Below are positions 1 to 64,000 of a DNA stretch of 64,000 nt, one piece after another (position 1 is the stretch's first letter; every line of letters starts with the position of its first letter). Where the stretch lies: the NCBI GenBank assembly GCA_021234155.1, contig JAJEKV010000336.1:62001-126000 (forward strand), written 5' to 3'. The DNA is from Isoetes taiwanensis. Lineage: Eukaryota; Streptophyta; Lycopodiopsida; Isoetales; Isoetaceae. The translations under genes were made by a program, and so were the position numbers. Under the pieces are notes generated by a model. It had not been told where the DNA came from and ran no database searches. It was given only the letters and a program-made list of their open reading frames with translations.

Positions 1-639
1 TTTTGAGCCATTATCTCCCCAAGATTTCGGTTTTTCTCATGATTTAATTCCTGCCACCTCTTTAAAGATCATCTCAAAACAATTCTGCAATATGTTTCTG
101 TGCAGATCCAGTGGTGTGAACTTTAAATCCAAAGAAGCGGCTGAGTGAATCTACAGTAAAGGTGTGTGCCTATAGGCCATCGAGCCTAAGAAGAAGTTCG
201 ATTGTTTGCCAGCCTTAGCCAGAGCCCTCAATCTCCCAAAGACTTAAAGACATTGAAGCAGCGATCAAAAGCCGAGCAGGTTGAATTTCATGTTTGAGGA
301 TTTACATCCCTAAACTTCTCTTCACATTTTGAGACCCATCTTCAAAAGTTCCAGCGAGGAATGAAGATTTCGCCAAAAGGCATTGAACGCTGATCAAAGA
401 AGAGCTCAAAGAAGAAGGTAACACTTTTTGGCCCTCAAAACCAAATGAAGATTTCCAAGTTTATGCAATATTATTTTCATTTGCTGTAGGATTACCTTAT
501 TTCGAACAATCAACAAAATTATGGGGAAGCGTTTTTTGAAACCTGAGGTGAATTACCCGGAGAATCCTGAAGTCTAGCTTTCTTTGCCCTAATAATATTT
601 TTGACCCACTAAATTCCCCCATCTTCTGATACAAGCTCC
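1..639. other. No gene recognised
   Basis: I see no convincing coding signal here on either strand. Because a Ty3-type pol remnant begins just downstream on the plus strand, this stretch may be the decayed upstream part of the same retroelement, but no protease or reverse-transcriptase motif could be read. Confidence 0.4.
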
Positions 640-1967
640 AAAGATTCAAGTGTATATGAAGGTCAATCCTCTTCCAATGTTGTATGGTAAACAAGCCACG
701 AAGACCAAATTCTATAAGTGGGTTGCCATGCTTCAAGACTTTGCCATTGAAGTCCATCTTATCCATGAGAAAAGGATCCGAGTAGTTTTATACCCTATGC
801 CTTCTACAAATATGGATTTGACCTACAAGAGGATCAAGCAGAAGAAGAAGTGTGTCATTTAGTTGGAGAAACCGTGTCTTGGATGCAAAACCCAATTTTG
901 TCAATTATCTAAGACATCAAAGAGATCCTGCCACATTTTTCACCATCCGAGAAAGTTAAGTTTAGAAAAAGATGTCTAACATATATGTGCTGGTTGGACA
1001 TTTTATGTAGGAAGATGCCTTCTGAGATTTTGTTGAGGTGCTTGGTGAAGAAGAACGGTACAAGCTCTAAGACATGCTCATGACCTCTAGCGTGGTGGAC
1101 ATTATTCTATGGATGCCACGCCAAAGAAAGAATAAGTTCTGGATACTATTGGCCTACACTTCATCATGATGTCAAAGGATGCGTCTTGAGTTATTATATT
1201 TGTCAAAAAGCATGCCAGCAATAGCGCACGAAGAATTACCTCCCCTTTCACCTATTGTATTTTATTACATTTCTTGTTGGGGATTAGATTTTGTTGGTCC
1301 TATACACCCATCTTCCCTCGCCAAACATGAATACATCTAGTGCTAGACTTCTTCACTAAATGGGCTGAAAGCAACTCCATTGACATAGTGCCAATGAGAT
1401 ACCGACAAGTTTCCCTCATCTAATATATGTGCTAGGTTTGGTACCATTGAAAATTGTTTTACGACGAGGCCTTTTGTGAATGAAGTAATAAGAACAAGCT
1501 TACCCAATTGCTTGAGATAAGACATACAAAAAGTTCTGCTTACTACCCTCGAAATGGCAGGCAGAATCCACCAATAAGACTCGATATCCATTATGAAGAA
1601 GGCGGTAGATAGGTTTCCAAGAAGGCATACAAAGTTGATCTATGCCCCCTCTGGTCCTGAACCACTTATAAAGTGGCTATAAAAAACACTCCTGCCTCTA
1701 TTGTATATGGTACTAGCGTCATTCTACCCTTTGAGCGCAGGTACTTTCATCAGGATGATGCAAATACAAGTCAAAGTGAAGAGGATGCTATTGAGTGCAA
1801 GCGGTACGCGGATCTCGGCCCTTGGAGGAACTTCCGGAGATAAGACTCTGGTGATAACAGATCACAAGATGAAAATCAAGAAGAAATTTGACAAACAAGC
1901 GTTAGGTGTCAACTATCGAGTTGGTGATTTGGTGCTTAAGTTGGCTAAAACAAAGATCCCACTCTAG
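640..1967 (+). mobile_element. Ty3/gypsy-type retrotransposon pol remnant (RNase H to integrase)
   Basis: Decayed pol region of a plant LTR retrotransposon. Around 660-775 the plus strand reads PLPMLYGKQAT followed by WVAMLQDFAIEVH, the pattern seen at the end of the Ty3-type RNase H domain. Around 1141-1220 it reads YWPTLHHDVKG with paired cysteines (YYICQKAC), the integrase zinc-binding region. Around 1270-1335 it reads WGLDFVGPIHPSS, the start of the integrase catalytic core. At 1860-1965 it reads YRVGDLVLKLAKTK, the usual segment after the integrase core. The pieces lie in different frames with many stops, so the copy is dead. Domain order (RNase H, then integrase) fits Ty3/gypsy rather than Ty1/copia. 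A reading frame on the opposite strand at 1343-1591 is only its shadow. Confidence 0.8.
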
Positions 1968-2201
1968 GTAAGTTTTCTCGTGAAATTGGGAAGGTCCATT
2001 TTGTCATTTCTTCACATCTTTGGAGCAAACTCATATTACTTACAAGAGTTAGAATCTGAGGAGGATTTTGCCAAATCCTCTCAATGCACAATGACTTGAA
2101 AGCTTATTGGATCTAAACTAGCTAATGCTAGTTAGTATAGTTGTAGGTAGTCTAAAAAGGTTGAAGTAGTTGAAATTGTTCTAGATATGATTTGCTAACA
2201 C

Positions 2202-2247
2202 TATGGGAAGAAAACCAAAAAAAAGAAGAAAAGCTGAAAAGAAAAGG
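2202..2247 (+). other. Purine-rich tract, possible polypurine tract
   Basis: A run made almost only of A and G lies about 230 bases after the last recognisable pol residues. This is where a Ty3-type element would have its polypurine tract and the start of the 3' LTR. No LTR boundary could be confirmed, because a second LTR copy is not in the window. Confidence 0.3.
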
Positions 2248-2249
2248 TA

Positions 2250-5100
2250 TGTGTTTTGATCATTAACATTGTCATTTGCAGGTTCATTAGTTGTTCTGTT
2301 TAAAGCCCGACCCGGAAAAACCATTGCCTCCTAAAGTTGTGCTCACATGCGAGAACTCAAAATCATCATGAACAGTTCTTTGAACATCTCATTGATGAGT
2401 ACCAGGATTAAGTACTAATCTGAGTTATCATGTCATTTGCAGGACCATCCTAGTCTTCCATACCATTCATTTTTCATTTATTGGCCTCCCATTCATATAA
2501 GCCTTGCTCATACTTTTATTCATTGCTATTCATCCACGCATCATCAAAAAAGCAGTCCTCCTAACTCTCTATTTCATGTCATTTGCGGGGATCATCCTTT
2601 ACCCACTAGCCTTGACTTTATACCACCACCATTTTTTTCTTTTGGGCAAATTTGCGGGACCATTACATCTTCTAGAATGTATACGCACCCTTCCATAACA
2701 TTCTAGCTTCATCCACCAAGTCATTTCTTCAAGACTCCTACAAGAATGGGTATTTGAAATCCAAAAAGTATCAAGTTTTATCCACAAGATCATTTGAAGC
2801 AGATTTTGGACGTTCCCCAAGTTTCAACACTTATGGGAAGTCAAAAGAACATGGTAGCAGACCCTACAAGTCACAAATGTTCAAAAGTTCTTCTTTGTGT
2901 TCAAAGTTGAGAATTCATCACCAAAAATGTGAAGTACACATAGTTCTATCCGGTTTCTATTCGGCACCATTTTTCCATACATGAACACCTCAAAGAAAAC
3001 CTTATATTATCTCAGAACAGGATATGCATTGATTTGGCATTCACTTTCATATATTTGCACTTTTCAGAGCTTTTATGCTGCATTCTAAGGAGCTCTGATA
3101 TTTCAGAACAGGATAATTCAGATTCAGATGTCGAGAAGCTTTTAAACAGGTTTCAAGGCCGGGGACCAGCCATTTTTTCTTTTTAAAGATGTTGCCCTTG
3201 AAGTGGCAACATGAAGAAGAGATGAAGATATGAAGAAAATTCCAAGTATTGGAGAGCTATTAAAGGAAAAGTATCAGGGCTGAAAGAGAATCTAGGCCAG
3301 ATGAGTACCCCTGCCAAAACCTCAGCCAAAACTAGCCATCCTTGATTTTTCCCAAATTTTGAGCCTATCTCCTATTTTTTTCTTGAATTTCCCCTATCGC
3401 TAGCCAAATATGCTTCTAAAGATGCCTAAAAATCCAAAATGCCAAAAAATCTATACCTTTGCCAAGTGGCATCCTAGTCATCATCCTAAAGTGCCAAAGA
3501 TGTCAAAAAGTCAAGTAAAAAGTCAAAATGGAAAGCCAAAAGGCACACTTTCTAAAAATACCCTTGCCACGTCATCAAAAAAAATGCCACCTAGGATGGC
3601 CACCTTGCTCAAAAAAAATGCTTTGTCATCCAACTTTGGTTATATCTTTGCCACTTGGGCCAAAATCATGCCACCTCATCAAAAATATCAAGGGGCATTT
3701 GAAATCTCGAAATTCCACTTAGGCAAAAAGCCATGTTTGACTCTGCCACATCATCCTTCACTATGCCAAGTCATCATTTCATCATTATGTCACCATCCAT
3801 TGCCCAGTCACCATTGATTCACCTTTTTAGCCCAAAAAATCAAAGTGCCATTTTCCAAAATTTGACCACATCATCTTGTAGCCCCAATGAAAATATGCCA
3901 CCTGGCACAAAAAATTTCCAAAAAAGACCCTATATAGACCTTTAAATTCCACTTCTTGGGAATCGTGCCCTTTTAAAAAATATAAAAAATTGTCCTATTC
4001 TACCCACCCCCTGACCTAGATTCCTTTCCAGCCAATCACCCCCCTCCACGTGGCTCACCCGGGCGTGTGGGGCGGTGGAGGTACCGAATCCCACGTGGGC
4101 AAGACACGTCAATTTATAAGTTTGCGTGGATCGGGCTATATATCCCCTGGGCTGACTTTTCGATTTCGGCCTGTGGGATATATCCATTGAAGAAAATTCT
4201 GCCAAGATCCATTAGGGTTCTATGATTCTCAGCTTCCCGCGCAATTTGAGTGATCTGTAGCATTCGCCGATCATAACCGACTTCTGGAACCAATCGAATC
4301 ATGAAGAAGATGCCGAATTAATGGAGATCATGCCAAGAACAGAATATTGCCTATTTTTGGGAAAAAAGAGTTCGTAGCCATATACAGACAAATCGGAGCT
4401 CTAACTACCACCGAGGGTCTATAAAGATGATCCAGAGCCGTATTCTACTAGGGAGAGAGGAGATTTTTGATTAGAAAACCGCCCTTGTTCTTGAAAGCCA
4501 AGATTCTTGAAGTTCGATACAAATTCTATTTGAGTGATCGAATGGATTACCCGGCGAGTGTATTATGTTCCTAAGATAATCTGAGAAAAGTTTTCTTGAG
4601 CAATTCATGGTGTTTCCCCTTTCTTCAATCGATTTCTCGAAGTTTTTAATCAAAAAATTAGGGTTTCCCATTTTTATTTTACCCAGTCCATTTCGGCGAA
4701 CTTTTGCCCACGAATTCCCCATCAATCTTTATCAACAAATGAGTTGAAATCAATTCAAGTTATCGATATTATCTAGATTTAGCTAAATTGATAGCTATCC
4801 TGCCAGAATTTGTTCAAAAAAATTCATCATGCATTCAAAGGAAGTTTGCCTGCATCCCCAAGTTTTTTCTTCAATCATTTTCACTACTTTGTTGCAGAAA
4901 ACATCCCAGTTATACACCCGCATTCACATATCACCTCATTTCCTCACATTTGCACCTCTTTTCTCATCTTTTCACATCCCCCTCACCACATCCTTGGCTC
5001 TTCAGACCCTAAACACAGAATTTGCAAGTATCTTTTTAGGAAATCCCACAATTTAGAGATTTGTGCATCACGTTTTTTGCAAGGATTACGTGAAAAGATT
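2250..5100. other. Non-coding stretch, possibly LTR-derived
   Basis: No protein family is recognisable. The position just after a Ty3 pol remnant and the presence of an ATTAGGGTTT-like segment near 4209 would fit LTR or LTR-adjacent DNA, but this is inference. Open frames here are short and low in complexity. Confidence 0.35.
3405..3925. repeat. Degenerate low-complexity tract rich in TGCCAC/ATCAAAA
   Basis: The words TGCCAC, GCCAAA and CATCAAAA recur irregularly through about 500 bases, giving an A+C-rich composition unlike the flanks. The open frames that cross it are products of this composition. It looks like an old, diverged tandem array within retroelement non-coding DNA. Confidence 0.5.
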
Positions 5101-5118
5101 TAAAAGTGTAATTTTGTC

Positions 5119-6512
5119 TCAATACATGACTATATTTTCCAAACAATGCATCCACATTAGGAACCCCAAATTGACTCTTTCAAAAATACCCACAGCTGTT
5201 AAGTAGGATAGGAAAGAAAACATCCACCTGTTCTTATTTTGACCAGCACAATTATCTAGTTGCAAGAGGAGCTTTACGGGGTAGATCCGAGGTTTTATGC
5301 GAGATGTTGAAGCTCCAACATGTTCATTAGGTCCATTCCTCCTAAATCTTGCCTTGCTAAACTTTTCAATACTATTAGGGGTTCCATCCAACAATGCACT
5401 ATGTAGTGCCGGCTAGTTGTGGGATCCTGTAGGTGACCATTGTAACCCTTCTCATAGTTTCTTAAACACCTCATGATACTCCCAATGTGAAAATCTAGAC
5501 CATCACTCCACAACTCTAAATTGAAATGGCCATAATAGGTCTGATCGCCCATGCAATATTGCTTTGGAGTCATTGAAATCTGCAAAGGGTATGATCTTCC
5601 ACATGACTTAGGAATGTACTTGAATTGTGGAAGACAAGTCTTGTTGGTCCATTTTATCATGTATAATACATAGATAGTTATTAGGTTCCATTCGGATAAG
5701 GTCCTCCACATCCAATAAGTTGATCTACATGATAGTTGATACGTCATATGGTCCTTCATATGTTCCCTTATCTTTGCCCCTTAGACTTGGTTGCCTGTCT
5801 TATCTAGTGTCTCCTTCAACTTAGCACATAAATTGCACTTGGCAAAGTTGTTTTGAAGTTGCTATGGTTACATGCTTGAAATGCTTATTCCATAGCCTAC
5901 TAAAACTGGGCTGGGATATAGAGGCCACTCCAAGTTCCCGAAGCAATGCATTTATTTCCTCTAATATGCTCTTCTGGGTACAATGGGATGGCAATCTCTT
6001 TTCAACAATAACTCTACCCTGTTCATCCTTCTTACTCTTATGTGGCATGTTTTCTGCATTGAAATCCACATATCTAGTTTCAAATATTTTCTTTGCAGCT
6101 ATAGTTCTTGAGGTAGGCCTTACCAGGCCAATGTTCTGATATCAAGGTATTGTATTGCTTGTGTTCTCCTCTTCATGACATCTCTAACCTTTGGTGAAAC
6201 TTTGGTATTGTCAAGCCAAAATTCACGAACCTGACATTTGATTGAATCATCGATTCTATTTGATCTTGGCATCCTTCCTGCCAAAGCCCATACATTTGCT
6301 CCACTTAATGACATTATCTTCCTTCTTGCTGCAGCTTTGGATAAATTTCTTGGCTGTATCTTTAGCAATTTTGAAAAAACATTCTTGTTTATATCTCCTT
6401 TTTTTCCAGCAATCATTGATAACAGTGAATGTTTTGCAGCCAATTTATCTTTGCTATTAGCAGACTTTACTTCTTGAAGCCCATCTTTCAAGTTTCCGAT
6501 CATTGATTTCAT
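5119..6512 (-). pseudogene. Transposase-like protein (GHTH-type family), copy A, decayed
   Basis: Minus-strand relic of a family that I know as DUF7869-containing proteins, probably transposases (family name from memory). From the 5' end: a helical N-terminal part (6512-6120) with NVWALAGRMPRSNR; then (6069-5821) PSFSRLWNKHFKHV, the conserved segment before the catalytic domain; then near 5680 the frame-shifted motif IIHDKMDQ, also found in copy C; then near 5250 LLQLDNCAGQNKNR followed by FSFLSYLTAVGIFERV. The LDN aspartate is a candidate metal ligand. The GHTH segment expected next is missing: GFLM is followed in another frame by VDALFGKYSHVL, so a few residues were deleted. Several frameshifts and stops make it a pseudogene. 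It is closer to copy C than to copy B. Confidence 0.75.
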
Positions 6513-7136
6513 AACAATAACTTCGAAGGATTTCCAATTCTGGTTCGAAAGCGGAGAAAAAGCACGTCATCTTGCAACAAACGATCACAAAAAATTAATC
6601 TTTGATCTCGACGAAGCGTTTGCCGAATCGAGGATGCAATCCAATCGACCTGTCAACACGCTTCTTTATTTGTTTTGTGGCATAACACGGCCAATGTCGG
6701 CATACTTGCGCTTAGAACCATCTCTTCCATTGGAAATTCTCACCCTCCATGAGCAGTTGAAATTGATTTGTATTTCTTGTAGATTCAATTGGCATGTGTG
6801 TTTATACGGAATTCCTTGATTGTTAAAATCTGTGAAAGGGGAATTTGGAAAGGAGGGACGGATCCATTCAATTGGTTGGTGGTTAGGTGGTTAACCAAGA
6901 ATTTGGGGGAATGGGGATGATCTTGCAATCATTGCATATCTGACACAAAATGACAAACCATAGTATCTTGATGTACATCTAAAATGTACCCCAAAAAAGC
7001 ACAAATTCGTCCTTCAATTCAGTACAATGTACGTACACCCTTTCATGCTTTTACCCGGGGAATGATGAAGAAGAAAGGTATCGTGACAATGTTCCCTTTT
7101 TTGATATCCATGCATTTTACAAACTACAAGCATATA

Positions 7137-7230
7137 GAAATCGCGCCTGGTGCGATTTCAGGTTTCCTAGAGCATATTTTTAAATTATGTTGACATGCAT
7201 CATTAATGAAATCGCGCCTGGCGCATTTTC
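7137..7230. repeat. Two GC-centred imperfect palindromes (AAATCGCGC...)
   Basis: GAAATCGCGC-ctg-GTGCGATTTC at 7137-7159 and a diverged copy at 7208-7230. The arms pair GAAATCGC with GCGATTTC around a short centre. A third copy lies at 8415-8436. They resemble in size and GC-rich core the palindromes around transposase copies B and C. Confidence 0.7.
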
Positions 7231-8414
7231 ATTTTCCATTTCTTTCATCTCATACGTTATTGTTCTCCTTACAGAAATGATTTGGCTTCCCCAAAAGTAC
7301 TGGTCTTTGATTTGAATTACCTAAAGCAACGTTTGAAAAGTCATGGTATGCGCAACAACCATTTGAGACACGTACCAAATATGTTTACCCGCGCCCTTAT
7401 CTGAAGGAGATGTTGGACCAGGCCTTGACCTGTTTTTGCAGCAATTTGGTCATCTATGGAGCATAGAAATATACATGATGTTTTGAAAGTAGCTAAATAG
7501 AAATTGAGGCGTCCATCGGGATCAAAGCAAATGTGCTTCATTCACAAACCCTAAAGAACCGAAGGGTAAAAGATATTTGTGAAATGCTTGCAACATGATG
7601 GATGCCCTAGGTGTTGAGGATAAGGAAGGCATGGTCATGGTGGATGATGACGCTCTAAAGTGTTGCTTCAATCAGTCACAGTCATTGAATCCGCCACCCT
7701 ATCATCCTCAAGATTTTGACAAAGATGACTTCCTGCTTCACTTTGTTAGTGTCCTGCAGGAAATAGCTTCGGAAAAATGGTGAAGAGATACAAACACTAT
7801 ACCCAAGAACTTGATCGGACAGGGAAATTGTGAGGACCTTGAGAAAATCATTCTAGAAAGGGAACGCGTTTTGATATATATATGTATCGAGGAAATACAC
7901 TTTCCAAAAAGTTTTGAATATGAAATATACTTTACAACCTAAAGGTTTTGAATATATATTGTGTTCTTATATCAAACATTATTGGTTTACGGTAACGTAT
8001 TGTTTTTTTATATTATGTGTATGGTTTTGCTATACTTGCAATAATTTGTATGTATATCCGGTCAATAATTTAGGTGTGTATAAATAGGTATGCATGAAAT
8101 TGGCAAACCATCGGCGGTCTCCGCCTTCCGCTTTGTTATTATGGCACATTCTATTACCTGCAAGATGAACCATGCGGACTCTGAGGTGCCGCGAAGCTAG
8201 AAATAGAACTTCGGGGACTGGCTTGATGTCGTTGCTATGAATCCCCCGCTTCTATCCCGATCCCTTTGATGTTGTAATCCATCTTATATGGAAATCGAGA
8301 GCATGGTTTGTTCATGATCGGCGGGGATCTCCGGATCGCTCACCGGCGCTGGCGGCGATGAATCGGATTAGTTTTTAAGTTTATGTTCTATTATAATGCG
8401 TTATTTATGCCAAG

Positions 8415-8436
8415 CAAATCGCGCACTTGCGATTTG
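8415..8436. repeat. GC-centred palindrome, third copy near transposase A
   Basis: CAAATCGCGCACTTGCGATTTG: the arms CAAATCGC and GCGATTTG are exact reverse complements with a 6-base centre. Same family as the two copies at 7137-7230. Confidence 0.7.
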
Positions 8437-8740
8437 AACCATTTAAAATCTCTATTTTGTAGCAACTTGCTTGCTGTTATTTATTCGTAAAGCATTACAA
8501 TTTCAATGTTTAGATTTCGTTGTCGTCCGTGAATGTGCGAATTAATAAGCAATTTCCTGCTTTTTCTGGGTCATTTGCATCGAATATTTGAATGCCTTTG
8601 CATTTTAATATAAAATGCATCTTCGTAGCCCAAAAATGAACACAGTGCAAAAGTGTGGTTAATTCAATATAATGGTCAATAAAATGCTTATACGGCGCGG
8701 TTTTGGAATAGATATAATCCCAATTTAATTGAATGATGGT

Positions 8741-9609
8741 TAAAATACATTACTCCAACAGCTTAGTAAAAAATGAAGCATACAAACTCCAATGAATGCA
8801 GTAGAAAAATTGCAGGTCAGATGTGAAAAATTTATCCCTGAAGCTCGTTTGGGTCCATGTCAGGTGAATACTGTATGCATGATTTTCTCGGAGCAAAAAG
8901 GCGCTAGGAATTGCCTCACAACACGGCAATTGATCCATGTTTTAGTGTATGCTATATGCATGACTTTCTCGGAGCAGGAAAAAACTAGAAGTAAAAATAA
9001 AAATTGCCCCAGACAAAAAGTACCTGATTATGCAATCTCTGCAGCTTGCGATTTGGCCCTGTTCTCACCACAGCCTGCAACTCATAATCCCTTCAATTAT
9101 TTGTCTGCCCAACATGCATAAAAGTTTCTACGTTCCATGTAAATACTGGAAGGTGACAAGAATTAACCAAATATTGCAATGTAACGTCAGATTCCTTGAA
9201 CTAAATCTTATAACAAGCATTTTGATAAAGTTGACTGAAGCAAACCTCAAACTGCAAAAGAGTTCTAAGGATGATGTTTTTAAGCAATTTTGTGTTACGC
9301 ACCACAAGTGAGTGTCCCTATCTCGTCCAATAGGATGCATTTGATCTGAGGCAGAAATAAAAATATAAGAAAGCTCAAACCCATGCCTATCCAGATAAGC
9401 ATTAGGTGCCTTAGGTGCATTCTCAAATGCCTGTCCAGTTCAAGGCCTTCATGTCACAAGCGTTGCAAATACAACCTAAGCAAAAAAATATGTTGGATTC
9501 CAGTCTTGCAGACGCTTCAAGGAAAAAACTGTTTCGTAGAGTAAAGAAACTGCATAAAAGTGGTATAAAATACCGAGAGTTGCAATCTGTGGATTGGTGC
9601 TTACCTTCC
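8741..9609. other. Unassigned stretch, may hold last exons of transposase B
   Basis: On the minus strand, a possible exon near 9482-9520 reads RLQDWNPTYF after an AG acceptor, and a short frame lies at 9128-9340. These could be C-terminal exons of transposase copy B, but I cannot tie them to a known motif. A phrase containing ATGCATGA and TTTCTCGGAGCA occurs twice (about 8875-8898 and 8955-8977), an imperfect local duplication. Confidence 0.3.
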
Positions 9610-11020
9610 TGTGCTGCTTTCCGGGCAGATAATTTATCATGTCATTTCATCAAAACGTTTGCACCTGATTTCTGATTGCTTTTATTTTGCTATCAACCTG
9701 CTTCTTGCCTGAATCCGATAGCTTCTGTAAATTTTCCGGAAAACTTTTGGGGTTTCCCTCAAAAAGTGGAATAGGGTCAAAAACAAATAAATCAAATGGG
9801 GTTGTTTCAAGTCCGTCGCCCTCTCCATCCATCGAATTCGACAAGGCCTAGAAGAAAGTCGAGCAAGCAGAAGCAGAGGAGGGAATTGGGATGGTCGGAG
9901 AAGAGGAGAAGTGATTTTCAGGGACTTTCTAATTTTCACGGCCGTCGGATGCAAAATTAAAAAATCTAATGGTTGAGATTAAAAATAGCTGACGTGGCAC
10001 GACATGTGGCATAGCTAGGAATGCAGGAAATCGGAGTTGGAAAACAAATTCACGAAAATCACAAGTCTCGCTAAGCACTTCGACAACTGGAGTTGGACTG
10101 TAGGCTTTCTCGATCACACTGCACAGGGAGTACAGACAAAATGCCTTTTTCCTGTGCAACCTTACAGAAAATCGACTGAACATTTGGTCTACTTGATCAT
10201 GCGTGTGGCCAACAAGTAAGAAGCCAACCTTGACCTTTCAGAAGATACCTAATTGGACCAGCATTGCACAGTAGGCAAATAGAACTTGGTTTTTGTTTTC
10301 CCTGCTTGTATTGTCTAGCTGTATGTAGAGCACTAAAGGCAACTTCTTCGTTGCCAGAAGAATCTTGTTCAGTATTGTCACCGTGAGGTTAGGATCACTG
10401 TGTATACTCTGCACTTTACCACGCCCTGAAAAACTAAAGCACCAACTAGATGCAACTTCAAGAAGTCGGCTTCATCTAAATCTTTAGGAACATTTATAAA
10501 ATGAGGAAGGAACGTCTTCTTTTGATTCATGCCATCTACTGCCACAGACATGTATTCAAGAGGCCTCTCCAAAGCTTTTTTTCTGTGTTTTCCAAGCTTC
10601 TTTCTTTCCAGGGCTTGAGCCTCTCTGTGTTCCTATAATTGTTGAGACATTTGTCAATATCACAGTCACTTGCGTTGCTATGCGCGCATAGACACAATGA
10701 CACGTATTTGGTTTCTCGCTATGTGCGCATAGACAAGTGACCAGGGTACATGAAGCATGCTATGCGCGCATAGACAAGCGACCAGAAAATAGGAAGCACG
10801 CTATGCGCGCATAGACCAGAGTCCTTGCTTTACAAATTGTGCTATGCGCGCATAGACAAAAGACAAATCTAGTTAAACTGTGTTACGAGCACATAGATAT
10901 GGGAACAGTACTTTGAAACAAAGAACGTACTTTTCTCGGGAAGATTATTTGTCATGGACCTTTTCTCCTTCAATACAGAATAGGTAGAATATACCGAGAA
11001 CCGGTGCCTTTCTGGGATCC
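9610..11020 (-). pseudogene. Transposase-like protein (GHTH-type family), copy B, 3' half
   Basis: C-terminal half of the transposase gene split by the element at 11,024-17,742. Exon 10,931-11,020 continues the reading from the 5' half across the insertion (RIPERHRFS, then LKEKRS) and ends at a GTACGT donor. An intron (10,633-10,930) packed with CTATGCGCGCATAG palindromes follows. The next exon reads LEYMSVAVDGMNQKKTFLPH, then LYIQLDNTSRENKNQ, then VGFLLVGHTHDQVDQMFSRF at about 10,170-10,230, then AYSPTPVVEVLSETCDF. LDN and GHTH-x3-D are the likely metal-binding residues of an RNase-H-like core. Breaks: a frameshift near 10,400 and an in-frame TGA at 10,238-10,240. A further exon (9,844-9,610) ends at a GTAAGC donor. 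The gene is dead but its family is clear. Confidence 0.82.
10678..10905. repeat. Palindrome cluster CTATGCGCGCATAG in the transposase B intron
   Basis: Exact copies of the 14-bp palindrome at 10,678, 10,760, 10,801 and 10,842, plus diverged copies near 10,719 (ATGTGCGCAT) and 10,883 (TTACGAGCACATAG). Spacing is roughly 40 bases. All lie inside the minus-strand intron 10,633-10,930; none enters the flanking exons. Confidence 0.92.
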
Positions 11021-11023
11021 TAA

Positions 11024-11039
11024 CACAAGGCCCCCAAAA
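11024..11039 (+). repeat. Left terminal inverted repeat
   Basis: CACAAGGCCCCCAAAA, directly preceded by the 3-bp target duplication TAA (11,021-11,023). Its exact reverse complement closes the element at 17,727-17,742. Confidence 0.9.
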
Positions 11040-11150
11040 TTGAATCATTATGATTTTTTTTTAATGGTTTGTTGGCGAAAACCAAATCCATAAATCAGTA
11101 CATGTTAGTGGGTTCAAAAGTTTACAAACCATGTCTAGTTAACTAATACG

Positions 11151-11358
11151 GTTCACCAACATATTTTTCTAAGGTGATAAGACAACATTGTTTTATGACA
11201 TGGTATTGAAACATGGCAATTTTAATTGGTCTCTGTAACAATTTAAACTATAGGGTTCTTCAACATATTTTTATAAAGTGATAAGACAATATTGTTTTAT
11301 GACATGGTATTGAAACATGGCAATTTTTATTGGTCTATGTAATAACTTAAATTATATG
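11151..11358. repeat. Subterminal tandem duplication, 104-bp unit
   Basis: Two adjacent copies (11,151-11,254 and 11,255-11,358) share long stretches such as CATGGTATTGAAACATGGCA. Repeats near the ends are usual in CACTA-like elements, where they serve as transposase binding sites; that role is inferred here. Confidence 0.75.
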
Positions 11359-11895
11359 ATATGAACTACTATTTAGTATGTCAAGTTTATTAGACTAGTA
11401 TTTGATCACATCTATCTTCTTCAATATATTGATATGGTAATTTTAAGCGCATATTTCTCATGATACTTTACAATGATTAATCATCAATACACAACGTGGT
11501 AAATAATTCTAGTTTAAATATGCTAATATGGCTTTTTTTACCTTGTTTTTCTCCATGGTACTAAAACATAATTATGACAGTTAGTTTTTCTAACAACTTA
11601 AAATATCTAACACGAACTAATGCTTAGTATTTGAAGTTTAATAGAATGGTATTTGATCGCATTTATCTTCCTCAGTATATTGACTTGATAAATTATTTAG
11701 ATATTTGTAGCAATCAATGGACAAGATATACCTAGTTTCTAATATACGATATTTGATAGTGCTTCCTGACCTAGTAATATAATATTAGAGCATGATATTT
11801 GGCCTTAATTAGCACAATAAACTTAAATGCTTTGAACATGTTTGATCACAAACCATGTTGTTACATGTAATGATTATTAATTGGTATTCGTTTAT

Positions 11896-13096
11896 TTTAT
11901 TTTATTTTATTTTATTTTTTTTTTGAAGAAACGGAGGTACCACTTTTTTATTTTCTGAAATAAGAGTACATGCAACAGCACAGGAGGAGATTACTATAGG
12001 AGCTCACACCTCAACTTCTTCATCTCCCCCTGGCATGCTTATTTAAACTCCTAATGAGTCAGATAGGAAATACATACACCAAAATACTCCTGAATAGCCC
12101 TTGATGAAGTAGAAAAGTAAACAAGAACACGAAACCTGTTTTGAAGTTGCTCCGGAAGTAAGCTGCAGTATGATCCTTAATGACATCGAAGGCATGTCGT
12201 TCGATACAGCGATCCACTCAAGCATATTAGTACTTGAGTTTTAACTTAAGCATCAGCACTTAAGTATCTAAAATGCTCAAGCTTATCAGTACTTGAGCAT
12301 GGATGGGCATATCAGTACCCTGGTAAAAATGTTCAAGTTAGAACATTAAAAATCCCTAGCTGTGCATAATGTCACTGTGCCATGTAGACCAATCAGCCCC
12401 ATCGAATCTTTTGCCCCTCCCGAGAAAAAGATAAGCCAGCTTCCTCTTGGAATATCAGACCCTAGTAACTAAAATGCTGCATTGTGGGGATTATGTACTC
12501 ATCATTCTGGTGCACTACGAGAAACCCAAGAACGCCTTCAAATCAAAACTTCACTGCCTTGTCTCTTAATCTGCTTTACCAATGAACTAATTCTTCCCCG
12601 CTAGCAAGGAAAAGGAGCAAAATAGACACGAAAGGCTTACTTTTCTATTTCTGACTTATGGTATTCCCCGCCTCAAGTTACAGTCTAAATAACTTCACAA
12701 ATTTGATACATCTTCTTTCTTTGCCTTGGTGTATGCATCTATAGAAAGGAGCCACGTTAGTGGCTGCTAAAGAAGCGATCCCTTCTACACCTTATGGGCC
12801 AGCATCCCAATTGGGCCATACCTTTTCAGTGTGTCAATGAGACATAGAACATACTGCCAAGAAAGAATACCTGGTGCATCACATTAGGGCCGTCTGAAGA
12901 AAAATAGACCGGCACCGTAGACAGATATGAAATGCTGCTGATAGAAGGAACAAACCTCTTCGGCCCTGCTAGCATCCATCGTTGAAAAAGGAGCATGATT
13001 CCGCTGTACTGGGGCGACCTAGAGCACAGGCGGCCGCCTGCCCTAGCCGCTGTGTAGCAGCGCCTTCGCGTGGCCGCCCATCAGAAGTGTTAAACC
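11896..13096 (-). mobile_element. Retroposon with poly(A)-like tail and 12-bp target duplication
   Basis: The minus-strand insert ends in an A-rich tail (plus strand 11,892-11,928, TTTTA repeats then a T run). It is flanked by the exact 12-bp direct repeat GTATTCGTTTAT at 11,884-11,895 and 13,097-13,108. This is the signature of LINE-machinery insertion. The body codes for no protein I recognise, and the 5' part (near 13,000-13,070) is markedly G+C-rich, so it may be a SINE-like or mRNA-derived insert rather than a truncated LINE. It sits inside the 6.7-kb element and is therefore younger than it. Confidence 0.75.
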
Positions 13097-14076
13097 GTAT
13101 TCGTTTATAAAACAATCTCACTCCAATATTTATCATTGTTTTTACTTAGGAGAAAAAAGAAGACAACATTTGAAAATGCTCATTTACACTTCTTATATTA
13201 CTAGGAAATTGTGACTACAATTCTGAAGGACAGATTATATAGATGAACAACTCTTTCAATGCAAGGATTCTCTCATTCGCTGAATTCCCATCTATTGCAG
13301 CATTTGTACTACATGACTCTGCACCAAAGAGCTTGCTGGATCTGCATACACAATGTTGAGCAAAAAAATTCAGCATAAAAAAAATAAACTGAACAACAAA
13401 CATCAAACTCTGTGTTGTGCAGGAACAAACATGCATAAGTTGAAGGAACAATTGTGCAATTGTGAAAGTGCACAACTTTCAAACTTCAAGCTAAAGAAGC
13501 TGGTATAGAAAGTTTTTTTTTTTCGAACCAAATGCAATTACTCCTCGAGTTGTGGGTTTAAAAAACTCTTTACAAAAAATATGAATGCAAACATACCCCA
13601 TCGTTCCTCAATTCCACAAGTCAATCCCATATAAGCTCCACCAAGGCATCCTGCATGTTTTATAAGTATCTCTTCAAAAAGTAATAAAGATTATTCATAC
13701 AAAGAAATATTACCGCCATTTTGCCAAGATGATTTTGCCTGAAAAATGAGCAAATGAGTAGGTGCACCTTAGCCATTTAACAAGGACTGCAATTTCGGCA
13801 TTTTATCATAAATGCCACTACATAGAAAAAAAAAAAAGATGGGCTTAACTCCATGATGTCCTGAAATTACATTTACATCTTTATGATAAAAAATATGTCA
13901 ATTACTAATCATATGCTCGATCAAGCAAGCCGTAAATATAATCAAACATGCAATACTTGCTGCATTGGCTAATCAAATGACATAAGGAAAGCAGGATAAC
14001 AATCAGAGATCATGTTTTAACACCTTATCTGCCATATTTCATCCAAAGATCCAGGCTAACACAAACAGCTAGAGAA

Positions 14077-15926
14077 CCCCTGACGTTCTCGAGCACTTGG
14101 GTGGTAGGGAAGGCTGCAGAATCCCAAACCCTACGAATTCAATAGGGTTTAAGTATCGGGGCACCAAAACAGCTTCATTTGTTAATCCAACCCGTCAAAA
14201 TGGTAGCTCGTGGTCCGAGGAAACATCTTGAAAAAGAAAAACTAGACATCCACTGCACGAATGTGCCATACCCCAAATTCCCCCCTTTCTCGACGCAAGG
14301 GCGCGGCAAGGAGCAGGACAAGTTTGGATATATAGTACCTGGGGAGGGTGTTTTCTTCCTCCCCCTTGGGGTTTCTCTTCAAGCCCTCGAGAGAAGCCTG
14401 CATGCAAGTTCTCGATCACTTGGTGGTAGGGGAAGGTCGCCAAATCCCAAACCCCCTACTTAATTCAATAGGGGTTTAAGTATCGGAACATCAAAACAGC
14501 TCCGTTTGCTAATCCGACCGTCAAAATGGTAGCTCATGTCTGAGGAAACATCTTCGAAAAGAAAAACTAGACATCCACTGCACGAATGTGCCAATCCCCA
14601 AATTCCCCCCTTTCTCGACGCAAGGGCACGGTAAGGAGCAGGACAAGTTTGGATATATAGTACCTGGGGAGGGTGTTTTCTTCCTCCCCCTTGGGGTTTC
14701 TCTTCAAGCCCTCGAGAGAACCCTGCACGCAAGTTCTCGAGCACTTCGGTGGTAGGGAAGGCTGCCGACTCCCAAACCCTACGAATTCAATAGGGTTTAA
14801 GTATCGGAGCATCAAAACAGCTCCGTTTGTTAATCCGACCGTCAAAATGGTAGCTCATGTCCAAGGAAACATCTTCAAAAAGAAAAACTGGACATCCACC
14901 ACACGAATGTGCGAATCCCCAAATTCCCCCCTTTCTCGAGGCAAGGGCACGACAAGGAGCAGGACAAGTTTGGATATATAGTACCTGGGGAGGGTGTTTT
15001 CTATGGGGTTTCTCTTCAAGCCCTCGAGGGAACCCTGCGACGCAAGTTCTTAAGCACTTAGGTGGTAGGGAAAGCTGCGAATCCCAAACCCTACTTAATT
15101 CAATAGGGTTTAAGTATCGGGGCACCAAAACAGCTCCATTTGTTAATCCGGACAGTCAAAATGGTAGCTCATGTCCGAGGAAACATCTTGAAAAGAAAAA
15201 CTAGACATCCATCGCTTCTTAATGTGTTAATCCCCAAATTCCCCCCTTTCTCGACGCAAGGGCGCGGCAAGGAGCAGGACAAGTTTGGATATATAGTACC
15301 TGGGGAGGGTGTTTTCTTCCTCCCCCTTGGGGTATCTCTTCAAGCCCTCGAGAGAACCTTGCATGCAAGTTCTCGAGCACTTCGGAGGTAGAGAAGGCTG
15401 CCGAATCCCAAACCCTACGAATTCAATAGGGTTTAAGTATCGGAGCATCAAAACAGCTCCGTTTGTTAATCCGACCGTCAAAATGGTAGCTCGTGTCCGA
15501 GCAACATCCTTGAAAAGAAAAACTGGACATCCACCGCACGAATGTGCCAATCCCCAAATTCCCCCCTTTCTCGACGCAAGGGCACGGTAAGGAGCAGGAC
15601 AAGTTTGGATATATAGTACCTGGGGAGGGTGTTTTCTTCCTCCCCCTTGGGGTATCTCTTCAAGCCCTCGAGAGAACCTTGCATGCAAGTTCTCGAGCAC
15701 TTCGGAGGTAGAGAAGGCTGCCGAATCCCAAACCCTACGAATTCAATAGGGTTTAAGTATCGGGGCACCAAAACAGCTCCATTTGTTAATCCGACCGTCA
15801 AAATGGTAGCTCATGTCTGAGGAAACATCTTCAAAAAGAAAAACTGGACATCCACCGCACGAATGTGCCAATCCCCAAATTCCCCCCTTTCTCGACGCAA
15901 GGGCACGACAAGGAGCAGGACAAGTT
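14077..15926. repeat. Satellite-like tandem array, ~320-bp unit, about 5.8 copies
   Basis: The phrase AAGGAGCAGGACAAGTT recurs near 14,305, 14,635, 14,958, 15,270, 15,592 and 15,912, giving a period of roughly 312-333 bases. Each unit also contains a TATATAGTACC phrase and CCCAAACCCTAC. The copies differ by small indels. Long open frames occur on both strands only because the unit is nearly stop-free; I do not treat them as genes. The array ends abruptly near 15,926 within a unit. Confidence 0.9.
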
Positions 15927-16929
15927 AACAATGTTTAGGAATTTCATATGTGGAAAAGAGATGGCAGTCTTGGGATTGTCTCTTAAGGGTATTAACTGTT
16001 ATGAAGGAAGGTGCAGGAAAAAATATCTGCTTCTTCTTGATTGAAGAACCTTCTATTTGAGGTACTTGAGCTTAGTTCATCTCCTTTTGTTTTGTAATCA
16101 TAAAAATCTATTATGTTTACTCTAAGTTCAATCACTTGCCATAATGTTAAGTTGGCTGCGATGTTTAGCTTTACATTTGGAGCGGTTTAATAAGCTAGCT
16201 ATAAAATTATTTTTTACCTTGATATTGTAGTAGTTTTTTGAGCTAAGCATTATAAAATTGTTAGTTAAGATGGTGTCGATGGTATCTCTATATTTACATA
16301 TGAGTGGTCATTATTCCTGCGCTAAACCTCACAAAACAATTGCCAATTTCTTGGCTAAATGACATTACAAGGTTTCTTACAATATTAAGTAACGGAGGCA
16401 AAGCATTCACCTTTGGTTTTTGACGTTACACTAATCACAAATTTCTAATATTGCTACGAAGTTACAAGCTAGATATCCAATTCACTACAAGGTTTCTTTT
16501 ATTGGGAAGCAACACATTGATTTTAATCTATGTCATTAGTGACATGTTGTTTATTTTTCTTTTGTAAAATTTATTGATAAGGCTCATTTGATTCTACGAA
16601 GCCTTACACGCGTATGCTTCCTATATATTTAGAAGCTTTGCATCTTTATTAAGGCTCAAAACAATTGCATTTGGAAAAATACAATATTAACAACATGATT
16701 AACACAAGAATAAACTATTAACGAGCATAGTAAACAACCACGTAAAGAAAACCTTAGCATCTTTGCAAATTTTAACATGGTTCTCAAACTAATAAGAAGA
16801 ACGCGGTAGAACAAATTTGTGACAACTAGCATGTAAACGCATCTGAAATTATGATACTAAAAATGTATATAGAAAAATCATTCCATTAAATTAATAATGA
16901 TTTTCAAAGATCATCATAAACTCTAGAAT

Positions 16930-17640
16930 TCATAAGTTAAATATAGTACGAACTAGGAATGGTTTTGCAAAATCAAGATGTGCTTAAAACACATCTTCTA
17001 AACTATTGATGATTTCAAAAAATAATTGTACGATTGTAGAATTCATGTAATTAAACATGATATGAACTAGCAATGATTTTGCTAAAAAACTATACACTTA
17101 AAAACAATCTCACAAATTAGTTATGATTTCTATAAATCTTTGAATTAGTACAAAAAATACGATATGAAGCACTGTTGGTCTTGCAAAATCAATATATGCT
17201 TAAAATACATCTTCTAAACTATGGATGATTTCAAAAAACTATTATATGATTATGGAATTCATGTAATTAAACATGATATAAACTATTAGTGATTTTGTTA
17301 AATCAATCTACACTTAAAAACAACCTTATGAACTAATAATGATTCCTAGAAACTAGTGTAAAATTTTGAATTAGTACAAAAAATATGATATTAGCCACTA
17401 CTGGTTTTTCAAAATCAATATATGCTTAAAACACCTCTTCTAAACTATTGATGATTTCAAAAACCTATTGTACAATCGTAGAAGTCATGTAATTAAACAG
17501 GATATGATTTTGATAAATCATTGTACATTAAAAAACAATCATACAAACTAATGATGATTTCTAAAAACTACTGTAAATTTATGAATTAGTACAAATAATA
17601 TGATATGAACTACTATTGATTTTGCAAAACTAGGAAGAAC
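16930..17640. repeat. Right subterminal repeats, ~220-bp unit, three copies
   Basis: A unit containing TTGCAAAATCAATATATGC and CTTCTAAACTAT recurs at about 16,995, 17,211 and 17,437, followed each time by ATGATTTC. The block ends about 100 bases before the right terminal inverted repeat, consistent with subterminal repeats of the 6.7-kb element. Confidence 0.75.
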
Positions 17641-17726
17641 ACATGATTTTTCTTTACATTTTGTATTGTCGTATAAAAAAATCATATATATGCTGGTTTT
17701 CATGCTAATTTTTTATACAAGTTCAT

Positions 17727-17742
17727 TTTTGGGGGCCTTGTG
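17727..17742 (-). repeat. Right terminal inverted repeat
   Basis: TTTTGGGGGCCTTGTG, exact reverse complement of the left end, followed by the TAA target duplication at 17,743-17,745. Confidence 0.9.
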
Positions 17743-17745
17743 TAA

Positions 17746-18602
17746 CAAGATTGAATTCTTGCTTCCGCAATCTTAAGAAGTAAGAGTAGGATATGAACGA
17801 CTGACTTGAAGACTGGAAAAGATCTTTGTACATGATATAGACTTCTTTCTTGGTAATGTTGTCCGTAAGATGATGAACAGGACTGTTGGGTAGTCGCTCA
17901 CAGTTTAAGTCAAAGAAGCCCACCAACCATGCTTTTGCTTCCAAGCAATGCACATCAAATACTTTCTTTGGGTGACAGTAGTCGTCAATGCACGGATTTC
18001 TGTCTAACCGTTTTTGTACCCTTGGCATGCGACGACTTCTAATGGCATGTATTCTTTTGAAAGCCACCTGGGAAACAGTTACGTTCAACACGTAGTATGA
18101 AAAACTGTCGCCTCGTTCAGGCCTCACGTGATATGCTAGGTAGGATTCCTGGTCACCTTTAGACATTGACAAGAAGGATTGTCTTGTTTGCCTTAAGGAC
18201 GAAAAAGGGAAGTTGCTGAAGAGGTCTCTCTGCAGAATCTATTATGTTTTGCAACGAACGGTGCAATTCCTGTAGAGGTGAAGGAGTTTCAAAAATTGAG
18301 TGGGTGGTGTGAGTAGGTGAGGCCGAGGAAACACCTTGTCGGAGTGAGGGAGATGGTGTTCTAAACACAGAGGAACGCTGTAGAACGTGTGTTGACGAAG
18401 GAGTTTGAAAGGAGGTAGACCCACGCATTAAGTGTATTGGCGACGGAGAAACAAAGCTTCCAGATGGACTATCAAGGGACGGTATGTCACGTAAATCTTT
18501 GTCTTCACTGCTTTGTGTGGGTGTGCTCAACCCGCCTCGAGGCAATAATGAAAGATTCGCAGGCGGAGATAAAAAACTTTTTCTTGAGTGGCTGCCGTCC
18601 AT
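17746..18602 (-). pseudogene. Transposase-like protein (GHTH-type family), copy B, 5' half
   Basis: N-terminal half of the split transposase. A likely start is the ATG at 18,600-18,602 (MDGSHSRKSF), although an AG acceptor just before it suggests a further 5' exon. Residues 1 to about 140 are rich in Ser, Thr and Pro with repeated TPS/SPS phrases, a disordered, probably DNA-contacting tail. Then comes the family's conserved N-domain: VSQVAFKRIHAIRSRRMPRV, WLVGFFD, NSPVHHLTDNITKKEVY and SYSYFLRLRKQEFNLV, the last running into the insertion site at 17,745. One frameshift lies in a T-run near 18,205 (removing one T restores the frame). The gene faces away from the methyltransferase gene, with start codons about 540 bases apart. 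Confidence 0.8.
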
Positions 18603-19141
18603 GCTACAAATGGATAAAGACCTGTACTCAGAAACAAATATGCACCACACCTACTGTGCATGTACTAAGTAAGGAAGTACACTAACTAATTAAAATAGTA
18701 TTAGTAGAAGCTTGCCTATGCGCCAAGATAGAGGGTGTAAGATGAATCGCTATTGCCCATGCGCGCATAGACAAGATGTCATAAATTACTGTGAGAGATA
18801 AACCTGTTACCTACTTGAGCACGGGGAAGACGTAATAATAAAGTCTATAGCTCAAGCGAAGGAAGACAAGATAAGATAAACAACTGTAAAGGAAGAGCGG
18901 GAAATACGAAGAGACTTTGTGTGGGGTTGACACTCCATAAAGGATTGCATGAAATGACACGCTACACTCTTCATGTATAATCTCATAGAAAATATCCAAG
19001 TACTAACGTAGACAATAAATAGAAAAAGGGCACATTTCGCATCGAGAGGGCACCGAAGCTCCCTGGCGCCGACCTGCCTTCACACTCACTCGCTTTTTTA
19101 CATATCGAAGTCTATAAGAAGTCGCATAGACTCGCTTGCAA
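18603..19141. promoter_or_regulatory. Divergent intergenic region between transposase B and methyltransferase gene
   Basis: About 540 bases separate the two start codons. It contains diverged palindromes of the CTATGCGCGCATAG family (CCCATGCGCGCATAG near 18,757; a half-site near 18,715). A shared bidirectional promoter is inferred from the head-to-head layout; no certain TATA box is assigned. Part of it may be a 5' exon of the transposase gene. Confidence 0.45.
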
Positions 19142-19329
19142 ATGGCAGGTGGAAGGTACGTCAAGATCTTAGCTGCTAGTTAATTAGCTCATTTTTTTTT
19201 TTTTTTGTGCATTATTTGCTTAATTAGGCTGCCTCTAAAACGATTAAAAATGTCAATTTCTTAAGTATTTCTGGCCTTCTTCCTATGTTCTAGATATGTT
19301 TTGTTTGTTTTAGGTCATTTTGTGATTGG

Positions 19330-19650
19330 GTTTATCTATGCGTGCATGGGAACAAAGGTTTTTTTAGTGCTTGTCCTTGCTTAGCCTATGCGTGCATAGA
19401 CACAAATCTTTTTTCTTAAGCTTTGCCTATGCGTGCATAAATACAAAGCTTTTTTTCTCAAGCTTGACTATGCGCGCATGGGCTTCAGCCTTTTTTTTAA
19501 TCTGATCCTGTGCGCGCATGGGCATAACACTTTTATTGAAGGTCGCCTATGCGCGCATGGGCTCAAAGCTTTTCTTTTGTAGTATGCCTATGTCACTATT
19601 GGGGATAAGATTTTCTGAATTGGTTGGCTATGCACGCATAGGCAAACGAT
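19330..19650. repeat. Palindrome-related array in intron 1 of the methyltransferase gene
   Basis: About seven diverged copies of the C-TATGCGCGCATA-G family recur every 50-60 bases, for example CTATGCGTGCATGGG near 19,337, CCTATGCGCGCATGGGC near 19,547 and CTATGCACGCATAGG near 19,629. Most are followed by a T-rich run, giving a loose tandem unit. The array fills the 3' part of intron 1. Confidence 0.85.
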
Positions 19651-21828
19651 GTTTTAATACTTTACTGTTCTTAATATTTTAGTAAGAAGAGAAGCCTTGC
19701 ACGGGGTAGCCAGGATGATGAAGGTGGACCCTTCTCAGAAGGCAGCCAGGAAGAGGAGGACGACGAAAGACAAGAGTCAGGATGCAGTTCTGGCTCCAAG
19801 TCAACACCAATTTCAGGAGGCCGAAGATGGCTCCTATTTTTGTAAGGATCAGCAATGGTTGCTTGTCAGGGATACCGGTGATCCAGCAACTGCGCATTTT
19901 TTGTATTTATACATTTGTTCTGAGACCGGCAAGCAAACACAAGACCTGGAAAGCTTCGGAAGATGTTGCGGGCTCGTGGATGCTGATATGTTTGGTATGT
20001 TCCACATCAAGTGCACAACCACCACCAAGGGCAGTGAACATGTATATTCTGTGGATAGTTCATTTTTTTGAGCTGAGTTTGTCTTCTCCAGAAGATATGC
20101 AAGGCTACATTCAGGCAAGAATGAAGAGTAAAATTGTAAGTGTTATTTTCCTGCACGAGAAGACTTTACCAACATGTTTGGTCTATGACATCATAGGTTT
20201 TGTTTGCAGGATCTTGTTCCTATACTAAAGGATCTTCTTTTGAACAAGGATCCTCTGTTAAGTTCTAGCGCACCTCCTGCTAAGCTGCTGAAGGATGCCA
20301 TGCCTCAAGTTGCCAAGATAATCATCCCCAGAATCTCAGAAACTGTTGAGATGGCAACAATAGATGAAGAGGAACCTTCGGATCCCGAATCTGAAGAGGA
20401 AGAGTTTGAGGTTGAAGTGGTGGAGAGGCCAAGAAAAAAGAAAGCCAAAAGAAATTATTACAAGGCGGGCCTGGTGACTGACACTGCTCCACCAACTAGC
20501 AAGGCATCAAAAAAAGCCACTAAGGTAGTTTTGCCTCCAGCACCGGGTACAAGGATTGCCAGTAAGGAAAAAGACATGACTTCTAGGAAGCTCGAAGAAA
20601 TTGAGCTGAGATGTCGTGTGCCTGGGATCATGCACCTGCAGGTTGATTGTGTTAAGTTGTGCCCAAAGGATGAGTCTGGTAAGAGACCTTTGCAGGTGAG
20701 AAAAATTTACTCTGGTCATTTGTCTGCTCTTAAGGAACGCATAAGGGACAGACCAAATGCAGCTACAGCACCGCACATTTGCATTGTTGACCCTTCCTAG
20801 TGCACGGAAAAGGGATTTGTTTGTAAAGGAAGAGGATGAAAGCTACAGGTATTTTGTTTTGGGTGGCACTCACAGCTTTAAGGCGAGGAGGCAGCTTTAT
20901 AAAGAAACTAAAGAACACTGCTTCTCTCAAATATTTGCATTTGTTTACGTGGGTGTCACTGACTCTGAAGCCAAGTTGCTTGCTATGAGCCACAATGTGG
21001 ACAATGAATATCGGATGAGCATGAGCTTCACTGACAAAATTAAGCTTATGCATAAGGAATACGAGCTTTTTAGGTCAGAGCGTAAGGGTGACAAAGATAT
21101 AAAGGATGATCAAAATCTTTATCTGGCTCTTAAAGAGCAGTGTGCTACAGAGTGCTGCTTAACATACAACTCCACTGATGCCAGAGCATCTCTTGTGAAG
21201 TACGACAACTACTTCCAACTAGCTTTTAGGCATGGACGTGTAAGATAACTTTCTTCTCCAAGTTCTTTGACCATGCGCGCATAGCTGTTCAGTTTTCTTA
21301 CCTTTATTTCTTTCTTGTTCCTTTTTAGGTCTGGGAACTTCAAGAAATTTTTTTTGATATGTTTGCTGAGGGTACACTGAAATCCAAAGGAAAGGTGAAG
21401 GATCCAAAAAGAAAAAAAATGGAACCTGCAAAACAGAAGGACATGGGCATCATGGTTTGGAGGGAAATGCAGGGTTTAAAAAATACAGAAAAAGTTTGTG
21501 AGGTGCTGCAGAAGGTGGTCAATGGCCACTTTACCTTGGAAGAGATGCAGGGTGAATTCAAACAGTAAGTTAAATTCCTGATCCAAAACACTAGCTAGTT
21601 CTTGTTGGTAGTTTACGTTCCAGAGTTTTTTAAGACTCCTTACTTTTGCAACCAAAAGGATTGTGCACTCTGTCAGTAGCAACTCATGGTCCACCTTAAC
21701 TGTGACACATGGGAAAAAGTTAAAGAATTATACCCTACATGGTCGTCAGATGAAAAGATAAACCAGTACGCTTTGAATTTCACGAACTGGGTAAAATTTG
21801 TTGTTCCCCTACTTATCTTCTTGTGTGC

Positions 21829-21997
21829 CTATGCGCGCATAGCACTACAAGAAGTCCATTACTGTGGTGCTATGCGCGCATAGGCTGACACTCAGAACTT
21901 TTGTTTTCTTCTTCTTACTAAAGTTGTTTTCTTGTTGTGTGGCTATGCGCGCATAGCACCACAAGAAGTCTATTATTGTGTTGCTATGCGCGCATAG
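21829..21997. repeat. Four exact CTATGCGCGCATAG palindromes in one intron
   Basis: Exact copies at 21,829, 21,870, 21,943 and 21,984, as two pairs repeated with a 114-base period inside intron 21,791-22,056. Between the members of each pair lies a conserved CACAAGAAGTC phrase. A further diverged copy (CCATGCGCGCATAGC) sits in the preceding intron near 21,270. Confidence 0.92.
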
Positions 21998-23229
21998 GAA
22001 GACACTTTGCATTTTCGTCTTCTTGTTCTTACTAAAGCTGTGTTCTGTGGTTTTAGAAAAAGAAGGACCCGATGCCGCCAATGTTTCTTAACATGGTTAG
22101 ACTTGCTAAGGAAGAGCGCGCCAAGCTAAAGAAGAAGGAAGAAGCTGAGCAAAGTTTTGTACCAACAGAATTTGAAAGGTTTGACATGTTTGGCCAGAAT
22201 TGTTTATACCAGATATATCATGGAAATTGTGTCAAACTTGACCATACGTTGAAACCTGGCAATTATTCGTTGTGTATTGCTGATATTCCTTATGGGTTCA
22301 AGCTACCTGATAGTTGAGGAGATGATTCTCCATTTACTTATGCTGAATTTGATTCTTTCTTGAGACATTTCGTCAAAATAAATACTGCACCGCTTTGAAG
22401 GATAGTAGTTTTTCATTCAAGTAATCAGGTAGGTATGGTACAAGCTGCAATGAGAGAGCACTGCAAAGCTGGTTACGAGCCAGCCATTTGGTAAGTTATT
22501 TCTTTTTGCTATGCGTGCAAGGCTTGTAAATGTTTGGGAACAGATGCACATTGGTTACCACAGCATTGGTGAACAGAGAAGCATTTTGCACTATAATACT
22601 GCTGGAATGGATTTGCGTAATGCGTTTCAATTCCAAGCAGTCATTCAGAAATTAACAGACCCAGTACACCAGGGTCGTATAGTCAATCCTTATCAGGAGC
22701 CTCAACAGCTTATTAATACCCTTTTAGAGATGTTTTCACATCCAGGTGACTGGGTCGTCGATGCCTTCTCAGGGTTAGGGACCACCTTGGCTTGTGCTTT
22801 AAAAAAGGGTCGCAACTGCCTTGCAATTGATTTTGATAAGGATTCTGTGGTTTATATGAAATCCAGAATAAGTTCTCTGCACAGCCTGCTAGATGAAAAG
22901 CAGGAGGTTGGCCTTAAGGATAAGGATGGTAATCCCGCAGCTTCAAGCTCAGAGCCTTTGCCGCCACTCACCGGGAACACCAACGATCCGGCCGAGTTCG
23001 TCGAGCTTGTTCCTGTAGAAGAGCTTCAAAAGGTTGTGGAAGAGAAGGATGCCTCAGACACTGACGAAGTTAATCCTGACAGCTCTACTAAGGTTCCATC
23101 TCCTCCAAATTCTGATGATGAACTTGTTCACGAGGATCCTCCTCTTGATATTTAATGTGTGCTAAAAAAAGGACATTTTTTTAAGTGCCTATATTATTGT
23201 ATTAAATTACTGAAATATAACTTTGTTGT

Positions 23230-23243
23230 CTATGCGCGCATAG
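23230..23243. repeat. CTATGCGCGCATAG palindrome in the 3' flank of the methyltransferase gene
   Basis: One exact copy, extended to GTCTATGCGCGCATAGAC, lies 75 bases after the stop codon. It is the rightmost copy seen in the window. Confidence 0.9.
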
Positions 23244-24274
23244 ACATTCTTCCTTCCCTTTGTATTTTTGTGTCGTATGAAAGTGCATCTTCTTAGTGTG
23301 TCTTAACACAAAATCTGTCGCTCGCTTTTAGAATGCAACTTTATTTTTTGGTATTTGTTTTTTTTTAAATGGTCAAAACTGTCGAATTTACGTTTTTTTG
23401 AAAAAGAAATATGCAATTGCACCACAGGTCATTAGTGCGTTTGCACCGTCACCTTGTTACCAAAAAACCTATTTGGAGTAATCTGAGAGTGTACTTTTTT
23501 CCAAGTTAAAGAATTCATGCATATTAAGGAACCCAATATGCTGGTTGATAACTCTGGAGCTAGCATAAAGCTTTGCTCTATATGAGAGCAACTTGACAAA
23601 AGCTGCATCACTCTACAGTAACGTGCAACATGAAAACAATTAGCTAATAGTCTCATTAAGATGAAAACAATTAACTGATCGTCTCCTAAGCGAACTGGTT
23701 GGTTCAAAGCTTCATTAGATGAAGCAATCCCTTAGCCTGTAGCAGGGTACCTAAAGTTTTTGTCTTCAGTCTTTTATTAATTTCAGGAGGCGTAATCAAT
23801 GTATGAAAGTAAATCCTAACCCTAATCTATAACATGGCCTATGTGCCACCTATGTTTGACACGACCATCTATGCTGCATAACCTCATAGCTATAAGGTAT
23901 CTTATGTTACTTTTTCATTTACTTCAATCTATCTGCGCCGCCTTCTCACTCACATTTACACAAACAATTTCACACCTGCCCTACTGGTATTCCAATTTTG
24001 CATTTACATAATTCTACTTTCAAAGGTCCAGAATACTAAGTTGATATAAACATTTTGGATTTTCTCACTAATCTTTTTACTTTGCATTTTTCTTTTTACT
24101 TATCACTTTTCTTTGATTAGAAAAGAAAAACCCTTGCTTTAGGTATGTAGAACGTTTTTCAATAGTTTTTGGATAGAAAAGTTGCATATAAGTTACAAGT
24201 TTATAGTTACAAGTCATTATAAGTCGTATAATAGACATTTGAGCAGACGCGCCACATCCTATATTATAATGTTA
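23244..24274. other. Non-coding, no feature recognised
   Basis: A/T-rich DNA without a recognisable gene. The right boundary of the transposase/methyltransferase module should lie here or near 23,250, but I could not identify a terminal repeat or target duplication. Confidence 0.4.
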
Positions 24275-24757
24275 CTAGTAATAACGCCCAGCGTTGCTGG
24301 GCATACGTTGGTAGCATGTAATAGTTTTGGCCGCAATGAGAAAAGCGGGGCAATAATCTAACATTTTTTTATTTTTATTATAACAAAAAACTTTTCTAAT
24401 ATTTAACGTCTAAAGAAACTTACTTAGTTCATGTAAGATCTCAGAGAGCATTGCGTAGAAAAGGATGGTGCTTCTTCATAGCAATTCTGATCTCTTCCGT
24501 TTTTTCTGAAGGTTTTGTTTGTTGATGAATTTAACCTCTATTATGTTCCCAAGTTCCTGTTGGTTGGCTATAGTGATGGCATCTATGTTCGCGTATGTAT
24601 GGTGTTGTCCACCTAACCTCTTAAGGACCTTCTTGTTGTTTTTTAGCATGTTACTCCTTGGTATGAAGATGGCCTTGTCATACAACAGGTGTACATCTGT
24701 CTCCATTATTTCCTTGTCGAAGATGAAGTCCAAATAATGGCGTGTCTTAATGCCCAA
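24275..24757 (-). mobile_element. Helitron 3' end with helicase fragment
   Basis: On the minus strand the element ends with the hairpin GCCCAGC-AAC-GCTGGGC (24,286-24,302) followed about 8 bases later by CTAG and then T: the classic plant Helitron 3' terminus. Upstream on the same strand, 24,757-24,476 encodes a 93-residue piece with TDVHLLYDKAIFIPRSNM and KKVLKRLGGQHHTY, matching the region of Helitron PIF1-type helicases that follows the nuclease-helicase core (usually ...RAIL-TPRN...N). The frame then ends early, so the copy is decayed. Confidence 0.78.
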
Positions 24758-24759
24758 TC

Positions 24760-27700
24760 AAAGAGAAGGGGAGCTAAGGTGCAAACTAATTTTTTAATTG
24801 AATTCCATATGCTAAATGGAATCAAACTTGGACATTATGATCATTTAATATTTAAATAACAATGAACATCTATGTGTGTTTATTTCCTAAATACCTTTGT
24901 ATAAACATCATGTTCCTATTTTTGAATGTTGAGCCATAAACTTCTTTACCTATAATACTTTGAATTCTTTAAATATAATATGCTCAAGGATTTATATAAA
25001 GAAACTATATGTTGATCTGTTGCTTGTAGAAGAGGGGCGTTTTTGTGGGAAGTAAATAACAATGTGGATTAATTATAAGGGTTTTGCACTTAAAATATAT
25101 ATGCAGGAAAAACAACCCCCAACAAAAAAGTCTATCTTTTCTGAGCCCTTTTTGTTCACAAATATGAAAGTCATGTTAATTCCCTAAGAACCGTTTGTAG
25201 ATTCTTTTATTTGACGATTTATTTTGATTTTAGAAGTCCAAATGGACGTAGATAAGCAGCACCACTTTTGTATACTTATTTGCATTAACACACACCAATA
25301 TTAGACTATATTAGACTGATACCGAATTCAATTAAGAAGCAATACATAAAGTTGAAATTCCATATTGTCGTTATCTAAAATGTTTTAAAATCATAATGCA
25401 ATAATTCCTTTGCCAAGTTTTGGAAAAAAAGTAGGATGTGTAGAGTGAGAGAACAGACCCATGACCTCACTTTTCTAGCCCAATGTTTGTTTAAGATAAG
25501 TCTAGAAGGAGTATCGTAAGAGTTCTCTACCTAAGGGAACAATTTTCCATATGTATTATTATGTACACCTTCAATAGTTCCTCTCTTCAAACCTACAATG
25601 CTAAGCCCATATGTAATCAATGTCCCGGTAACTGCATATACAATGGCTCAACCATTGCCTAAGCTTTTATCTTTATCATGGGTGAACATTCCTCTTATAC
25701 AACCTATAGACCAAAGAAAAAGACACGAGAAAGCAATTAGGAGTCGCACGAACCGCTTTGCCAATGTCTTTGGCTCCACGATGTCTTCCACCTTCATTTA
25801 TGTCATGTCAAACATTTCTTGTAAAACAGCCTAACAAACAGGGTTAGCGAAAGTCGAGACATTTGATGCATCGTTACTATTATTATTAGTGTTCCCAATC
25901 AGGTACGTAATGCTCATGAATCCAGTTCATATTCTAACCTATTGCAAGTGTTGACAAAACCCTCGCTCTTGCCCATGATTGATAACTTCATCCGCTTGTA
26001 CCATCAAAACAGATGTTAAAAATATCAAGTATTAATTACGGTTCCTTTGATAAATAGGAAATGTAACTTTCATTGGTTTACTTCACCGCAGTTCATGCCA
26101 TTGATATAACGAGGCATGAATGTATTTGCTCCATATCAAAAATTTCTGCGGATGTACATACATGTAGAGCACTTGTATATGTGACCTGATTTGGCATCTC
26201 AAGTGCTTCCATATTTCATATCTAAGCGTAAGAATGGCGCCGCCAATAAATATGTCAAGGAAGCAAAGTGCTTCGCATTTCATATCTGGCGTATAAGAAT
26301 GGGCACCGCCAATAAATATGTCGAAGCATATTAGACCTGAATAGCACCCGGTATGAATGTGGTTTTCCCATTCGGGCTTCTTCAAAGACCGCAGCGCTTA
26401 CCACATTGACATACACGACACTATCTAGCTTGGATCTCTTGGACTGCATGATCTTAAGACTTGGCAAGCATAATTCATGTCTTCAAACTTGGTATTCATG
26501 TCCAAGAGCTTCAAGCACTAAGATATCTGTTTTGATGTCAATTCTAGAATCAACATTTATAGACTTTTCCCACCCTAATGATTTGTATAAGCGATTTTGC
26601 GGATAGAACATTTACATAAGTAACAATCTACGGCTTGAACTCATCTTGCTTCATCTATTAAAAAATCTTGCTTGCTACCTTTCCATCTCCATGATTATAA
26701 CCTGCAACCATTGTCGTCACATCCATTCGGACATCATGTCAAATAACTAACTTGCATCAATTTACGCTTCCACACTTTAAATTCATGTTGAGCGAGCATT
26801 TTTTACAACAATCTTTGGTTTCTCTTGTTTGAAAATGCCTCTTGAATTGCCTTGCATTCTGAGAATGCAATTGAGATCGCTTTGCATACTGTTTTTTCTT
26901 ACAAAACACTTAAAAGTATTTAGAATGCAGCCACCTTTGTTGTTTTCCTTGGCATGCCCAACATGGTCATTTTGTATAAAACATGATCCTGCTATTATTT
27001 GTGTTTGCTGTAGAAGACATTCAATTGCGCATCTGACATCATGGATGGAACAGAGGTGTCTGTAGCTTCCAAGGCCGCCCTAAAATCCTCTATTTGCAAA
27101 AAGAAACGGTTAGCCGATTATGTCATCCAATCCTCCACAGGCTGCTATGACATGCAAAACGAATTTAAGGGCCATGCAGTATGTAAACTTGCTCATAAAA
27201 TTACCATATTCTTCCATTTCGTGCCAAGGCTCCAACTGCAGAAAAATGATCTGAATTCATTATTGCTGCTGCATTACCTACGGTAATTCTAAGAGTTGCA
27301 AATATATATAGGGAAGCTATTATAAGAATCGAATATCTTAGTTGCAGAAAATGTGTGAGCATCCATACCTTTGTTTGTTTCGTCTCACCAACTGAAGAAC
27401 ACAGGCAAATGATGTCGAGATGCTACTGTTTGGCTTTATGATGATTTTCAGCTCCTTTCTTCATATTTGAGCAGAACAACCAGATGTAGTCTGAACTGAA
27501 GGTTTCTTTCTTTCTTATATCTAAGCCTTAAAACCAGCTGCAAACATAGCAATCCATCTGCAAACCAGCTTCAACATAGGTCTAGAACCGAATAAGCAGT
27601 TTCCAGGAGCCATCAATCCATCGGAGCTCATCGATTCAATATCATGTGAGCAAAGTCGAAACCGGAACTCCAAAGATTTGTGTAGCATGCGCACTTCATC

Positions 27701-27970
27701 ACCTCGGTTTGTCTCTTCCGATGCGGGAACAACGGCACCTCATCGTAAAACAACGATACATGATATTTTATGAAGGAAAAGCAAGCAGACAAACTTGCTT
27801 CTGAAGAGCTAGAGCCGCACTCGCGAACCCTAGGGAAAAAAATCCCAAACTCTGTTGCTAGCAGCTCGAAGGTGCGATGGCCGCCGTCGCTAACCCTAGA
27901 AAAAAAAACCCAAGTTATCTTAAGAATATGACGTGGCATAATCTCCTCCATTGGCTTCATCAAATCTGGA
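24760..27970. other. Non-coding, decayed repeats
   Basis: No gene recognised. A ~65-base imperfect duplication lies at about 26,215-26,345 (phrase CCGCCAATAAATATGTC twice). Short open frames have no recognisable motif. Parts near 24,760-25,900 may be further remains of the Helitron that ends at 24,275. Confidence 0.35.
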
Positions 27971-27972
27971 GC

Positions 27973-28063
27973 GTCCAAATTAGGGCTGGGTCCAACACTT
28001 ACACAATAACATTATAATATAAGATGCTGTAATTCCTCGATTTGGATCCAGCCCTAATCTGGA
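27973..28063. repeat. Fold-back structure
   Basis: TCCAAATTAGGGCTGGGTCCA at the left is an imperfect inverted copy of TGGATCCAGCCCTAATCTGGA at the right, with about 48 bases between them. Transcribed, this would form a stem of about 20 base pairs. Confidence 0.65.
27988..28026 (+). repeat. 39-bp direct repeat, copy 1
   Basis: An identical 39-base sequence, starting GGGTCCAACACTTACACAA, is found at 32,580-32,618 in the same orientation. Part of it (TAACATTATAATATA) also follows the Helitron end at 24,274 on the minus strand. Confidence 0.85.
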
Positions 28064-29100
28064 TGGATACGATTGTGCTTTGCTCGGACGGTCCGGAACT
28101 TGCCTTAGGGAAACGTGGCCCAAAAAAAATACAAGAACAAAAGAAAAAAGTTTCGTTAGGGTTTAGGTCGGAGCTATACAACGGCGATGGCGGCAAAGAT
28201 AACAACTTTAAGTAGAAGGAAACATGTGTGGGGACAGAATCGAAGGTGGATCTATGGGGGGCACCTCTGGTAGATGCAACAGAAGGACCTCAACTCGAGG
28301 CATTGAAGGCCCGTCAAGTATAGTAATAACCATGGCTTTTCTCACAGCCATCTAACTTGCCCATTTCCAAAACATCACAGATATGCATGGTATGGTATGG
28401 TTGGGGATAGCTAGTGAATGACCCCGATCAAAAGCTCAAGGGAGCTGTGCAATTCGCCCAAGTTTCCCTTGCTGATCGAGACGAGCAGCTGGATGTAGCA
28501 ACCGCCGATTACCCAGGTTAGTTTGGGACCGCAAGCATCCGTTGCAATTCTCGCGCAAACTCTGCAGTAAGTTATAACAAAACCAGATTTCGATTATACC
28601 GTTGGAGTTACCTTGCTTAGATGGTCTAGATGACTTTTAAAAGACTGGACTTCTCCAAATCGGCCTCCTAGAGTCTGAAGAACAAGTCCCGGATCATTTG
28701 GAGCTAATTTCGAAAAGCTTCCAATTGTTATCCATGAACGCCATCTCCCGCAACTACTATTTAACTAATTTCAGACCATTCTTATAGTCTTAGGACAGTC
28801 CATTAGCTTCGGAATATCATCATAGAGATATAGAAAATGTATAATGCAAGAAAGCCCTCAAAGCCCGACATGGCTGGGATCATCGTAAAGCAGCTTTACA
28901 TTTGATCATGTTGCCTGTAGAACTATTCAACAGGAAATACCATGCTTGATCCCAATTTGTTGTTTGCCTCTTCAACCAGTTGAAAGAAGATGCAAGGAAA
29001 GTGGTCTATTTGGAAGACCCACTTGAGGGGAAGTTGGATGTCTTCAGGACGTTCTTCATTATTGGCCGATGGTAAGAATTTCCTTTATTCCCATACATTC
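28064..29100. other. No gene recognised
   Basis: A plus-strand stretch near 28,975-29,070 reads QLKEDARKVVYLEDP and FRTFFIIGRW, which looks protein-like but belongs to no family I can name, and no start or splice context is clear. Otherwise nothing is visible. Confidence 0.3.
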
Positions 29101-29104
29101 TCAG

Positions 29105-29420
29105 ACCATTAATCACCGGGCATAAGTTGGAAGTATGCAAATCTTTTGACCGCAATGGGAAATGCGTGCAATAATAATCTAATTTTTGTAACCTATTATT
29201 ATGATAAAAATATCTAAAGATTTAACAACATCTAAAAGCTTCTTCATGTTAGATAGTTCTGCATTGGTATCGTTGATGCATCATTAGGGCTTCATCCCAT
29301 ATAATCATGCTAGTCTATATTGTTAACTTTGCCAACTCCTGACCGCTTTGGAATATTGCATGTTGATGTCTCATCTATGTTTATCGGTATCTTGAACCTT
29401 GAATGCGTAGGGTGGTCCGC
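29105..29420 (-). mobile_element. Second Helitron remnant with PIF1-type helicase motif
   Basis: Bases 29,110-29,240 resemble 24,300-24,420 next to the other Helitron terminus (shared GGGCATA, CCGCAATG and CAATAATCTAA phrases), so this is a second copy in the same orientation. Further upstream on the minus strand it reads PINIDETSTCNI and then SMIIWDEALMMHQR (about 29,265-29,315), the Walker B region of Helitron PIF1 helicases. The terminal hairpin and CTAG are no longer intact here. Confidence 0.72.
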
Positions 29421-32400
29421 CCTGCCCCGGGTTGAGTGTTGATCGGCCCCGGCAAGGTTTTTATAGGAGTGTGATATTTTGCTTCTGCATCGCTTGAGCA
29501 GCCCTCGAGCTAGAAGTGTGAGGGAGTGTTATTTTGTTTTTGCAATGTTCGTATATGAGGGTCAAGTTGACTTCATTGCATTGTCAATGTAAATGTGTGC
29601 CCGACATTGTCGGGCGGTAAACGGTGCCACGCTAATGTAGGAGCTTGTTTGTAATTTTGGCGCTAATTTAGAAACTTGTGTCCGCTTGTGCGACATGTTG
29701 ATGTTTGCAGAAATGGACATGGTTTGATTTACTAATTATTTTGTTGTTGAAACTATATGCTAACAATACCATCAATGTTAAATTGTCCAAGCACGGGAAC
29801 ACAAAGTTGGAAACCCTGTTAATGATAAACCCATCAAGGTTTCATATAACACTTATTATTGGCCATAATAACTTTGTTTGACAACTTTGTTTATAGGAGA
29901 GGCTTATGCATTGCTCTCTTTTAAATCATTAGCTAAGAAATATCTATTTACCAATACTAACTTATAATTTTGATTGTACATTAGCTAAGATATATTATTC
30001 TCAAGAAATTATATTATGCATCTATTTAGTCAAGATGTGTGCATTATCCTTAGTGCATTGTGTAACATTGATGATACATGTAATATAGATCAAGACATCA
30101 AGAATAGAAATGTAACATTGATCATGATGATCGCGATCATTTTCCCGAACTCAGTATTTCCCGTGGTAGTTGCAATTGCCGGATGTCGCGAAAGTGATGT
30201 ATAATATCGAGGCATTATAGATCAAAGTTTAATGGCTTATACATGGTACCCAAATCCAAAATCTTGTGTTCGTTGAAGCGGTAATTTCCATCGGTAACCG
30301 GCCGCTTCACATGGAGTTTTAAGGACATCCTTCCCCCGCCTTCATAAAAGCATTTAATTGGCCTTGTAACCCCGCTTTTAAAAGGCCGACTTATTCCTCA
30401 AAGGCATGGTTGTCCTTGTTGACTCCAAAACCCCGAAATGAATGTTCCACTTGAGGATTTCCATAACTAAGGTAGCTTAATGCATCCATGTTTTATGTGA
30501 ACATATTTTTTGCAAACTGCTATACTTGCAAAAGAAAGGAAAAGATGGTTAGCAACATGATAAATATGATCGAAAGCACATACGTGATTAAAGAAACAGA
30601 ACCTGGTTTGGCTTGAATAGTTATTTTGGGAAACTCCAAAGATAACATATTTTTCAAGGTGGAATTTGAGATTGTGAGCCTTAGCTCTTAAAAAGAGAAA
30701 GTCGCCGCTATCCTTGCCTAGCCGATCCAATCGCTTTTTTATGATTAAGAGCACCATAAAGAAAAAGAGCTAGAAAGAGAATCGAAAAAAGTGTAGTTCA
30801 GAAATCCATGGCGAGCTCGTTGCCGGAAAACGCCTTAGAAGTCGCTGAAGAAAATGCTATGGAAGTGCCACTGGTTTTGACATGCACCGCAGGCCGAAGC
30901 TCTTTGTGCTAGGGTTTAAAGTCAAAAGTCGATGCTTTTTCTTCGATTAAAATTGCCCGATCGATGCCCTTCTTCTTGTAACTTCGGCTTCACCGCCAAT
31001 GTAAATCCATAATGTGTTCATCCCCACCGATGCGACTATTTGTGAGGGAAGGCCCTTAGATCCTCCAGACTAAGAAGCATTTCCTTGGGATCGGTGGAAA
31101 AAAAGAGAAATATGTATAAATAGGTCCTCTACTTCAAATTAGAGCGCATAATTCCGTGATATATGGAAAGCTCCACGCATCTTTGAAACGTGGAAGGGGG
31201 TGGTTTCAACACACCCGCTACAAATATATCTCAAGATAAGCCATCTCCTTTGGGATCGAAGATATAGACTATCCTCCCACCGCCGCAGAGTCAATAATGT
31301 TTTCTTTTCCCCAAGGAAAGTACACACCGAAATATAGACCGCCACATTTGAGCTCACCAACATTGAAATAAGTGCCTAATAATGCACTTTCTCACCGATC
31401 CTTATAAGCTCATTTGCTTCTCTTTAAATCCATGGGCACATCATGCAAATGCTAAAATCATATCACGGCTATAATTGATCTCAGATCCGCTATGTATTCA
31501 TCTAGCAACTCAATAAGATTCTCGCAATCAAGTAGCACGCTTTTGAAAACCCAACCATCCGAAAACAAAGTTTTCAGATCGACAATTGTTCTATTCTCAT
31601 CAATATAAATCCCGCCCTCTAAAACGAATATAATTATACCCGCAGAGGGCCCAACAACTTTGCCATATTGTCATCATAGGTGGGGATAAACACACCACTC
31701 GCCAAGAAAACTATGTGTAATCCATCCTACCATTTTGCAGGAATGATTCCGAAAAGGACCTCGATAACCCTAATAAGAAGCAATATCTTGCAAACCCAGA
31801 AAAGAAGAAATATGCATAAATAGGACGCCTATTTCTAATCGTGAGTAGGCATTTCCCAGATATAATAAAACTTCACGATTTATGGATTCCCTTACAGATC
31901 GATCAACCTGGCCCGTGGTAAATCCATAAGCTTTCAACTTCAATCGAATTGTACATTGTGGTCGGGCATAGCGTAAGACTCATCTAACCGGGTCGAAGGA
32001 GGTCCGTGGCCATGGTTGGTTTTCAAATTAGAACAATGCAAGACCCATAAACCGCGAAGAAATCATTGCAATCGATGTGGTTCAAAGATCGTAACAATGC
32101 CGAACAAAACCAACAAAGCCGAGACTCGCAAATCAAAGAAGAAAAGAAAACATACCAAAAGAATAAAATCAGGATCAAAGGCGAGGAACCTTAGGGAAGT
32201 CCACCTTCTGACGTGGCCAAAGGCTCTACGAATCTTAGCCGCCATAAGAAGGGCATGGGAAGCTCGAAAATGTGACTAACAGGTAGAAAAATTAAAACCC
32301 TAATTTGTGCTCTGCTTTGCCGTAATGAAGAAAGCGATTCCTCTTCTTGCCTCTTCCTCTTTATGTTCCGCCTTTAGGGCCTATTCGAAGTTGTTTCGCT

Positions 32401-32579
32401 TCCATGTTTTCGCTTCCAGCCATGCTTAGCTTCGTGAAAGACTCAAAAAATCGGGCCGAAGCTCGCAGACCGGCCCAAAGCTCTACACCATTGAAACAAA
32501 AAAAAAAAAAAAAAAGGATGAGAAGAGAAGAAATCTTGGGTCAGGTAATGTCGATGGATCTCGGTACCGGCCCAAATTT
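29421..32579. other. Non-coding, no feature recognised
   Basis: No convincing gene. A plus-strand Lys/Arg-rich frame at 32,016-32,279 and a poly(A) run near 32,497 are compositional. The left part may include more Helitron-derived DNA. Confidence 0.35.
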
Positions 32580-32618
32580 GGGTCCAACACTTACACAATA
32601 ACATTATAATATAAGATG
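32580..32618 (+). repeat. 39-bp direct repeat, copy 2
   Basis: Identical to 27,988-28,026. The two copies bracket 4.5 kb that includes the second Helitron remnant. Confidence 0.85.
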
Positions 32619-35306
32619 TAATATTTTTTCCATGTGTATAAGTTAGCTAAGCAGAAGTCTTTAAGAGGCAAAACAATGAAACGCCACACAGAATGGTACA
32701 AATCACCAGTAAGACCTTTCAGTTATTTTTCAAGCCTATACATATTCAAATGTGCTGAGATGGCATGTAAACATCCTGAACATCCTGAACATGCAACTTT
32801 TACTTCATAGGATACCATCCATCTTGAACATGCAACTCATTACTTTTGCTTCATAGGATCTTGAGACTTTATATTTGTCTCTTTGCTTGAGCTTTTATGC
32901 ATTCTGCTGAGAATTTATTGTGTTTATTCACATATGCTTCCAGGTCGTAGGAATAAGGAGTATTTGTCTTGAGGAGTCAGGTTTAACTTCTCAATCCCAT
33001 TCAAGATGGGGCTACAAGTTCATATGAGCCCTCTAGGGATTGATTTATGTCAATGATGCATTTGATAAAATCAAATGCTCAATGCTAGATTTGACAAATT
33101 TGAAGGTATAAAACCCATGTTGAACCAGAAGTTCAATTTTCTTATATAGGTGGTTTCAAACATGGTTTAAATTATGTTATTAACAGGTTCAAGATGTCCA
33201 CGTTATTAGGATCATGGCATTTTCAAGGAAGGAAGGAAGGAAGGAAGGAAGGAAGGAAGTATCATGGCACCAACTTTAGGCGCAACATCAATGGACAAGG
33301 TATCTAGGCATTATTTTCTAGCATAATAATTTGTGTTCTCAGATTCAATTGCATGAATATGCGGTGATCTTCGCTTTAAAAAATAATCACTATCATCTTT
33401 AATTCTATTCATATATGCAAATTTTACTTAGCATGTAATCAAGGATAAATTATTTTTATGATTTGATCATTTATTAATTGTTTCTACAAGTTGACCCGCC
33501 AGCTCATTGGCAAAATGACATTTGAAAAAATCTTCTTACAATAGCTGTGCAGATGATTCCATGAGGCTCAATGTTGAAAATGCAAGTTTTAGCTCAATGA
33601 AACTCCATAACTTAATCTGTAAATAGCTGATATGTGGATCCATGTTGCAAAGTCAAGGAATATCAGAGTTTCTTTGACCAATTTAGTTTTTCCTCGGGCC
33701 AATTCTTGCAAAGAAGTTATTCCTCATCTTCATTGTCGTTCCTTACATTTAGCCAATACCTCAGCGACTTTACAATGGAGGCAAGCATTCAGCCAATACC
33801 TCAGCGAAGCATGCAAACACGAAATTTACAATGGAGGCAAGCATGCAAACACAAAATTTAATGGTGCATAAGGTGCCCTTTGAATGCAATGCAATATTCA
33901 CAAGGGCAATTGTTTGGCAATATTCACACGACAATTGTTTTGGTAACTGTTTTGTTAGTGTGACTCCCCTTTACTCAAACTATATAACAAGCATCTTTTG
34001 CATGATTTATCTATTCATTTTTGTTATCAAAGCCTTGGAATCGTCTTCAAACATGTTATACCAACAGGAAATCCTTCAAGCGATATGATGCGCTTTTAGG
34101 CCACAAACGGAATTGCTACATTTATTCCTTTGGCCAAATTTATGTATTTCTATTTGTATTAGACAATGCACCTTATTTCCAGATGCATTTTGAAGTTACA
34201 AATGCAGAAAACACCAGGATACTCATTATAATGCTCAGTCGCAACATCGCAGTTATTTTGCTAACATTTCCTATATGTTTTGATTGTCCCATAAGACCTT
34301 TCTTTGTCCTATAAGACCTTTCTTTGTCCTATAATAGTGCCAAACAAAAATACTGTGCCAATGTTTGAGTGTTGCGATATGAACAGTGTTTTTGTATTTC
34401 ATGCAACCATGAAATAGAAACCTATAATAGAGTGGCAGTATTTAACAGTGGTAAAAGCCAAAATGTGCGCACATACTTTACTATAGACACATATGTATAA
34501 AGAAAGAAAGAAAGAAAGAAAAAGATAGATAGATAGATAAACGCATAAGAAACACTTATATTTCGAAAGAGACACTTATATTTCAAAAGTTCTATCTCAA
34601 TAAAACATTTATAACAAATATAAAGACATTTTTGGAAAATCATAAATAAGCCATGGATACGATTGGTATTGGTCTTACATGCGTTACAAATAATTCATTA
34701 GCTGCTTCTTGGTAGAGGTGAAGGCCAACCAAGTTCAGCATAGCAAGGTTACTTTCACACCCTTCTATGCATATCTAACTCATCATCTTGAAGATTGACT
34801 CCACACCAACTCCACATTTCATAATCAAAGATATACCCATAAAAAAGCTTTAACAAGCCCACTCACACTCTTGCTCATAATTCATGCTTACCTTCTTAAT
34901 GATGTGGCCTTGGTTTATTAAATAACATTATTGTGTTTGTGTGTATTTATGCGTACATGTGTCTGTCGTGAATCAAAATCTTGGCAAGGGTTCAAATAAC
35001 ATTGGCTAGGATATTAGGGGCAGGTTCATGTTGCTGCTAGGTTAGACAACAACATGACTTTGCCATGACAAGGGGGGATAGGGATATGCTCTGCAACAAT
35101 GACAACAACAACAATAGTATATCTCTCTATCTTGATCTTCTAAGTGCAAAGAGGGTAATCTTCTAAGTGCAAAGAGGGTACTTTACTTCAACATGAAGGA
35201 ATATTATCGTTATTATTTTGTCAAAGATTAAGACTGGAGCAAAAGGAAAGAGCGTTTTTTAAAACTATTCCAGAATTACAAGAATTATCTCTTAAACATC
35301 ATTCAC
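32619..35306. other. Non-coding, no gene recognised
   Basis: Apart from two microsatellites, I see only short A/T-rich open frames without motifs. Confidence 0.35.
33222..33260. repeat. (GGAA)n microsatellite
   Basis: About nine perfect GGAA units. A second simple repeat, AAAG units followed by ATAG units, lies at about 34,500-34,540. Confidence 0.9.
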
Positions 35307-35489
35307 AAGTTCTTACTACCAAGCAACGCTGGGCACCGTTACTAGTAAGCAAAGAATTTTTTTGAAACATTATATTTTGGAAGGTGTAATTTCGGCAAGT
35401 TCTTACTACCCAGCAACGCTGGGCACCGTTACTAGTAAGCAAAGAATTTTTTTGAAACATTATATTTTGGAAGGTGTAATTCCGGCAAG
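35307..35489 (+). mobile_element. Duplicated Helitron 3' terminus (90-bp tandem)
   Basis: Two tandem units with a period of 90 bases. Each holds a hairpin (CCCAGCAACGCTGGG, exact at 35,409-35,423; one arm base mutated in the first copy) followed by ACCGTTACTAG and T; the CTAGs are at 35,342-35,345 and 35,432-35,435. These are plus-strand Helitron 3' ends closely related to the minus-strand one at 24,275. The duplication includes about 50 bases beyond the CTAG, so it is a tandem duplication after insertion, or a relic of end bypass. Confidence 0.78.
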
Positions 35490-36445
35490 CTTGAAATTTC
35501 GCCTGAAATTTCGAGGTGATGTGGCGGGTCCAAGAGCGGCATCAACCACGAGTGGACTCTGCCACATCACCTTGAAATTTCGAGCTCGACGGAATGTTGG
35601 CGGCGCCGGTTGTAAGAGGACAGTAGGGCTGACGGAGATAGGGGACGGCAGGGGCAGCCGAGTTGAATCGACTCTATTTTTCTTCTTGAAACTTTTTTTG
35701 GTAACGAAAAAGCAAACGATATTAATTCTAGGGCTGTAAATAATTAGTTACGAAGTACACAATGGTTAACCCTTTAAAAGAGTTGAAAGCACCTGTCAAG
35801 GCTTTATACAAGGCTTTGTACCAGACAACATGACAGCATTCACACATACTTAATGCTATAATGGTGGAATAAAGAAATGGCATCAATGTCTTCAAAGACA
35901 TGCAATAAAAATATTCAAAGTTTGAGCCATGGCAGACCTTACTCACACCTGATAAGCAACAACAAGAAAGAGCTAGCTTGCCCAATTTATTAGATACTCA
36001 TGTGGAAAAAAGTGTACTAAACTAATGAATGAAGGAGCCCACAATGGAAGAGGAAACTTAAAAGCTGACCAGTGGAATCTCATGAGCTAGGAAAGAAAGC
36101 GAAATGGCAATTGTACCAAGCCTAGAAAGCAAAGAAAACTTGAGGGTTACTGTTTTTTTTTTAACCATGGAAAAAGTGGGTGCAGGTTAGGCCAAGTGCA
36201 GCAAAGGAGGTGCATATAGTGCTGCCTTATAGTGGAAGGTGCGATTTTCACCAAACAAACAGCCATGGAATAAAAAAAGTTTGGATGCATGTGCATGCCT
36301 GTCTTATGCTGCAAGCTACAAGTCTCGTCAGTGAAGAATAAATTGGCATAAGAAGGTAGATGCTGCTTTGATTGGCATAAGAAATGGCATGAGTGCTGCT
36401 GCTGCTTCTTTTTCTTCTTCAGAAGGAGCAGAGAATTAGGCCACT
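35490..36445. other. No gene recognised
   Basis: A GAAATTTCG-rich imperfect inverted arrangement lies at 35,490-35,585 (AAATTTCGCC...GAAATTTCGAG). Nothing else is identifiable. Confidence 0.3.
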
Positions 36446-36465
36446 ATGCAAGCAGCAGTGCCATT

Positions 36466-37139
36466 TTGTGGGAGGAAAGACCAGGAAAGCCTAAGCATTT
36501 GTACAGATCGTGCTCTTTCGGCAAAGAATTATATCAGCATTATTCTGCTAGGCATGTTTTAACTGCATGCAATTCCCTAAAGCTTCCTTCCAGGTTGCAG
36601 CATCATAAGATCTCACAACATAGTTCTTCCCTTGCCCTTATGATGAGTATGTTATCACAGCCTCTGCTCCTCATTCCCTGCCCCTTGTGCAAGGAGGCAG
36701 TCAGAATTTTGGCTCTGAAATCAGGTCCCTTTGGAGCTCTAAAAGCCCTGGAATGACCAGACTTAGCCCTAATGTGTCTAGGGTTGGGAAAAAATCATGC
36801 CCTTCTTTGCTGCAATTGATGGGAGATGAAAATTTTCATACCTCAAGCAGAGGCGGCCAAACTAGAAAAGTTTCTCTCCAGGAACTGATGCAATCCCATA
36901 CAGATGCAGAAAAGAAAGAAAATGATGCTCTATTTGGAAGGAACATGAATGAAAATGCATTTACACATGAAAATTCAAAAAATATTGGATGCAAACGTGC
37001 ATCTGATCAGGATCTGTGGCAGAATACGTACTCGAAATCATCAGAAACCGGAGCTGCTCTTCAAGTTATTTCCCAACCGAATAGGTTCAGACAGAAACGA
37101 GGGATCCTTGGCCTGCTCTGTTCGGCCGGAATAAGGTAG
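36466..37139 (+). pseudogene. Possible coding remnant of unknown function
   Basis: The plus strand is open in one frame over 36,466-36,756 and in an overlapping frame over 36,687-37,139. The second part (SRGGQTRKVSLQELMQSHTD, then KKENDALFGRNMNENAF, ending KRGILGLLCSAGIR) has the look of a plant protein and is upstream of ordinary A/T-rich DNA. The join would need a frameshift or a small intron. I do not recognise the family; it may be a single exon of a larger gene or a retrocopy. Confidence 0.3.
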
Positions 37140-39511
37140 AGAGCATTTTTGTTGATATAGTTTGTATGGTGTGTATAGAAACAAATTCCATGTATCGATG
37201 CAAATGATTTCCCTAACATGATCTTTTATCGAAGGATGTATCTAGAACTTATTAGCCATGGCAATTGACAAATACTCTTTTGTAAATTGCTATACTTGTT
37301 TCCTTAAGTGGCAGTTTACATACACCAAATCGTCACGATGGTGCCATGTTTTGCCTGAAGAAACCTGAAAAAATTTGGTGATGGACGTGAATAATGGCTA
37401 GGCATTTTTCGTGGATCTATCTATCTTATGGTTGATAAAATTTAGTTGAAATATCTCTAGCTCATAGATTGCAGAAGCCAAATTTCTCATAAATCACCGA
37501 CGCATAAGATAACCATTGCATCTTTTAGGTTGGCTAGAAGATTTATTAGGGATGTTATAAGCCAAGGACGTGACTAGGTTCTTTAGCCAAGGACGTGACT
37601 AGGGCTCCTATAAGCCAAGGATGCGACTAGGTTCTCTATCGTGAAACAACTACTCATTATCCCCTTTATTCTACATTTATGAAGGATACTTGCTCCATAT
37701 TGATCTTGGGAATAACACGTTTAGTAGATTACATCTCATTGCCTCCTCCTCCCACGTCTCTCTATTTTTTTCTTTCAAAGACAAAAATCTCAAACATGTG
37801 GTCATTGAATTGATCACGGATCCTACTTTTTTGTGATCATCTAACCAAGTTCTTTGCAAGATCACTATGCCAATACACCTTGATTTAAGTTGCATCAATA
37901 CCTAACCCTCCCTCCCTCCCCCCAAGCACATTTTTTTTTTTTTCTTGTCTAAGTTTTATTAGGAAACTAATCCTAATTGTTGTGAAGTTGATCCAAATGA
38001 TGAAGTGGAACTTGTGAAATCTTAAAAATAAAATGTAGTCTAGAGTATTATCTTGTTATTCATGTAGATGTGTCTCCAGCAAAGCTATTTTCGTAGGCAT
38101 GGCATAGTTAAAGATGAACTATAGCATAGAATCTTCAACCTGGCTCTACTAGTACCAAGTAGAAGTTTCACAAATAAGAGATGCCATATAAACGTACTCC
38201 AATTTTCGTTTGTTGTTTATATCACTATTGCACGGAATAATTTGCACATTTCTAATAGTAGGCATGCCATTGTGGAAGTCTAATATGGTTCCCAGATATA
38301 GAGCACTAGCTTCATGATTTTGGACTCGAAGAATGGCATGTCTTTGGATCTAGTGACCATGTGGGCCTAGGTTGGATAGCAATCCTCCTAGAACATACAA
38401 GCTCTTTACATTCTCAACATAATAGTTTTATGTGTTAGATGGTACCATGTCCCTCGATATTACGAAGTATGGACACTCATGTTTTACTACCACATGGAGG
38501 CAATTCCATAGTTGAAACCGCCTCTGACTGCTTCTGAATGGCATTATATCCAAGTGGGACCAGAAGATGGTTCCCACTAGAGAGCCATAAACCTCAAAAA
38601 ACAACATAGAAGAGACATTTGTTGTCCGTGTAAAGATTCATGTCCTTAGACGATACATTTAAAACATCAAAGACACATCACCTAATGTTGTATACAAGAC
38701 TTTAAACTATTTTGTTTGGATACTGCCGACATACATAACATACTCTTATGTTGTGAAATTCTTAATCTGGATTAGGTAAGATTTCAACTTCTTGCAATGT
38801 GGTGGGAAGCTTTTAGTCTAAATGTCACATTCATGCTATCATCAAAGAACAATAGGAGACAAGCTAGTGGCTAAAAGACTTAATTCTCCACTATAAGTGC
38901 ACTTTTATAGCACTAGCAACGAATGGTGCTAGCCAGCATTACATTGTGATTGATTTAAAGACCTACACTTCCTAGCCACAAAAAGACGCACATGGAAATG
39001 AGAAAAAAGGTTTATACATTTCTATGCACATGGAAACCAATACTAGGTCTTTTATTTTTTAACTTTTTTTTTGGCTTCTAGTAAAAAACCAGCAGATTTT
39101 TGGACTGTGGGTCAATCTGGTGAAAGAAATTAAGGAAGCTACCGAACGGGGAGATGAAGACCCATATATTTAATTCTTGTGAAATCGGGTGATGCCCAAA
39201 AGTATGTTGGTTAGCAGCCTTGTTTTGAGCTGCTGATAACAAAGAATTTGCAAAGGCTTGAAGAAAAAGATGGCGAATGGGTAAAATACTGATAAGAAAC
39301 AGCATTTTCTTTCTTCCCTGTGCATAATGATGCGTATATAATCAATTTCTTAGTTTCGTCTTTTCTGTGTCTACTTTTGCTGATCCAGCCAGACCAATGA
39401 ATGCTGCATCGTGTTCAGATCCAGAATGGACCTGCAGTACGGTCATATCAGACAATTAAAAAAATGTTTAGAAGGAAATGTTTAGAATATATCAGACAAA
39501 CAAATACGTTT
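37140..39511. other. Non-coding, no gene recognised
   Basis: A short tandem repeat of AAGCCAAGGA(C/T)G(T/C)GACTAGG occurs three times at about 37,560-37,635. No other feature could be supported. Confidence 0.4.
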
Positions 39512-39588
39512 GAAAAGAACAGAAAAGGATAATGTGGTTTCGCCCGGATCTGAAGCGGATGTTGGGAAAAGAACAGAAATGGAAAATG
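39512..39588 (-). repeat. 54-bp duplication carrying a tRNA-Val 3' fragment
   Basis: The segment GAAAAGAACAGAAA...GTGGTTTCGCCCGG is present at 39,512 and again at 39,566. The first copy holds only the T-arm and acceptor end of a tRNA-Val (39,536-39,558, diverged); the second runs into the full tRNA gene. A tandem duplication therefore copied the 3' end of the gene with its trailer. Confidence 0.8.
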
Positions 39589-39662
39589 TGGTTTCGCCCG
39601 GGTTTGAACCGGAGACCTTCAGTGTGTTAGACTGACGTGATAACCAACTACACCACGAAACC
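39589..39662 (-). tRNA. tRNA-Val (AAC)
   Basis: Read on the minus strand: acceptor GGTTTCG pairs with CGAAACC, discriminator A; D-arm with GTTGGTT; anticodon loop CTAACAC gives anticodon AAC; T-loop TTCAAAC. Length 74 with the discriminator and no intron. All stems pair well. The T-loop carries TTCAA instead of the usual TTCGA, as does the copy at 42,296. A T-rich stretch downstream on the minus strand (near 39,500) is not obvious, so the terminator is not assigned. Confidence 0.92.
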
Positions 39663-39759
39663 TTCATAGTAAATATCTTCGTTATGGAATAATGAAAGTT
39701 TTTTTGATATACTATTTGAAGACCCTCCCTTGCATTTCCAGTCTATCTAAAGAGCGAAT

Positions 39760-39873
39760 TGGCCTCGATTGGATTCGAACCAGGGATCATCAGGTATGCC
39801 CATGCACCCGGCCTCCTCGAATTTGAGACTTTCGGCTACTAGACTGACGTGTTAACCACTACACCACGATGCC
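39760..39873 (-). tRNA. tRNA-like locus with apparent intron, possibly pseudogene
   Basis: Minus strand, 114 bases. Acceptor GGCATCG pairs with CGAGGCC apart from one mismatch; the D-arm (TGGTGTAGTGGTTAACAC) resembles the neighbouring tRNA-Val; T-loop TTCGAAT is canonical, but only three pairs of the T-stem hold. After the anticodon-stem half TCAGT, a loop CTAGTA is followed by about 38 extra bases before CCTGA, so an intron at the usual position after base 37 is implied; the anticodon would be AGT (Thr). The imperfect T-stem and one anticodon-stem mismatch make a pseudogene possible. Confidence 0.55.
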
Positions 39874-42295
39874 AAAACGTACATAAAATATACTATTTAT
39901 TTTATGTGTTTTCATTTGATACTTCGGCCCTAGAAGAGTATTATCTAACATACTAGGTGCTACATTTTTGCATGTCTTTTCTAGTAGCAATGGTCCATGC
40001 ATGTTGCGTATCACAAAATGCTAGTTTTCTTTAGTTCGGGAGCACTTGCAATTTATTTAGATTAACGCCCATTTTAGATAGTTTTAAGCAATGGCAAAGA
40101 TGATGTTTCGATCTAAAGTATACTATACACTTTAGAAAGTATACTTGTATTATAAAGCTCTCTCATATTACCATGTTGGTCGCTAGTTTAGTGGGATACA
40201 ATCTTGAAATACATAATACATTCTTACTATGTAACCATGTGCATAAATGCAATTCAAATCAAGACAATTCAGATAGAATATTTACATCAAAATCTTGTTC
40301 TCCAACCAACCCATAAGAGGCCATCAAATAATATCTACGCCTCTATGTAATTCATATCGAGACTATTTTGTTGAAGTACATCATATCGCCAATTGCCATA
40401 AATTTGTTGCAATTTGTGATCTAATGTATGTTTGAAAAAATGATAAGTGTGTGCATATCAAAATCATTCACATGTAATAGTAAAAAGGGCTAGCACTCAT
40501 AAGTCACCTCTCCTATAGTCTTGCAAACATAGTACAAGTTGCCTTTTTATAGTTGCTTTTCAATGGTTTAAGACCAAGAGCCAATGCTTCCACTTTCCTT
40601 AAAGTTTTACTCGCAACGTGGAAAACAATGAATAAACTGTTCACATTAAGTAGCAATGGTCTAGATGCTACTAACACCCCACCGTGGTGGATTCTAGTAA
40701 ATTTCCAAAACAAAAAGGGACCGCTTGCATTAATAGTAGATGCTAGAGTGGTAAGAGGATGGACCAATTGTGGTATAATTTTTTGTCATCATGGTACGAG
40801 AATAGTCGGTTATGTAGATATGCAAAACTTTAAATTGAATTTGGCCCACGACATTATGATAGAGCAATGTGGAAAATCCGATCATATACAAAATACAAGG
40901 AATAAGCCTTCAGATCCTCATCCCTCCCTTCATGCAGGGCCATTTATAAATGCCTAAAAACCACTGGTGTGATTCCCTTGCATTCCAATGGAATATGCAA
41001 ATCACAAAAACAGAAGTTAAGAATGTTGGAAGAGGGTCTGTCTGAAATTTATTCTTCTAAGAGAGTTTCTTTGTGAACGCAAAAGTCACAAAGTATCAAG
41101 ATGTTGTGTGTCCATTATGCCACGCGTGATGTTGTGTGTCCATTATGCCACGCGTGCAAAGCGGACAATTGAGCATTGCAACAATGCCTAGTAGAATTGG
41201 AGAAATCGTCTTCCATGGAGAATAGAACTCAGGCACACAATTCTCTTGTTAGATGTACGTAATTCTGATCCTTTCGGGTCTAGGGGAACTTTCATCAAAC
41301 TCTAGTGGCTACGGATCCTCAAAACCATGTATAAGGGTGTAGGTTCACTTGCTATATAGTCATGTAACTTTTACTCAATATAATATAATCTTTAACCATA
41401 AAAAAGAAGAGGAAAAGAAAAAAAAAAACATAGCTTTCAAAATTCTACCCTATAAATTTAAAGAGTAAAACCTAATCCACTATTGGTTATTATACAAACC
41501 GCTTAGTAAACACAATTTACGTTATTTTTCGTATAATATAAAGATCATCCTCGAGTTTCATAGTCAAAGCATATTCAAAAGAGGAGCAACTACTATGTGC
41601 CTCTATGCTAGCAAATGTGATTGTGGCATTTATACCAACGAAGGGCAAGATAATGAGTCACCTTCAATTTTGCTACATCTTGAAGCAGCTACACTCGACA
41701 CCTTGGATAACTTTGACATCATTCTTTCCAACATGGCCGAACATTAGGATTATGTCAAAGGCTAGTACAAAACAACAACAAAGATCCTATGGGTAGAAAG
41801 CTAGCAAAAGTGAGTTCAAATACTTCAGACTCACAAATACTATGGTAATTGGAGCTCTCTAATTTTTCTCTAGACCAAAGTCGCATGTAATGAAATTTAC
41901 TTCAAAAAGCTCATAGGTGTCGTTTTTAACACAAAAACCATCATCGCTCCACCAGAGCAAGAGATAGAAAGTACTTACTTCGCATGCCGTTACATTTGTA
42001 AATCCCAATGTTCGATTTAATTCGACTTCTTTCACCCAAAATAGGCCTAATTTATATCCATGAAATATCCTAGTCTGCTGGTATTTTTCAGAACAATATT
42101 TTTGCAGATAGGCCTAAACTCCGAAAGATATTTGCGACAAACAGATTTGAACGTGTTCAAAGAGAACGAAATAACGTACACGTTACCAAACGGATCACGA
42201 TTTTGCCTCAAAACTCCAACGTTTTTGCCTGATACTCCAAAAAATGGTTCTTCTGGCCTCGGTTGAGAAATTTTTTTAAAGGAGCGAAAAGAATA
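39874..42295. other. Non-coding, no gene recognised
   Basis: A 28-bp exact tandem duplication lies at 41,100-41,155 (TGTGTGTCCATTATGCCACG). Overlapping open frames on both strands near 40,513-40,957 show no motif and are not called. Confidence 0.4.
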
Positions 42296-42369
42296 TGGCT
42301 TCGCCCGGACTTGAACCGGAGACCTTCAGTGTGTTAGACTGACGTGATAACCAACTACACCACGAAACC
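42296..42369 (-). tRNA. tRNA-Val (AAC)
   Basis: Second intact tRNA-Val gene, almost identical to the one at 39,589: acceptor GGTTTCG with CGAAGCC (one G:T pair), anticodon loop CTAACAC, T-loop TTCAAGT, discriminator A. Lies 2.6 kb from the first in the same orientation, so they form a small dispersed tRNA-Val group. Confidence 0.92.
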
Positions 42370-43154
42370 TTTGATGTGAAATTGTTTGTTTGGTAATTAA
42401 TTTTAGGGTTTATTATGGTCAATGGGCCATGAAGTATCTACATAACTGACCTAACTAAGGTACACAACATTAGTACAGGCTCAGCGATGACCATGTCCAT
42501 TTTGCAATTTCTCATCGTGATCCCCACCATATTATAAATAAAAAGGACCCAAGTCATTTCTAAATAAATTATACGATATAAGTTGATTTTTCAACAACAG
42601 TTATTGATTATTTTTTTCTCAATCAATGGAGTATATCAGACCAGCTGAGTTCAATGGTCTGCCTATTTTGTAGCAGCACTGCTTTCCATCATGTAATGGA
42701 AAAAAAACCTGATAATCATGCCAGCAAGTAATTAAATTAGTGCTCTTAATATATATAAAAGAAGGCTCCATAATAAAATTCAATGGAAAACTATATGGAT
42801 CTACAACCACAATTTGAGCATATGAAGACCCTTTCTTCTGATTACATACGTAGTGGAATTATCTGGGTAAGATATGACATTAACCAAGGTCTTAACTGAG
42901 GCTTCTCTGCTCTCTCAGCCTTTTAATCTAAAGACAATTCTCAGCACCTCAAAATTATTTACTTTGGCTCTAAACAGTTGCCTGTTGAACGTTGACATAC
43001 TAACATGCTTCAATGTGTAGAAACCTATGAAAACTCTAACAAATACGTCTAGCTCAGGCTGTTTGGCATATGGCAAGAGAAATTACGAATTTTGGACATC
43101 AAAAGGTGATTTCTCACGTACCACAATTTCACATTGGTGCTATAAATGTCCCAA
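42370..43154. other. Downstream flank of the aldo-keto reductase gene
   Basis: A/T-rich, non-coding. It should include the 3' untranslated region and polyadenylation site of the minus-strand gene starting at 48,516; no exact site is assigned. Confidence 0.4.
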
Positions 43155-46100
43155 TCAGAAGAAAGAAGGATCTCTATAGCGTGCAAAAATATCTGATATC
43201 CCTGCAACTATTTCGCTTGATAAGGGTCTGTGAAGCTTAAAAGCTTCTATATTCTCACGCAACTGCTCCAACGATGTTGCACCAATTATTGTGCTCGTCA
43301 CAAATGGAGAATCTCGAACAAAGCCAAGTGCAAGCTGCACAGGGCTGATTCCATGCTTTTCTGCAAGCTTTACATAACTTTCAACTGCCGTCTGCAACAC
43401 AAGATGGAAATGTCACCAATAAATTCTGTACATCATATTAGATCGAACAATGCCATAAATGAAAGATTAAAGGGCATGTGCTTTATGGACCATAGTTCCA
43501 TTATATATACTTCTGTGAATTGTCTTGTTCCTCAGAATGGAGAAGTCTATCCTGACCCACGTATGCTTTTCAGGTGCAAAAAGTATGCCATTGCCTTTGT
43601 CTTGGAGTAAGTAAGATATAATTGCATAGTAATGCATATTTTGCCAAAGCAGATAATAAAAGAAAGGGAAAGCAGATAATAACAGCAATGTATCTAATCC
43701 AATTACAATCCAATAATGCATTGATCTAACAAGTTGAATCACAGCACGGGTGATTCCTGCATGCCCAACAACTGCCTTGTATCCATAAATGATCAAAAGT
43801 AAAACAGGAATTATTTGGTGTTCATTTGCAAAACGAATTTGGTTTGGTGACTCAGGTTTAAACTTGGATTCTTTTAGGGTTATTTTTTAAAATGCCCCTG
43901 TATTTTTATTTTTTAAAATTCTCAAAGCGCCCCTAATTTGGAGCATCGACCATTGGGAGCCATTGAGTGTGCAAACTCAAATTTATGTTTGATTTGTAAG
44001 AACATAGGACAGAGAGTGGTAGTGTATAATTCTGATGTTTTCCATTACCAGGATTATGTTCTACCAATGCTAAACAGGGATGCATGCATGTCCTTTACTT
44101 CAGGGAAAACTAGAAAATGACGGGTAAGATGGCCAAAGTTAAGAATTGCAGAACAAGTTGCTGCAACTTGCCAAGGCAGACATGCTTATCCACTATAGGT
44201 GGCAGGCAAGACATAGACTTTCCCACCATCATGTTGATAAACCAATAGGAAAAGAATGCAGACAGACTCTCTAATCTTGACTCCGCCTCACACGTTCTTT
44301 ACTTTTGTTTTTCTTCTGTATTCTCTGTTTTCGATAAGAAAATTTTCTCAAAAGCATCAAAGCCATTAACAAAGACATTTACAGGAACTGAAAAGGGATT
44401 CCAAGATTACCCGAGCAAGGGACTTGTTATAACGAGCCATATAACCAGGGAACAAATTAAGCCTCCCTTTCTTTGAAGCAGCACTATCGTTCATGTACTT
44501 CCCACTTAATGCTCCTCCGGCAAGAGGGGAGTAAGCCAATAAACCGACGTTGTAGTTCTGAGGACAGCAAACCTCTACCAGGTTAACTGCGAAAGAAACA
44601 TCTGTTACTACCACGTTCTGCAGATATGTTCATGCATGCATGCATCTCAAAAAGATGTATTTCAACATGGACATGATCAGACTAGGGTCTTTCAGCTTTT
44701 TGTATGAGAAACATACCCCAAGGAGTACTCAAAAAACGTAAACTAAATAGCACACAAGTACACACCATTTGTTAGTATTATACCATCCTATGCTTATCTT
44801 GATATAGCTGCATCTTAAATCTTATGATCATTTAAAACATGATGATGTTAACAAAATTAATTAATGTTCCACTTTACTACTGTGAAATGGATTTACATCC
44901 CTAAAGATATATATCTAACTTATTTTTAGCATTATTCAAGTGAGGAAGTGAAGATAATTACCTTCAAACGGACAGCGAACAAGCAAACTATAGCTATTCT
45001 GGATGCTGACAACTTTCGGGAGACCATTATTTCTCGCTGCGTACAGAAATTCCATAACACCAAACGAGGTCTCATTTGACACACCAATAAAGCGAACCTG
45101 TCAGAAATATAATACAAACAAGATGCCCAAATAAGTTTAAAGATGTGTCATGATGATGCATCTTCGCATAATATAAGGAGATCCTGGTGCAGCTATCACG
45201 CCTAACATGGGTGAACCCAAGCTAAAGCATTTGCTGTAAGGACATGAAAGCAACAAAATTCCCATGGAGCCAACAGTCCAGGAAATAAGAAATTTCACGA
45301 ATTAAGAAACACTGGGCCAGAGAGTGCATTCCTATGACATCAAAAGAAAGAATTGAAGCAATCAGGTCAACGTGAACACTCTCCCACAAAATTTAATAGA
45401 GGCATGGAATACCAGGTTAGGTTCCTGTTGATGACATGATTTTCACAATAAAGGGGAGTGCTCGGTGGTGGAATGGCAATGCCATAGAAGAATTTTCTTT
45501 GACTTGCATATGCAAAGACTCTTTTGAATCAAAACATCAGTTTGTATTTGCAATTCCTGCGGTCTCCAACCTATATGCCGAGTTGAGAACTACTTCCTCA
45601 CAGAGGTGGTTGATCCTCAACACTGCTCAATTCACAATCAGCTGTCTTGCAAACGTGCCTATGCAGTTCTTATGAATCTCCAGTTGGACAGCACTAAATT
45701 GAGAAAATGTTGTCTTGAGGATCTCAGAATATTTGTGTAAGACAAATCTGATGTGGCAGCTTGTGCTGATGTGCCAAAGCTGATGACATCTGATGCTTTA
45801 AGTCTGACTGTCCAACAAGCCATGTTCATGTGGGCAGTCAAGTAAAAGTTGATATAAAAAATGAGAAGTTCAACCTTAGTGGTGCATCAACTTGAGAGTG
45901 CATTAGTTGAAGAAATAATACCGTTCTAACACAAGCGAAACAACTATCACCAAAGCCAAATATACATCCAGTAGAATACAAATAGAAAGAATAACATGAA
46001 AATGGATAACATGGATTCAAATTTCTAGATGTAGCACCTTGCTTACAAGATGCAATAGCTCAAGTATCGCTAATATGTAGGGGAAGTTTGAAAGCGACAA

Positions 46101-48516
46101 CAATGTTCTGATAAGATAAATAACAAATCACCTTTCCTTCTTCTATCATACTTTGAAGAGCTCTAAGCTGCTTTTCAAATGGAACGCTCTCCCTCCACTT
46201 AGATTGATCATACAGATATTCCCCAAAAAGTGGTACATATCGGTCAGGCCTACAATTATGATAAACATAATTCGGGTGAAGGTTCAACGACTTTGAAAAA
46301 TGATCTGCATTCTATGTTCCAAACTACCAAAAGAATGACATATTAAAAATAAAAAAGGAATAGCAGTTTATCCAACACAAATAAATTGTATCCAGATCAA
46401 ACACGGGCTTGCATCTGATGCTTTATCTATAAATTTGTTGATTAATGTTAATCTCTAATCTATGGACATTGTGTATTTTCAGATCACTATTGTTGGTGTA
46501 CCCTTGCTTTCAGATATAACGTAGTCAGTTCTATCCAGCTTTTGAAGACATAGGAAGGCATTTAATGTTAATCTCTAATCTATGGACATTGTGTATTTTC
46601 AGACCACTATTGTTGGTGTACCCTTGCTTTCAGATATAACGTAGTTGGTTCTATCCAGCTTTTGAAGACATAGGAAGGCATGTTGCAATCTATCAGTCTT
46701 CTCATAAAAAGGATTTGTAGCATTGCCAAATTACTCTCGAAGCAGATAGGGAATTCGTACTTAGAATTATTTAACTAGTTTATCGATTGACAATTGATAG
46801 CAAATAAATCTGTGCATTAGGGACAGGCTATCTTCACTGCCATGCCTTTGTCAAAACTAATCCGCTTGAATGTAGAATTCCATCAGTATAAGGCTTCCCA
46901 TGTATAAGCCTTCCTACATCTGAATGCAAACTAACATGGACAACATCTCAGACAAAGTAAAGACGTGCATATAATCAAGAAAATATTAGTAATTTTGAGC
47001 CTTGAAGTTTTGGACACAAAACATTGCTGGTTGAACTTTGTGTTTAGTTCTTTTTGGTAGAACTAATAGCACATCAAGCTGGCCACAATATCCTAACATC
47101 CATCATAACTAGAATACGGTTTACAAAACTTAAAGCACAAGGAAAAAAACCTAACAATATCACTATTTATCCTATCAAAAATAATATAAAGTAAAGAGAG
47201 CACAAACCAGTGTATTTGAAGCAAGTCTATGTAATCTGTGCCTAGACGTTGCAGGCTCTTCTCTACGCTTTCCTTGATGTTTTTGGCATCTACCCTGACT
47301 GGTCGTTGATCATCCCGCAGATATGTTGATCTCTCCGAAAACCCAGAGACCTTTGTTGCCACTATTACCTTCACATATCAAAATGTTACTTTCCTAGACT
47401 TGGAAAAGTTAGAATTGTTTAAACTTGTTACTACCTTATCGCGTTGTCTAGACTTGAGCCAAGTTCCAACATAGAGATCTGTGCGTCCCTGAGTCTCTTT
47501 GCTTGGTGGTACTGGATACTGAAGTGTATTATTATATGTTAAGTATGTCAAGCATATGGCATAGAACATGCATAAATATGAAAGCAAATTATGGATTTAA
47601 ATCAGGACTTCTTATATTTCCTTTCCAGTTGTGAGGAAATAATAAAGAACAAAGGAAACGAAGTTAATTAGATATAGTTCACGAATTTTGTATTTTATCT
47701 ACGTCTTATGTTTCATGCCCAATGTCACTGTACAAATTGGAAACCCCAATTTAGAAACAGAAAGAAGTGGGCGCATTATATGAGTTGGCACTCTGGTTTA
47801 AAGTCAGCACATTCCATGATGTTGCAGATCTTAAACCGCAAGAAAAGGACATAGTAATGATCATTTGGTCCTGTCCAAAACATTAACTTAGTCAGAGGTT
47901 TGGAAACCTAAGTAAACAGAGGTGCAACATCAATATCGGCATTCTTTTCACTCCCAAACAGAATGCCAATATGTCAAAAGAGGTTGTAGTTGAAAGGAGA
48001 ACATATTGCTTGATGCAGCCTGCTTGAAAGGAACAATTCATGCATAAAGAATTTGGGATAAAACTTTATTTACTATGAGAATCTGCAATTTCCCATCAAA
48101 ATATAACCATGTTGATACTAAAGGGGACTGTACCATTTCGGCAGTATCCAGAATGTTGATGCCATTATCAAATGCGTAACATAGTTGATCATGAGCTTCC
48201 TTTTCTGTGTTTTGAGAGCCCCAAGTCATCTGTTTAACATATTGTTCTCAGCTAAGGGTACACAAGAGGAATATTAAGTACTGAAACTAACCGTGCCTAG
48301 TGTGACTTCACTGATGACAAGGTCGGAATCCCCCAATTTTCTGTATTGCAGAGCACAAGTATCAGGAGCAATTGTACCCAACGCCATTCTTGGACCAATG
48401 GACCTTTTCCCATAGCCTGCAGATAAAGAAGGGCATGCAACGTGGGTCCGTAGGGAGGGGGGAACGAGCATGACGGCCATAGCCGTCGGAACGGGAAGGT
48501 GATGATCGATCTTCAA
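43155..48516 (-). CDS. Tas-like aldo-keto reductase, probably plastid, 8 exons
   Basis: Intact spliced gene for a 410-residue NADP-dependent oxidoreductase of the aldo-keto reductase fold, close to the plant Tas-like protein typified by Arabidopsis At1g04420 (recognised from memory). Exons, in order: 48,516-48,292; 48,229-48,134; 47,518-47,435; 47,368-47,208; 46,249-46,132; 45,097-44,962; 44,586-44,411; 43,391-43,155. All introns start GT and end AG, and phases agree throughout. After an N-terminal extension of about 50 residues (probable plastid transit peptide) come YRKLGDSDLVISEVTLGTMT, NILDTAEMYPVP with catalytic Asp and Tyr, VIVATKVSG with catalytic Lys, DYIDLLQIHWPD with catalytic His, RFIGVSNET, VVSIQNSYSLL, LAYSPLAGG, and the NADP phosphate-binding region STIIGATSLEQLRENI. 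The substrate is unknown; Tas-like enzymes reduce aldehydes or ketones. It is the only clearly intact protein gene in the window. Confidence 0.93.
46443..46682. repeat. 120-bp tandem duplication in an aldo-keto reductase intron
   Basis: Two adjacent copies with a 120-base period differ at only about four positions (for example AGATCACT versus AGACCACT), so the duplication is recent. It lies in intron 4. Confidence 0.92.
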
Positions 48517-49383
48517 TTCTGAGGCAGCTTATCGTTCAAGTTTATGCTGTTGCAAATGAGCCACGTTGAAATCTTTGTATGCTTAAAAAAAGTTGGTCTT
48601 GTGGTTAAAACATTTACAAACAGATCTGGTATCACGAAAAATGTACTACTTACAACATGGAAACTGTTGTTTTTCCCTTGACTGTCATTCTTATGCTGCC
48701 ACGTGGCATCCCCGGAATGGAAAAGGGGAAGCCAATTCCGTGGAGCTCAACTTTAACAGGCTACAACCGGTTGCCTACACTTAAATTTTTATCACTACAA
48801 TCACACTTAAATTTTTACACTTAAATTTTTATCACTACAATCAGTTATGAACAATAGCTTTCAATTCAAGAAAAGTGAACCAGTTTTACAATTGAACACA
48901 GCATTCTCAGCACAGCATTGATCCAAAAACTAAACTTCATGAAACGAACTGAACTTCATGAAATGAACTTCTTCATGAAACTGAAACTTCACTAGAAAAT
49001 TCATGAACTTCACTGAAGAACTAAACACAGCATTGAAGAACTGAACCAAAAACTGAATACAGCAAAAACTTCGTCACAGCAAAAACTGAACACAGCAAAA
49101 ACACTGCTACCACATGGCATTCCACCATACAGAGACTTCCAAAGATTGAAGAACACGGCCCGGTTGAAAAAAGCGGCCCGGTTGAAAACCTAAAAGCCTG
49201 GCATCACACTCTGCCAGTTGAAAACTAATAAATATAAACCATAAAAAAAAATAACAGAAAATACATGCATACTTACATCATATAGACTGCGCATCAGAGC
49301 CCTCGCCAACACCCTGTGCATTATCAAACTGTTCGCCAGACCTAAAAATTCAATATTAGAAAAATCAATAAAAACTGAAGTAC
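48517..49383. promoter_or_regulatory. Upstream region of the aldo-keto reductase gene
   Basis: Contains the presumed promoter of the minus-strand gene and, further right, short repeats of AACTTCATGAAA and CACTTAAATTTTTA. No TATA box is assigned with confidence. The stretch also borders the 3' end of the minus-strand recombinase gene. Confidence 0.35.
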
Positions 49384-51691
49384 TTACAACTTCTTCGCGA
49401 AAATTCCTGCATCAGATAAAGTACTAACTTGAATGATAAGCTTGTCAATCTTATTACCTTGAAATGTGATATTCCCACGAAAACGACGATCGACACTACA
49501 ATCTGGGAAATATTTCTTGAGCGACGGACTACGCTCTAAAACAGTATCCAAATCTTTACAATACTCATCATCTATCTCGACAGGCAGATTAACATTAGTA
49601 ATATCCGTTAATCGATTCTGAACACTTGATCTGACAGCTAATCCAGCAGCTTTCCCGGAACTTGATCCAGCCAATCCAGCATTTAAATTTTCAACATTTA
49701 GACCAGACTGTAGGACATCCATCGCTGATGCATTTGCAACAATGCCACTTTGATCATAGCGCTTATATGAGTCTGGATTTCTGTGACCTGTGATAGCCAT
49801 TCCAACCTCAATAGGAACTCCACTTACAGACATCTGCGTTATTGCAGTTGACCTGCAATTCTTGTTAGTAAAATTCCCAACAATTCCACATACTTGTCAT
49901 CTCCCCATGACCAAGTCGAAATGCTCTTGCTAGATGTATGATTTGTATTGTACTGGACCAAGTTCTCAGACTTACAAATTGCGTGCGAGAAAGATGAATC
50001 TTCCCCAATCTTATCCTTTACTTCATAAGCATTGGCAAGTGGCTCTCAAGATGCCTCCGGGTTTCTATTACATCCGGCTCATAGCATGTCGACAAAGTTG
50101 ACGGAAGTCCTCAGCCTACACTTGTTAATGCCCCCATTCCAATTCTTCGACGTTGTCTCACAATATTCTAAATACTCTCTCACAAAATCCTTGCCTCCCG
50201 CACCTTGCGTAACTCTCCCCCACCTCGAATCAAAACCTAGTCATGCAATAAAAAGCAAATCTTTTCTGCAGACCTGACGGTGTATTCACCTGATGCATAG
50301 GATGTGCCAAAATCCTGTTCTAATCGTCCCTGCTCAGAATGTCACTTTTCTTCCGCGTTGGTAGTGCACCTGCACTCACAGACTCCTTCATAGCGATCTC
50401 CAATGCCTTTTTTGCCCAAAAAAAATTTAAATCACTGTAAATATCTATCAGCTTTTCTTCCTTCCTTGTCTGCAAGATTCTTGAATCTTGTGCTCTCCTC
50501 AATATTCTGTTAAAAGGTACGGAATAGATTCTGCAAACTACAGAATCTACTAGTTAGAAAAAATTAAAACAAATGAAATAAATAAAAGAAATAAAACACT
50601 TACGAATCCGGAGGGTACTTCGTGCCATCCTGCCGATGTACACAGAGTGAACTTCTCAAGCATATCAGCAAACCCATTTAACGGAATGTCCTCAATTGCA
50701 GTATCAATTGGAATATTATTGCAGACCCTCCATGCATCGAAACGCCCCCTTGCCCAATCATCTTTTGCTTCTGAAGCATTAGGGCCAGCTGCATCAACCT
50801 TCTCCACTAACACTGGGTCCAATTCCTTAATTCCAGAAAGATTCAATAATTTTCTTTTCTTCTTGGAATCAGCAACATTCTGCACAGCTGTAGGAGTACC
50901 AAGACTACAAAGAGTAAATGAAGGACATTCAGCTTCATCACATTCCTTGCGATCCCCTACTAGATCCCCTAAATTAGACCCTGCAAACAGAAGAAAATGA
51001 TCAGTTAGAAACTTGCACAAGCTTCTCAAAAATATTAGACAAACACAAAAAAACATACCTTCATTTGAGCTCGGATCTACGGTAAGACTAGAAAGCACAC
51101 CTACAGCAATGTTTTCACTAGAAAGGACAGCTGCATGCAACCAGTACTTGAAATATTATAAACAAAAATAGCAACAAGTTTTAGGAACATAAATAGGATG
51201 CCTTTACCTGCATTTCCAAACAAATCCATAGCACTGGACGACTCCACCACTCCTGAAGCAATGCAAGTAAGTTAGACCCTAAAATATTAAATACACAAAA
51301 AATAATGAAACAAATGAAGCCGGAATGAAAAAAATACCTGGATTCAAGCACTTCAAGACACAGAATGCCTTGCATCCGTCCTAACATCTCCATTTCCACC
51401 TGCATTTCACAAAAATCAAGCTCTGTTAGCCAGAATCAAGAAATACAAAATAAAGACTAAACTATTACCTCTAGCAACGTCATCTGAAACGATAGAAGGC
51501 TGAGCGCCTTGAAGAACTGGATAAAAGTTCAAGAAAATAAGAAAAGATCCGAGAAAACAAGTGTGCAAAGCCATAAATGGTGCACTGCCTCCATGCGCCA
51601 TGATCTTGGCCTTTTGACGTGCTATAGCTTTGGCGCGACGCACACCAACCTCAAGAGCAAGAGGACGACGACAGGGTTCCGTTGGCGCCAT
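49384..51691 (-). pseudogene. Crypton-like tyrosine recombinase, spliced, probably degenerate
   Basis: Minus-strand gene with several small GT-AG exons. A likely start is the ATG at 51,691 (MAPTEPCRRPLALEVGVRR). Later exons, near 51,110-51,060 and 50,985-50,585, code for a Lys-rich and acidic region (KKRKLLNLSGIKELDPVL, DDWARGRFDAWRV). The 3' exon holds the catalytic C-terminus: NCRSTAITQMSVSGVP followed by ITGHRNPDSYKRYDQ, with the second Arg, the His/Arg pair and the nucleophilic Tyr of tyrosine recombinases, as in the DUF3504 proteins related to Cryptons. It is followed by a tail of about 120 residues ending at 49,384. The middle of the catalytic domain (50,320-49,870) reads in pieces (GRVTQGAGGKDFVREYLEY, GGINKCRLRTSVNFVDM) with stops between, so the gene looks broken, unless I missed exons. 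Confidence 0.65.
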
Positions 51692-52291
51692 AGCTCTACT
51701 TCGATCAAAACAGAGCAAAAAAAAGGGGAAAAATTTTTCCGAGCCAGTTTCCATGTTGTGGTGGCATGCCAGGTGGGAGCAGTTTCCGGTGTGGACCGGT
51801 GACCCGCTCCACATACAAGTAGGTAACAAACAATTTTTTTGCCTTTGTTATTTCGAGGTGTTTAGGGCATTACAAAGGAGGCGACCCCTCACTAAGTTTA
51901 AAGATGTAAGTTTATGGGTTTTCGTTGCAACGTTCAATGGGAGCCATTGATTGGCAGAATATTCCTGGTATTGTCCGAGATCCACGACTATTAATATTTT
52001 CGCAAAAAACTAGCATGCCATTTCCTGTAGTCTCGATTTGAACATATGGTCTGAAAATCCGTGGTTTTTGAACTCATCCACAAGAGGGCCATTGCAAAAA
52101 AATTAACGGCGGAAAAAACATATGCAGGAATCATCTGGACGATGGAATGATTTGCATGAAGGATTCCACACTATACAAACAATTAAAGAAGTGAACACGC
52201 CTTGCTCGACCACCTCTCGCTCTCTTGAATCTAGATACGTGGAGTATCTGCGTGCCCTTTGTAGCTTTTTAGTCCCGGGATGTCATGCCCT
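51692..52291. other. Upstream of the recombinase gene
   Basis: Presumed promoter and 5' flank of the minus-strand recombinase gene. No other feature recognised. Confidence 0.3.
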
Positions 52292-52898
52292 CCTCTTAAC
52301 ACGGCTTCAAACAAGCATTCATAGAGCCTTAAATCCGACCTGAATACAACCTAAACATTCACAGAGCATTCATAGATCCTTAAATCCGACCTGAATGCCC
52401 CTAAACCTCGCTCATCTTCCTCGTTGAACTACACATAGAAAGGCTCCATCCCCTGACCCGCCAAATAGAGTCGAAGAGCTGCATGCGATCGACACGCCCT
52501 TCGCAATCCATGACCATCTACTTCTAAATTGAAGCCATTAAACACAAATCAGAATAAACAGATACTACAATCTCCAGAACTAAACCTTCATTTGCGACCT
52601 CCTCTTAACACGGCTTCAAACAAGCATTCATAGAGCCTTAAATCCGACTGAATACAACCTAAACATTCACAGAGCATTCATAGATCCTTAAATCCGACCT
52701 GAATGCCCTAAACCTCGCTCATCTTCCTCGTTGAACTACACATAACCAGTAAAGGCTCCATCCCGACCCGTTAGAGTCGAGAAGAGCGCATGCGATCTCG
52801 ACTGCCCTTCGCAATCCATGACCATCTACTTCTAAATTGAAGCCATTAAACACAAATCAGAATAAACAGATACTACAATCTCCAGAACTAAACCTTCA
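52292..52898. repeat. 309-bp tandem duplication
   Basis: The unit starting CCTCTTAACACGGCTTC is present at 52,292 and again at 52,601, followed through to AACTAAACCTTCA. The copies differ by several small indels. Inside each unit, a shorter phrase (CATTCATAGA(G/T)CCTTAAATC) occurs twice. Confidence 0.9.
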
Positions 52899-54100
52899 GC
52901 TGCCAACAAGCAGCTCAATTCGTTGCAAACATACTATTCACATACGATTTTCAATACAATACAGGGCCCAAATCTTAGCCCAACCTTCCCTGAAATACCT
53001 CCTGCAAATACCAAACAAAAATGTTGCAAGTTTATGACATCCAAAATACCATTCCCTAATACCAAACGAATTAGGCAAACTATATGACATCAGATTGTTT
53101 TAAGATTCCCAACCACAAGAAAAGCGGGATGAGCACACCAAGCAATACAAAGGAAATACATCTATGTGCTAATGGTTAATTGGATGGGCAATCTCCAGTT
53201 AGACCAGTATCAATCATTTAAAGATATGGATTTGCACAAGAAGGAGGCTGGATCTCCACACCAAATGGGACATAGAGAACTTAATGCTTGACACTCAGAC
53301 CAAGGTTCATACTGGACCAAAGGTGGCCAAGTCAAGGCAATTGACATTGGGTGTATGCTAATCGTATTTAAAGGCTGAGGAAATGGATGTCAAGTTTGCA
53401 TTTGTGTAGGAGAGATATTGTTGAGGTAAGAGGCCTGCCTTTTTCTATTGACTATATGATCTATAAGGGTCAATTTGATGGAAAAAAAATATGCAAGATC
53501 ATTATTTGACTTCTTTGCTAATGGCATCCATGTGACATGCAAATTGATTCTAATAATAAAGAATTTGCTACGATTCATATATATTTGGATTGATTTGGGT
53601 TCTTTTAACAATACAGAATCATAGAACCCACAATAAAATAATAGAACACTGGACTAAAGAAACTTTATTCATGCACAAGTCAATACCATTAACCACCCAA
53701 CCGGATCTGCTGAGTTACGGCAAAACACAAGTGCTATGGCAAATACAAAGCTCTGGCATCTGGCTTATTGGCCCTCCAGGCTAATCTCACTACTTCAAGT
53801 AGCCACAGATCAGAAGCAATTCCAAATCTGTAATGTCGCTGTAGCAGTAATTTGTGACCCCTTGTCACGTTTTTTGTCATTACTCCCTCAGAAGGATGAA
53901 CTAGAAGATGTTCCACCCCAATTCAGAAAGGCTCTGAGCCAGTTCCAATGAAGTAAAAATAGGCTCAATCAGAGTTCTGATTGCGGAGATATGTCTAACT
54001 AAAATTTAGGTTTTATTTATAGATCTCTCCACGACTTTAGCCTTTTTTAGTAGGCAGTTGTTTTTTGTTCAAAATAGCTCCTTGCATTTATTTACGTTAC
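52899..54100. other. Mostly non-coding; possible 3' exon near 53,850-53,951
   Basis: On the plus strand, 53,845-53,951 reads DPLSRFLSLLPQKDELEDVP then PQFRKALSQFQ and stops. This looks like a real protein C-terminus, perhaps the last exon of a host gene or a captured gene fragment, but I cannot name the family and no clear upstream exons were found. Confidence 0.35.
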
Positions 54101-54103
54101 ATG

Positions 54104-54590
54104 ACCTTTTTTTTTTTTTTTTTGAAGAACGACAAACTTTATTCAAGCCAAAAGCCAGGTACAAATGCAGAGGCGGGAATAAAATTTCAGAGCATAATCA
54201 TGATCCACTGAATAGAACCACCAGCCTATATGCATAAGACAACACACTCAAATAGGACTCAAATATCAACTGTCGTTTGGTAGGAGCAAGCGAAGAACAA
54301 TGGTAGGCCTTAGCGATTCTAGCTTGTGCGTCCTGGAGGACTACTACAGGGGAAATATCCAAATCCTGAAAGATACACAATCTTCTGCGCTTCCAGATGG
54401 ACCACAGCAACCATCCTGATGCCAAATGAAATGCTTGACTCTGCACCTTATTCCAAGTATCCGGATAAATAGCCAGAAGCACTTGCTGACTTGTCAATGT
54501 CACATGAAAAAGAGAGAGCAGCCAAGGCTGGAGATGATCACATATAAAGAAACAATGCTCAATGAAGCAGAGTTTCATTAAAGTTGGAAT
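54104..54590 (-). mobile_element. 5'-truncated LINE, 3' end
   Basis: The minus strand ends in AATAAAGTTTGTCGTTCTTC followed by a run of about 17 A (plus strand T-run at 54,107-54,123). The frame at 54,578-54,198 reads EHCFFICDHLQPW, WLLWSIWKRRRLCIF and VVLQDAQARIAKA, which matches the zinc-binding and following region at the C-terminus of plant L1-type LINE ORF2 proteins. Only this 3' part is present, as is usual for LINE insertions. I did not find a target duplication. Confidence 0.75.
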
Positions 54591-54599
54591 TCTGAAGAC

Positions 54600-56500
54600 A
54601 AGTTGGAATAATTTTTATATAGTATATCTTGGAGGGTTATGTATACCTCAATACTTATAGTATGGTTATGTGTATTACATAAGGTTATGTATATATGTGT
54701 ATACTAGTATACCACAATACTTATAGTACGGTTATGTGTATTACAAAAGGTTATGTATACCTGTTGTATACTAACACAACCAGATTACAATAAGATAACA
54801 AGTACTATTATTCTTCTACTATTACTTTGAATGATCAGAACCAGCGTATAGGCGCCCAGATCCTTTTCGATCATGAACATTTGATACCCCCTATTCCACA
54901 CGGGAGATGGATGATAACATCAACGGGATCGGGATAATGGCGAGGATTGAGAGCAACGTGGTGAGCCGGTCTTCAAGCGGTATATCTCGCCGCGGTGACC
55001 GCTTTGAAGTCCTCATGATTCATCTTGCAAGTGATAGAATCACGCTCAAGACCGTAATACGCCATAGCTGTGACGGAGGCCAATGTTGTCGCACTCTAAG
55101 CAATTTGATGTATATTTATACCCACCAAAATTATTGATGGTATATACCCACCAAAATTATTGATGGTATATACATAGAAATTATTGGATCATATACATAC
55201 TTGTATGGTACTGTGATAATGGCAATGAACACCAATAATTCACATCAATAATTTTTACTTCACTATAAAAGCAACTCCATCCGTGGTGGTAGAGCTCATT
55301 CATCTCCCATGGCTTCCCTTGCCCGATCGTCTCAGAGAACATCCGGATCCTTCGGTGCTACCTTAGCTATAATGATCTGTGTGAATGCTACAGAAATGGT
55401 ATCAAACTTGATCCATGGTCTGCAAATTCAAAGCAGATGGTCCTGCTGAAAGTGCTTGCAAGAAGCTCACCGTGTTAAGGTCCACCTTTATTGGCTCCTG
55501 ATCGAGATCTATGAGTCGAATAGCATCACGTGCTTTGATGTTGATGATGAGTGAATCAGATTCCGCTAAGGATATAATAATGACATGAGTACGACATGAG
55601 TGAATCATCGATGATATGTATACCTGTTAAGGATATAATAATATAAGCACTTATGATTTGTGTATCTGTTAAGGATGATATATATAATATAAGCATAGTG
55701 AATATTAGTTGATGTATAGAATCGAAAGTACATGATAGAATCATACCGCATTCGGTACATGATACTTGTATATGCTCAATGATGGCGCCACATCCCACCC
55801 CAATAATTCACATCAATAATTTTACTTCACTATAAAAACAGCTCCATTCGGGGCTAGAGGTCATTCATCTCCCATGGATTATTTGCCTTCTTCTGTTCAC
55901 CACATCGAGGCGATCAAGTGCTCAATGAGCCACTCGATCTTGTTGGTTGCCTAGACAGGCATCTTCTTCTTGATCCCTACCGCGAAGAAAAGCTTTTGCG
56001 CTGAGATTCATTGCCCTGCGCCAATTCGTGTTATGATCCATCCGATTTGGCTTCCCGAAAGCATGAGCTATGAGATATCAGGGGATCACTACTACGATCA
56101 CGAAGATGAATGAATCAATTGTTCAACATATAAGCACTTCTCGACCATCATGTATGCATTTATATATTAAAGATGTAAGCAGTTATATATGATCACAAAT
56201 ATAGTAATGTACAAGATCTTATGTATTAAGATGAAAGATATGTATTACAAGTACAAGATCTCATGTATTAAGATGAATAATGTGCTATGTCTTTCCACAT
56301 GTCTACAATATATTTCGAATTTGGACTGTTTTTCGCCCCTCTTGCCATTGGCATCCTGTGCATAATGAATAGCATCTAAATTTTCATACCTTGAAGGATC
56401 GGAAGGATTAGGGCCGCCAACGCTTAGTCAAGCGCCTTTGTAGTCCCCTCCAAGAGGGCTTCCACCACGATACAAAAATATGGCCAAAATATGTAGATTA
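54600..56500. other. Non-coding region with two promoter-like repeated units
   Basis: A segment AATTCACATCAATAATTTT - ACTTCACTATAAAA(G/A)CA - CTCCAT - CATTCATCTCCCATGG occurs at about 55,237-55,311 and again at 55,805-55,876. Each has a TATA-like ACTATAAAA about 45 bases before an ATG in CCATGG context. The frames after the ATGs are short: 46 codons (MASLARSSQRTSGSFGATLA...) and 27 codons (MDYLPSSVHHIEAIK...). A further short repeat TATACCCACCAAAATTATTG occurs twice near 55,118-55,165. Whether these are real small genes is unknown. Confidence 0.4.
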
Positions 56501-56555
56501 CGGATCAAGAACAAACATTCTCCCTCTTGATATCCTAACCAAGTGGGCGGTGTTA

Positions 56556-59500
56556 TCATCTCCGTGTCTGACTAGAACAAACATACCCTTTGTGACATGT
56601 ATGCGTGAGGATCAAACTCTTCAAGAGGCAACACCTTGGATGACCATCCGACGCCACAATAAGATGGTAAAGGTCGTGGTGACCAAGGCAGATATCACGC
56701 CGACCTCTCGAACAAATGTCGTTTGTTAGAGGAGCTTGTCTTGTTTGTGGCCAAAATGCATCATTTTGAGGACGCCCCGGAGCAACATCCTCCAAAGAGA
56801 TAAGAACCCTGGCTCCAATACTCAACACTTGCCGGTATTGCCTTGCAAACAAGCTACTTTCTTGATTCTTACATATGTCCTTCCATAGGGAGATGTATTT
56901 GTTGATGCTATCCTTCAACCCCGGAAGATCCTTCAATGTTGGTCTAGGAGGAATATTTTGTGGCACACCACTTGGTAGCATTGGCTGACCATGTTCATCC
57001 TCTTTCCACATTCTAACTCCGGAGAATCTGTTTGGAAGCCACTCTTTATGTGTAGGACGATTTTGTATTGCATAATGGGCCAATCTCCCGCCATCTTAAA
57101 TTTGAAGAGCAATGGTTCAAGATGCCCAACCAAAGCGTTGGCCCTTATCGGGATGAATCCTTCACAAAAGCCTTCCAATTTGGAACTTCATCAATAAAAG
57201 TATGGAATTGGAGATTTTGCATTGCACTTATTTGAACAAGTAAAGTAGCTCTCGTAGTGTCAAAGCATCCGATGAACTCATCAAGGTTGAAAAATTTCCA
57301 AATAAAGCATCAATATCATCATGGTGTGGCCGAAAGCATCATAAAGCCCACTTGGATCTCATCAAAGACCTTAAGCCAAGTCAAATAAGATAAGTATGAG
57401 AAGACATACCTATTTTTGTTTTGCCCCCGATGCATTATCAAGTTGCAAATAGAGATTTCGGGGAGAGGGTTGAACACCTCAGATTCGCTTGTAGTTGAAG
57501 CATTTGGCAATACTTCGCCATAGAAGCAAGTTTGTTCTTCAAAGGATTGGTATCCTTGATCGCTTGCATCCATTTGCAATCTCCGCAGCTTACTTCCACA
57601 TAAGTCACCTATCTTGTCCTCTTGTACCAATTCCAAGTTATGCAATATCCTAGAAAGTGAACCAATGTGGAAGTTCGAATCATCTTTCCATAAATCAAGT
57701 GAGAAATGACCATAGGCACGACCACCATGCCCATGAGTCGAGCTCCCCGGTCAAACCGCTTCAAGCGATCACCTCTCCATACAGATTTTGCTAGATGATG
57801 ACTTCTAGGCACTAAAGTCTTAATCTGATCCATCTTATCATGTATTATACATAGATGATTTTCGGAGACCATTTGTGACAATGCTCTCCAATGCCAATAT
57901 TGACTCGCAAGAACGTTGCTCTAGCATATGAGCCCGACGTTGAATTGCAAGATTTCGTCTCTCTCTTGTATCTTTTGTTTTTCCAGCTTTTTGCTTAATC
58001 ACCACGCCAGATGTTGCATTTAGAGAAGGTCTGTATTTTTTGCAATGCTAACATCCTGAAATTCCCTTTTCCATATACTATAAAAGGAGTTCAAGGCTAC
58101 AGTTGTTCCTGTAAGCTCTTCAACGACTGCACCAACTTCTTTATGTATAAGCTTCTTATTAAGAATGGAAGGAAGCTTGCGTACGTTTTCTCTTACATCA
58201 TCTCTACCTCTTTTGCTCCTATGGGGAATACTTTCAAAGCATTCTCCTAAATGAATTGCATCTAGCACACATTCGGTGGCGGCTGTAGTGGATCTAGGCT
58301 TCTTAGAGCCAAGATTACCATGTTCAAGCCTACCTTTGCACCTGCTTCAAATCTGCTTTCTCCAATTGTAAAATGTTGATCGACCGATACCTAAAGCCAT
58401 CGCCACCCATCCGCATTGTATTTTAAAAATTCCATCCCCTTGAGCACTACCCTGTCCTCTCCTTCTCCTGTGTAAGTCACACTCAGCACGTCAAAAAAAA
58501 AGGTAACCCTTGCATTGTATGGTTGGGATAAAAATTCTTTTCTTAATTCACGACTTGATGCTTGGTAAGTTTCTTGTTGCAAGTATTTTTTGCAGCAGCT
58601 TGACTTCATGAACTTATTGATTGAAGTTGTGGAGCATAGCCTTTCCTCTTTGCTTTTCCCCTTGGGCTCTCTTGGAATCCTAATGTGTATAAGTATACTT
58701 CCTCTTTCGCTTGAATTGAGCCCGAATGTTGTCCTCAAATGATTCAAGCTCTATATCCTCATTTTCTTTAGCTTCTCGAGCTTGCAGATGTTGTGAGAGC
58801 AGTCCTTCCATCCAAAAGAAACATCACATCGCTATTTTTTCCCCACTTAGAACAAGTGCATTCTCACTTGGCCTTTCTCGCACAAGCATGACATCTCGTG
58901 ATCCTCTTTCATTAGTTTCCGAAGCACCTTTCCAACACAAAGGCCAACCTTTGTGTCTCCTAAGAATTCATCATCAACAAAGATCCCCGAGGATCCTTTG
59001 AATAGAATTATAGCTTCGTGATATTTAGTTCTAGTACAAGAATGGAGAATGTGGTAATTTGCATTTCCAAGAGTTACGTTCTTGAGTAACTAGGTGGTGG
59101 CTCATCATCATCTCATGGTATTCTCATGAGCAAACCGAGTAGCTAAATCCACCGATGGATCAATCTCTTCATCTCGCATCCGACACCTTCCCACGATTCT
59201 ATGTATGAGTTGTATGAGGTAGGTGTCCCCATGTTCGATCTTGGTGTCTCATCATGGGCTGCATCAATGCCATGAAAACGTATGTCACCGAGGCCATTCG
59301 GATGAATGTGCCCACATACCTCAAGAATATTATCCGCAGACCCGCACATGCAATCGGAAGCACCGAAGTTGGCACCACGCCTCGGTAACTTGCACAACCA
59401 CGCTCGTGCATCCACATCCTTCCCATGGATGCTACTTCTATTCAGCCAATGACCTCGCCAACAACAACATTGTCATCGCATAAGTTCACCAAGTTCTCGC

Positions 59501-59699
59501 GGTTGCTCATTGGCCGAGATGAAGGAGAACCGGGTGATGACGATGTAGAGGAACTACTAGGCGGGGTTGGGGTTTCCGCCTCGATGATGATACGCGTGAA
59601 GCATCCGACGATTCTCACGCCACGCCTAGGCCATTCGATAAATGTGCCTACGGCCATATAGAACGTTATCCGCGACTTTGCACATGGAATGGGAAGCAC
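56556..59699 (-). pseudogene. Transposase-like protein (GHTH-type family), copy C, decayed
   Basis: Third member of the family, minus strand. From the 5' end: a Ser/Pro-rich segment (AETPTPPSSSSTSSSPGSPS, near 59,600), as in copy B; a region of conserved look at 58,747-58,391 (TSINKFMKSSCCKKYL); 58,268-58,020 with RKLPSILNKKLIHKE and FYSIWKREFQDVSI; then HDKMDQIKTLVPR (57,840); then GQNKNRYVFSYLSYLTWLKV (57,425) in place of the LDN region; then a decayed GHTH segment read as PHHDDIDALFGNFSTL near 57,310; then the C-terminal LLFKFKMAGDWPIMQYK (57,120) and EWLPNRFSGVRMW. Several frameshifts and stops. It is more like copy A than copy B in the IDALFG and HDKMDQ segments. Confidence 0.78.
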
Positions 59700-59917
59700 G
59701 CGTGGGATGGAATTATGGCTTCAATAACCTCCACGACGTTCTTAAAGTAGTCAATGCTCTTTCCATGTAGGTGCCCTCTATGCGGTTCATGCCCCCTAGC
59801 AACAACCACGCCCCCACGAGAGGAAGTTTCGCGAAGGTCCTTTTCCCCGCAAGCATGCAATGACACACACATTGTTAGAAACCCCGCTGAAATGAGCATA
59901 AAATATTCATTAAGCAG

Positions 59918-60070
59918 ACAAATGGCGGCGGTGCGCCATTTGTTCAAATAGCGCAGCCGCCATTTATTTACAAAATAGCGCAGCGCGCTTATTTGAGTAA
60001 ATAGCGGGATGCGCTTATTTAGAGACAAATGGCGGCACAAGGCTTATTTGATCTAATGGCGCACTGCCAT
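59918..60070. repeat. GC-centred palindromes AAATGGCG...CGCCATTT upstream of transposase C
   Basis: ACAAATGGCG-gcggtg-CGCCATTTGT at 59,918-59,943 has exact 10-base arms. Several half- or imperfect copies follow (GCCGCCATTTATTT, ACAAATGGCGGCAC, TAATGGCGCACTGCCATTTGG), interleaved with AAATAGCGC phrases. Same motif family as the array at 61,039-61,890. Confidence 0.82.
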
Positions 60071-61227
60071 TTGGCTTTCTTAGGCACAAAATGGGATACA
60101 AACGAGACATCGCAAGATTACAGATTACACATTAGTAGAGATTACTACGGACTACAAGATTATTACGTGATTGTTACAGACATCGCAAATTACAACACAC
60201 TACGATTATTTCCCTCGGATTGTTACAGTTACTACGATTACTACTGTGGTAGAAACATTATTCTCGCACTTATAGGAGAAATTAGCGGCGGTTAAACTAA
60301 AAGCGTAAGCGATCACTAACCTTTGGGATCATTGTAGATCGAGAATCCGCCATTGAAAGAAGGGAAAAGCCTTGAATCAAGTAGGTCCGCTAACCAAGTG
60401 AAGCGCACCGCTATGAAATGAAGAAGCGCTAACCAAGTGAAGCTCGCTATCAAATGAAGAAGCGCCGCTATGAAATGAAGAAGCCACCGCTATGAAATGA
60501 AGAAGCAACCGCTAACAAGTCCGGGCCCGCAGAACCAACTAAAGCCACAACAACTGAAGGTAGCGCCCAAAGAAGCCATTTGAACCAATGCCTAAGGCGG
60601 AATAGACGCCCGACTTCATGCCAAGTCCTCTAAGGCGCAAGTACCTGCCGGATGTTGAAGCGAGGGAGGGGAGTAAAATCGCGAACCCGCGAAAGTACGC
60701 AGGGAGAAAAGCGCTTCATTCGCTTACCATATCCGTATCTTGCAGATTTTATAAACGGCTTTGAGACTGGGGCCCGGCACAATATATGCGAAAAGTGGCG
60801 GGAATTCAAATTTTAAAATTCTAGTGGGACGGGCGGGGAATTCAAATTTTAGAATTCAATTTGGACGGGCGAAAATTCAAATTCAAAATTTAAAAATTCA
60901 AGTGGCCGGATGGCCCGGAAGGGCTGGCGGCAGGCGAGTACAGCGGGCCAAATCATCAGCGCCATTAATTTCGGCCAGGTTTATTTTCTCTCATTTCATT
61001 TCTTTCATTTCATTTCATCCGCCCGCTATATCACTTTTCGCCAAATGGCGCCAAATACCAAGGCCTTCTCTCTCCTCTCTCTCTTAGCTTTCTCTCTCCT
61101 CTCTAGCCGTGTTTCTCTCTCTAAGCGCTTCGAAAGTAAGCGCTTTGTTGATCAGGGAGCTTCGAGGGAAAAAGGGTGGAGTAAATTTTACGGTCCTGTC
61201 TGCGTTCCTGTCTGATTCGCGTGATCG
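60071..61227. promoter_or_regulatory. Divergent intergenic region of module C
   Basis: Separates transposase C from its divergent partner. It contains a repeated GCTATGAAATGAAGAAGC phrase (about 60,410-60,500), several AATTCAAATTTTA inverted phrases (60,800-60,900) and a pyrimidine-rich stretch (60,975-61,110). Palindrome-like AAATGGCGCCAAAT lies near 61,042. A plus-strand frame starting at the ATG there looks like a signal peptide by chance of its pyrimidine-rich sequence. Confidence 0.4.
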
Positions 61228-63535
61228 ATGGATGGGGTTGAGGTTAGTTAAATCTTTGGTTTTAACCGTTTTGAAGGTCATGGGTATTGAAATAAGCGGC
61301 GACCGCTGACATTTCATAGCCGAGGGGTCATGGGATAGTTAGTTTACGCGGTTTCGGTCGAAAGAAATAGCCGGGCCCGCTGTTTCATGTAGCCAGGTGT
61401 CTAGGATAGTGAGTTTTTGTGGTTTTTGTGGTAACCTGGCCATTTTTTTGGGACGTGTTACTTTTGTAGTTTGTTTAGATCAGATGTAGTGTAATGTAAA
61501 TGCATCGCACCGCCATTTCCATGCAAATGGCGCCAATGTGCCATTCTCCCCGGCTGTCGCCTCTCCCTCGGCTTGCCAACAATCTAGAAAGTACTGTGAG
61601 GGCCTTATTATCATTTCGCTTCGCCGAGAATGCCTCGACTCGCTGCTTGGCGGAATAGGGAGTGTACACTTTCGATTGTTGGCTGGCCGAGGGATACCCG
61701 ACCGCCCGAGAAAATGGCTTATTTGCATGGATGGCGCCATTTGCATGGAAATAACCGAGAATGGCGCGCCATTTGCGGGTTTCCGAAATGGCCCTACCGC
61801 TGTCATTTCTCGACCGCAAATGATGGTAGATGGCGCCATTTCGACACAAATGGCGCAGTGGCGCCATTTCCATGCAAATGGCGTAGTGGGTTGGGTTTGG
61901 GTTTCATGATTTGATTGTTGATTTGTTGTTTTCTTGTGCAGCTTCGTTGTCCAAGTCTCAAAACGTTGTGACGGAGAAGACCGTGGTCATGGTGCATGGA
62001 AATTGTCAGGGCAATTCCCTTAGAGGAAGGGGTCGACCCCACAAAGGGGGACAAGAGGAGAGAACTTTGCCGCCTCACAAAGTCAAGAAGTGGTGAACAA
62101 GACGTTGTGATGCAGCTTGGCATCATTGTCAACATGCGGGAGGTGAAAAAGCAGGGAAGATTAGACTTCCTTGGTTGCACAGTGGAGGATCCCGTGAATT
62201 GCGGCGATTGACTCAGACCGCATGGACCGGCGCTTTTAACGATCCGCAGATGATGGAATCCAAGCATCAAGGACCGGGACGGCCGCGCAAAAAGAAAAGG
62301 GGCCGCTGGTTGCCTTCATAAAAGCGTAGAGGCAAAATTGGTATTAATGGCACGGCCGAGCTACTTAGAGGATTTGGCATTCTCCGGATTCGGCTATGGA
62401 CGGATCAAAGAACTCAGGTCACATATTGTCGAGCCAAGACCTCTTGTAATATGCCTCGCTCTAATGGACAAAGACTTGGCTTCGGCTGTGAGATTTCAAG
62501 GAAAAGCCAAACCTTAGGCAAGCCAAGCCAAGGGAAGAAAAAGCCAAACCAAAGGAAGTCCAAATGGAAGGGACGGAGCATGATGAAGAGAATCAAAAGA
62601 AAGACGAGGAAAGTGCCAGGTCTCCTCCCAAGTCAGCTCCCAAGTCTCCTCCTATCAGGATCGGTTCTCCTATCAAGTCCCCCGCCAAACAGATTCGGGA
62701 GAGAACCATTAGTGATACTAAATCCTCCCCACATCGGAGGAGAGGTAAAGGCATCAAGACGATTTACTGAAAGCATTCCGCAGAAAAGGAGGAGGGAAAC
62801 AAAAAAGGAGATGAGGGTCAGAAAGCAGAGGAAAATGGAAAGTCTGGAGGTGCTCTCGGAGTTGAAGATGGACCGTGATGCCGAAGAGGAGTTGGCAGAA
62901 GAAACACTAAAAAAATAAAGCACGGGCCACATGTTTCCTCTAGGTGTGATATATCTAAGAAAAAAATATCCATCCGGGATATGGAAGAGGCACCTCCTAA
63001 CATGACAAAGACGAAGTTGTAAATCTTGAACATGTTAGGAAACTGCGGCAAGTCATTTGCTGAAGATCCCCATCCAGTCTTCACGCCGGCAGATGTGGTG
63101 CCCTTTGATCCAGATACGAAGCAGCTAGTACCCTGGTCGCAAGAATCTGACCTGGCTGGTATGAGGTTCTACATTATCAATGGCAACCATTCTCGGCCTC
63201 ACCCGCTTACCGTGGGTGTCGGGTTGGGGGAAGATGCCGTAATAGAACTCGTAAAGATTTTTACACTTATAGAATGTGCAGAGTTCTTTTCGAGCATTGA
63301 GTGACTTGACCTTCTTTCGGTGTGGATGTCAATGACATCGTAGCCAGGACAGTGTTTAAGGAACCCTACGCAGATCAAATACACCTACCGGCCAGATCTC
63401 CCCTATTACATCTTTGGAACAGTGGAGAGGAACCCTATAGTACTTCATTGTAGGTAGGCTTCGAGGTCAAGTTAACGCTGAATGATGCTTATGGCTTTAA
63501 GCCCATCGCGGCTTGCATGGAAGACCTGATTTAGT
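61228..63535 (+). pseudogene. Divergent partner of transposase C: AT-hooks and ParB-like motif, decayed
   Basis: Likely first exon 61,228-61,242 (MDGVE, then GTTAGT donor), followed by a 698-base intron filled with palindromes and a second exon from 61,942, the same plan as the methyltransferase gene at 19,142 (tiny first exon, palindrome-rich intron). Downstream the plus strand reads RGRGRPHKGG (62,022) and GPGRPRKKKRGRW (62,271-62,309), two AT-hook-like motifs, then a Lys/Glu-rich and SPPKS-rich stretch (62,560-62,900). At 63,090-63,195 it reads VVPFDPDTKQLVPW and GMRFYIINGNHS, the G-x-H-S ParB-like motif seen in module B. Beyond 63,300 the frame breaks; AYGFKP near 63,490 might be a trace of the methyltransferase motif IV, but this is weak. 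Several frameshifts: a pseudogene. Confidence 0.6.
61515..61890. repeat. Palindrome array (ATGGCGCCAT / GGCGCCATTT) in intron 1 of the module C partner gene
   Basis: ATGGCGCCAT is exact at 61,731-61,740 and 61,829-61,838. Related copies are AAATGGCGCCAA (61,525), ATGGCGCGCCAT (61,761-61,772), AAATGGCGCAGTGGCGCCATTT (61,848-61,869) and CATGCAAATGGCG (61,871). Several are joined by TTTGCATGGA or its complement, so a longer unit of CCATGCAAATGGCGCC type can be drawn. All lie between the likely exons 1 and 2. Confidence 0.85.
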
Positions 63536-64000
63536 GAATATGTGGATCTTTCTTTGTTGCTGATTGGAGGAAATGATACTGCCTTTGGATTTTAAGCTTG
63601 GCTGTATATGGTAGAATTCTTCCTATCCGATCCATCTTGGGATCATTCTATTTGATTAAATACTTCCTATCTGGCCTATTGTGGAGCCTTAATAAGGTGG
63701 TTGTACCATGATTCTATTAATATATAAAATATCTTGCATTCAAAAAAAAAAAAAAAAAAACCCTCAAATCTGTTTCCAGACTTCCATCCTTGATATTCCC
63801 GACTGGAAATACCAAGTCTGCCTTTGGCAGCCCTAGAAAATTGACAGGAACAATTTCCTAGGCCAGGATAAGGACATAATACTAGATAATTATAAATGTA
63901 CCATATTTTTCCCAATAGAAAATCCTATATTCCAAGTACAACATCAATACAATAGTTTCTTTGTGAATACTATAAGTATTTCCAAATTGTAAAAGAGGTA
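63536..64000. other. No gene recognised
   Basis: A run of 18 A lies at about 63,740-63,758. I could not tie it to a retroposon because no target duplication is visible. The rest is A/T-rich non-coding DNA. Confidence 0.4.

Follow-up and report, generated by a model that had tools for sequence, protein, structure and literature searches.

This locus holds a decayed member of a large, plant-like transposon family that carries a bacterial-type DNA-methylating enzyme. The non-coding DNA of the family is dense with a 14-bp near-palindrome that differs between its lineages. The 64-kb stretch analysed here as a whole (the window) was compared with other loci of the same 1.66-Gb genome (numbered with L), and the features of the window are collected in Table 1. 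The introns and repeats have a plant-like appearance.

A transposon family with a divergent gene pair

The inverted ends of the family are AACAAGGTGAC, and the same ends are found in other copies. We scanned 19 loci, the window and 18 stretches fetched around listed palindromes, with up to 8 mismatches allowed, and found the terminal repeat in 15 of them, including both ends in 8, but not in L006, L012, L015, and L017. The 4-bp target duplication is identical in seven of the eight two-ended copies, and L018 matches at three of the four bases. Such terminal inverted repeats, a target duplication of fixed length, and a transposase with a predicted RNase H fold are the features of a cut-and-paste DNA transposon. 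Many copies are dispersed in the genome, and copies without genes share the palindromes: both genes are absent and motifs present in 10 of the 18 fetched loci. These observations bear out the first-pass annotation, which had described a eukaryotic mobile element with two head-to-head genes. Among the 150 matches listed per gene, at least 25 pairs of a DUF7869 gene and a second gene lie within 10 kb of each other, all divergent; the relatives of both genes thus recur together. The second gene accompanies the transposase across lineages that are 41-52% identical. None of the papers listed on DUF7869 transposases, Sola/Academ, N6_N4 methylases with transposases, or transposon-linked ParB or adenine methyltransferases describes this element, and none was listed for DUF7869 alone.

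Comparison with L006, L010, L012, L013, and L020 puts the leftmost limit of homology at 10036-10038, and a search of the 64-kb window yielded no left terminal repeat. The span first assigned, 9610 to 23243, does hold an element, but its left edge lies beyond the homology limit and the right end is at 23458. The open stretch 9653-9847, previously taken as part of the transposase, is outside the homology with other copies; as a C-terminus it has no convincing match in other loci and was rejected. In addition to the two in-frame TGA codons and the frame break of the second gene, the window copy retains only ~30 nt at a site where L025 has an intron of ~100 nt. The nested insertion contains a 321-bp tandem array and is flanked by a TAA duplication (11021-11023 and 17743-17745, read by eye).

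The exons of the minus-strand gene, initially called a GHTH-type transposase-like gene, match PF25273 (DUF7869), the single Pfam family recovered with E values up to 1. The predicted fold of DUF7869 is integrase/Mos1-like, and integrase and mariner cores fill the structural-comparison matches listed, which points to an RNase H-fold transposase as the probable product.

The plus-strand gene had been read as a ParB-like segment joined to a DNA methyltransferase. The methyltransferase stands, with PF01555 at the gene end and a better match in the open exon of L046 (E 4.8e-16). The DIPY motif, which we take to be motif IV, lies ahead of DAFSGLGTT, presumably motif I, and this is the order of the beta class. 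The methyltransferase exon has at least 150 scored matches in its own genome, and comparison of the copies indicates purifying selection, in keeping with the acquired modification enzyme first proposed. When widely diverged copies of the second gene are compared, dN/dS is saturated. The ParB-like part is less clear: the stretch 20204-21242 shares 46% identity with the distant copy L047, its ParB-like region matches phrog_723 weakly (E 0.06-0.21 in the window, L010, and L017), and that of L046 matches TIGR03764 weakly (E 0.083), with non-ParB families scoring equally. No match was obtained to Pfam ParB models or PDB ParB structures, nor by tblastn in phages. Searches for a joined ParB-methyltransferase protein gave no match among 4393 candidates (E up to 0.001) and 1008 candidates (E up to 10); because the candidates were near the query length and both queries came from the decayed copy, this is weak evidence of absence. 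Viral contigs contained no relative of the window exons, two weak loci when scanned with alignment A3, and no stretch with a palindrome pair.

Table 1. Features of the window, with positions, strands, and supporting observations.
Feature	Position	Strand	Observation
Transposon copy, decayed, left end lost, nested insertion included	10036..23458		homology with other copies; right terminal repeat
DUF7869 transposase, 3' exons	10036..10632	-	PF25273, E 1.5e-18 and 8.5e-18; motifs LDN..ENKN and GHTHDQVDQMFS
Five palindromes, 41 bp apart, transposase intron	10678..10855		
Nested insertion within transposase gene	11024..17742		inverted ends CACAAGGCCCCCAAAA, read by eye
5' portion of transposase gene (N-terminal region in two frames)	17726..18650	-	17726-18238 with coding homologues in L006, L007, L010, L012, L013, L017, L020, L025, L046, L047; adjoining open stretch 18162-18650
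Intergenic stretch between divergent genes	18651..19142		one motif, at 18757
Palindrome, 1 mismatch, between divergent genes	18757..18770		
Seven-palindrome array, 1-2 mismatches each, intron 1 of second gene	19336..19641		spacing 39-50 and 81 bp
Second gene, N-terminal coding stretch	19683..20068	+	tblastn matches in L007, L010, L012, L025, L046
Charged linker and ParB-like region (YFVLGGTHSFKARR, YVGVTDSEAKLLAMSHNVDN)	20204..21242	+	frame break near 20797
Palindrome, 1 mismatch, second-gene intron	21271..21284		
Second gene, middle exon	21329..21564	+	homology with other copies
Second gene, short exon	21680..21790	+	homology with other copies
Four exact palindromes, two 41-bp pairs, second-gene intron	21829..21997		
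Methyltransferase, first half (DIPY)	22057..22491	+	two in-frame TGA; homologue open in L046 and L047
Degenerate palindrome, 3 mismatches, shortened second-gene intron	22509..22522		corresponding intron of L025 with exact copy
Methyltransferase, second half (DAFSGLGTT)	22522..23155	+	PF01555 N6_N4 DNA methylase, E 2.6e-12
Exact subterminal palindrome	23230..23243		~215 bp inside right end
Right terminal inverted repeat AACAAGGTGACGGTGCAAACGCACTAATGACCTG	23425..23458	-	0 mismatches; other copies with same ends

A near-palindrome that differs between lineages

The palindrome CTATGCGCGCATAG occurs in the window 9 times exactly and 19 times at up to 2 mismatches, compared with a mean of 0.16 sites in shuffled windows at the same threshold. 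All sites fall within 10678-10855 and 18757-23243, and none of the 19 overlaps an assigned coding stretch, in agreement with the earlier count of at least nine copies confined to introns and flanks. The spacing between several of them is exactly 41 bp. A 114-bp unit is duplicated at 21816-22046.

Genome-wide, CTATGCGCGCATAG occurs 1551 times and its backward control not at all. Unexpectedly, other lineages carry other 14-mers: GTATAAATTTATAC (12,556; backward control 17), GTATTCCGGAATAC (3,720; backward control 0), and CTATGACGGCATAG (113; backward control 2). All four have the frame [C/G]TAT-N6-ATA[C/G]. As the motif of lineage III, CTATAACGTTATAG was rejected, and the repeat there is CTATGACGGCATAG. 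The idea that palindromes of this type are common throughout the genome was rejected too, on these backward controls and a single place for CTATAACGTTATAG. An even spread over the genome is likewise not what was found: the palindromes cluster in the 18 stretches, themselves fetched around listed palindromes, and 14 of the 18 contain the element end sequence.

Gene-bearing copies hold ~12-20 motifs each (up to 2 mismatches), with sites in introns, in the intergenic region, and close to the ends. The element, like VANDAL with its VANC motifs, has a lineage-specific motif dense in its non-coding DNA. The motifs are spaced by helical turns over 145 distances, a regularity matched by none of 4000 jittered sets; after similar spacers were removed, 51 of the 69 were left, still helically phased. 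Because these addresses differ between lineages, they suggest labelling or recognition of own DNA by lineage. Together with the helical spacing, they lend indirect support, at the level of sequence, to the proposal that the element would mark or recognise itself through the palindrome.

Candidate reader and proposed role of the motif

We consider it probable that the motif is the cognate site of an element protein, most likely the fusion, and that this protein marks or protects its own element. The DUF7869 transposase would act on the AACAAGGTGAC ends and make the 4-bp target duplications, and the divergent second gene would supply a ParB-like region fused to a beta-class amino-methyltransferase. 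This fusion is the likeliest reader of the 14-bp sites, which lie mostly on one helix face; it may load on them cooperatively and methylate bases at or near them. The mark or the loaded protein could then shield the element from host silencing, or license ends of the same lineage only. Distant lineages would have ceased to recognise each other because the central six bases changed.

A different reader is conceivable. The DUF7869 transposase, or its N-terminal region, might bind the motifs for autoregulation or to bring the ends together, as happens at the subterminal repeats of other DNA transposons, with a methyltransferase that works independently of them. The window, L007, L008, L011, L016, L019, and L022 do each have a motif that starts ~230 bp from the right end, and persistence of motifs in loci without both genes is expected of sites acted on in trans; however, many motifs occupy introns or the space between the genes, well away from the ends, more like an internal mark than a device for end pairing, and we regard this explanation as unlikely. 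It is improbable that the arrays serve transcription with no modification of the DNA, as binding sites through which an element-encoded or host protein would regulate the divergent promoter and the introns. Such a regulator would suit the motif clusters near the divergent start region and in the first intron, as well as the helical phasing, which is compatible with many proteins that bind cooperatively, but the site of a host factor is not expected to vary with element lineage, and sites are also subterminal and kept in gene-less copies. We give somewhat less weight still to a passenger role of the second gene, in which a methyltransferase captured from bacteria would have a general rather than self-directed activity: although the relatives found in bacteria and phages are beta-class methyltransferases, with matches centred on the catalytic motifs, and the annotated phage gene examined stands alone, the gene recurs with the transposase across divergent lineages under purifying selection. 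Neutral minisatellite-like repeats spread by local duplication in hitch-hiking introns are very improbable, since the outer frame is common to four different motifs, phasing survives the removal of similar spacers, and coding sequence is avoided, even though some arrays are true tandem repeats and the 114-bp unit is duplicated.

A directed role of 6mA or 4mC in multicellular eukaryotes is disputed. Here a selected and conserved bacterial-type amino-methyltransferase coexists with readable candidate target sites, and since these differ between lineages they offer an internally controlled test, in which the enzyme of one lineage would be expected to act on the motif of that lineage and on none of the others. 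The wider form of the fusion-as-reader proposal, which we advance tentatively and at slightly less than even confidence, is a self-addressing transposon superfamily: the fusion of each main lineage would recognise only its own 14-bp near-palindrome, spread on phased arrays, and write an adenine or N4-cytosine mark that separates element DNA from the host and from rival lineages. If true, this superfamily would be a eukaryotic modification system owned by transposons, with a changing recognition code.

Comparison with known systems

Sola2 transposons make 4-bp target duplications, according to the available part of PMC3627910, and this is the one point of agreement with Sola in a comparison by description. 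The same part describes Mariner-2_PGv and Mariner-1_OLpv of giant algal viruses, which resemble the present family as DNA transposons pairing a methyltransferase with a transposase but encode an endonuclease together with a C5 or Methyltransf_26 enzyme; it describes no lineage-specific palindrome for them. In several lineages of fungal DNA transposons, TET/JBP dioxygenases proposed to counter silencing are encoded (PMC12730594, in part). A DNA-modification enzyme is aboard in both cases, with oxidation of methylcytosine there and amino-methylation here, and the word "subterminal" is absent from the main text of that source.

Compared with bacterial and phage beta-class amino-methyltransferases, such as CcrM, RsrI, and that of phage FP_Mushu, the window enzyme shows the same motif order and PF01555 domain, with matches to CcrM (E 1.5e-8) and to FP_Mushu (E 4e-12, 25% identity). 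However, the FP_Mushu enzyme is stand-alone, whereas here a transposon carries the enzyme as part of a spliced eukaryotic gene, in fusion with a second region.

VANDAL elements have a MuDR transposase and a 9-bp target duplication. The present family differs in its DUF7869 transposase, 4-bp target duplications, and DNA methyltransferase second gene, and with PF25273 as the only Pfam match of its transposase exons (E up to 1) it falls outside VANDAL/MuDR. No transposon whose private address would probably be read by a DNA methyltransferase appeared among the papers listed. VANC, the anti-silencing protein of VANDAL in Arabidopsis (MuDR group), leads to a loss of DNA methylation, and VANC motifs are 8-9 bases long and not palindromic (available part of PMC5735166), unlike the helically spaced 14-bp near-palindrome here. 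The likeness, as far as that part describes VANDAL, lies in an element-encoded factor, a role only proposed here, and in a short motif that is repeated, partly in tandem, in introns and upstream non-coding DNA and differs by lineage (PMC5735166). Like VANC in VANDAL, an element protein, probably the fusion, would read the motif of its lineage and mark or de-silence the element that encodes it. If so, private addresses would have evolved in these elements as a second case alongside VANDAL.

Element ends and genomic copies

The 14-mer of the window, CTATGCGCGCATAG, occurs 1551 times in the 1.66-Gb genome (1110 contigs), against 0 for its backward control. We found that, among 18 stretches taken around its first listed places, five (L007, L010, L012, L013, and L017) contain DUF7869 together with pieces of the second gene, represented in L017 by its ParB-like part only; three contain DUF7869 alone, and ten contain neither protein (tblastn, E 1e-5). 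All-against-all alignment gave sharp element ends, and the terminal repeats begin AACAAGGTGAC. A scan with the two end sequences located a terminal repeat in 15 of 19 loci, the window included, and both ends in eight; in seven of the two-ended copies the 4 bp on either side match exactly, and the remaining copy shows a one-base difference. Given these terminal repeats, the flank identity, and the gene-less loci, the element is a DNA transposon that duplicates 4 bp of its target and of which many copies have lost internal parts, and its dispersal bears out the eukaryotic mobile element proposed in the first-pass annotation. The ten loci that keep palindromes without either protein (L005, L008, L009, L014–L016, L018, L019, L021, and L022) are non-autonomous derivatives, seven of them two-ended (2.6–5.7 kb) and two one-ended; no end was found in L015.

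The exons of the window copy lie in differing frames, with in-frame stops and a frame break; a left terminal repeat was looked for in this copy and none was found. The distance between CTATGCGCGCATAG sites is 41 bp in several of its arrays. In the stretch L025, the transposase is interrupted by open stretches, adjoining the 5' exon, that we take to resemble a pogo/Tigger-type transposase.

Features of the window copy and its surroundings
Feature	Position in window	Description
End of homology to other copies	10036	
All CTATGCGCGCATAG sites	10678-10855 and 18757-23243	9 exact, 19 at <=2 mismatches; shuffled-sequence mean 0.16
Later insertion	11024-17742	TAA duplications; splits transposase gene; read by eye
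321-bp unit, x5.7	14085-15926	within the later insertion
226-bp AT-rich unit, ~3 repeats	16960-17629	within the later insertion
Right end of element	23458	perfect
Presumed Helitron 3' end	24276	GC-rich hairpin, then CTAGT; by eye
Presumed Helitron 3' end	35306-35489	GC-rich hairpin, then CTAGT; by eye; 90-bp tandem duplication

The two divergent genes

The minus-strand gene of the window, first annotated as transposase-like, indeed matches PF25273 DUF7869 (E 1.5e-18 and 8.5e-18). The plus-strand gene had been described as a ParB-like segment plus a methyltransferase; its C-terminal part matches PF01555 N6_N4_Mtase (E 2.6e-12). The other region resembles a ParB N-terminal domain, YYVLGGTHSYKARKEL followed by YVGVTDEEAKVIAVSHNLDN, and is kept in a distant lineage. 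Since phrog_723 (E 0.06–0.21 in the window, L010, and L017) and TIGR03764 (E 0.083) match it weakly, Pfam ParB does not match it, the unrelated PF24077, PF20188, and TIGR00040 score better (E 0.004–0.006), and a PDB search returned no ParB among its matches, the region is provisionally termed ParB-like rather than ParB.

The methyltransferase carries DIPY (motif IV) and then DAFSGxGTT (motif I), which is the beta-class order. Its closest solved relative is CcrM (E 1.5e-8), and among annotated phage genes it comes closest to that of FP_Mushu (E 4e-12, 25% identity), which encodes a stand-alone enzyme; similarity to bacterial relatives (58 loci) is restricted to the surroundings of the motifs. 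Twenty stop-free exons, chosen for being open, fall into ~8 clades with pairwise identities of 41–98%. Of 13 within-clade pairs, 12 have a core dN/dS of 0.03–0.21 and the remaining pair has 0.61; values near 0.1, although somewhat biased by the choice of open copies, require selection on the protein.

Genome searches gave at least 150 scored matches from 2682 candidates for the methyltransferase exon and at least 150 from 9153 for DUF7869. Among the matches listed, at least 33 pairs lie <=25 kb apart, 31 of them divergent, against a position-shifted expectation of 0.61 on average and 3 at most; the 25 listed pairs within 10 kb are all divergent, separated by 5.2–8.0 kb. These pairs involve 32 of the 150 listed methyltransferase matches; the others have no listed DUF7869 match within 25 kb, which carries little weight either way. 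Certain pairs are stop-free in both matched exons, and the two genes, far from never being found together, recur side by side.

Motif change and spacing

The methyltransferase exon of L047, a stretch with the same gene order, is 42–44% identical to that of the window. CTATGCGCGCATAG is absent from L047 at <=2 mismatches, and GTATAAATTTATAC occurs there 15 times exactly. Lineages I, II, and IV share CTATGCGCGCATAG, lineages V and VII have GTATTCCGGAATAC, lineage VI has one degenerate site fitting GTATTCCGGAATAC, and lineage III has the near-palindromic CTATGACGGCATAG. Genome counts against backward controls are 12,556 versus 17 for GTATAAATTTATAC, 3,720 versus 0 for GTATTCCGGAATAC, and 113 versus 2 for CTATGACGGCATAG. 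Four of the listed lineage III motifs lie at one locus (C911), and at two places of C1033 a listed motif starts 71 and 81 bp upstream of the methyltransferase exon. CTATAACGTTATAG, a palindrome without genome enrichment (1 versus 38), was rejected as the lineage III motif. All motifs fit the frame [C/G]TAT-N6-ATA[C/G] with a changed centre. The linkage of motif to gene is based on four loci with readable genes (the window, without its left end; L025, interrupted; L046; and L047), five decayed loci, and, for lineages III, V, VI, and VII, partial stretches only. Because GTATAAATTTATAC is eight times commoner than CTATGCGCGCATAG in the genome, lineage VIII, or its derived copies, may dominate it.

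Motifs overlap the coding stretches that we assigned in 0 of 19 cases in the window, as first described for its non-coding parts, in 0 of 17 in L046, and in 1 of 20 in L047, where the overlapping site lies at the close of the final open frame. In addition, neighbour distances of <=130 bp (145 in all; 85, 52, and 8 in the three motif families covered) cluster at multiples of ~10.7 bp (R 0.60, reached by 0 of 4000 jittered sets); because related arrays are not fully independent, we take the direction of this result and not its exact probability. Removing the commonest spacing classes leaves R at 0.50 (n = 44) and 0.69 (n = 26), and R is 0.52 for the 51 of 69 distances of an earlier set remaining after similar-spacer removal.

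A putative recognition site and known parallels

The transposase-and-ends part of this account is well supported. The motif is enriched, non-exonic, and helically phased, and its centre changes between distant lineages with the outer bases kept; it thus behaves like a recognition site under selection. By analogy with VANC, the anti-silencing proteins of Arabidopsis VANDAL transposons, the ParB-like/methyltransferase fusion would read the motif and would mark or shield the element. The main rival is that the transposase, not the fusion, reads it. VANC is a proven model of this logic in Arabidopsis: according to PMC5735166, VANC motifs sit in introns and in upstream regions, VANDAL21 and VANDAL6 have different ones, and tandem repetition contributes to their evolution; the element here likewise has motifs in introns and upstream parts that differ between lineages. 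Transposons with modification enzymes have also been reported, namely viral Mariner elements with methyltransferases (PMC3627910) and fungal TET/JBP elements (PMC12730594).
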